A stretch of 35,499 bases of DNA from Gammaproteobacteria bacterium (GTDB lineage Bacteria; Pseudomonadota; Gammaproteobacteria; SZUA-229): the NCBI GenBank assembly GCA_029882355.1, contig JAOUKV010000030.1, positions 1 to 35,499 on the forward strand. Reading direction: 5' to 3'. Below, one piece after another: positions 1 to 35,499 of the stretch (positions are counted from its first letter, which is position 1; each line of letters starts with the position of its first letter). The position numbers and the translations under genes were made by a program. The notes beneath the pieces are model-generated. The model saw only the letters and a list, made by a program, of their open reading frames with translations, was not told the origin of the DNA and did no database searches.

Positions 1-522
1 ATCGTAGCAATCGATGGCAAGGCCATGAGTCCTGCTGAAGTGCTTACTGAACTGAATACCCTTGGTGGTGCTAATGGTGTTGGTCGCCTCGATATCGTCG
101 AGAATCGTTACGTTGGTATGAAGTCACGCGGTTGCTATGAAACACCCGGCGGCACCATTATGTTGAAAGCGCATCGTGCGATTGAATCGCTAACACTGGA
201 TCGTGAAGTTGCGCATCTTAAAGATGAACTGATGCCACGTTATGCATCCATGATTTATAACGGTTACTGGTGGAGTCCTGAGCGTTTGATGATGCAAACC
301 ATGATCGACGAATCACAAAAAACCGTGAACGGTGTGGTGCGCGTTAAATTGTATAAGGGCAGTGTCTCAGCTGTAGGTCGTAAATCAGAAACCGATTCAT
401 TGTTTGATGAAAGCATAGCAACCTTTGAAGATGATGCCGGTGCCTACGATCAGAAAGATGCAGAAGGCTTTATTAAATTGAATGCATTGCGACTGAAGAT
501 CCAGGCATCGAGACGTAAATAG
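1..522 (+). CDS. argG: argininosuccinate synthase, C-terminal part (5' truncated by window edge)
   Basis: The reading frame is open from base 1, so only the C-terminal 173 residues are visible. ArgG joins citrulline and aspartate using ATP in cytosolic arginine biosynthesis. Recognition rests on the segment [19 protein letters not shown] followed by the helical tail with [14 protein letters not shown] and VRVKLYKGS, all typical of the ArgG C-terminal domain that contributes to the tetramer. The apparent ATG at 25 is internal (GKAMSPAEV) and not a start. The gene ends normally with TAG. Nothing downstream suggests an arginine operon. Identification is secure; the N-terminal ATP-binding domain lies outside the window. 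Confidence 0.95.
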
Positions 523-562
523 ATCTTGATTGGCGAGAGCATCGTTTTAGACTTAGAAGAAA

Positions 563-853
563 ATGAAAAAAGAATCAGAAAAAGTTGAGCGGACAGAGAC
601 TGAAGACGAGAAGCGTGTTGAAGAAGCGATGTTAGTCATTGTAGAAAATCAGCTGAAGGAAAATAATCCAGCTGATACCAGGGTCACACTAGATAGATTA
701 ATGGCTATGGGCGAATCAAGAAAAAACGCACTACAATATATCGCCATTGTGTTATCAGACGAAGTCTTTGAAATGATGAAAGATAACGTTGTTTTTAATG
801 AGCAGCGGTATATAGAAAAATTAAAAGCACTGCCAGAATTGCCTGAGGCATAG
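563..853 (+). CDS. small conserved acidic helical protein, function unknown
   Basis: A 96-residue soluble protein with a highly charged N-terminus and predicted helices throughout. The core pattern (VENQL, then a TLDRLMAMGESRKNAL stretch, a hydrophobic helix, and FNEQRYIEKLKALPELPE at the end) resembles short proteobacterial proteins that also occur as tails of larger proteins. I cannot assign a named family. There is no signal peptide or membrane segment. A weak purine-rich stretch (AGAAGAAA) precedes the ATG. It lies 40 bp after argG and 52 bp before the DUF3622 gene on the same strand, so co-transcription is possible. Confidence 0.7.
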   Translation: MKKESEKVERTETEDEKRVEEAMLVIVENQLKENNPADTRVTLDRLMAMGESRKNALQYIAIVLSDEVFEMMKDNVVFNEQRYIEKLKALPELPEA

Positions 854-905
854 ATGTATATCTATTAGTTCACAAGGTCAGAAATAAATGCTCAGGAAAT
901 AAAAA

Positions 906-1223
906 ATGAAGCAAAGCAAAAAGTACGATTTTCTAATAGAAAAAGAAGATGATAACTGGACAGCGGTAATAATTAGACGCGTCACTTCGAGAACCACCGT
1001 GGTTTCAAAAACACAGTCTGGTTTTGCCTCTGAGGCTGAAGCGCAAGCTTGGGCTCAAGATGAAGTAAAAGCATTCCTGAAAAAAGCCAATCTGGGCGAG
1101 CAGGAAAAACGTCGCGCAAAGAAAGTTGAAGATGATAAAAAAAGCGCGATAAAAATGAAGAGTATAAAAGTGCAGGAAGAAGATGCACAGAAAGAAGAGC
1201 AGGAAGAAAATTCAGATAATTGA
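906..1223 (+). CDS. DUF3622 family protein
   Basis: A 105-residue protein whose N-terminal two thirds match DUF3622: KYDF near the start, NWTAVIIRRVTSRTTVVSK, then GFASEAEAQAWAQDE and a KAFL helix. The C-terminal 35 residues are a Lys/Glu-rich tail that looks disordered. The AGGAA seven bases before the ATG is a good ribosome site. The family is small, cytosolic and found in gammaproteobacteria; its role is not known to me. The family call comes from motif recall, not a search. Confidence 0.8.
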   Translation: MKQSKKYDFLIEKEDDNWTAVIIRRVTSRTTVVSKTQSGFASEAEAQAWAQDEVKAFLKKANLGEQEKRRAKKVEDDKKSAIKMKSIKVQEEDAQKEEQEENSDN

Positions 1224-1265
1224 TGCAGCACAGTGGTGGCTTAATTTTTACTGTTACATGTCACT

Positions 1266-1811
1266 ATGAAACCTAAACCAACGCCAAATTACCTTGCAGG
1301 ATACCCTGCTGAACTGGCAGAAAAGATACGGTTACTGATTGAGCAGGGACGACTAGGTGAAATGCTGCTGAATAAGTATCCGCATGCGCACGATGTTCGC
1401 ACCGACAAGGTGCTTTATGACTACGTAGTTGAATGCAAAAACAGATATATGCGTAATGCCGGGCAATTGAGCAGGGTAGTCTATGATAGCAAGCTGCATG
1501 TTCTCCATAATGCGCTAGGTATCCATGCACGCAGCTCGCGAGTGCAGGGTGTAAATCTTAAGACGCGTCGAGAAATTCGCATTGCGGCAGTGTTCAAAGA
1601 AATGCCATTGGAATTCTTACGCATGATCGTCGTTCACGAACTTGCTCACATCAAAGTGAGTGAACACAATAAAGCTTTTTATCAGCTATGCCAGCACATG
1701 GAGCCTGATTACCATCAGTTGGAATTTGATCTGCGTGCTTACCTCAGTTATCTCGATGCATCTGGCCAACCGTTGTGGATTGCAGCAGCATCTCTTACGT
1801 GTAGTAGCTAA
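1266..1811 (+). CDS. YgjP/DUF45-like HExxH metal-dependent hydrolase
   Basis: A 181-residue protein with a zinc-protease signature HELAH at residues 124-128 and a third probable ligand, His134 in VSEHNKAFY, the usual DUF45/YgjP (WLM-related) arrangement. The preceding hydrophobic segment (FLRMIVV) forms the active-site helix. The N-terminal 60 residues are helical and not recognised. No signal peptide is visible, so it is probably cytosolic. Substrate is unknown for this family. It lies 42 bp after the DUF3622 gene on the same strand. No clear Shine-Dalgarno sequence precedes the ATG. Confidence 0.8.
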   Translation: MKPKPTPNYLAGYPAELAEKIRLLIEQGRLGEMLLNKYPHAHDVRTDKVLYDYVVECKNRYMRNAGQLSRVVYDSKLHVLHNALGIHARSSRVQGVNLKTRREIRIAAVFKEMPLEFLRMIVVHELAHIKVSEHNKAFYQLCQHMEPDYHQLEFDLRAYLSYLDASGQPLWIAAASLTCSS

Positions 1812-1887
1812 AATATAAACTAACAGACGCTCTGAAAAATGGCTAACTGTCAGACCAGGCCTGAGTTACTACATCTTTGGCGCGGTG

Positions 1888-2283
1888 CTAATCAAAATCC
1901 AGTGCGGCAATAATTTTGTTTAGCCGTCCTTGTTCTCCCTCATCACCGGTTTTTTTCTTTTGGCTTGATGACGCAGCACTGATGGCAGCATTGATTTTGG
2001 CGATGTACTCTTCGCTACAGACCTCAACGGCTTTTTTGAGTGCTCTCAGTAAGATTTCTATTTCGTCCGGCTTACGAACCCATGCTTCTATGAATAAACC
2101 TTTGGCAGGAACAATCTTCGCAGCGTTTTTTTGCTTTGAAACCAGAAGGTTGAAATCATCGCACCAGTCTTTAGGTGCCTTGTGTGTCAGTGCGAAAAAG
2201 AGATCAATGTAAGGCTCTTTTCGTATTAGTGGCGGCCGATTGACGTCGATTCCGCTTATTCTGATATCGCTTATACCTTCCAT
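1888..2283 (-). CDS. hypothetical protein, 131 aa
   Basis: A soluble, charged protein with no signal peptide. The middle has FFALTHKAPKDWCDDFNLL, then a strand-rich part ending GLFIEAWVRKPDEIE, then a long helix with an Ala/Ser-rich linker (INAAISAASSS). The WC-DDFN and EAWVR stretches look conserved but I do not recognise a family. It is transcribed toward the metallohydrolase gene (convergent). Its start has no strong ribosome site. Coding potential is supported by clean length and composition. Confidence 0.6.
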   Translation of the reverse strand: MEGISDIRISGIDVNRPPLIRKEPYIDLFFALTHKAPKDWCDDFNLLVSKQKNAAKIVPAKGLFIEAWVRKPDEIEILLRALKKAVEVCSEEYIAKINAAISAASSSQKKKTGDEGEQGRLNKIIAALDFD

Positions 2284-2516
2284 TATTATTTACGCCACAT
2301 GTTGTCTGTTGTTGGAAGATCAGCATACGCTTAAATCAATATAATTATCGAAATAAGAATGATGCCGCTATGGTCTGGAAGAAGTGCGAGTAAGAAGGAT
2401 GCTACCCTGAAATTCTCATGAGAGATTTGTTTGCTGTAAAAGTTTTACCTCTTTGGTTTTAGAACATAAATTCACCTATACTAGATTAAAAATATTTGTC
2501 GAATCAGGTGGTTCTT

Positions 2517-3875
2517 ATGAAAGTCACAGTAAAAGTTCTAGGTATATTTGTTGCTTTGTTGGTCATTATCGCAGCATTACCCGCCTTTATCCCGGATGAA
2601 GAATATTCTACCGGTGCTGAGCAATGGCTTAATGATGCAAATAACCCTGAAGTTATACCCGATGAAGTCAATCGTTTTAATGCACTTGTTGGCTTTAATG
2701 TGGAGGCTGAGCAAGACATGGTGGCCGAGGGTGCAAAACTGATTGCTGAAGTCAATGCTCAATTAAGTGGTTCTGGAGATAAGAGCAATAGTGGTCAAAG
2801 GCTTAATGATTACTGGATTAGACCACCAGTAGATGTCAGTAAAAACTTGTCTATGGACACTTCAGCAGCCTTTGCTGCTGACCCTGCTCGATGGCTTTTG
2901 GATAATCATGATAGTTACAGTACATCGCTAAACAGTAGTCAAGTCTTATTGGCTCGTTTTAAACGCCTGATGACAATGCCTCAGTATAGTTACACTATGA
3001 AACTGCATGTTAATGCTCCTTCTGTTTCGTATGGTAGTGTTTTAGCTATAAAACGTTTGAATAATCTGTCGATTATTGATGATTTCATAAATGATAATAA
3101 ACAGAATGCAATCTATAGGCTGCAACATAATATTAACTTTGCAAAATTAATGATGGAGCAATCATCATTGCTTCTGGATAAAATGATTGCAGCAGCATTT
3201 CTGAAAATAGATTTACTTACATACTCGTCATTACTGGATCAGTCGCCCGATGACGACAGCTTAAAAATTGTTATCACAAATTTACAGGCAGATGAAATTG
3301 ATATGTTAAAAGCGTTCAAGGGTGAGTTCGCGTTTTTATCTACATCGCTGGATATTGGAAACCAATTCAATATGGGTGATAGCTCTACTGAGCCTGGCAT
3401 GCTTGAGATGTTTATGATGAAGTCTTATCTTAAGCCAAAAAGGATGGAGAATTATGCATATAAAAACCTGTGGTTACCTTTTCTTGAACTGAAAAATCAG
3501 TCGTTAGCATCGAGAAAGATCATAGTTAAAGATTTGGGCGAAAAAGAATTAACGTGGTGGCAAATCTATCAGGACCCAATTGGTTATGTGCTTTTGGCTA
3601 TCGCTACACCATCTTATTTTGAATATATAGATTCAATAGATCATGCAGATGCAACAATAACGCTGTTGAATTTGAAAGCTTCAATTTATGCCAATAAAAT
3701 CTCGTCTGGTAGTGTTGCAAACTACATATCTTCAAAGGATGCAGGAATGAATTCAGGCTACGCAGGTGCGAAGTTTTCATGGCATAAAGATAAACGTATA
3801 TTGTCGTTTGATATACCTGGTTACAGAGGCGAAGGAGTTCCTCGAATCAAACTCTATACAAACAGAAAGACTTAA
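2517..3875 (+). CDS. membrane-anchored or exported protein of unknown function
   Basis: A 452-residue protein. The frame is open seven codons further up, but the ATG at 2517 is preferred because AGGTGG lies about five bases before it. Residues 3-23 are a single hydrophobic helix (signal anchor or uncleaved signal), and the remainder looks periplasmic. No catalytic motif or known domain is apparent. The C-terminal 60 residues (ANKISSG, then GAKFSWHKDKRILSFDIPG) look like a beta-rich end. It is monocistronic: 230 bp of non-coding sequence upstream and a terminator immediately downstream. Confidence 0.75.
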   Translation: MKVTVKVLGIFVALLVIIAALPAFIPDEEYSTGAEQWLNDANNPEVIPDEVNRFNALVGFNVEAEQDMVAEGAKLIAEVNAQLSGSGDKSNSGQRLNDYWIRPPVDVSKNLSMDTSAAFAADPARWLLDNHDSYSTSLNSSQVLLARFKRLMTMPQYSYTMKLHVNAPSVSYGSVLAIKRLNNLSIIDDFINDNKQNAIYRLQHNINFAKLMMEQSSLLLDKMIAAAFLKIDLLTYSSLLDQSPDDDSLKIVITNLQADEIDMLKAFKGEFAFLSTSLDIGNQFNMGDSSTEPGMLEMFMMKSYLKPKRMENYAYKNLWLPFLELKNQSLASRKIIVKDLGEKELTWWQIYQDPIGYVLLAIATPSYFEYIDSIDHADATITLLNLKASIYANKISSGSVANYISSKDAGMNSGYAGAKFSWHKDKRILSFDIPGYRGEGVPRIKLYTNRKT

Positions 3876-3877
3876 AG

Positions 3878-3902
3878 AATTCCGGATATTTCCGAATTTT
3901 TT
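3878..3902 (+). terminator. rho-independent terminator after the 452-aa gene
   Basis: An 8-bp stem (AATTCGGA against TCCGAATT, one bulged C) closes a short loop and runs into six T's, two bases after the stop codon of the upstream plus-strand gene. Confidence 0.7.
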
Positions 3903-3919
3903 AAGTTAGGTTGAACGTA

Positions 3920-4858
3920 TTATTCACTACCGAAAAGGTTGAATAAGTTAAAACTGTTATTGAATGGCACCAATCTGGCAGAGGGGATTTTTTTGGCTAC
4001 CATTTTCAAATACTGGTTCATTTGATGATTCTGTAAGTTGTTCTCACTGAGTGGTTCTTGTGTGAATTTGATCGCACGCATCATGCTTTCAATACCTTCA
4101 ATAATAGCATAAGTATTATCGGCTAATAGAATCACTTCTTTACCGGGGTGCCAATAGATATCGATATTTTTCAAATCTACAGGATCAAAGGGTGGCACTA
4201 AAGGTACAAGATCCTTTGCCGTGACAACTCGAATAATATTTAAATGTTGAAATTTATTAGCGCCAGCGATATTGGTGACTTTGGGTTGGCCAAAAGTAAC
4301 TACCTTGCCAACGTTGAAATTATCAGTGTCCAGATACATTGCTAAAATTAAGGCGACAGCACCGCCCAGGCTGTGACCAGTAGTGTCAATTACATAATCT
4401 GTTTTGATCTGCGATTTTATTTCAGAGTAAATTGCCTGCGCTGTTTGTGAAAAACCGTTATGTAAACGTATGCCTGTACGTTTATCTGTAGTCAGTTCAA
4501 GTGCTATATCGACTAATGCATTTTCAATATTAGAAGTGCCACGTACAGCAATAACTTGAGATTTGGTGACATCATTAGTTGCCAAAAAATAAGAGATTTC
4601 AAATCCAGGGATATTGTTGTAGTGGCTAATCTTATAGTTTTTTAATGAGCCGTTTTGACCAATGGCAGGGGATTTTTGATAAGCAGTACTGGAGAAGATG
4701 GCGTACTTGTTGATTTCTGAGAAGTTTACTGATTTTTGAGTTGGATCAGTGTCGGCAAACGCAGTGCCTGTAATTCCGATTATTATCAGAAAAAAGACAG
4801 TATTAATATAATGTAATAAATATTTAACAGACATACTAGGGGTAAGTAAAGTTGGCAT
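3920..4858 (-). CDS. secreted class 3 lipase (alpha/beta hydrolase)
   Basis: A 312-residue protein with a hydrophobic export segment (residues 14-35, ending near TAFA-D). The lipase_3 nucleophile elbow GHSLGG puts Ser163 in place. VIAVRGTSN supplies the preceding strand and oxyanion region; the Asp in AKDLVPL and the His in YWHPGKE are candidates for the rest of the triad. Likely substrate is an acylglycerol or other ester in the periplasm or outside. The start is uncertain: 4858 gives eight extra residues, while 4834 (MSVKYLL) gives a tidier signal peptide; neither has a good ribosome site. Convergent with the gene on its left. Confidence 0.85.
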   Translation of the reverse strand: MPTLLTPSMSVKYLLHYINTVFFLIIIGITGTAFADTDPTQKSVNFSEINKYAIFSSTAYQKSPAIGQNGSLKNYKISHYNNIPGFEISYFLATNDVTKSQVIAVRGTSNIENALVDIALELTTDKRTGIRLHNGFSQTAQAIYSEIKSQIKTDYVIDTTGHSLGGAVALILAMYLDTDNFNVGKVVTFGQPKVTNIAGANKFQHLNIIRVVTAKDLVPLVPPFDPVDLKNIDIYWHPGKEVILLADNTYAIIEGIESMMRAIKFTQEPLSENNLQNHQMNQYLKMVAKKIPSARLVPFNNSFNLFNLFGSE

Positions 4859-4954
4859 AGGATAATGCGAAGCTTATGCTATTTTATTATGCAATAAACA
4901 ATTTAATTTCAGCTAAGTTTAAATGCACAAAAAAGCTAACTCCCACTACTGTAA

Positions 4955-5272
4955 TTATTTACCGCATTGGTAAATATCAAAACTCATTTTTCCTTCGATA
5001 GCAGGAGCTTTGGCAACGATGGAATCACCGCCTAGTTCCGCAGCCCTGTTTTTGGCAGAGATTATAAGTTCTTCTGTGACGGCCTCGTCATCTCGTGTGA
5101 GGATGCCAATTTTGTGGGTGACTGTCACATTTGTGGTACCCAGTTTTGAGCAGCTGTTAACATTAAATTGTTTGACAAGAGATACTTCGCTGCCTTTCTT
5201 AGTGGCTTCGATCCAGGTGCAGGCCGGTAAGCAGATCATGGTCAGGCATAAAGCATAGTGGTTCAGTTTCAT
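4955..5272 (-). CDS. DUF4156-like lipoprotein
   Basis: A 105-residue lipoprotein. The lipobox LPAC puts the lipidated Cys at residue 18. The mature part follows the DUF4156 pattern: a Cys-Ser-x-LG element, then AKNRAAELGGDSIVA, and a final FDIYQCGK. Two further cysteines could form a disulfide. Family role is unknown. It is transcribed in the same direction as the lipase but is separated from it by about 95 bp. Confidence 0.8.
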   Translation of the reverse strand: MKLNHYALCLTMICLPACTWIEATKKGSEVSLVKQFNVNSCSKLGTTNVTVTHKIGILTRDDEAVTEELIISAKNRAAELGGDSIVAKAPAIEGKMSFDIYQCGK

Positions 5273-5458
5273 GAGCGGAAGTCCCCTGTTGTTATTGATG
5301 AAGTAGGTGATTAATGCTGAATTGAGAAGTATAAGGTAATAAAAGGTTCAGGGATATATAGACGCACCGGTGCTGGTTGTTGTGCAATGAAGCACGTCAT
5401 TCTCGCTGTTTTCACGTTATAATAAACTAAATTATCGATATAGAGATCTTTAAATACA

Positions 5459-6106
5459 GTGAGAATATTTTTTCTAATCTTTGCTTTGCTTGCTTCTGTG
5501 CTGCTGGTATTTCCTTTCCTTAATGAATCTGAAAATACTGAAGTTATAACCGGTCTGCCATGGCAGATTGAAATTATGCCTGATGAATCTACGCAGGTTT
5601 TTGGTTTGCATCTGGGCGTGAGTCGCTTATCGGATGCGCTGGGTATTCTTGGTGATGATGATATGGAGCTGGCAATTATTGCAGCAAGCGATGAAGTCGG
5701 TAATCTCGAAATGTACTACGGTCATTATCGAGCCGGTGTGATTTCGGGAAAACTGGTGGTGCAGGCAAATGCTAGTGAGCAGAAAATTAAAGACTGGCGT
5801 GAGCATGCGGTAAAGTCGGATTATATGGCAAGTGGTCAGGCTAAGAAATATCTTCTATCCGGTGATGAATTAAAGCAGGCCCTTAATGAGCTGGTTACCG
5901 GGCTGACATTTATTCCAGCGATAAATCTGGATGAGGAAATAATACTGGCTCGATTTGGTGAGCCTGCTGAGCGTATTCAATTAGAAGGTGCAGTGCATTA
6001 TTTGTATCCAGAAAAGGGGCTTGATGTTGCTTTGTTTGAAAATGGCAAAGAGGTGATTCAGTATGTATCGCCAAAGGCACCATTGAGTATTCATCCGGTA
6101 GAGTAG
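5459..6106 (+). CDS. exported or membrane-anchored protein, unknown function
   Basis: A 215-residue protein starting at GTG. Residues 1-20 are hydrophobic (signal peptide or anchor). The mature part has VFGLHLGVSRLSDALGILG and later EEIILARFGEPAERIQ, two stretches with the same look (a helix-start followed by L/F-G-x-P/D). This suggests a duplicated beta-alpha unit like those of SmpA/BamE-type periplasmic proteins, but that is inference. No ribosome site precedes the GTG. It lies 48 bp before the next gene, likely one transcript. Confidence 0.65.
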   Translation: MRIFFLIFALLASVLLVFPFLNESENTEVITGLPWQIEIMPDESTQVFGLHLGVSRLSDALGILGDDDMELAIIAASDEVGNLEMYYGHYRAGVISGKLVVQANASEQKIKDWREHAVKSDYMASGQAKKYLLSGDELKQALNELVTGLTFIPAINLDEEIILARFGEPAERIQLEGAVHYLYPEKGLDVALFENGKEVIQYVSPKAPLSIHPVE

Positions 6107-6154
6107 AGGCTCGCTGAATTACTATCATTTTTATATCTGTTAAAGGGTCTGCTG

Positions 6155-7123
6155 ATGTTACACCGGTTAACTTCTTATATTATTTGTTTTTTCATGATCG
6201 GGATGAATGTGATACCTGGTCAAGCCTATGCTGTGCAGCCGGGCTCCCCAGTTACTTTAGATGAAACAGAACTGCTTGAAAAATATCCCGATGCCAAAGT
6301 TATTCGAGTCTCGCCTGGAGAATATCAGACACTAGCGAAAGAATTGCAGCAACGTGGTTACCAGCAGTCAGAGTTTGTGCCGCTACAATTAGCTCAGAAT
6401 AATACTAATGCTGTAACACGAGCGAGAGCAGGTTCAACTTTAGCTGACGATTGTGTCACGAAAGGAGACGAAAGCGCAGGTGAAGAATCATTAAGATTAA
6501 TGGTTGATTTTACTGACGATATGATGAGTTCCGGTAGTGGTTCATCTGGTGATGCTGCTGCTGTCCTATTTGTTATTGTTGGTACGGTGGTTGTGGTTGT
6601 CTGGGCGCTGTATGTGTTCAAGTATCTTTATGATATTTCATTAGGCAATACATCCTGTGGTGATTGGAATGAATTGACTGTAGTAAGCAGTGCCGCATCA
6701 ACAACTGGGGAGCAACACGCGCGTTTTAATGGTTTACGCTACTCAACGGGTTTTCGTGAAGGCTCACTAGATGTTGGTATTGGTATCGAGCTAGGCAAAA
6801 CCGATATTCTCCTTAGCGAGGTAGCTGTGCTTGAATTAAAAGGTAATTACTGGTTACTAGGGCCGATACTTAGGTGGCGTTTATCGCAGGGAATTAATCC
6901 AGGTTATTTTCAAATGAATTTTAGCGCCGGCACGACCGAGCATGATGAAGTTGGTTTATTGGCTAAAGCTAGTATGGGGTTGTTATTTGGTATTGGAGAT
7001 CATATGCAGTTAGGTTTCAACTGGGGCGCGATGAATATCAACCTGAATGACAACCAGGGAATTATTTCAGAACGTAGCCAGCACCATTATCTTTATGGCG
7101 TTAATATGGGTTTTAGATTCTAA
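6155..7123 (+). CDS. exported protein with C-terminal beta-strand-rich, OMP-like region
   Basis: A 322-residue protein with an N-terminal signal peptide (to about residue 26, GQAYA-V). A second hydrophobic helix spans roughly 137-162 (AAAVLFVIVGTVVVVVWAL). The C-terminal half has alternating hydrophobic strands and ends in ...GVNMGFRF, a terminal Phe as in outer-membrane barrel proteins. The combination of an internal helix and a barrel-like tail is unusual. AAGGG precedes the ATG by about seven bases. I do not recognise a family; it may work with the preceding exported protein. Confidence 0.65.
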   Translation: MLHRLTSYIICFFMIGMNVIPGQAYAVQPGSPVTLDETELLEKYPDAKVIRVSPGEYQTLAKELQQRGYQQSEFVPLQLAQNNTNAVTRARAGSTLADDCVTKGDESAGEESLRLMVDFTDDMMSSGSGSSGDAAAVLFVIVGTVVVVVWALYVFKYLYDISLGNTSCGDWNELTVVSSAASTTGEQHARFNGLRYSTGFREGSLDVGIGIELGKTDILLSEVAVLELKGNYWLLGPILRWRLSQGINPGYFQMNFSAGTTEHDEVGLLAKASMGLLFGIGDHMQLGFNWGAMNINLNDNQGIISERSQHHYLYGVNMGFRF

Positions 7124-7176
7124 AGGGACTGGTCGAGACCACGCCGAATAAAAAACCTCTAGCTGTTTACAGTGAT

Positions 7177-7647
7177 TTAATTAGTCAGAGAATTCTTTTG
7201 TTGGTAGATCATGAAGACCACACCCATAGCAAGCCCAAATAAGATTTTTGAAACCAGTGTTACCGATAAAGGTAGCAGGCTGATAAATTCAGGGTTCCAT
7301 ATCGGTAGCAACAGAAAGAAATTGATCTTCCAGACGACAGAAAGTGTCGTGATGGAAGCAATCATAGCAGCCGCTTTGCAGTGAAATTTACGCTCAATCA
7401 CAGGCCACAACAGTGAGCCAAAGCCAAATGCCAGTAACACAGACAAGGCCATGTGAATTACTAACCCTAAGACTGGGGCCAGGTAGATATCACTGGCCGG
7501 CGGATAGATAGTGGCGGTAACAGCGCTGCCTATAACTGATATTTGTACATTGCTATTAAGCGAATACAGGCCAATCCAGACCACCTCTGCCAGACCACCA
7601 AAGAAACCAGCTATAAACAACCAGTAATTTTTTGAATGTTTTGTCAT
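7177..7647 (-). CDS. four-helix integral membrane protein, unknown function
   Basis: A 156-residue protein with about four transmembrane helices (around YWLFIAGFFGGLAEVVWIGLY, the VLGLVIHMALSVLLAFGFG region, MIASITTLSVVWKINFFLL, and ILFGLAMGVVFMIYQ). The frame extends seven codons upstream, but the ATG at 7647 is chosen because a full AGGAGG sits eight bases ahead of it. No motif suggests transport or catalysis. The gene stands alone between a plus-strand gene and a terminator. Confidence 0.75.
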   Translation of the reverse strand: MTKHSKNYWLFIAGFFGGLAEVVWIGLYSLNSNVQISVIGSAVTATIYPPASDIYLAPVLGLVIHMALSVLLAFGFGSLLWPVIERKFHCKAAAMIASITTLSVVWKINFFLLLPIWNPEFISLLPLSVTLVSKILFGLAMGVVFMIYQQKNSLTN

Positions 7648-7726
7648 TGTGCATTCCTCCTTGTACATGACTCACTTATAACATCAAGAGAGCTTTCAAT
7701 TATATGCTCATTATCAAGTAAAAGAT

Positions 7727-7763
7727 AAAATCCGTGATCAGGAAGCACCTGATCACGGATTTT
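7727..7763 (-). terminator. strong hairpin terminator (16-bp perfect stem)
   Basis: AAAATCCGTGATCAGG is followed by a 5-base loop and its exact complement, so both strands end in a T-tract. It lies 8 bp past the stop of the OB-fold gene and upstream of the four-helix membrane protein, so it should end the former's transcript. Confidence 0.9.
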
Positions 7764-7771
7764 TAAACAGA

Positions 7772-8527
7772 TTATTTTTCTATAGTCACCTTGGCATCTT
7801 CAATTAATAACTCATAGAAGTAACCGTAACCAAAATCTTTGTCGAGTACCAATGTACCTTCTATAAGCGCAATCTGGCCCACTTCTGCCTGGCCATCAGT
7901 GATCACGGTTAAATCACTGCCATTATTGGCATCAATGATATGAAGCCAGTTTTTTTTCATGACGTTGGCAGTGTATTTGCTGACCTGTCCACGTACTTTA
8001 ATAGTCTTGCCTGAAAGTTCTTTTTTACTGGCAATAATTTCAGCGATGGTGCGGCCACCTGCGACGCGTTTGACAGGTTTTTCTAACGTTATTTTTTTAG
8101 CGGTGTTTGCATGGCTTACATTAATGGGTTGATGGCCTGCAGGTAATGTTGCTGCAGGGGATGGGTCAGTCATATTTTTATCTGTGTTCGCAGAGAAACT
8201 GGTGACAAAGTAGATAACCGGAAAATCTCGTTTTAATGTTTTACTTTTAAAGTTTTGCATCGGTGTGCTGGTATTGACTGTAATAGAATCACCCTTAGCC
8301 AGTTTTGTTGTTGGGCCAGCCAGCCAAATTGTCTGATCACCAACGCTGGCTTCAACGTAGGTGTAACCTGAAGCTTCCAGCGTCGATATCACCGTACCTG
8401 TGGTAGTACCAGCGGTCCGAATGCCCGGGCTGGTTTCTGCAGCAGCAAGTACAGTTTGCTGAACGCCGAGAAATAGGTTGAGAGCAATAAATAAAGAAGC
8501 AAAAATATTGGAGCGGAAATTTGTCAC
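7772..8527 (-). CDS. periplasmic OB-fold (tRNA_anti-like) protein
   Basis: A 251-residue exported protein. GTG at 8527 is preferred to the ATG 13 codons earlier because AGGAATTATC leads into it. A signal peptide ends near VLAAAE. The C-terminal 90 residues match the nucleic-acid-type OB fold seen in periplasmic proteins: a TIAEIIASKKELSGKTIKVRGQV opening, then KNWLHIIDANNG, then DFGYGYFYELLIEDAKV. The N-terminal part has a related beta pattern (YTYVEASVGDQTIWLAG), suggesting two OB-like units. Role unknown. Followed by a strong terminator. Confidence 0.75.
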   Translation of the reverse strand: MTNFRSNIFASLFIALNLFLGVQQTVLAAAETSPGIRTAGTTTGTVISTLEASGYTYVEASVGDQTIWLAGPTTKLAKGDSITVNTSTPMQNFKSKTLKRDFPVIYFVTSFSANTDKNMTDPSPAATLPAGHQPINVSHANTAKKITLEKPVKRVAGGRTIAEIIASKKELSGKTIKVRGQVSKYTANVMKKNWLHIIDANNGSDLTVITDGQAEVGQIALIEGTLVLDKDFGYGYFYELLIEDAKVTIEK

Positions 8528-8669
8528 GATAATTCCTGATTGTTTGAGTAGGCAGTGTAGCGACACTGTGACGCTGTGTTTAATTTACATACAGAGATTA
8601 CCGCATAAAGCGCAAAATCTATAGTGTTGTTTTTTTGTGACTATTAGAGGCTAAGCGATTGCCTATAAC

Positions 8670-9164
8670 TTACAACCGGAAACCCATGCCAAAATGAAAG
8701 CTGGTGTTGCTCTGGTCATCGAATAAAGGCCACAGGTGTAGTTGTTGAGCGTTGATCACTGGGTAGGTATAGCTGCTTTCACCAATTTTGCCGTTTTGAC
8801 TTTTGCTGATGCTACCGAGCACGGTGAGTAATCGACCTTGGGAATAGTTTGCAGATTCAAGATAACCCTTCTGCATAATGATGAATCGTCCCAATGCCTG
8901 GCCTTCTTGCATGGGTTTATGTGATGAATTGAGAGGGTAGGCAAGGACTTCTATTTGTGTGCTGTCTTTCAGATTATGAGTATCGAGTATAGTGCCGCCC
9001 CAGAGAGCAATTTTTCCGAGGCTAATAGCAGGTTCTGAGATAACACTCTGCGGTGTCAGTGTTCTATCGACCTGTGAAATGTCAAAATCAGGTGTGCTGA
9101 CACAGCCCGTCAGTAAGCTAATGAATAGCATCAAAGGGGCGAGTAATAGTAGTTTTTTACGCAT
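8670..9164 (-). CDS. Slp/YeaY family outer-membrane lipoprotein (copy 2)
   Basis: A 164-residue lipoprotein with lipobox LTGC (Cys21). Slp hallmarks are IALWGGTILDTHNLKDSTQIEVL, AYPL, the GRF segment and YPVINAQQLHLWP. Slp proteins are carbon-starvation or stress-induced outer-membrane lipoproteins of unclear molecular role. AGGA lies eight bases before the ATG. It lies 18 bp after the stop of the next gene upstream (a paralogue), so both should be one transcript. Confidence 0.88.
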   Translation of the reverse strand: MRKKLLLLAPLMLFISLLTGCVSTPDFDISQVDRTLTPQSVISEPAISLGKIALWGGTILDTHNLKDSTQIEVLAYPLNSSHKPMQEGQALGRFIIMQKGYLESANYSQGRLLTVLGSISKSQNGKIGESSYTYPVINAQQLHLWPLFDDQSNTSFHFGMGFRL

Positions 9165-9182
9165 GGTAATGATCCTAAAGTG

Positions 9183-9740
9183 TTAGTGTCGATGCGGATA
9201 GTAGGGAGAGTGCCATGGGTAATACGGGTTGTACCAGGGGTCAGACCACCAGTAAGGATAGTGATCAAAGTCAGACAGTTCGGGCTCGACAGGCCATAAA
9301 TAATGTTGATCTACCTGAATGACAGGGTACTCATAAGGGTACTCACCTACCTTGATTGTTTCAGTTCTGAGTAATTTTCCCGTGACGGTAATCTTTCGAT
9401 CCTGACTGTAGACCAGTGGTTCAAGGAATTGTTCAACAGTGGCGATGAACCGCCCTGGACTTTTATCTGAAAGAAGTGGTTTACCCTGGCCGCTCAGGGG
9501 GTAAGCAAGAACGGTCAGCCTGCTGGCGTTGTGTTTGTTTTCAGTATTGAGAATAACGCCTCCCCAGCGTACTTTTTTCGATAAGTAGCTATCGGGGGTA
9601 TCACGTACCTGCGTCATGCTGGGAGCATCATCCAGACTCTGCTTAATTTCGGGGGGGATGTGCGAGCTGCAGGCCGATATTAGTATGAACGACATAAAGC
9701 AGCATAAATAAATTGTGAATTTTTTAAGATGCATCTTCAT
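9183..9740 (-). CDS. Slp/YeaY family outer-membrane lipoprotein with Tyr/Trp/His-rich tail (copy 1)
   Basis: A 185-residue lipoprotein (lipobox ISAC). It shares with the neighbouring copy the blocks VRWGGVILNTENKHNASRL, LAYPL, GRF and YEYPVIQVDQHYLWP. Unlike its neighbour it ends in about 25 extra residues rich in Tyr, Trp, Pro and His (for example YPYWWSDPWYNPYYPW and a final PHRH). That tail could bind metal or a surface ligand; this is inference. AGGT precedes the start. First gene of a two-gene unit. Confidence 0.88.
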   Translation of the reverse strand: MKMHLKKFTIYLCCFMSFILISACSSHIPPEIKQSLDDAPSMTQVRDTPDSYLSKKVRWGGVILNTENKHNASRLTVLAYPLSGQGKPLLSDKSPGRFIATVEQFLEPLVYSQDRKITVTGKLLRTETIKVGEYPYEYPVIQVDQHYLWPVEPELSDFDHYPYWWSDPWYNPYYPWHSPYYPHRH

Positions 9741-9846
9741 TGGAAATACCTGTTCAAGTAAAGTTCCTTCTGCCTATGATAGTTCTGCACGACTTACTTT
9801 GCCAGTTAGATCTCAATGTGCGTTTAGAAAGACGTTGTTTAGTTAT

Positions 9847-11295
9847 TCAGTTCAGATCAAGATCTATTTCCTGCTTTTCTCTTGTTGTCGTTTCGATTTC
9901 ATAATCGGCACGATATCGGTCAAGTGTCCATCTTATTTCACGCAGCAACTCATCTTTATCAATAGCATCACTTTTCATTTTTATAACTATGGCCATATCC
10001 ATTTCACTGGAAGCGTCGAGCTTAAAGCAGTCATTTTTACTGGGCGCTAACAGGGACTGGATTTCTAACCAGCTAGAAATACGTTTCCTTGGGTCTTTAA
10101 TTAGGGCTCGATGAATAAATTCAGCCAGACCAGCAGGAATATCAGGCACCAGATCTTCAATTTTAGGCGGTTCTTTTTTTAGATGATTAGCAATAATAAT
10201 TTCAAGACTGGAGGATGAGAAAGGTGTTTTCCCCGTTAACATGGCAAAAGCAGTGATACCAAGTGCATAAATATCAACACGGTGATCAAGCGATTTCTGT
10301 AATAATAATTCAGGTGACATATACAACACAGTGCCCTCGTAATGATCAGAGGCATTTTCATTGTTCGTTGAAATGCCAAAGTCCATTAACTTAATGTGAC
10401 CGCTATCGTCTAGCACGATGTTTGAAAGTTTTACATCACGATGAACAATGCCACCGGATAAATCACTATTAGCATGCCCCAACGCCATGGCAACCTGGTG
10501 CAAAATGTCCCGGGTTTGTTCACCACTGAAAACCCCCTGGTTTTTGAGATAATAATTCAGGTCATAGCCGTCCAGTTTTTCCATGACAATAAATTCAGTC
10601 GAGTAATCCTGAATGGTTTCTATCACATGTAAAATATTGGGGTGTTTCAGTCGCGCGATGATCTTTGCTTCACGCTTGAAATGCTGCATAAAGTCTTTGC
10701 AGGTAGCGATTTCATATTTCAGCATTTTGATGGCGACCTCACGTTCCAGCTCGGTATCAAATGCGTTATAGACAATAGCGGTGCTGCCTTCACCCAGCTG
10801 GTTAAGTATCTTGTACTTGCCTAGCGTCTGGATACCGCCATCGAGAGATAAGCGTTCTTCTGTTTTATGAGTGCCATCATCGATTGATAATCGACTTTTC
10901 ATCAGGCGAGTCATTACTGCAGCTAACTCGGTATGCTTCGACATCAATATCTGGAAATCATCACGTTCAAGTACAAAAGCCTTGATGTCTGTTTTTGCAA
11001 TAACATCGGCTTTGCTCGGTTTACCTGATAACAGGGCCATTTCCCCAAGCACACTACCCTGGGTTAGCAGTATTTTTTCATTTTCAAGCGTGACGGATAC
11101 CTGTCCCTGCTTGATCAGTAACATGTGTATTCCAGGCTTGCCTTTGTGAATCAGGTAGTCATCAGCAGCATACTCACATATGCTCATACGTTCAGCCATG
11201 TTCTCAATGATGCTGCGATCAATGCCGTGAAATATCCCTACTCCTGATAGAAAAGTTACGGCAGCATTAATATTGATATTTTTTTTCTTGTTCAT
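9847..11295 (-). CDS. cyclic-nucleotide-binding-domain / Ser-Thr protein kinase fusion
   Basis: A 482-residue cytosolic protein. Residues about 20-135 are a cNMP-binding (CAP-type) fold with GSVLGEMALLSGKPSKADV as phosphate-binding cassette. The Arg expected after the Pro is Ser, so cyclic nucleotide binding is doubtful. Residues about 160-420 are a Hanks-type kinase with an intact set of motifs: glycine loop GEGSTAIVY, VAIK lysine, FKREAKII glutamate, VHRDVKLSN catalytic loop, MDFG and an SPE in place of APE. The tail of about 60 residues is helical. It is monocistronic; neighbours give no clue to targets. Confidence 0.9.
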   Translation of the reverse strand: MNKKKNININAAVTFLSGVGIFHGIDRSIIENMAERMSICEYAADDYLIHKGKPGIHMLLIKQGQVSVTLENEKILLTQGSVLGEMALLSGKPSKADVIAKTDIKAFVLERDDFQILMSKHTELAAVMTRLMKSRLSIDDGTHKTEERLSLDGGIQTLGKYKILNQLGEGSTAIVYNAFDTELEREVAIKMLKYEIATCKDFMQHFKREAKIIARLKHPNILHVIETIQDYSTEFIVMEKLDGYDLNYYLKNQGVFSGEQTRDILHQVAMALGHANSDLSGGIVHRDVKLSNIVLDDSGHIKLMDFGISTNNENASDHYEGTVLYMSPELLLQKSLDHRVDIYALGITAFAMLTGKTPFSSSSLEIIIANHLKKEPPKIEDLVPDIPAGLAEFIHRALIKDPRKRISSWLEIQSLLAPSKNDCFKLDASSEMDMAIVIKMKSDAIDKDELLREIRWTLDRYRADYEIETTTREKQEIDLDLN

Positions 11296-11473
11296 AATAT
11301 TATCGAATGTATCAGGTGCCAGGCACGGTGAAACAATGAAGAGAAGAGGGTGAATATGAAATCAGGTTCTTACGGAATTATATTAACAGCAGGGCTATTC
11401 AGAAACAAATAGGGGTATAAGCAGTTTTTGTTAGTTTTTAATGACTTAGGGTAAATAATAAAGCCGTAATAAA

Positions 11474-11674
11474 TTAACTTTCAAGAAACATTTTGATCAC
11501 CGATTTTGCTGCAAAGCCAACGAAACCCAGACCTAGAGAAAAGAAAATGACAAAAGTGCCATATTTTCCTGCTTTAGATTCCTCAGCAAGTTTGTAGAGA
11601 ATGAAAAGCATAAACAAAATTAGGCCACCAACACACACTATTAAGGATATTTCCTCGAATTCTGCAATGCTCAT
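11474..11674 (-). CDS. DUF2788 family small membrane protein
   Basis: A 66-residue protein with two transmembrane helices (about 10-27 and 42-60). The pattern LFMLFILYKLAEESKAGKYG, then GLGFVGFAAKSVI, matches DUF2788, common in gammaproteobacteria and of unknown function. No strong ribosome site. It stands alone. Confidence 0.85.
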   Translation of the reverse strand: MSIAEFEEISLIVCVGGLILFMLFILYKLAEESKAGKYGTFVIFFSLGLGFVGFAAKSVIKMFLES

Positions 11675-11772
11675 GTTATGGCTCGATATGGCTTAAAAGG
11701 TGTGTATTCTATCAAATCAGTAAGTGTTAATAAACTAATGGGCTTCGGCAGAGTTTTAAATCAGTCAAATAA

Positions 11773-12075
11773 TTATTTGCAGCCGATTTCTTTTGCCCGA
11801 TTCTGGAATTCTGAAATTCTTTCTCTACTCATCGCATGGTATTGAATAGCATAACGGCTTTTAGACATTTTTTTTGCCAATGTTTTTGAATCTGCAATGC
11901 CTTCATCAATGAGCGCGCACTCATCAACGAGCGAAATATTTTTGGCTATTGTCTGTGGTGAAGGTGTTTTTGTGCCCTTGGTGATGTGTTTATCGCAGCC
12001 GCAGAGATAGGTGCAACTGCTCAGGGTAAGGCTGGTTGTGCAGATTAAAAAAATGCTTATAAAGATCCTTTTCAT
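11773..12075 (-). CDS. small lipoprotein, unknown family
   Basis: A 100-residue protein with a signal peptide and lipobox LSSC (Cys21), followed by a CTYLCGCDK cluster. The mature part is basic and helical (KTLAKKMSKSRYA, then RISEFQNRAKEIGCK). Six cysteines in total, including the last-but-one residue, suggest disulfides in the periplasm. It lies 66 bp after the lpxL stop codon on the same strand... the gene order on the minus strand is lpxL then this gene. Function unknown. Confidence 0.65.
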   Translation of the reverse strand: MKRIFISIFLICTTSLTLSSCTYLCGCDKHITKGTKTPSPQTIAKNISLVDECALIDEGIADSKTLAKKMSKSRYAIQYHAMSRERISEFQNRAKEIGCK

Positions 12076-12140
12076 CGCGATAGTCTACCTTGTGGATGGT
12101 AAGAAGCAAAGTTAGCCACTTGAGCTTCTATGTACATCGG

Positions 12141-13019
12141 TTAGTAAAATTCAGCCTCACCTTCAGGCCGTGTTTTAAAGCGCTTGTAAATCCATTGGTA
12201 CTGGGAAGGGCATTCGCGTACGAGCTTTTCAATATCACCATTCATAAGCTCAGTGGCTTCCTGCAAAGATTTGTTAGCAAAGCTGCCACTGGAGGCTCTG
12301 AATATTAATTTAAAACCCTGACTGGCGGGCAGGCGCTGGGCATAAGTGTAGATTACCTGACAGTTAAACTTCGTGGCCATCTTCGGCAGCAAGGTCATGG
12401 TATAGGCAGGTACGTTAAAAAAAGGTGCAAACAGGCCATTACCCATACTGGGTTCCTGGTCGGGTAACATGCCAACCAACTCAGCATTTTTTAGGGCTTT
12501 TGACAGTGCGCGAACACCACTATTATCAGTGGGAACAAGAGTGGCTCCGGTTCGCTGGCGAGCTTGATGAATCTTTTGGTCGAAGCCTTTAACTTTAGGT
12601 GGGCGATACAGGGTGGTCATAGGGAAATGCTTAGCGCAGTATAAACCAACCATCTCCCACGAACCGATATGCGGTATTGCTAGCAGCACGCCCTGGCCCT
12701 GTTGTCGGGCTTGATGGATGAGTTCCTCGCCTTCAACTTCCTTGATTAATGCCAGTACAGAATGAGAGCTTCGACCCCATATAATGCCTATTTCACTAAT
12801 TAGTTTGCCTGTCTCCAAAAGCGAATCCTGCACTAACTGATGTTGTTGTTCTGGATTTAGTTCAGGGAAGCATTTCTGGATATTAGCGAGGGCAATATTT
12901 TTGATCTTGCTGTGCTTGATCTGGTAAATCCAGCCAATAAATCCACCAATTAAATGTGCCAGTTTTAAGGGCATATAAGAGGTGAGGGCAAGTACAAGTT
13001 TAAGCAATTGGAATTTCAT
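12141..13019 (-). CDS. lpxL: lipid A biosynthesis acyltransferase, LpxL/HtrB family
   Basis: A 292-residue inner-membrane enzyme that adds a secondary acyl chain to the lipid A precursor from acyl-ACP. It has an N-terminal membrane anchor (LIGGFIGWIYQI) and the HX4D/E catalytic pair His117-Glu122 in IPHIGSWE. Other family blocks are TLYRPPKVKGFD, an R-TGATLVPTD-type segment, LPDQEPSMGNGLFAPFF and a final ECPSQYQWIYKRFKTRP. Length fits the family (about 290-310). Whether it is the lauroyl (LpxL) or myristoyl (LpxM) type cannot be settled from motifs alone. Confidence 0.88.
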   Translation of the reverse strand: MKFQLLKLVLALTSYMPLKLAHLIGGFIGWIYQIKHSKIKNIALANIQKCFPELNPEQQHQLVQDSLLETGKLISEIGIIWGRSSHSVLALIKEVEGEELIHQARQQGQGVLLAIPHIGSWEMVGLYCAKHFPMTTLYRPPKVKGFDQKIHQARQRTGATLVPTDNSGVRALSKALKNAELVGMLPDQEPSMGNGLFAPFFNVPAYTMTLLPKMATKFNCQVIYTYAQRLPASQGFKLIFRASSGSFANKSLQEATELMNGDIEKLVRECPSQYQWIYKRFKTRPEGEAEFY

Positions 13020-13133
13020 GTCGGTATTATAAAATAAATCTCATGCATAGATATTTTCGATTAAGCATTAGTTTAGAAATAGCGAAAATAAATAAGTGAT
13101 ACGATCTACTATGAATGGTTAATCAAGCAGGGA

Positions 13134-13739
13134 TTAAGGTAGTGATTGTTTTTCGTTGTCTGCGTCTTTAATTATGCTCATACCACCTCGAACAACGATG
13201 ATCGAGATGAGCATGCCAATGATGAGATCGGGAAATCTTGAATCCAGTAAGTAAACGAGCCCGCCACTGATGATAATGCCGATGTTGGCGATGACATCAT
13301 TTTTGGAGAAAATCCAGCTGGCACGCATGTGGATTTCACCATCTTTGTGTTTTGATATAAGTATGAGGCAGATGGTATTGGCGATCAGTGCCAGTATGCC
13401 TATGCTCATCATCAGACTGGATTCAGGTTCACTGCCCCAGATTAGGCGACGTAGAACATCGAATAAAACACACAGACCGAGTACGATCTGAAAGAGGCCA
13501 CTGGTGCGAGCTGCTTTGATTTTGAGCAGTGGTGATCTGCCTACCGCATATAGTCCGATTCCATATACGGTGGCATCGGCCAGCATATCCAGCGAGTCGG
13601 CGATGAGCGCAGTAGATTCGCTGAATATACCTAGCGTAATTTCAACAACAAACATCAATGCGTTAATGCAGAGCAGGGTCAGTAAAATCCTGCGTTCATC
13701 ACCATTTTTTATTTCAATATTACAATCGCAGTTGGTCAT
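13134..13739 (-). CDS. CDF (cation diffusion facilitator) transporter lacking the cytoplasmic domain
   Basis: A 201-residue protein covering the six-helix membrane domain of the CDF/CzcD family. Helix 2 has ADSLDMLADA (the metal-site DxxxD pattern), and helix 5 has SKNDVIANIG where HxxxD is usual, so one site residue is substituted (Asn). The protein stops after helix 6 (MSIIKDADNEK), without the C-terminal ferredoxin-like domain that brings most CDFs to about 300 residues. The N-terminus has a CDC motif that could bind metal. Zn or Co export is the family role; specificity is not evident. Confidence 0.82.
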   Translation of the reverse strand: MTNCDCNIEIKNGDERRILLTLLCINALMFVVEITLGIFSESTALIADSLDMLADATVYGIGLYAVGRSPLLKIKAARTSGLFQIVLGLCVLFDVLRRLIWGSEPESSLMMSIGILALIANTICLILISKHKDGEIHMRASWIFSKNDVIANIGIIISGGLVYLLDSRFPDLIIGMLISIIVVRGGMSIIKDADNEKQSLP

Positions 13740-13957
13740 TTTTTCACTTTATTTTATTTTGTTCGTATAGTGCCAGAAAACACCTGTAGTGTCGTTGGTC
13801 ACTCAATGGATTGTTATTTTTTTATTAAGTCTTTTGTTAGATTATGTTGAGATGTGAGATTTCGATAGCTTTCGTTGCTAAAATTGGCCGAAGCTGCTCT
13901 AGCACTGATTGATGTCATACTGGAACTGGAATTTTAAAATACAAAGGAGAAGCATTC

Positions 13958-15898
13958 GTGTTTGATCTAACAATAAAACAAAAACTTTATGGACTGGGCG
14001 GTGTGGTCGTTCTGGCTTTTGCTGTATTTGCATCGGTTTATGCCTATGCAGCAGGCTTACGTGCTGAAGCCGCTGGCGAAGCTGAGCGTAATATTGGGAT
14101 TCAGATTGCAGAGGCGGGTGCCAAAATTGCTATTCTGGAGGCACGTCGGAATGAAAAAGATTTTCTGCTGAGAAAAGAAGAAAAATATGTTGACGAACAC
14201 GCTGAGACAATGGCTGGACTTTATTATTTGTTGAAGGATATGGAGGAACAAATCAGATCTGACGAAGGACTAGACGCCGTTAGAAAATTAAATGATCTTT
14301 CACATGAATACGAAAATGGTTTCCTGATGATGGTCAGTGCTCAAACTAAAGTTGGCTTGAATGAAAAGCAGGGGTTGCTCGGCAGTTTGCGAAAATCTGT
14401 TCATGATGTAGAGGAAACTCTGAAGAAATACAAAAACGATAAGCTGGCAGTGAAGATGCTGATGATGCGTCGTCATGAGAAAGATTATCTTGCCCGTGAG
14501 TCGGATAAGTATATTGGTCGTATGGTTGATCGCAAAGGCGAGTTTGAGGCGTTGTTGGTAAAATCGAATATACCGGCGGCGGCGAAAGAGCAAATTATTC
14601 GTAATATGAATAGCTATCACAGAGACTTCAATGCTTTGGTAAGCGGCATGAAGGAAGTTAAGGCCGCAACCGCCGTATTCCGACAGGCTATTCACGAGAC
14701 TGAGCCAGCCTTTGAACGCGTCGAGCAGCTTGTTGATCAGTTGAAAATATCTAATAAAGTTTTTCAGGATAAGGTTAATAGCAGGGTTTCATTCATATTG
14801 ATTATCACCATTGTGCTTTGTGGTATCGTCATACTTGGAAGTATAGTAATGATAGCTTCTGCCATATCACGCGGACTGGATAAAGCTGTCAGGGTATGTA
14901 AAGACGTCGCTGAGGGAAATCTTGGTCAGGATATAAAGTTAAAAACGAATGATGAAATCGGTGAATTGTTGTCATCGCTGAAGTTCATGGATGAAAATCT
15001 GGTGCGGGTGGTGAATGAGGTTCAGGAATCGGTGGTCAGTATTGGCAGTGCATCAGGTCAAATCGCACAGGGTAATCTCAGTTTATCGCAGCGCACAGAA
15101 GAACAGGCGTCTTCACTTGAAGAGACGGCCTCTTCAATGGAAGAAATGACCAGTACTGTAAAACAGAATGCAGATAGTGCGAGCAATGCTAAACAACTGG
15201 CTGATGAAAATAGCGAAAGAGCGATGGCCAGTGCGTCGGTGGTTTCGCGCACAGTGAGTGCGATGAGTGACATTAATGAATCATCTAACAAAATAGCTGA
15301 CATTATTGGGACTATTGATGGTATTGCTTTTCAGACAAATTTACTTGCCTTGAATGCGGCGGTGGAAGCAGCTCGTGCTGGTGAGCAGGGGCGCGGTTTT
15401 GCCGTGGTTGCAGGAGAGGTTCGTTCTTTGGCTCAGCGTTCTGCTGATGCGGCCAGGGAAATTAAAGGCTTGATTCAGGATAGTGTCAACAAGGTGAAAA
15501 TTGGTACAGAACTGGTTGGAGAATCAGGTCGAACTCTGGAAGACATTATTGAAAACACAAAAAAGGTGGCGGATATTATTGACGGCATTGCCATGGCCAG
15601 TAATGAGCAGGCTACGGGTATCAGTCAGGTGAATGATGCAGTTACGCAGATGGATAGCATGACACAGGAAAATGCAGCACTGGTTGAGGAAGCAGCAGCA
15701 GCGAGTAAGGCGATGCAGGGTCAGGCGCATAAACTGGATGAGCTGATCACATTTTTCAGCATTAAAGGACAGGCGCGAAAAGTAGTAAAAAAACAGGCTG
15801 ATGGGGTTGCTGCACCGGTAACGCATCAACCGTCATTGCAGGCAGCGACCCCTCGTAGCCTGACTCAATCCAGTTCTGAGGAATGGCAAGACTTCTAG
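13958..15898 (+). CDS. methyl-accepting chemotaxis protein with HBM-type ligand domain
   Basis: A 646-residue chemoreceptor starting at GTG, with AGGAG about nine bases upstream. TM1 is residues 10-31, followed by about 240 residues of all-helical periplasmic domain whose repeated RRNEKDFLLR and RRHEKDYLAR motifs are typical of the helical bimodular (HBM) sensor. TM2 lies around 278-300, followed by HAMP and the signalling domain. The conserved hairpin tip AFQTNLLALNAAVEAARAGE is present, flanked by Gln/Glu-rich methylation helices. The last six residues, EEWQDF, fit the xWxxF tether for CheR/CheB. It should signal to CheA/CheW encoded elsewhere. Confidence 0.93.
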   Translation: MFDLTIKQKLYGLGGVVVLAFAVFASVYAYAAGLRAEAAGEAERNIGIQIAEAGAKIAILEARRNEKDFLLRKEEKYVDEHAETMAGLYYLLKDMEEQIRSDEGLDAVRKLNDLSHEYENGFLMMVSAQTKVGLNEKQGLLGSLRKSVHDVEETLKKYKNDKLAVKMLMMRRHEKDYLARESDKYIGRMVDRKGEFEALLVKSNIPAAAKEQIIRNMNSYHRDFNALVSGMKEVKAATAVFRQAIHETEPAFERVEQLVDQLKISNKVFQDKVNSRVSFILIITIVLCGIVILGSIVMIASAISRGLDKAVRVCKDVAEGNLGQDIKLKTNDEIGELLSSLKFMDENLVRVVNEVQESVVSIGSASGQIAQGNLSLSQRTEEQASSLEETASSMEEMTSTVKQNADSASNAKQLADENSERAMASASVVSRTVSAMSDINESSNKIADIIGTIDGIAFQTNLLALNAAVEAARAGEQGRGFAVVAGEVRSLAQRSADAAREIKGLIQDSVNKVKIGTELVGESGRTLEDIIENTKKVADIIDGIAMASNEQATGISQVNDAVTQMDSMTQENAALVEEAAAASKAMQGQAHKLDELITFFSIKGQARKVVKKQADGVAAPVTHQPSLQAATPRSLTQSSSEEWQDF

Positions 15899-15972
15899 CG
15901 GGGCAGAATCAAAGCACCGTTTAAAAAACAGGGAAGTTTATTGAACGGTTGTTTTTAATGTTTGCACCAACG

Positions 15973-16587
15973 CTACATGCCATTACCAAATTTATCATGA
16001 TGTATTTTTGTATTCTCGCGCATGCTTTTGAGTGCTACCGCATAACCTTTTAAAATACCCAGCGTCCATGAAATACGTTCTTTGAAATAACTATCAGTTT
16101 CGGGTTTGTTGTCCATTTCATTTTCATTGAGAATACTTTCGACGTTACGTAACACCAGCTGTTCTGGGATGTAACAAATACGATTGTTTTTATAACTGCT
16201 CATGCGTAATTCGGCAACTGGGTAGGCGCCGCCATCACCAGATGAAACAGTAACGATGAGCGCCGGTTTGTGACCGAGTTCGAATCGATTAAACATCAAG
16301 AAGAAATTTTTCAAGCCAGCCGGAACCTGGCCGTGCCATTCCGGTGAAATAATGACAAAGCCATCGCTTTCACTGAGTTGTTGTTTTAGTGGTGCCAGAC
16401 GTTGATTCCATTCTTCATTATCTTCCCACAGGGTTTGATCCCAGAGGGGTAGTGGGTTATCGGCCAGGGCATAAACATGGGCTTCGATATCGTCGTGTTC
16501 TGCCTGAAGAGTTTTGGCGATGTGATGCGCGATTTTTTCACTTTGTGATGGGTTGCGATGGCTGCCGCTAATGATGGTTATTTTCAT
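15973..16587 (-). CDS. NAD(P)H-dependent FMN reductase (flavodoxin fold)
   Basis: A 204-residue flavoprotein. The N-terminal ITIISGSHRNPSQSEKIA is the FMN phosphate loop of the NADPH_FMN_red family. ISPEWHGQVPAGLKNFF is the second flavin-binding loop, and the VSSGDGGAYP region follows the fourth strand. The frame is open 46 codons further upstream, but that stretch crosses the adk terminator. The ATG at 16587 has AGGA nine bases ahead; the ATG at 16596 is too close to it. Likely quinone, azo or chromate-type reductase; substrate unknown. Confidence 0.88.
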   Translation of the reverse strand: MKITIISGSHRNPSQSEKIAHHIAKTLQAEHDDIEAHVYALADNPLPLWDQTLWEDNEEWNQRLAPLKQQLSESDGFVIISPEWHGQVPAGLKNFFLMFNRFELGHKPALIVTVSSGDGGAYPVAELRMSSYKNNRICYIPEQLVLRNVESILNENEMDNKPETDSYFKERISWTLGILKGYAVALKSMRENTKIHHDKFGNGM

Positions 16588-16686
16588 AGTCTTCATTCCT
16601 GATTGTTTATATATAGGAATATACAAGACCTGAGCATTTAGACAACCGTAGAGTGTGTACTGAATTGATAAATAGCATAAGCATAA

Positions 16687-16719
16687 AAAAGCCGCTAACT
16701 CTTTCGAGTCGCGGCTTTT
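16687..16719 (-). terminator. terminator downstream of adk
   Basis: AAAAGCCGC pairs with GCGGCTTTT, with an inner ACTC/GAGT helix and a TTTC loop. The minus strand ends in T's. It sits 38 bp past the adk stop codon. Confidence 0.85.
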
Positions 16720-16756
16720 GTACAATCAGCCTGCAAGGGCTGGATTGTTGTATGAC

Positions 16757-17395
16757 TTAGCCAAGTTTAGCTTTAATAGCGTCAATCACTGCATCACTTG
16801 AAGTTGCATCTACAGTCAGTAGCATACCTTCATTTTCGTAGAAACCAATCAGTGGAGCAGTCTGGTCGTTGTATACGTTCAAACGGTTGCTGATAGCTTC
16901 TTCAGTTTCATCAGCACGCTGAGTCACTGCACCGCCACATTTGTCACAAACGCCTTCAACCTTAGTTGGGTTAGATTTAACGTTGTAAATTTCACCACAG
17001 CCTTCACAAGTGCGACGTGTAGTTAAACGATCAAGAATTACTTCAGTAGGAACAGAAATGTTAACAGCGAAATCTAATTTCTCACCCATGTTTTCCAGCA
17101 GAACTTTTAAAGCTTCAGCTTGTGGAATAGTGCGTGGGAAACCGTCTAACAAATAGCCAGCTTTGCAATCGTCTTCTTTCAGACGATCACCCATAATGCC
17201 CATGATCAAATCGTCAGAAACAAGATCACCAGCTGCCATAGCAGCTTGAGCCTGTTTGCCAAGCTCAGTACCAGCAGCCACTGCGCCACGCAGAATGTCA
17301 CCAGTAGAAATTTGTACAGAACCATCAAGTTTGGTCAGTAATTTTGCAACAGTGCCTTTACCAGCACCCGGCGCACCTAAAAGAATCAGTTTCAT
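16757..17395 (-). CDS. adk: adenylate kinase, zinc-type LID
   Basis: A 212-residue cytosolic enzyme interconverting ATP + AMP and 2 ADP. The P-loop GAPGAGKGT is at residues 7-15, QISTGDILR is the AMP-binding part, and DGFPRT is at about 84-89. The LID has Cys130, Cys133, Cys150 and Cys153, so it is the structural-zinc type rather than the E. coli type. GAGGG lies seven bases before the ATG. Followed by a clear terminator; probably monocistronic. Confidence 0.96.
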   Translation of the reverse strand: MKLILLGAPGAGKGTVAKLLTKLDGSVQISTGDILRGAVAAGTELGKQAQAAMAAGDLVSDDLIMGIMGDRLKEDDCKAGYLLDGFPRTIPQAEALKVLLENMGEKLDFAVNISVPTEVILDRLTTRRTCEGCGEIYNVKSNPTKVEGVCDKCGGAVTQRADETEEAISNRLNVYNDQTAPLIGFYENEGMLLTVDATSSDAVIDAIKAKLG

Positions 17396-17606
17396 GGGGT
17401 ATCCCTCAATATAGTTAATGTCTGTGAAGAGATGGCAAAGTTCGAACCCATCCGCACACGTGAAAAAATGAGCGCGTATTTTCTTGTTTTTACAGCATTA
17501 AAGCAAATCTATTTGGGGATAGATAAGTTTTACTCGAGTCCCACCTGAAGGGGGAATTTAGATAGAATGCTCAACCACTTAGAAACGATTGATTTATCTG
17601 GATGCG

Positions 17607-18221
17607 ATGACCGAGAACCCTTATCACGAGATACAGGCCAAACTGAGGCTGGCTCAGCCTCTACCCCATACCGCCGACTGGTCAGCCGCGCCAGATTTCA
17701 TCGGCCTGATAATCGAGCATACTCTTCAGGTCAAACCTGGGATCATCGTCGAATGCAGCAGTGGTTTAACCACGCTGGTGCTGGCGCGGTGCTGTCAGAT
17801 CAATGGCAGGGGTAGGGTGATCAGTCTGGAAAATGGTGAAGAATATGCTGAGAAAACGCGCCAGCAGCTGAAAGAATTCGGTCTGGAAGAGTATGCTCAG
17901 GTGCTATTCTCCCCACTGCAGAAAGTGAATCTAGATCGGGACTACGACTGGTACAGCCTGGAAGCGCTGCCGGAAGTGTCGATTGATATGCTGGTGATCG
18001 ATGGCCCGCCGGGTTTTATCCAGAAGAATTCACGTTATCCAGCCTTGCCATTGCTGTTCGATAAATTCTCAGAGCAGGCGAAAGTGTTTTTAGATGATGC
18101 TGGCAGAGAAGATGAGAAGGAGCTGGTGGCGCAGTGGCAGGCTGAGTATTCATGTGTTGAGCTCGAATACCTTGAATTTGAGCGTGGCTGTTCGGTGCTG
18201 GAAATAAATAAAACTAACTAG
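17607..18221 (+). CDS. class I SAM-dependent methyltransferase-like protein
   Basis: About 204 residues. The Rossmann start is IIVECSSGLTTLVLARCC (motif I with SSG in place of GxG), then GRVISLENGEEYAEKTR (acidic residue after strand 2) and SIDMLVIDGPPG (strand 4 to catalytic loop), as in Methyltransf_24-type proteins. The frame is open to 17589; ATG at 17607 (MTENPYHEI) gives a typical beginning, but neither start has a clear ribosome site. Its 3' end overlaps the sulfotransferase-like gene by eight bases in convergent orientation. Substrate is unknown; the neighbours hint at glycan or small-molecule modification. Confidence 0.75.
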   Translation: MTENPYHEIQAKLRLAQPLPHTADWSAAPDFIGLIIEHTLQVKPGIIVECSSGLTTLVLARCCQINGRGRVISLENGEEYAEKTRQQLKEFGLEEYAQVLFSPLQKVNLDRDYDWYSLEALPEVSIDMLVIDGPPGFIQKNSRYPALPLLFDKFSEQAKVFLDDAGREDEKELVAQWQAEYSCVELEYLEFERGCSVLEINKTN

Positions 18222-18744
18222 CGTTATAGCTGGTCTTCCACTCCGCCAGTGCAGCCTCAAGATCACCTTCTGCGTTGATGTATTGCCAGAAGTGCCTGAA
18301 ACCCTCTTCGGTATTTTCCAGGCTGAATACCAGTGTGTGTGTTTTATCTTTCAAAAAAAACGCGATATTGCTTTCGATGGTCTCGATATAGTCGTGAGCT
18401 AATTCAAGCACAGAATTGTTTTCCTGTTCCTGCATCAATATACCTTCACGGTAAGCTTTCATGATGCCAAACTCATTGCGTTTGGCGAAACTTTCTGCCG
18501 TTGTATTTTTATCTCGGCTAAGGTGAACATAAAAAGCGTTGTCGCCATAGACGTTATCCAGTCTACCGAGAATCCAGGACAGGCGATTATCGGCTTCAAT
18601 ATGATTATCTGGATAAGCTAATCGAGATTCACCAATCAATGTGGAACGTGATTCGTGTGCAGAAGAATAATTTGTAATGTGCTGGCAAGCCTTGATGAAA
18701 GTGGTAGAGCCGCAGCGACCAGTATTTAAAATAAAGACGTTCAT
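18214..18744 (-). CDS. sulfotransferase-like protein
   Basis: A 176-residue protein beginning NVFILNTGRCGSTTF, the PAPS 5'-phosphosulfate-binding loop (Arg10, Gly12, Ser13, Thr14) of sulfotransferases. A second region, VYGDNAFYVHLSRDKNTTAESF, fits the 3'-phosphate site, where an Arg/Ser pair is expected. It is short compared with most sulfotransferases (about 250 or more). Its ATG overlaps the stop of the upstream gene (ATGA), so translation is probably coupled. Last gene of a three-gene operon. Confidence 0.75.
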   Translation of the reverse strand: MNVFILNTGRCGSTTFIKACQHITNYSSAHESRSTLIGESRLAYPDNHIEADNRLSWILGRLDNVYGDNAFYVHLSRDKNTTAESFAKRNEFGIMKAYREGILMQEQENNSVLELAHDYIETIESNIAFFLKDKTHTLVFSLENTEEGFRHFWQYINAEGDLEAALAEWKTSYNAS

Positions 18745-20576
18745 TTTAGAAGGGCTTCCCACGTGGCACGATCATTTTTATAGCTGAGAATGGCTTGTAG
18801 AATTTCATCATGGCGTTTTATTTGATTGGCTTCAGAGTTAATTAGCGCATGACCCTGGGAGTTTGCACCAAAGTTATGATCAATATTATTGATAAAATTC
18901 TTAATTAGTTCTCTTGCCTGTGTGGTATCTGCTGTATTGTTCCACCAGCAGTCATCACGATTAAAAACAGATTTTAATATTTCCAGCCTTTCCATAATCT
19001 GATGATGTTTGCTTTCGTATTTTTTATGCAGGCTTTGTTCTGTTTCTATTAACACGGATTCTAATGTGTTTCGATCGAGTGTTGCTTCAGGATAACCGGC
19101 CTGACTTAGCTGTTCAATAGTAAACAACATCACATCACCAAAAAACTGGCGTTCAAATTCATCAGAAAGATCAATCTTTTCCTGCTCTCTGTTGACGCCT
19201 GGCCTGAATTCAGACTCGCCAGTTTCATCGGTAGTGCGTTTGTGCAGCATAGGTAAGTTGGCGGAAACGAAACGGTCACCCAGCTCAGCCTTAATGATGC
19301 GTCCCAGTACCGGCCCGGCCATGCGCAATTTTAGCGTGGCAAAGGAAATAAAATATTTCAAACATTCAGCTTTGAAAGCGTAGTTACCGGTATAAATAGT
19401 TCTGGCGGCGATGGTATCAGACAGAGAGCCTGCGTAATCGAAATAGGTCACCCGTGTTGGATGTTCGCCATCAAAGAATCGATTGAGTTTGCTGGCGAAA
19501 TCATTGAAGCAATCGAGGTGGCTATGTGAGTTTTTTAGTGTGCAGGAATACTGATAAGGCTCGGCAGATTTCTTAAAGCCAAAAAGATCCGCCATATCGT
19601 GATAGGCAGCATCATCGCTAACTTTAGTCTCGCCATGAAAGTGGCATGAGCTTGCCGCATCATTATTGGCTATCTGCTGCAAGAAATCGATCACGTCATT
19701 CTGGAAATTGCCCGCCATCACCGCTGGTGAGACCGGCGGGTCGCCAACCACTTTACCGGTGAGTATGCTGGCATGGCCGCGGCTGAATATTTCATTGAGA
19801 TGGTAGAAGTAGTTAATGGCATAAATATCTTTCTGGCCATCGTCGGTCGCAATCTTGATTTTGAATTCCTGGTCACTGTCGATGAAGTAGAAAATGAGTT
19901 TTTCACCAGAGCTACAGGCGATTTCATCAAGCCGTAAGTAGGCGATATTGCGCGTGATGGCCGCGCCCTTGTGGTAAAAATCATCCGGGTTTTGTTGCAG
20001 GGCATAGCGTCCCAGTATCTGTTGCAGGTTGTGAGCGCTACCACCGAGTTTTTTTATCTGCTCTATTTGTTCCTTGATGCCGAAGTATTCGGTGTCTAAG
20101 CCATCGCTGGAAAATCGTTCGCAGATTTTCTGGTGTTGCTTGATACTATTTTTGTTTCTGGAATCATCAGCAACAATAACGGCGATTTTATTATAGTGTT
20201 GACGATTTTTACCGCCGTATTGATAAAGCTCGCATAGATTGAGTATGCTGTTCAGGCATTGCTGTAGATGTATTGGACGGTCAGCAACAGGAATAACGAT
20301 GTAGAATTTGTATCTAGAATCTTCTGTCTCATCGATATTTTTTTGAATTAATGTTTCATATTCACTAAAGACAGACTGAAAGAGCGTGATTGTTTCTTCA
20401 GCGGGCAGGGTTTTCCATATATTGTTTTCAATAGCAGGAAAAGCGCTTGTGTAAATATTAATGGTGTCTGCAACAGTTTTGCCGCTATCCAGTAGTGTGT
20501 CGAGCAGAGCTAATCGTGCATCACCACGATAGATTTCAAGAAAATGCCTGAGTGCTGGATAATTACCGGTGGTCAT
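18741..20576 (-). CDS. glycosyltransferase-like (GT-A, family 2 type) large protein
   Basis: A 611-residue soluble protein. Residues about 90-330 look like a GT2 catalytic fold: KFYIVIPVADRPIHLQQCL at the nucleotide-binding start, IAVIVADDSRN as the second strand, and FYFIDSDQEF giving a DxD (Asp233/Asp235) for metal and sugar nucleotide. The N-terminal 80 and C-terminal 250 residues are helical and not recognised. It lies 14 bp after the ThDP enzyme gene and overlaps the sulfotransferase-like start by four bases. Sugar specificity is unknown; a role in making a sulfated glycan or glycosylated metabolite is inference from context. Confidence 0.7.
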   Translation of the reverse strand: MTTGNYPALRHFLEIYRGDARLALLDTLLDSGKTVADTINIYTSAFPAIENNIWKTLPAEETITLFQSVFSEYETLIQKNIDETEDSRYKFYIVIPVADRPIHLQQCLNSILNLCELYQYGGKNRQHYNKIAVIVADDSRNKNSIKQHQKICERFSSDGLDTEYFGIKEQIEQIKKLGGSAHNLQQILGRYALQQNPDDFYHKGAAITRNIAYLRLDEIACSSGEKLIFYFIDSDQEFKIKIATDDGQKDIYAINYFYHLNEIFSRGHASILTGKVVGDPPVSPAVMAGNFQNDVIDFLQQIANNDAASSCHFHGETKVSDDAAYHDMADLFGFKKSAEPYQYSCTLKNSHSHLDCFNDFASKLNRFFDGEHPTRVTYFDYAGSLSDTIAARTIYTGNYAFKAECLKYFISFATLKLRMAGPVLGRIIKAELGDRFVSANLPMLHKRTTDETGESEFRPGVNREQEKIDLSDEFERQFFGDVMLFTIEQLSQAGYPEATLDRNTLESVLIETEQSLHKKYESKHHQIMERLEILKSVFNRDDCWWNNTADTTQARELIKNFINNIDHNFGANSQGHALINSEANQIKRHDEILQAILSYKNDRATWEALLK

Positions 20577-20590
20577 TCAGGTTTCGACGT

Positions 20591-22255
20591 CTAGCGTCGA
20601 GATGAATAATTAGGGAAAGCGTCTTTATCAATGATGACTTCGATAAGGTTGATGGCATTAGAAAAATCCGTTGAAGAAAACAGCGTGTCGAGATCTTTTT
20701 TGTTTTCTACCAGTTGATGCTTGATACCAAATGATTTCGCCAGAGTTTTATAATCGGGATTGCTGAAGTCGCAATTGATAAATCGCTCCTGGTATTGCTG
20801 AAACTGGGTTTTCCTGATCAGGCCCATAGTCGAATTATTGAACATGACAATATTGAGTGGAATGTTGTAGTTCACTGCAGTCATTATTTCCATGCAGCAC
20901 ATTTGAAATCCGCCATCGCCAAGAATCGCGAAAGTGGTTTTCTTGTCCGAAAATTGCGCGCCTATGGCTGCCGGTATGGCATGCCCCAGTGATGAAACGC
21001 CGGAGTTAGGATAATAACGATTATTGCTATTAACATTGAAAAAGTTTTGCGCAAAAATAATGTTGTCATCAAATACGGTAATGTTTTCAGGAAAGTTTTC
21101 TTCCAGTTTCTGAAAGAAAGTTTCAATCAGTGTAAACCGAGTTTTAAAAATGTTGGCGTTATTTTCAGTTTCCGGGTTATCAGCATTGCTAACGGGGATG
21201 TATTCCTTGAGTATATGTTCAGCAGAGTAGGTGTTTATATTATCCAGTACAGCCGTCAATACTTCATTGATGTCGCCCTGAATGGCAATGTCTGTCTTGA
21301 ATACTTTTTCAAGTTGACCGTAATCACTATCAACCTGAATAATCTTTTTATCATTGAGTAATTTCTTGTCCCATAAATAGCTGGTGCGTTCATTAAATGC
21401 AGCACCCAGAAATATCACCAGATCGGCAGTTTCTTCGATGTATTTGTAAGCATGGCTATACGAGGTGACACCAAGACTGCCCAGCGATAATTCAGATTGT
21501 TCGCTAATCGCTCCCTTACCTTTAAGGCTGCTGGTGACGGGAATGTTGAATAATTTGCTGAGTTCAGTCAGCCGTGACTGTGCACCTGATTTAATGCAAC
21601 CATAACCGGCAATAATGACCGGGTTCTTCGACTGCTGCATCAGTTTGACAAAGGTATTGACCGGCCCGGAATCCTTGTTGAGCGCACAATGGTGCTTTTC
21701 TGTTTTGATGTTGTCGAGGATCTCATCATCGACCATTTCTTTCTGCACGTTATAGGGGAAGCTCAGCAAGACCGGCCCCGGACTATCCGCTAACAGTATT
21801 TTTGAGGCCTGATTGAGTACGTTTTCCAGATAATCGGTGCGCTCGACCACCTTGTTGTATCTGGTGATGCCTTTAAATAAAGCGCTTTGGTCGATGCTGC
21901 CGCCTTCACCAGAGCTTTCCTGCAAACCACCTTTGCCAAAAATATAGGTCGGTGCTTCACCCGTGATGATGAGCACAGGTTGCTTATCAGCGTAGGCATT
22001 AGCGATGCCGGTGACCAGATTGGTCGCGCCTGGGCCAGCAGTAGTAATACAGGCACCAATCCTTCCCGAGGCACGATTGTAACCCCCTGCCATGAAGGCC
22101 GCGCCCTGTTCATGTTTGGCCAGAATGCTCTGGATGCTGGAATCGTACAGGCTGTCGTATACGGGCAGGATATGTGCACCGGGCATACCAAAGATGGTAT
22201 CGATACCCAGTCGTTCCATATATTTGACAATTAACTCGCTAACTTGAATTTTCAT
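20591..22255 (-). CDS. thiamine-diphosphate-dependent enzyme, acetolactate-synthase-like
   Basis: A 554-residue enzyme with the three ThDP domains. The N-terminal domain has FGMPGAHILPVYD and the activating Glu49 in KHEQGAAFMAGGY; a central domain follows. The C-terminal domain has GDGGFQMCCMEI and, about 27 residues on, FNN: the GDG...NN motif for Mg-ThDP. The family includes acetolactate synthase, oxalyl-CoA decarboxylase and sulfoacetaldehyde acetyltransferase. No IlvN-type regulatory subunit is adjacent, so a biosynthetic role other than branched-chain amino acids is likely. First gene of the operon with the glycosyltransferase-like and sulfotransferase-like genes. Confidence 0.88.
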   Translation of the reverse strand: MKIQVSELIVKYMERLGIDTIFGMPGAHILPVYDSLYDSSIQSILAKHEQGAAFMAGGYNRASGRIGACITTAGPGATNLVTGIANAYADKQPVLIITGEAPTYIFGKGGLQESSGEGGSIDQSALFKGITRYNKVVERTDYLENVLNQASKILLADSPGPVLLSFPYNVQKEMVDDEILDNIKTEKHHCALNKDSGPVNTFVKLMQQSKNPVIIAGYGCIKSGAQSRLTELSKLFNIPVTSSLKGKGAISEQSELSLGSLGVTSYSHAYKYIEETADLVIFLGAAFNERTSYLWDKKLLNDKKIIQVDSDYGQLEKVFKTDIAIQGDINEVLTAVLDNINTYSAEHILKEYIPVSNADNPETENNANIFKTRFTLIETFFQKLEENFPENITVFDDNIIFAQNFFNVNSNNRYYPNSGVSSLGHAIPAAIGAQFSDKKTTFAILGDGGFQMCCMEIMTAVNYNIPLNIVMFNNSTMGLIRKTQFQQYQERFINCDFSNPDYKTLAKSFGIKHQLVENKKDLDTLFSSTDFSNAINLIEVIIDKDAFPNYSSRR

Positions 22256-22419
22256 ACAGTATATTTTCGAGCAGAATCATTAAACGAGCCTGTTTATATT
22301 CATGCCCGGACGTAAGAACGTTGGATTCTAGCATTAGATACAATTAGTATCTTCCCTGATATTAATTGTCGGATACGGGTATCAAAGCTACTGTAATAGA
22401 TACCTGTATAGATTTGTTT

Positions 22420-23028
22420 TTAGTTATCAGACAAGGCTTTCTGGATCAGGGGAATTAAGGGTTCAGGTAGTTTTATGCTGCCAGATAATGCGAATTGTTG
22501 AGCCGCTTCACTCATTTTGCGCCAGGTCTTGCGAATAATATCAATCCATTTGGCTTCATCGTACTCAGGGTGCTTTTCAGCGAATGCCAGCATGTAGTGT
22601 TCAATAAAGACCAGGCCAGCTATATTTTCCAGAAGTTGTGTGTCAGGATTTTTCTTCAGTGCTTTTTTACCCACTGCCTGTTTGACCCTTTCAAGACTGT
22701 CTTCAGCATAACCCGTCTGCTTCATGAGGGCAGCAAGCGTATCCGCATGGAAGGTATAAAGTGCGGTGCGCCACTGGTGGTAGCCTTTACGATCCATCGG
22801 ATAATCGCTACGGGGAGATTTCCAGCGTTGTATATGCTGAGCCTGAATAGCTAACTTCATGACATCGTCAGTGTCAGGGGCGAAACGTTCCAGCATGTCA
22901 GACATATGATGAGAATATAATAATTCCTTCGGCCATTCCTTGTTGTCAGAATCGATCACTTTATTTGGATCTTCGCTATTAGCTTGATCGATAAGGTCTC
23001 TTGCTTGCTCAAAGTCGGCTTGTGACAT
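22420..23028 (-). CDS. DUF4202 family protein
   Basis: A 202-residue soluble helical protein. Family hallmarks are QANSEDPN near the start, PKELLYSHHMSDMLERFAPD, then AQHIQRWKSPRSDYPMDRKGY and WRTALYTFHAD. The His residues and conserved Arg/Asp pattern resemble an HD-like helical fold, though catalysis has not been established to my knowledge. It is monocistronic, with no strong ribosome site visible. Confidence 0.85.
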   Translation of the reverse strand: MSQADFEQARDLIDQANSEDPNKVIDSDNKEWPKELLYSHHMSDMLERFAPDTDDVMKLAIQAQHIQRWKSPRSDYPMDRKGYHQWRTALYTFHADTLAALMKQTGYAEDSLERVKQAVGKKALKKNPDTQLLENIAGLVFIEHYMLAFAEKHPEYDEAKWIDIIRKTWRKMSEAAQQFALSGSIKLPEPLIPLIQKALSDN

Positions 23029-23163
23029 ACTGTTTCTCTAATGCTTAAAAAATAAAGTCCCAATTATAATAGAGAACAGGCTAGATAATTATCACAATCT
23101 GTAGGCTTAAATCAGAATATCTCCTAATATTAAGTTTTCCACTTATAAACCATTTATAAATTA

Positions 23164-24114
23164 ATGAAAAAAATTGCTCTCAGCATAACTATTGAAGAAG
23201 GTCTCAGGGCCCTGGATACATCACTGGTTATCACCGTGGCACAAAATGCGATGATTTCAGCACGGCAATCAGAAATTGAAAAAACTGTTGTTAGGGAATT
23301 TGATGCGCTAGGTACAGCGCTGCCGGGAGCAATTGCAAGAAACACCATGATCCAGCCACTGCAGGGCAGTGTAATAGACCTATTTGTGCTGTTAAAACCA
23401 GAGCGTGGTCAAATGAATACGCCTGAAGAGTTGATGAGACACTTACAGGAGGCACTTGTTACTCAATATCCTGATGCTGTTATCGCCGCTGACGGAAGAT
23501 CAATCATTGTGGCATATACAGAATTTATATTTCACGTAGTACCCAGTTTTTATAGAAAAAACAAAGGTTATATTGTGGCTGATGCAAAGAAGCAACAATG
23601 GATTAAAACCAACCCAACCATTCATTACTACGCGCTGGATGATGAAAATCATAAGCAGAGGGGTCTATTGTTACCAGTAGTGAGAATGACCAGATACTGG
23701 AATGAATGCAATGGTTCATTATTCAATAACTATTATCTTGAATTACTGATTAAAGAAACACTAAGTGAAATAAAAGTTACCTCATATGTCCAGGCGATAA
23801 AATACTTTTATAAAAAAGCGATACGTATGGTGGTGTTCACCATAGATGACCCTGCTGATAATGGTAAACAGATGGACGGCCTAAAAGATATAAATAAAAT
23901 GCTTGAAGCAATGCAAGTGTTTAGAGATTGCCATGAGCATATAGTTAAAGCTGAGAAATATGAAGAAGAGGGCAATCTAGTTTTAGCCTATAAAGAATTC
24001 GGCAAGATTTTTGGAGGCTATTTCCATAGCTATGTTGATATGATGTCCAGAAAACTGGATGCTAATGGAATTACTGGTGTGGAAGCGTTGAGAATACTCC
24101 GGGATGCAACCTAA
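23164..24114 (+). CDS. CD-NTase/SMODS-fold nucleotidyltransferase homologue with degenerate active site
   Basis: A 316-residue protein with the layout of CBASS-type CD-NTases. The GS loop region is PGAIARNTMIQPL (residues 54-65), the metal motif region is QGSVIDLFVLL (67-77), and the third-acid strand is FHVVPSF (123-129) before WIKTNP. The OAS1-C-like helical domain follows (VRMTRYWNECNG, later AYKEFGKIFGGYFHSY). Family consensus would read G-S, S-D-x-D and D-VVP. Here it is Gly-Ala56, Val70-Ile-Asp72 and His124, so two of three metal ligands and the GS serine are gone. It is probably not a cyclic-nucleotide synthase; a binding or decoy role is possible. No CBASS effector lies beside it. Confidence 0.78.
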   Translation: MKKIALSITIEEGLRALDTSLVITVAQNAMISARQSEIEKTVVREFDALGTALPGAIARNTMIQPLQGSVIDLFVLLKPERGQMNTPEELMRHLQEALVTQYPDAVIAADGRSIIVAYTEFIFHVVPSFYRKNKGYIVADAKKQQWIKTNPTIHYYALDDENHKQRGLLLPVVRMTRYWNECNGSLFNNYYLELLIKETLSEIKVTSYVQAIKYFYKKAIRMVVFTIDDPADNGKQMDGLKDINKMLEAMQVFRDCHEHIVKAEKYEEEGNLVLAYKEFGKIFGGYFHSYVDMMSRKLDANGITGVEALRILRDAT

Positions 24115-24120
24115 TAATTT

Positions 24121-24154
24121 GTAGGATGCTGATGAGGCACGAGCGGCATCCTAC
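24121..24154. repeat. REP-like hairpin, type 1
   Basis: GTAGGATGC and its exact complement GCATCCTAC flank a 16-base centre containing GAGGCACGAGCG. This matches the style of intergenic REP elements in gammaproteobacteria. It lies six bases after the CD-NTase homologue stop and could also act as a transcript end. Confidence 0.65.
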
Positions 24155-24174
24155 GGTATTAAAATATCAGAGTC

Positions 24175-24205
24175 GTAGCCCTGATGAAGAGCAACGAAAT
24201 CCGGG
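24175..24205. repeat. REP-like hairpin, type 2 (degenerate)
   Basis: GTAGCCCTGATGAAG followed by ATCCGGG: arms CCCTGAT and ATCCGGG pair with one mismatch. It resembles the widespread GTAGCCCGGATGAAG...ATCCGGG intergenic element. It sits 20 bases from the type 1 hairpin. The remaining bases to 24317 hold nothing I can identify. Confidence 0.55.
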
Positions 24206-24317
24206 GGTGTTAAGGGGGGCGGAATTAGGTTGTGCTGTAACTGGGCTACTTGGTGGTTTTAGCTCATTTAGGATCAAGGAGTCTGAGCCGTTGATCCATG
24301 CCTTGATCCATCTTGAT

Positions 24318-25118
24318 CTATTTTATCCCATAACCTAACCATGCATCTGATGTAAGAGATACTGGCAGCTCAGGCAGAGAATTTGTGATAAAGCCAAGAG
24401 CAATTTCCTCTTTCTCTTTCCAGGCTTCTGGCGACATATTTTTTTTCATCATCGCTATGGGTGCACTACCTTTCACGAGCTCTTCCCACAATTTAGCAAT
24501 AGAATCGATATAATATTCTTCTGTTATTCGATGGATGACAATGTTCCGGAAACCTGCTTGTTCGAGTTCATTTTTAAAATATGAGTCATTTTCCAATGAA
24601 TCGATAACAGTCTGTGGTTCTGGTATCTCTGGATTTAGTGCTCTTACTGCACCAAACATCATCTTCATAGCTGGTGAATCTGCAACAGGTGCCCAACTGG
24701 AGATAACAACTTCACCCCCCGGTTTTAGTGTGCGATAGATCTCTGAATAGCCTTTACTGCGATCAGGAAAAAACATCAAGCCAAACATCGAAAAAGCAAT
24801 GTCGAATGATTCGTCTTCGTAAGGAAGATTTTGTGCATCACCACAGGTTACGTCAATATTATCAATAGATGCATTACTTATAGCATTCCTGAATATTGAA
24901 ACCATTTGATCTGCAAAATCTATCGCTTTAACTGTTTGACACCGCTTATGAATCAGCATCGGTAAAGTACCAGGACCACATGCCACATCGAGGACATGAC
25001 TGCCTGAATTCATTTTTGTTAAATTAATAGCAGCTTTAGCATAACCTTCAAACATCTTACTGGTAGTTTCTGCATAACCTTCAGCTACTAGGTTCCATGG
25101 TATTTCAGTATTTAGCAT
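24318..25118 (-). CDS. class I SAM-dependent methyltransferase (Methyltransf_11/UbiE-like), distal end of array
   Basis: A 266-residue methyltransferase. Motif I is HVLDVACGPGTLP, strand 2 ends AIDFADQMV, the acidic loop is CGDAQNLPYEDESFDIAFSMFGLMFF, and TLKPGGEVVISSW is the post-motif strand. AAAGGAAATAAA gives a good ribosome site. An attC lies 70 bp upstream and belongs to the next cassette. No attC is recognisable downstream, so this is either the last cassette with a decayed attC or the resident gene bordering the array. Small-molecule methylation is the likely role; substrate unknown. Confidence 0.85.
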   Translation of the reverse strand: MLNTEIPWNLVAEGYAETTSKMFEGYAKAAINLTKMNSGSHVLDVACGPGTLPMLIHKRCQTVKAIDFADQMVSIFRNAISNASIDNIDVTCGDAQNLPYEDESFDIAFSMFGLMFFPDRSKGYSEIYRTLKPGGEVVISSWAPVADSPAMKMMFGAVRALNPEIPEPQTVIDSLENDSYFKNELEQAGFRNIVIHRITEEYYIDSIAKLWEELVKGSAPIAMMKKNMSPEAWKEKEEIALGFITNSLPELPVSLTSDAWLGYGIK

Positions 25119-25188
25119 TTTATTTCCTTTTAAGTATTATTATTGACAATCCTCAAAATTTAACTTTTAATAACACAGCATCATTAAC

Positions 25189-25275
25189 ACATAACGTTTG
25201 AGGTAAGCAGCGGCATGAATATGTTTCAGGAAATACATATTTGGTTATCCCATCTGCTTGACTGATTTGTTAGGG
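25189..25275 (-). repeat. attC site 1 (class I, 87 bp)
   Basis: Outer core ACATAAC at 25189-25195 and GTTAGGG at 25269-25275. The inner arms AAGCAG and CTGCTT form the second pairing region. Belongs to the PH-domain cassette on its right. Confidence 0.88.
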
Positions 25276-25280
25276 ATTTA

Positions 25281-25910
25281 TTAATTAACCTGCGTATGCC
25301 TATTGATTGTTTCATATAATTCTTCACTGTTTAATAAGCCATCAAAATTAAGCTCTGCTTTGGCTTTGGCCTGCCCAATTTGCATGCTTGCCGTTCCAGG
25401 TGTAAAGATTTGGACATTCCATATTCCAAGCATACGCTCTATGATATTTTGAGATCTTTGAATGTCGGTAATTTTTTTATACGGCACAGTTCTTTCAATT
25501 CTTTTTAAAATACCGCCTATAAAAATACACCGGCGATTAGTAATAACATAACGATAAGTTTTTCTAAGATAGATTAGATATATTTGTATAATTACTGAAG
25601 AAATCCCTACAAGAGCAAGCGCCCAGCCCCAGTAATCAACCATAATACTGAATGGGTGATCGATTTTCTTTTTGACTTTATCTTCTGAGGGTTCATTTTT
25701 AGAGATATTTTGACTTGTTTCAGTTTTATTTTCTTTTTCTAATTCAACTTCTGTGGCTAAATTAATAGTGTTAATGAAAAACAAGATCATAAAAACAAAA
25801 AACATTGTGGCAACTGAATAAGTTATTGTCTTAGTAAGAAACCAAATAACCAATAATTTTTCATTTGGCATTATATCTAGCTCTAGTGTTTCTCCAGTGT
25901 CTAATTTCAT
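25281..25910 (-). CDS. bacterial PH-domain (bPH_2/YdbS-like) membrane protein
   Basis: A 209-residue cassette protein. Transmembrane helices lie at about 22-48 and 97-114, separated by a highly charged Lys/Glu linker. The C-terminal 90 residues fit the bPH_2 (former DUF304) fold: YRYVITNRRCIFIGG, then RTVPYKKITDIQRSQNIIER and GIWNVQIFTPG. AGGAG precedes the ATG by five bases. Such proteins are membrane-associated, with poorly known roles. The stop codon lies five bases before its attC. A second PH-like membrane protein is encoded in the same array at 34940-35365. Confidence 0.82.
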   Translation of the reverse strand: MKLDTGETLELDIMPNEKLLVIWFLTKTITYSVATMFFVFMILFFINTINLATEVELEKENKTETSQNISKNEPSEDKVKKKIDHPFSIMVDYWGWALALVGISSVIIQIYLIYLRKTYRYVITNRRCIFIGGILKRIERTVPYKKITDIQRSQNIIERMLGIWNVQIFTPGTASMQIGQAKAKAELNFDGLLNSEELYETINRHTQVN

Positions 25911-25926
25911 AATATCTCCTTTTATT

Positions 25927-26016
25927 CCCTAGCGTTTGAAATAAGGGTCTAGGCGGGCTTTATCGCCTAGACCCAGCCCACGTTTTGTGTGGGCGAACTT
26001 GATTGATTTGTTATGT
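25927..26016 (-). repeat. attC site 2 (class II, 90 bp)
   Basis: Outer cores are CCCTAGC (25927-25933, one base off consensus) and GTTATGT (26010-26016). It contains two adjacent hairpins: GGGTCTAGGCG with its complement, and CCCAC/GTGGG. Confidence 0.85.
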
Positions 26017-26021
26017 GTTTT

Positions 26022-26390
26022 TTAATAAAAGCTATTTATATCCATTATAAGGTCAATGTCCGTACCTATGCTTTGAATTATTTTATATGTGTGTTCATTT
26101 TTAATTAAAATAACACCTATATCTGTAACAAGCATTTGTTTAGTGAAAGGTTTTAGTATGCCTTTTATTGTTATAGGTGCTGTTGTATGGCGAGAATAAG
26201 TATATTTGTTTTCAACAAGCCAAGCTGATAAGTTTTCATAGTAATAGTTAAAGTCTTCATTTATTTCTACGTAATCCTGAGAGTTTTCAGAAAGCAATAT
26301 AAAAAATGCTACATGACCTTTTGTGTCATTGGCGTTGATACTGGTAAATGGCGTAATTAATAAAGTTACAATAATTAGTAGACGTTTCAT
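26022..26390 (-). CDS. small exported protein, unknown function
   Basis: A 122-residue cassette protein with a clear signal peptide (MKRLLIIVTLLITPFTSINA, cut before ND). The mature part is about 100 residues, beta-rich, with YVEINEDFNYYYENLSAWL and a repeated T-x-I-K/V pattern. The frame extends four codons to an ATG inside the neighbouring attC core, but the ATG at 26390 gives the better signal peptide. No Shine-Dalgarno sequence is visible. Family not recognised. Confidence 0.65.
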   Translation of the reverse strand: MKRLLIIVTLLITPFTSINANDTKGHVAFFILLSENSQDYVEINEDFNYYYENLSAWLVENKYTYSRHTTAPITIKGILKPFTKQMLVTDIGVILIKNEHTYKIIQSIGTDIDLIMDINSFY

Positions 26391-26398
26391 ATTTTTAC

Positions 26399-26488
26399 AC
26401 ATAATGTTTGAAATAAGGGACTAGGCGGGCTGTATCGCCTAGTCCCAGCCCACGTTGTTTGTGGGCGAACTTGATTGATTTGTTATGC
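26399..26488 (-). repeat. attC site 3 (class II, 90 bp)
   Basis: Outer cores ACATAAT (26399-26405) and GTTATGC (26482-26488). Nearly identical to sites 2 and 11, with the same two side-by-side hairpins. Confidence 0.88.
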
Positions 26489-26503
26489 ATTTGTACATTG
26501 TAG

Positions 26504-26893
26504 CTATAGTAAGTGCTTCCATACTAAATATCCTATTGAAGCTGCGCCCAATAATACGCTGATGCCAAGTAAATAAGGATTGAGTGGTACAACCTTCGCG
26601 ATAGGACTACCACATGCTTTTACAATACCTCCGAGGCCAGTTTTTGCCAAAAACGCACTCGTGACTATGCCTATAACGCTTAGCCTAGTGCCCTCAAGTT
26701 CTACGTCATTTAGCGGCCCCCTGTATTTCTTCTTTAAATCAGCTATATACTGCTCTGTATCCACAGACTTTTCTTTAGTTTTAGCCTTTTGAACGATTGG
26801 CTCATTATTTTTAGTCGTCTGCTGTTTAACCTCCTTAACTTTCTCTTTGGAAGGTTTGTAGGTGTATTTAGGTTTTTCTAATGACTTATGCAT
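26504..26893 (-). CDS. cassette protein with charged N-terminus and C-terminal membrane helices
   Basis: A 129-residue protein. Residues 1-55 are very rich in Lys, Thr, Glu and Gln and probably disordered or coiled. The rest holds one or two hydrophobic helices (around SVIGIVTSAFLAKTGLGG, and LLGISVLLGAASIGYLVW at the C-terminus). The only usable ATG lies inside the recombination core GTTATGC of the upstream attC, so any ribosome site must come from that attC or be absent. Function unknown. Confidence 0.6.
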   Translation of the reverse strand: MHKSLEKPKYTYKPSKEKVKEVKQQTTKNNEPIVQKAKTKEKSVDTEQYIADLKKKYRGPLNDVELEGTRLSVIGIVTSAFLAKTGLGGIVKACGSPIAKVVPLNPYLLGISVLLGAASIGYLVWKHLL

Positions 26894-26976
26894 AACGTTT
26901 GAAGTAAGTAGCGGCGTAAATATCTAACAGGAAACACATATTTGGTTAGCCCGTCTACTTGACTGATTTGTTAGGC
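26890..26976 (-). repeat. attC site 4 (class I, 87 bp)
   Basis: Outer cores GCATAAC (26890-26896) and GTTAGGC (26970-26976). It differs from site 1 at a handful of positions. The start codon of the gene to its left lies within its left core. Confidence 0.88.
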
Positions 26977-27560
26977 CCTCTGTTAGCACGCTTATATTTA
27001 TTTTGATACTCGCGCCTTTGTTTTGTGATTTCATAAAGAACTATCCCGCTAGTTGTGCCTAGATTTAGACTTTCTATCATCCCAAACATGGGGATTGAAA
27101 TGCAATATTTGCTTCTTTCAACTGCCTCGTCACTAATTCCTCGTGATTCGTTACCAAACCAAACTGCTAGCTTTGAATCTGTATATTCTGCTTCGTGAAG
27201 AATAACATTTTCTTTTCCTTTTACATGTGGTGATGTAACTATAGATGCAAATCTGTTTTGTTCTAAATGATCTAGGCATTGTTTAGTGCTATCGAAACGT
27301 TTTACAAAGCTCCATTTGATAGCCGACACTGATGATTTACTTAATGATTTTCTTTCTCTCATTTCTTGCCAATCTTCTGGCAAAGCATTCCGAGGGTCAA
27401 CAATGTATGTTTTTTCAACGCCCAAGGCGTTTACATTACGAATTACCGTGCCTATATTTTTTATATCATTCGGTTGCTCAATAACCGCGATAAGATTCTT
27501 GCAGCGATAATCTTTTATTTCATCGGCTCGTTGCCTAGCTGTACTTTTTGTTGATTCCAT
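26955..27560 (-). CDS. SpoU/TrmH-family RNA 2'-O-methyltransferase (cassette-borne)
   Basis: A 201-residue knot-type methyltransferase. Motif 1 is NDIKNIGTVIRNVNALGV (Asn and Arg of the catalytic centre). Motif 2 is WFGNESRGIS, and motif 3 is SIPMFGMIESLNLGTTSGI, the SAM-binding knot. It would methylate a ribose 2'-OH in tRNA or rRNA; the target cannot be told. Its last residues (PNKSVK) and stop codon are encoded by the start of attC site 4. This is the most clearly enzymatic cargo in the array. Confidence 0.9.
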   Translation of the reverse strand: MESTKSTARQRADEIKDYRCKNLIAVIEQPNDIKNIGTVIRNVNALGVEKTYIVDPRNALPEDWQEMRERKSLSKSSVSAIKWSFVKRFDSTKQCLDHLEQNRFASIVTSPHVKGKENVILHEAEYTDSKLAVWFGNESRGISDEAVERSKYCISIPMFGMIESLNLGTTSGIVLYEITKQRREYQNKYKRANRGPNKSVK

Positions 27561-27634
27561 TAATGACTCGATTGTTTCTTTTAAGGCCTAACGTTTGAGG
27601 TAAGCAGCGGCATAAATATGTTGCAGGAAACACA

Positions 27635-27637
27635 TAT
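27635..27637. repeat. 3-bp target-site duplication of the IS3 element (left copy)
   Basis: TAT at 27635-27637 and at 28902-28904. The intact class I attC reads ACACATATTTGG, with a single TAT at this point. Confidence 0.85.
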
Positions 27638-28901
27638 GGAACCTTCCCCAGTTTTGAACACATCCTTTGTTATCATTATTTCATTTAACCCATTATTACT
27701 TCATAATCGTTTGGCGTCAAATAGTCTAATGACGAATGAATTCTTTTTGAGTTATAAAACCTAACGTACTCAATAATGACGGCTCGTAATTCACCTTCAG
27801 TTGTATATTCATTTTTATGCACTCTCTCAGCTTTAAACTGATGAAAGAATGATTCCATTTCTGCATTATCGTTCATTATGCCTTTACGATTTAAACTTTG
27901 TATTACACCCTGTTTTTTTAACCAGTCCCTGTATTTATAAGCAACATATTCAGAACCTCTATCAGAATGAAAATACAATCCCGATTGAACCAGTCGTTTA
28001 CTCGCTGCGCGTTTAAATGCAGTGAGTGATAGATCAACATTGCGCTTTACCGATAATGACCAGCCCACGATCTTACGTGAAAACTTATCCATAATCACAG
28101 CCAGATACCGCCACTCTTTGTTTGCCCGCAAGTAGGTTACATCCCCGACCCAAATCTGATTCGGCCCCGTAGCTTCGATTTTATGTATCTTGTTACCAAT
28201 ACTGGCATAGAAGCGATCATGTGCAGTATGGTTATTGTAGATACACGCACAGCGGGCTTTTAGATTACATTCTTGCATGAGCCTGGCTATTCGATTCTTT
28301 CCTGTAATGGTACCTTGTTGTTTCAGCAGCTGGTGTATTTTAGGGCTGCCGTAGATGCCATTGTACTCGTCAAATAACTTATGCACGTTTTGCTTTAGCT
28401 CTATATCGCGCATAGCATGGTCTGATTGTCCTCGCCTGCGCCACGAATAATAGCCTTCACGCGTGACATCGTATACATCACACAGCGTCTTGAGTTTGTA
28501 ATCATCGCGTTTCGAGTTTATGAATTCGAAGATTTCTTTTTTCGATCTGAACAGAATTGGATGCTTTTTTTTAGAATGTCATGCTTAATTAAGAGCTCAT
28601 CATGCTCTTTTTCAAGTTTCCGTAAGCGTTTTAGTTCGCTTTTCTCTTCTGCATCTAGCGTGATTTTATCTTTCTTTGCCATGATTATTCCGTCGTTAAG
28701 TTCTTTCTTCCAACGGTATAACATTACGGGGTGAATATCGAGCACATGAGCAACATCGCTGGCTTTTACCCTGGGTAATTCTCCTAATGCGACAGCAGTG
28801 GCTTTAAAGTCATCACCATACGTACCATATTTTGTTTTTCTAGCCATGTAACACCTCCAATAGTTTTAAAATTAGATGTGTTCAAAACTGGGGGAGGTTC
28901 C
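27638..28901 (-). mobile_element. complete IS3-family insertion sequence (1264 bp)
   Basis: The ends are 27-bp inverted repeats starting GGAACCT and running through CCCCAGTTTTGAACACATC, with one mismatch (position 8). A 3-bp TAT duplication flanks it. It carries overlapping orfA and orfB with an A-AAA-AAG slippery site between them. The ends lack the 5'-TG usual for IS3 elements. Intact DDE residues and matching ends suggest a recent and possibly active insertion into attC site 5. Confidence 0.95.
27685..28847 (-). CDS. IS3-family transposase OrfAB (programmed -1 frameshift product)
   Basis: OrfA runs from 28847 to 28518 (109 aa): a Transposase_8 helix-turn-helix (KASDVAHVLDIHPVMLYRWKKE) and a leucine-zipper-like coiled coil. 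OrfB continues in the -1 frame from the heptamer at 28536-28542. It reads EIFEFINSKRDDYKL and SWRRRGQSDHAM, then joins the frame annotated from the ATG at 28413. The DDE domain shows Asp in WVGDVTYLRA, Asp in HSDRGSEY and Glu in NDNAEMESFFHQFK. OrfB stops at 27685. OrfAB would catalyse IS circle formation and insertion; OrfA alone is usually a repressor. Confidence 0.93.
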
Positions 28902-28933
28902 TATTTGGTTAATCCGTCTGCTTGACTGATTTG

Positions 28934-29380
28934 TTAGAGCTTTGTTGGGTAAACTAAAAAATCAGATTCGCCTTTTTTATTTACAATTCTATATGTATGT
29001 TCTGACCCACAAGCATCAATGTCCCATGCATAATCAAAAAGACCAGATATAATATTTTGCTCGTTAATTTGAGGCTCATTTTTACCGAATTTTCTAGTTT
29101 TTATTATATGCAATGTTTTACATTCTTCAGGGCTTAGTCTTTCGTTTATAGATATGTAATCTAAAATCCATTGAATATCCGATGCCTTTAGTATTTTATT
29201 TGTAACATCAATGGGCGAATCACCATTCCAACTAGCTCGGAACTCGCTCAATAGCTCATTACTTAATTCGATTGTTTTACCATTTAAATAAAACACATTC
29301 TCTTCTCTGACCATTGTCTTTGATGCAGAAATACATCCAGAAAGAGTTAATGTTAGTAATATTGTAACTATGATTCTCAT
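28934..29380 (-). CDS. small lipoprotein, unknown function
   Basis: A 148-residue cassette protein with signal peptide and lipobox LSGC (Cys16). AAAGGAATATT gives a proper ribosome site. The mature domain has ELLSEFRASWNGDSPIDV, then KTLHIIKTRKFG and a final YRIVNKKGESDFLVYPTKL. There are two further cysteines (EECKT, DACGS). No family recognised. The stop codon falls inside the right core of attC site 5. Confidence 0.68.
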   Translation of the reverse strand: MRIIVTILLTLTLSGCISASKTMVREENVFYLNGKTIELSNELLSEFRASWNGDSPIDVTNKILKASDIQWILDYISINERLSPEECKTLHIIKTRKFGKNEPQINEQNIISGLFDYAWDIDACGSEHTYRIVNKKGESDFLVYPTKL

Positions 29381-29394
29381 AATATTCCTTTGCG

Positions 29395-29479
29395 CTCTAA
29401 CGTTCTAGCTAAGAGGCTCGGCGTTTTATGCCGAGTCCTGCCACGTTTTTTTGTGGCGCACTTGAGCGCCATGTTAGGT
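29395..29479 (-). repeat. attC site 6 (class IV, 85 bp)
   Basis: Outer cores CTCTAAC (29395-29401) and GTTAGGT (29473-29479). Two hairpins in a row: CTCGGC/GCCGAG and GCCAC/GTGGC. Closely similar to site 15. Confidence 0.87.
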
Positions 29480-29482
29480 TGT

Positions 29483-29965
29483 TTATTTTACATAAAGCCA
29501 TAATGTAAATATTAATATCCCGCTAATTATTAAAGCTAAATTATGTGATTTATATTGTGATACTAACTCGTTAATTATTACTGCCTGACTTGGTTGTTGA
29601 GGATTTACATAGATAGAAATCTCATCACCTTTTTGCCAAGCTCGCCAGAACATATCATCGTCTTTTGCTTCAATGCCAAAGTCATCTACTTCACAAACCC
29701 AAATATTTTGTAAATTAAAGCTAACAGCCTTAGATTTATAACTATTACTGTTGAAATTGTATTCATACTCTATCTCAGGGTAGTAATACTTAGCGATACT
29801 ATATGGTGAAAGGGCTACATCCTTCCATGATTCCTTTATAGATAAAATAATAGCACCTAATTTAACCCATTTATTTAATGAGCTATATTTATTCAACCTA
29901 AATATGCCTATAGCAGAAAGAGCTATAGCAATAGATAGAATTATATAGTGTGATTGAATACCCAA
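29483..29965 (-). CDS. DUF3592-like membrane protein
   Basis: About 160 residues. There is a transmembrane helix near the N-terminus (YIILSIAIALSAIGIF) and another at the very end (LALIISGILIFTLWLYV). Between them is a beta-rich domain (EIEYEYNFNSNSY, then WQKGDEISIYVNPQQPSQAVI) that fits the DUF3592 pattern with its YxNPxxP element. The TTG at 29965 is chosen because AAGGG lies just ahead. An ATG at 30046 would instead add 27 residues translated from the upstream attC. Start choice is uncertain. Confidence 0.65.
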   Translation of the reverse strand: MGIQSHYIILSIAIALSAIGIFRLNKYSSLNKWVKLGAIILSIKESWKDVALSPYSIAKYYYPEIEYEYNFNSNSYKSKAVSFNLQNIWVCEVDDFGIEAKDDDMFWRAWQKGDEISIYVNPQQPSQAVIINELVSQYKSHNLALIISGILIFTLWLYVK

Positions 29966-29989
29966 ATTTCCCTTCCCTGATCTTTTGTA

Positions 29990-30054
29990 ACCTAACGACC
30001 TAGCTAAGGGGCGCGGCGTTTTTTGCCGAGTCCCGCTTGAGCGCATTGTTATAT
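29990..30054 (-). repeat. attC site 7 (class III, 65 bp)
   Basis: Outer cores ACCTAAC (29990-29996) and GTTATAT (30048-30054). A short GCGGCG/loop hairpin lies inside. The right side reads TTGAGCGCATTGTTA, the same target context as the split site 8. Confidence 0.87.
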
Positions 30055-30527
30055 ATTTTTTTATTATATGCTTCAAGTATAAATGAAACATTCTTTTTCG
30101 CGTTGTAAATAATTAGAACAGTTTTTTTCATAGCTAGTGACTTAGTTACGCTGTTAGGTATTAAATTTGCATGATGGTTAAAATCCTCAGATTTATGCGT
30201 GAAAGCATATTGAAACATAAAATCAGGAGAAAGTTTTTTAAGGCTGGCATCTGTTACCTTTGCTTCAATAATTTCACCATGAATAAATGTGCTGCGTATA
30301 ACAAAATACCACCATATGTAAAATGGTGAACCTGTCAGAGAAACCACCCAAAAAAACTTGAACATTTGGACTTGGTCAGTAGTTAAATTATTGTACGGAA
30401 AGTGGAGAACTAACAATATCACGTAACCGACGATTGCGAAGAATATTGAGCCATAGAACAGAAGAAACATAGGATGCTCTGTATGTATAGTGTCCATGAA
30501 GGTAGGTGCTTGCCTATTGTTTTCCAT
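30000..30527 (-). CDS. two-helix membrane protein with attC-encoded tail
   Basis: A 175-residue cassette protein with two transmembrane helices (around FLLFYGSIFFAIVGYVILLV and FFWVVSLTGSPFYIWWYFV) and a C-terminal soluble beta domain (IEAKVTDASL, FMFQYAFTHK). It is DUF3592-like in layout, though not clearly that family. The last 14 residues, ALKRDSAKNAAPLS, and the TAG are read from its own attC (site 7). No Shine-Dalgarno sequence precedes the ATG. Confidence 0.62.
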   Translation of the reverse strand: MENNRQAPTFMDTIHTEHPMFLLFYGSIFFAIVGYVILLVLHFPYNNLTTDQVQMFKFFWVVSLTGSPFYIWWYFVIRSTFIHGEIIEAKVTDASLKKLSPDFMFQYAFTHKSEDFNHHANLIPNSVTKSLAMKKTVLIIYNAKKNVSFILEAYNKKIYNNALKRDSAKNAAPLS

Positions 30528-30598
30528 ATTTTTATATATAACGACCTAGCTAAGGGGCGCGGCGTTTTTTGCCGAGTCCCGCTTGAGCGCTTTATAGT

Positions 30599-30626
30599 TT
30601 GACCGTTCCATTAAATTCATTATTTT
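30599..30626 (+). promoter_or_regulatory. candidate promoter for the bridge RNA
   Basis: TTGACC (five of six to the -35 consensus) at 30599-30604, a 16-base spacer, then TATTTT (four of six to the -10) at 30621-30626. Initiation would fall near 30633, some 20 bases ahead of the target-loop stem. Confidence 0.45.
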
Positions 30627-30649
30627 ACCTTTCCTTGAATTGGGTGGAA

Positions 30650-30790
30650 CATACTTCTGCTGCCTACGAATATTGAGCGCCGAACATCTTATGTTCTTAA
30701 CAAGACGTTCGAGGCAGCAGAAGTGCTCTGTTTCAAAACGCATACTCAGGGATCGCCGTGCCACGACTATCTATAAGACCTGCGAGAGAC
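30650..30790 (+). ncRNA. IS110 bridge RNA with target- and donor-binding loops
   Basis: A 17-bp stem (30653-30670 with 30708-30724, one bulged A) encloses an internal loop topped by a 6-bp hairpin (GAACAT/ATGTTC, 30682-30696). The 5' side of the loop holds TTGAGCGC (30673-30680), identical to the left flank of the insertion (30583-30590). The 3' side holds TAACAAGACG (30698-30707), complementary to CGTCTTGTTA; the right flank reads CGTGTTGTTA. Further on, CTCAGGG (30745-30751) equals the element's right end (32121-32127). CTATAA (30771-30776) is complementary to its left end TTATAG (30592-30597). CGCA/TGCG (30739-30742, 30781-30784) may close this donor loop. Exact RNA ends are inferred. Confidence 0.82.
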
Positions 30791-30838
30791 GAGCGTTAAG
30801 CATGTTCCAGTACTCACTTTACACCTTGGAGGTGCGTG

Positions 30839-32101
30839 ATGAAAGCATTCAAAGTAGATGACTTTGCCGCATTAGTCGGTATCGACTGGGCAGACAAAAA
30901 GCACGATGTCTGTGAGATGCCCATTGATACCAAGCACTATCAGTTCTCTGTCATATCCAGCAAGCCTCAAGCATTACATGATTGGGCGATCGGTTTAAAG
31001 AAACGTTATCCGAATAAAAAAATTGCTGTCGCCTGTGAATTAAAAAAAGGGCCTCTAATATTTGCACTTAGCAAATACGAACATATCACTCTCTTTCCAA
31101 TCAACCCCTCCACTGTCGCCAAATACCGCAAAGCATTTTCAAACAGTGGCGCTAAAAACGATCCCAGTGATGCGCTGATCCAAACCGAGATATTAACGCT
31201 TCATATGGATAAATTAGTCGCTATCGTGCCAGAGTCACCTGACATACGGGCATTGGCTCAGTTGGTCGAGTATCGGCGAAAGCTGGTTCAGGACAGAGTG
31301 GATTTATCCAATAAGGTGACGGCCACATTAAAAAACTACTACCCACAAGTGCTTGATTGGTTTAAGGAAAAAGACACGGTGATATTCTGCGATTTTATTA
31401 CTCAATGGCCTACGTTGGCGGAGGCTAAGAAGGCTCGTAAGTTAACCTTGTTGAAATTTTTCAATCTCCACAACTCTCGTTATCCTTCGGTAAATGAAAA
31501 ATGAATAGAAGAAATCAAAGCGGCATGCCCACTCACCGATGATACCGGTGTGATTGAACCCAACGCTATGCTGGTAGAGGTACTCATTGCTCAGATGAAG
31601 GTGCTTCTTATTGGCATTGAGAATCTCGATAAAGCGATTAAAGATCGTTACCAATCACAAGCCGATAAAAGAATCTTTGATAGCTTCCCTGGTGCAGGCG
31701 CTCAGTTAGCACCACGTCTTCTTGTTGCCTTTGGTGTTAACCGTGATCGTTATGATATAGCCGATGAGGTACAGAAATATGTCGGTGTAGCTCCAGTTAT
31801 CGAGCAAAGCGGCCAGAAAAAATGGGTGCACTGGCGTTATAGCTGTCCAACCTTCCTACGACAAACTTTTGTTGAATGGGCTGGGCTATCAATACGGTAT
31901 TCATTTTGGGCTAAAGCCTATTACGATCAACAAATAAGTAAGGGCAAACCTCATAACACGGTGATACGAGCATTAGCATTCAAATGGATTCGAATTGCAT
32001 TTAGATGCTGGAAAAACAATACATCATACGATGAAACAACTTACCTTAATGCATTGAAAAAACGTGGCTCGCCGCTATTGAAATTTATGGTATCAGAGTA
32101 A
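30839..32101 (+). pseudogene. IS110-family DEDD recombinase interrupted by an in-frame TGA
   Basis: ATG at 30839 follows GGAGGT by five bases. The reading frame would give 420 residues but is cut by TGA at 31502-31504 after ...SVNEK. The same frame continues with IEEIKAACPLTDD to 32101, so this is one nonsense change (CGA or TGG to TGA). The N-terminal RuvC-like domain shows GIDWADKKHD (Asp16), ACELKKG and KNDPSDA. The C-terminal Transposase_20 part has DSFPGAGAQLAPRLL and QSGQKKWVHWRYSC with the candidate nucleophile Ser. Without readthrough the product lacks the serine domain and cannot act alone. Confidence 0.9.
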
Positions 32102-32143
32102 ATTTAGACTTGCTGTCCACCTCAGGGCGTGTTGTTATGCGCG

Positions 32144-32539
32144 CTACTCAACACAATAAATATCCCAGCTAACATCTATATTGAATAAGGAAAGCCTCTT
32201 CATAATTTCTGATGTTATCGTTGGGCCACCTTGTCCATCAGTTTCAAAATAACAAAATATATCAATTTCGCATTCTTGATTAGCCAGATAATCAATGGCT
32301 TTATTTTTGCCTTCAAGCACATCAAGAATTTTCATTAAATGAATTAGGTTTTCTTTTGAGTCAACAATACCTTTCGTAGTATAGAAAAAACGAGCATCTT
32401 CTCTCTCATGCTTATATTTAGAATCAGGATATTTTTCCAATACCGTCGATGGGTTTAATTCAAGTGAATTGCATATTTCCTGAGCCATGAGCTGCTTAGA
32501 GAAAACCCTTAGTGTTGCATATGTTTCAGTACAGCTCAT
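32144..32539 (-). CDS. DUF4279 family protein
   Basis: A 131-residue soluble cassette protein. It matches DUF4279 in TYATLRVFS near the start, an ICNSLELNPS helix, a Tyr/Phe-rich middle, IDIFCYFETDGQGGPTIT and a final SLFNIDVSWDIY. The family is often found as immunity-like or orphan proteins near polymorphic loci; its function is not known to me. AGAGATAGG precedes the ATG. Its 3' end lies directly at attC site 8, now occupied by the IS110 element. Confidence 0.82.
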   Translation of the reverse strand: MSCTETYATLRVFSKQLMAQEICNSLELNPSTVLEKYPDSKYKHEREDARFFYTTKGIVDSKENLIHLMKILDVLEGKNKAIDYLANQECEIDIFCYFETDGQGGPTITSEIMKRLSLFNIDVSWDIYCVE

Positions 32540-32555
32540 TGCCTATCTCTTCTGC

Positions 32556-32646
32556 GCATAACGTTTGAAATAAGGGGCGCGGCGCGTTTTCGGCGCAGCG
32601 TCCCAGCACACGCCTTTTGTGTGCGAACTTGATTGATTTGTTAGGT
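32556..32646 (-). repeat. attC site 9 (class II variant, 91 bp)
   Basis: Outer cores GCATAAC (32556-32562) and GTTAGGT (32640-32646). Same outer arms as sites 2, 3 and 11 but a different first hairpin (GGCGC-rich), followed by GCACAC/GTGTGC. Confidence 0.87.
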
Positions 32647-32690
32647 GTTTTATTGATTATAAGCATAGTTAGTAATTATTTGATATTGCC

Positions 32691-32936
32691 TTATTTGCTT
32701 TTAACAATATTAAGTTTTTTAGTATACCTATAAAAGAAGGCTCCTAAGATTAATGTTGCTATGAAAAATCCATAACCATCTTTGCCAGTGTATGTGCTTA
32801 TTATTTGTTCATTAGATGGAAATGGAACTAATAAATGAATAAGAAATATTATTAACCCATTTACTAAAAGGCCAATTGCGCACGCAGCAATGTATGCATA
32901 AAAGAAATGAGTTGTTTTGTATATTCCTTTATTCAT
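32691..32936 (-). CDS. small two-helix membrane protein
   Basis: An 81-residue cassette protein with helices at about 10-36 (FFYAYIAACAIGLLVNGLII) and 53-69 (GYGFFIATLILGAFFY), and a basic C-terminus (KKLNIVKSK). The AGGTG of the upstream attC core, GTTAGGTG, sits six to seven bases before the ATG and is the only ribosome-like site. Function unknown. Confidence 0.65.
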   Translation of the reverse strand: MNKGIYKTTHFFYAYIAACAIGLLVNGLIIFLIHLLVPFPSNEQIISTYTGKDGYGFFIATLILGAFFYRYTKKLNIVKSK

Positions 32937-32942
32937 TTATAC

Positions 32943-33029
32943 ACCTAACGTTTGAGGTAAGCAGCGGCATGAAAATATTTCAGGAAACACATATTTGGTT
33001 AGTCCGTCTGCTTGACTGGTTTGTTAGGT
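32943..33029 (-). repeat. attC site 10 (class I, 87 bp)
   Basis: Outer cores ACCTAAC (32943-32949) and GTTAGGT (33023-33029). Nearly identical to sites 1, 4 and the rebuilt site 5. Confidence 0.88.
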
Positions 33030-33328
33030 GATTTTACCCACCGATTTTTTGATATTGTTATCTTTGAATATTTAACTCGTAATATGTCACAAAACAACCA
33101 ACTTAAAACCAATAATGCAATATATAGTATTTCTTGTTTTATTACGATGATGAAAAAGAAACATACTACTGACAAAAATGCGATTGTGTTTATGAATGTA
33201 TAGAATGCGCCGCCAGCATGAACCTGTGAAGCGCAGTTAGAGCAAGTAACAGTTAGCAATGGACTTGAAATATACTTTTGCCAAGTAGTTATTGTATTCT
33301 TATTACAAGCTGGACATTCATATGCCAT
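32999..33328 (-). CDS. zinc-ribbon membrane protein with attC-encoded tail
   Basis: A 109-residue cassette protein. The N-terminus is a zinc ribbon (CPACNK, then CSNC about 25 residues later), followed by two transmembrane helices (TIAFLSVVCFFFIIVI and ILYIALLVLSWLFC). AAGGAATAACA is a good ribosome site. The last eight residues, NKPVKQTD, and the stop codon are translated from attC site 10. Similar zinc-ribbon/two-helix proteins are common and uncharacterised. Confidence 0.72.
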   Translation of the reverse strand: MAYECPACNKNTITTWQKYISSPLLTVTCSNCASQVHAGGAFYTFINTIAFLSVVCFFFIIVIKQEILYIALLVLSWLFCDILRVKYSKITISKNRWVKSPNKPVKQTD

Positions 33329-33343
33329 TGTTATTCCTTTTGC

Positions 33344-33433
33344 ACCTAACGTTTGAAATAAGGGGCTAGGCGGGCTTTATCGCCTAGTCCCAGCCCACGT
33401 TGTTTGTGGGCGAACTTGATTGACTTGTTAGGT
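33344..33433 (-). repeat. attC site 11 (class II, 90 bp)
   Basis: Outer cores ACCTAAC (33344-33350) and GTTAGGT (33427-33433). Two hairpins, CTAGGCG/CGCCTAG and CCCAC/GTGGG. Confidence 0.88.
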
Positions 33434-33439
33434 GTTTGC

Positions 33440-33814
33440 TCATGAAAATATATCCCATGTTGGTAATATATGACTGCATCCCCAAGAATGACAAAAAGTA
33501 TAGCTTAATAGCCAATCAAATATATGCGCAACAGCGAAGACAAAAAAACAAAGAGCGCCTATATTTATTCGTTTTTGTAGTTTGCCATGAGTAATGTTGC
33601 CGAGAAAGACTATAGAACCCGTGAAGGCTCCAAATATTAAAATCCAAATGTAACTGGGATAATGAAACGCTTTAATAAAAATATTTTGGCTTGCATTCCA
33701 GTCAGGATACATTGATGCATATAGAGCATCTGCTCTTGGTACGAATGCAAATAAACAAATACCAACTAACAAATATAACGCTGCAATGACGTAAGTTGAT
33801 TTATTGGAATGCAT
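33440..33814 (-). CDS. three-helix membrane protein, unknown function
   Basis: A 124-residue cassette protein with hydrophobic helices around YVIAALYLLVGICLFAFV, YIWILIFGAFTGSIVFLG and IGALCFFVFAVAHIFDWLL. The ATG at 33814 is used because the frame upstream of it is attC sequence. AGGTG of the attC core lies about ten bases ahead. The C-terminus has two cysteines (FCHSWGCSH). No family recognised. Confidence 0.65.
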   Translation of the reverse strand: MHSNKSTYVIAALYLLVGICLFAFVPRADALYASMYPDWNASQNIFIKAFHYPSYIWILIFGAFTGSIVFLGNITHGKLQKRINIGALCFFVFAVAHIFDWLLSYTFCHSWGCSHILPTWDIFS

Positions 33815-33825
33815 GCTTTTATGAC

Positions 33826-33894
33826 ACCTAACGACCGAGCTGTGGGGTGAGCAGCGTTTTTTGCTGCGAGTCCCGCACGAGCGTATTGTTATGC
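33826..33894 (-). repeat. attC site 12 (class III variant, 69 bp)
   Basis: Outer cores ACCTAAC (33826-33832) and GTTATGC (33888-33894). GCAGCG/TGCTGC hairpin inside. The right side reads CACGAGCGTATTGTTATGC. Confidence 0.87.
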
Positions 33895-34352
33895 GATTGT
33901 GAACAGATGCTATCCATATACTCAAAAGCCTCGAAAACTGATTTGTCCTTGCTTGTTTCCATAAATGCAGTATGTCCTATATAAAGCAACCATATACCTA
34001 ATACAGGGGAAAACAAAGTAACAACACCCTTTACCGTTGATAAATTCCCTTTTCTTGCGGTGGCACGAAAAAACACTGGTATATCTAACGGAGGGAAATA
34101 GTTAGATTTGAGCGATTTATAACCAATGACACCTGCCCACATTGACCATAGAAAAAAATATACAGGTAACACATAACATATGACAACTAGAGCAACTACG
34201 GATAGATTGAGTTTGAAAAAATAGGCGCACTCAGTTATGTATACAAACTCTAAACATATTACGTATAAAAATATTACCAGTGTAAATACGAGTAATGGTG
34301 AATAGTATTTAAGAGCTTTAACTCTATCTGGTGATAATTCAACTGTATCCAT
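33828..34352 (-). CDS. three-helix membrane protein with attC-encoded tail
   Basis: A 174-residue cassette protein with helices at about LLVFTLVIFLYVICLEFVYI, LSVVALVVICYVLPVYFFLW and VVTLFSPVLGIWLLYIG, and a soluble acidic end. ATG at 34352 (MDTVELS) is preferred, though an in-frame ATG at 34364 lies in the upstream attC core. No Shine-Dalgarno sequence is visible. The last 18 or so residues (from about NNTLVRDS) and the stop codon come from attC site 12. Confidence 0.62.
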   Translation of the reverse strand: MDTVELSPDRVKALKYYSPLLVFTLVIFLYVICLEFVYITECAYFFKLNLSVVALVVICYVLPVYFFLWSMWAGVIGYKSLKSNYFPPLDIPVFFRATARKGNLSTVKGVVTLFSPVLGIWLLYIGHTAFMETSKDKSVFEAFEYMDSICSQSHNNTLVRDSQQKTLLTPQLGR

Positions 34353-34360
34353 GTTTATAC

Positions 34361-34432
34361 GCATAACGTTTAAGCTGTGCGGCGCATACGAAGCGCAGCG
34401 TAGTATGCGTCCGAACGAGCGTCTTGTTAGCT
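34361..34432 (-). repeat. attC site 13 (72 bp, unique stem)
   Basis: Outer cores GCATAAC (34361-34367) and GTTAGCT (34426-34432). The stem is GGCGCATAC with GTATGCGTCC. The right side holds CGTCTTGTTA (34420-34429), the exact complement of the IS110 right target guide. Confidence 0.87.
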
Positions 34433-34435
34433 GTT

Positions 34436-34828
34436 TTACTCGTGAATGAAATAAGCATCTGTTTCTTTTCCTTCATCTACCATCGGAACTTCCATTTCTT
34501 CAAGTTCTTCTAATATTTCCATAAATTCTGGTTCTGTAGTATTTGAACCGCACATTTCGTTGTACTGTAACCTAAGTTCTTCTTTTGTTACTGAAATTTG
34601 GTCAATGCTTAGTAACTTTTTCTTATTGAGTAGTTTCACAAGCTTCAATGCGTTAGTGCTTGGCGTTTCTTCTTCACCTTTATGCCAGCAGAAATCTTGT
34701 ATTTCTTCTGGATCATCTTTATCGTAAATAACTCTGCCTGAGATGAAGTTTTCTGTTTCTTCATGCCATTCGATACTCTCTGCTCCAAGAGCACCAAGAA
34801 ATTCTGTTAAAAATTCTCTACGTTTCAT
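34436..34828 (-). CDS. acidic soluble cassette protein, unknown function
   Basis: A 130-residue, Glu-rich protein with no signal peptide. Features are KRREFLTEFLGALGAE at the N-terminus, YDKDDPEEIQDFCWHKGEEE in the middle and a helical acidic end (MEILEELEEMEVP). High negative charge suggests a protein-binding or nucleic-acid-mimic role, which is speculative. No Shine-Dalgarno sequence precedes the ATG. No family recognised. Confidence 0.65.
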   Translation of the reverse strand: MKRREFLTEFLGALGAESIEWHEETENFISGRVIYDKDDPEEIQDFCWHKGEEETPSTNALKLVKLLNKKKLLSIDQISVTKEELRLQYNEMCGSNTTEPEFMEILEELEEMEVPMVDEGKETDAYFIHE

Positions 34829-34840
34829 GTTTGTTTATAC

Positions 34841-34945
34841 AGCTAACGCTTTATTAACAGGCATACCGTAGTGGTGGGTATTTTGTGCGATTTTGCACAA
34901 AATACGCGCCGCGGAGGTATGTCCTTGTTGAATTTCTTGTTAGCT
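34841..34945 (-). repeat. attC site 14 (105 bp, unique stem)
   Basis: Outer cores AGCTAAC (34841-34847) and GTTAGCT (34939-34945). A strong inner hairpin is formed by ATTTTGTGC and GCACAAAAT, with GCATACC/GGTATGT further out. The longest attC here. Confidence 0.83.
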
Positions 34946-35365
34946 GTTTTTGATTTTCGATTGAATAATATCAATTAATTTATTCCTAACATCTGTTGGT
35001 ACTCCATGTAGTGGGATAATGCCGCCAACCAAACTCTCTGATATTTTAATGACAAGCACATCCGTTAGCATAAACTGTCTTTTCACAGAGACGCTTTCAA
35101 TTCTTTCAAGCACGACTTCTGTTGATTTTCCGTATCGTAGAATACCATTTGAAATGCTGATTGTTGTGTTATTTGTTTTCTTATAAAAGTAGTATCCGGC
35201 TATGATTGCACATACTATAAATATCATTCCAATGTAGATGTAATTCATTGCAAATGAAATACAGCCTGCGGCTATAAACAATCCTGAACCAGCCGCCACC
35301 CTCCCCACCACTTCATCTCTTAGTGGGCTAGGGCTCTCCCATTTGTACTCTTCTGTTATTTCCAT
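34940..35365 (-). CDS. PH-like membrane protein, two helices
   Basis: A 141-residue cassette protein. Two adjacent helices (VAAGSGLFIAAGCISFAM and YIYIGMIFIVCAIIAGYYFY) are followed by a PH-like beta domain (TISISNGILRYGKSTEVVL, then ERIESVSVKRQF and TDVLVIKISE) and a final helix. ATG at 35365 is preferred; a TTG two codons earlier is also open. The TAA stop lies inside the core of attC site 14. It resembles the longer bPH_2 cassette protein at 25281-25910 in layout. Confidence 0.68.
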   Translation of the reverse strand: MEITEEYKWESPSPLRDEVVGRVAAGSGLFIAAGCISFAMNYIYIGMIFIVCAIIAGYYFYKKTNNTTISISNGILRYGKSTEVVLERIESVSVKRQFMLTDVLVIKISESLVGGIIPLHGVPTDVRNKLIDIIQSKIKNS

Positions 35366-35370
35366 ATTCA

Positions 35371-35454
35371 AGCTAACGTTCTAGCTAAGAGGCTCGGCGC
35401 TTTATGCCGAGTCCTGCCACGTTTTTTGTGGCGAACTTGAGCGCCATGTTAGGG
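35371..35454 (-). repeat. attC site 15 (class IV, 84 bp)
   Basis: Outer cores AGCTAAC (35371-35377) and GTTAGGG (35448-35454). Two hairpins, CTCGGC/GCCGAG and GCCAC/GTGGC, as in site 6. The 45 bases beyond it belong to the next cassette; no gene is visible in them. Confidence 0.87.
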
Positions 35455-35499
35455 GTTTATTAGTAATTTGCATAATGTACCATTTAAGCAAAGGCAATA

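What the first reader, a model, noticed from the sequence alone, without database searches (positions are those of the whole stretch)
18214..22255. Compact operon: ThDP enzyme, large glycosyltransferase-like protein, short sulfotransferase-like protein
The three genes are spaced 14 bp apart and overlap by 4 bp, with a methyltransferase-like gene converging on them. The 611-aa protein has GT-A motifs only in its middle, with unrecognised helical regions on both sides. The set could make a modified glycan or small molecule, but I know no pathway with this combination.
Basis: partly seen in the sequence, partly recalled or inferred. Interest (0 to 1): 0.55.

Follow-up and report, generated by a model that had tools for sequence, protein, structure and literature searches.

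The report
Sulfotransferase pathway of sulfur-oxidising bacteria
Three neighbouring genes form a real, widely conserved but apparently unstudied enzyme pathway that probably makes a sulfated sugar compound, and among the genomes sampled it occurred only in those that also carry sulfur-oxidation genes.

Summary
In detail: three minus-strand genes (ThDP enzyme, 611-aa GT-A protein, 176-aa sulfotransferase) lie 14 bp apart and overlap by 4 bp, with a methyltransferase converging on them. The set is a conserved module. Of 80 loci kept for the 611-aa gene, 62 hold ThDP gene sequence, and 15 of the other 18 genomes carry it on another contig. In 370 sampled genomes of the class the two genes occur in 26 each, 25 shared. 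All 26 carriers of the 611-aa gene have dsrA (124 of 370) and soxB (161 of 370). Predicted structures (pLDDT 91) give a GT-A fold (best match MtdL, a GT75 sugar-nucleotide mutase) and a sulfotransferase fold (best match CurM ST). The tree of the 611-aa protein splits into one branch with this sulfotransferase and another with a dissimilar Sulfotransfer_3-like protein; no locus has both. Eight loci carry an AMP-binding-like protein instead. I conclude this is a cytoplasmic pathway to a sulfated glycoside or glycoconjugate in Sox/reverse-Dsr sulfur oxidisers. Sulfation is the best-supported inference; substrate, product and role are not shown. Known superfamilies, in a combination that my searches did not find in print.

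The parts
20591..22255 (-). ThDP-dependent carboligase-like enzyme (TPP_enzyme N, M and C domains), 554 aa; acetohydroxyacid-synthase-like but below the cut-off of each of the 25 NCBIfam models shown
   Evidence: alignment of 32 sequences with invariant E49, G446-D447-G448 and R290
18741..20576 (-). 611-aa GT-A-fold nucleotide-sugar enzyme of an uncharacterised family, with N- and C-terminal helical regions; D233xD235 and H445xR447 invariant in 54 sequences
18214..18744 (-). 176-aa sulfotransferase-fold protein; R10, S13, E31, R77, S85 in 23 of 23 sequences
17607..18221 (+). Convergent SAM methyltransferase (Methyltransf_24); the ORF opens at TTG 17589, the likelier start is the ATG at 17607; found in 16 of 25 loci with the small sulfotransferase and in 0 of 55 others

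Best explanation
The genes encode a small soluble biosynthetic pathway. Shown: conserved linkage and co-occurrence of the ThDP enzyme and the 611-aa GT-A protein; a predicted sulfotransferase fold with conserved PAPS-site-like residues; confinement of the 611-aa gene to dsrA+ and soxB+ genomes in the sample. Inferred: the ThDP enzyme joins the two-carbon unit of pyruvate to an acceptor (probably a keto acid) to make an acyloin or acetohydroxy acid; the GT-A enzyme attaches a common nucleotide sugar to it; the sulfotransferase moves sulfate from PAPS to the product; in some lineages the neighbouring methyltransferase adds a methyl group. The product is a low-molecular-weight sulfated glycoside (or a sulfated sugar on a carrier) used by bacteria that oxidise sulfur through Sox and reverse Dsr, where APS, the precursor of PAPS, is a main-line intermediate (recalled).
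For: Linkage: 62 of 80 loci hold ThDP sequence; 15 of the other 18 genomes have a 58-68% identical copy on another contig, well apart from paralogs at about 30%. Co-occurrence in 370 genomes (ThDP counted at E 1e-130 or better): 25 both, 1 the 611-aa gene only, 1 the ThDP gene only, 343 neither. Sulfation: the small ST has a sulfotransferase fold (Z 14.2 to CurM ST, 163 aligned, rmsd 2.7), with R77 and S85 in 23 of 23; the other branch of the 611-aa tree has instead a protein matching Sulfotransfer_3 at E 0.1 or better in 15 of 15 scanned members (best 7.5e-11); the two share no locus (0 of 80) and follow the tree. Lifestyle: 26 of 26 in dsrA+ genomes (124 of 370) and 26 of 26 in soxB+ (161 of 370), against 25 of 26 in RuBisCO+ (186 of 370); 15 of 15 carrier families among 56 dsrA families. 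APS genes near the module: cysC in L035, L087, L140; aprA in L016, L153, L091, L085. No membrane-span-like hydrophobic stretch.
Against: No substrate or product is known. Pfam does not recognise the small ST. APS kinase is not enriched: over the cut-off in 23 of 26 carriers and in 18 of 20 non-carriers that I picked from 76 with dsrA, soxB and RuBisCO; G008, rated 100% complete and holding the small ST, has none over the cut-off. In 8 of 80 loci an AMP-binding-like protein sits where the sulfotransferase would be, and 4 of 5 such genomes tested have neither sulfotransferase; one further genome (G060) has neither. 98 of 124 dsrA+ genomes lack the 611-aa gene, so it is not essential to reverse Dsr. 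The dsrA model does not tell oxidative from reductive Dsr; one of the 26 dsrA hits (G290) is a contig-end fragment below the cut-off. The ThDP step, its acceptor and the order of steps are inference.
Confidence: 0.5

Rival explanations
1. The module decorates a surface or sulfur-globule polysaccharide: the GT-A protein adds a sugar to a glycan that is then sulfated, helping cells hold or coat elemental sulfur.
For: Confinement to dsrA+ and soxB+ genomes; globules of one sulfur oxidiser, Chlorobaculum tepidum, carry a protein and polysaccharide coat (PMC6398422, passages read).
Against: Among the 10 of 24 recurring neighbour families that I looked at I saw no polymerase or flippase; one mixed ABC-ATPase cluster occurs at 6 loci, 3 of them within 5 kb. 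No membrane-span-like stretch in the module's proteins. C. tepidum belongs to another phylum (recalled) and the module was not sought there.
Confidence: 0.2
2. The ThDP enzyme acts on a keto-sugar nucleotide, as YerE does in yersiniose synthesis (recalled), making a branched-chain sugar that the GT-A protein transfers and the sulfotransferase sulfates.
For: ThDP and GT-A genes occur together almost without exception, as expected if one supplies the donor of the other. In one locus (L154) a UDP-sugar-dehydrogenase-like gene, named by eye, adjoins the methyltransferase.
Against: I recognised no sugar-nucleotide gene among the 10 recurring neighbour families looked at. R290, opposite the AHAS arginine that binds the acceptor's carboxylate (role recalled), is invariant in 32 sequences, which suits a keto-acid acceptor.
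Confidence: 0.12
3. The 611-aa protein is a metal-dependent pyranose/furanose mutase like MtdL, supplying a furanosyl nucleotide, not a glycosyltransferase.
For: MtdL entries are the six best rows in the structure comparison (Z 17.0-17.8, 289-295 residues, rmsd 3.0-3.1), and the match runs on into the C-terminal helices. D233xD235 and H445xR447 resemble the MtdL metal site D109-D111 and H287xR289.
Against: Ordinary glycosyltransferases follow at Z 16.5, only 0.5 to 1.3 lower. No Pfam RGP hit seen. The MtdL base D260 falls opposite invariant R418 in an ungapped by-eye alignment.
Confidence: 0.13
4. The short protein is a P-loop kinase-like protein and not a sulfotransferase, so nothing is sulfated.
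For: Shikimate and adenylate kinases appear in the Foldseek list and shikimate, sugar and guanylate kinases in the VIA list; no Pfam sulfotransferase match in 23 sequences.
Against: The best 33 rows of the VIA list are all sulfotransferases (Z 14.2 to 10.5); the first kinase comes at rank 34 (Z 10.5, 138 aligned). R77 and S85 sit 8 apart as in the PAPS 3'-phosphate motif (spacing recalled). The other tree branch uses a protein that Pfam relates to Sulfotransfer_3.
Confidence: 0.05

Closest known systems
BbmA (PDB 8x3x) and acetohydroxyacid synthases
   Same: Same ThDP three-domain family; nearest solved sequences (E 1.2e-80 and 1.1e-64); catalytic-type Glu and the acceptor-side arginine kept.
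   Different: 387.8 bits against a cut-off of 538.35 for biosynthetic AHAS; the yeast AHAS tryptophan W586 (number recalled) is opposite Thr (by eye); genetically tied to a GT-A gene.
MtdL / UDP-arabinopyranose mutases (GT75)
   Same: Nearest solved fold over 289-295 residues; DxD and HxR metal-site pattern.
   Different: MtdL not found by sequence profile up to E 10; extra N-terminal helices; catalytic Asp260 not matched in the by-eye alignment.
CurM and olefin-synthase sulfotransferase domains (4gbm, 4gox)
   Same: Best structural matches of the small ST, 18-21% identity over 155-163 residues.
   Different: Stand-alone 176-aa protein, not a domain of a polyketide or olefin synthase.
TIGR04440 'TIGR00180 family glycosyltransferase'
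   Same: Only NCBIfam hit of the window's 611-aa protein (E 2.5e-4, residues 91-253).
   Different: 20.8 bits against a cut-off of 70; 5 of 54 family members match it at E 0.01 or better, 6 of 54 match MftF.

Membership tests
PAPS-dependent sulfotransferases (small ST) | Sulfotransferase fold | tested here: met
   Model pLDDT 91.5; Z 14.2 to 4gbm; ranks 1-33 of the 50 rows shown are sulfotransferases
PAPS-dependent sulfotransferases (small ST) | P-loop with basic and Ser residues, and Arg/Ser 8 apart in the 3'-phosphate motif (motif recalled) | tested here: met
   R10, S13, R77, S85 in 23 of 23
PAPS-dependent sulfotransferases (small ST) | Match to a Pfam sulfotransferase model | tested here: not met
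   0 of 23 members at E 0.1
PAPS-dependent sulfotransferases (small ST) | Sulfuryl transfer from PAPS | not testable with these tools
   Needs purified protein
Sulfotransfer_3 (alternative ~246-aa protein of the other tree branch) | Match to PF13469 over its cut-off | tested here: inconclusive
   15 of 15 scanned members match at E 0.1 or better (best 7.5e-11); the one member whose score was printed is below the cut-off (14.5 against 27 bits)
Acetohydroxyacid synthase | ThDP N, M and C domains with catalytic Glu | tested here: met
Acetohydroxyacid synthase | Score over an AHAS equivalog cut-off | tested here: not met
   387.8 against 538.35 for the best model; the 25 of 51 models shown are all below cut-off
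GT75 NDP-pyranose mutase | GT-A fold with DxD and a His metal ligand | tested here: met
   D233xD235 and H445 invariant in 54; that H445 binds metal is inferred
GT75 NDP-pyranose mutase | Sequence match to the RGP family | tested here: not met
   No RGP hit for the window protein up to E 1; none among the 25 of 31 families shown for 54 members; MtdL absent up to E 10
GT75 NDP-pyranose mutase | Catalytic Asp260 and autoglycosylated Arg159 | tested here: inconclusive
   Asp260 opposite Arg418 in an ungapped by-eye alignment; the Arg159 region of MtdL was not printed
Glycos_transf_2 (GT2) | Pfam match over the cut-off | tested here: not met
   13.3 against 23.3 bits; 6 of 54 members match at E 0.1 or better, best E 0.0024

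The most novel reading that the evidence does not exclude
The module makes a previously unknown sulfated low-molecular-weight glycoside that serves Sox/reverse-Dsr sulfur oxidation itself, for example as a carrier, store or surface agent for reduced sulfur, drawing its sulfate from the APS that the same metabolism produces; two GT-A subfamilies each kept a different sulfotransferase for it.
Probability: 0.2. Interest if true: 0.85.

Novelty: new variant of a known kind. Interest (0 to 1): 0.6.

Why it matters
How reduced sulfur is stored and passed to the reverse-Dsr machinery is, to my knowledge (recalled), only partly understood. A conserved enzyme module that tracks dsrA and soxB, ends in a sulfotransferase and in some genomes has APS genes beside it would be a concrete new lead: a predicted metabolite, a predicted isotope label and defined genes to delete. 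The alternation of two unlike sulfotransferases between two GT-A subfamilies by itself argues that sulfation is the point of the pathway.

Tried and rejected
Plasmid collection with the 611-aa protein: no match. Profile of the 611-aa family against PDB sequences: no meaningful hit up to E 10. Profiles of the small ST and of the alternative sulfotransferase against PDB sequences: nothing meaningful up to E 1. Profile-profile comparison of the two sulfotransferases: no similarity found. Paper searches found nothing on this gene set: searches returned 0 papers; others (4 papers; 11, 10 listed; 13, 10 listed) were judged by title and start of abstract; others (BbmA; DUF6271) gave nothing useful. 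Promoter- and terminator-like sites were no more than in shuffles. Membership in GT75, GT2 and AHAS was considered and not claimed. The idea that the neighbouring CD-NTase and DUF4202 genes belong to the module was dropped: by BLAST they lie beside it only in the nearest relatives (L009-L011, which are the same genomes as L029-L031). APS-kinase enrichment was tested and not found.

Rows dropped and counts mended: of 29 genomes tallied, G181 (two short fragments with stops), G344 and G374 (weak partial matches) were set aside, leaving 26. One search found 102 relatives and kept 80; locus counts are of those 80. Cluster counts mix in opposite-frame ORFs; 14 of its 24 families were not looked at. 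ORF-based locus counts (ThDP 60, small ST 23, alternative 35, methyltransferase 14) missed genes cut by contig ends or gaps; tblastn on the same 80 loci gives 62, 25, 36 and 16, and these are used here, except where or 73 is cited. One of the 36 (L091) is a 37-residue fragment, with a full gene elsewhere in that genome. L050, first counted as lacking the ThDP gene, holds it in two pieces. Tree: quick method; its labels come from the ORF counts; L032 (broken gene) was left out and the window added.
Full report
What is there. On the minus strand the window holds a ThDP enzyme (20591-22255), a 611-aa protein (18741-20576) and a short protein (18214-18744), with a plus-strand methyltransferase (ORF 17589-18221) converging on them. 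The first gap is 14 bp; the second junction is a 4-bp ATGA overlap, so the short protein is 176 aa. All look soluble: the highest 19-residue hydropathy mean is 1.38 or below in the four proteins.

Families. The ThDP enzyme matches all three TPP_enzyme domains and many acetolactate synthase models, but below the curated cut-off (387.8 against 538.35 bits for the best); its nearest solved sequences are BbmA and acetohydroxyacid synthases. In 32 sequences E49 (catalytic type), GDG and R290 are invariant; R290 lies opposite the AHAS arginine in the PDB alignment (its role is recalled). The 611-aa protein has only weak family hits (TIGR04440, 20.8 bits against 70). The short protein has no credible Pfam hit.

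Structures. The model of the 611-aa protein (54 sequences, mean pLDDT 91.3) is GT-A: Foldseek gives hyaluronan synthase, TarP and mannosyl-3-phosphoglycerate synthase; VIA-align gives MtdL, a GT75 pyranose mutase, at Z 17.0-17.8 over 289-295 residues and rmsd 3.0-3.1, followed by GalNAc-T2 and chondroitin polymerase at 16.5. In MtdL the metal is bound at Asp109-Asp111 and His287, with Arg289 near by (PMC9937993, passages read). Ours keeps D233xD235 and H445xR447 in all 54, but Asp260, the proposed MtdL base, falls opposite R418 in a by-eye alignment. So it is most likely a nucleotide-sugar enzyme of an undescribed family, transferase or mutase. The model of the short protein (23 sequences, pLDDT 91.5) is a sulfotransferase: CurM ST Z 14.2, olefin-synthase ST 13.5, then tyrosylprotein sulfotransferases. 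R10, S13, E31, R77 and S85 are kept in 23 of 23.

Conserved linkage. A scan of genome contigs found 102 relatives of the 611-aa protein; the best 80 were kept. Of those 80, 62 hold ThDP gene sequence; by ORFs alone 60 do, and in 56 of 75 with at least 600 nt upstream it ends within 1.5 kb upstream. Of the other 18 genomes, 15 carry a 58-68% identical ThDP gene on another contig, well apart from paralogs at about 30% (in L097 the two contigs overlap at their ends, so the gene is probably adjacent), and three have none found. In 370 genomes of the class (at least 90% complete) the 611-aa gene is full-length in 26 (three weak or fragmentary hits set aside) and the ThDP gene, at E 1e-130 or better, in 26: 25 both, 1 and 1 alone, 343 neither, Fisher p 1.5e-36. 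These p-values ignore kinship.

Two sulfotransferases. Of the 80 loci 25 have the small ST, 36 have a ~246-aa protein on the opposite strand (one of them a fragment), 8 have an AMP-binding-like protein (one member was scanned: PF00501 below cut-off), and 11 have none in view. No locus has both sulfotransferases. All 15 scanned members of the ~246-aa family match Sulfotransfer_3 at E 0.1 or better, yet its profile shows no similarity to the small ST. Of the 11 with none, 5 end within 155 nt of the gene; of the other 6, one has the small ST and four the ~246-aa protein elsewhere in the genome, leaving one with neither. Of five AMP-binding-type genomes tested, four have neither and one has the ~246-aa protein. 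The tree of the 611-aa protein puts all 23 rows labelled small ST (the window and 22 loci) in a set of 30 and all 35 of the other kind in a set of 45, both with SH-aLRT 100, although Thiobacillaceae and Gallionellaceae appear in both. The copies found later elsewhere or at contig ends fit their branch: L035, L045 and L047 (small ST) lie in the first set, L048, L066, L081, L082 and L091 (the other) in the second. The methyltransferase, 0.5 to 5.4 kb past the 611-aa gene, occurs in 16 of the 25 small-ST loci and in 0 of 55 others. The simplest reading is that sulfation is part of the pathway and each GT-A subfamily has its own sulfotransferase.

Lifestyle. 17 of the 80 record titles name genera or species known to me as sulfur oxidisers (such as Thiobacillus, Sulfuricella, Sedimenticola, Thiohalomonas, Venteria, Thiosymbion); most of the rest are unnamed proteobacterial bins. 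In the same 370 genomes dsrA is in 124, soxB in 161 and RuBisCO in 186. The 26 carriers are all dsrA+ (p 6.6e-14; one, G290, by a contig-end fragment below cut-off) and all soxB+ (p 1.2e-10), 25 of 26 RuBisCO+ (p 2e-7). Among soxB+ genomes alone the dsrA link holds (26 of 26 against 88 of 135, p 4.9e-5), while among dsrA+ genomes soxB and RuBisCO add little (p 0.09 and 0.10). The 15 families with carriers are all among the 56 families with dsrA, of 167 or more (p 1.9e-8; labels typed by hand). The dsrA model does not separate oxidative from reductive Dsr; soxB in every carrier speaks for oxidation. 98 dsrA+ genomes lack the 611-aa gene, so it is an accessory.

APS genes. Near the module lie cysC (L035, directly upstream of the 611-aa gene; L140, just past the ST on the other strand; L087, about 7 kb off) and aprA, with aprB in three of the four (L016, L153, L091, L085). 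L029-L108 amount to 935 kb, about 0.3 of a genome, where about 0.3 copy of a single-copy gene is expected; two cysC and two aprA were seen there, and L085 and L091 are close kin. This is suggestive only. Genome-wide, APS kinase is not enriched (23 of 26 carriers; 18 of 20 non-carriers that I picked from 76), and three carriers have none over the cut-off.

How it most likely works. ThDP carboligation of pyruvate with an acceptor, glycosylation by the GT-A enzyme, sulfation from PAPS, optional methylation. Only linkage, predicted folds and distribution are shown; substrates and order are inferred. I saw no polymerase or flippase among the 10 of 24 recurring neighbour families looked at (one mixed ABC-ATPase cluster is at 6 loci), which favours a small molecule over a polysaccharide; a coat on sulfur or cells remains possible, and Chlorobaculum tepidum globules do have a protein and polysaccharide coat (PMC6398422, passages read).

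Novelty. The parts belong to known superfamilies; the set, its two sulfotransferase versions and its tie to dsrA were not found in print by searches, which cover only the held open library.

Noticed in passing
window 23164-24114 (+): An oligonucleotide cyclase-like (CD-NTase) gene: PADLOC Cyclase E 1.8e-53, CBASS_cyclase_b below cut-off; I recognised no CBASS effector beside it by eye. It and DUF4202 keep this place in the nearest relatives (L029-L031). The usual second Asp of the active-site pair seems lost (GSVIDLF, motif recalled).
   Followed up: partly
window 22420-23028 (-): DUF4202 protein (Pfam E 2.5e-70) next upstream of the ThDP gene, found there only in close relatives.
   Followed up: partly
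window 27685-28413 and 30836-32101: IS3-type and IS110-type transposase-like ORFs in the right part of the window (named by eye from the translations).
   Followed up: no
L061 6153-11056 and L146 7758-12143 (same genome, G430): A Sulfurimicrobium genome carries two copies of the module whose downstream partners look exchanged; the 611-aa protein of L061 falls beside the midpoint root between the two tree branches, as a recombinant gene might.
   Followed up: partly
L104: A record titled Bordetella parapertussis (a metagenome bin) carries the module, close in the tree to betaproteobacterial bins; probably a mislabelled bin.
   Followed up: no
L144 5670-8294 and L141 196-4723: The ThDP gene sits beside the alternative sulfotransferase without the 611-aa gene in L144, and past both in L141, so the parts tend to stay together through rearrangement.
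   Followed up: partly
L154 3260-5175: A UDP-sugar-dehydrogenase-like gene (named by eye) adjoins and overlaps the methyltransferase gene near the module in this genome (G166).
   Followed up: no
L013/L032 (G003:C128): The 611-aa gene is interrupted by stops in one close relative, while the sulfotransferase and the visible part of the ThDP gene are open; a decayed copy or an assembly error.
   Followed up: no
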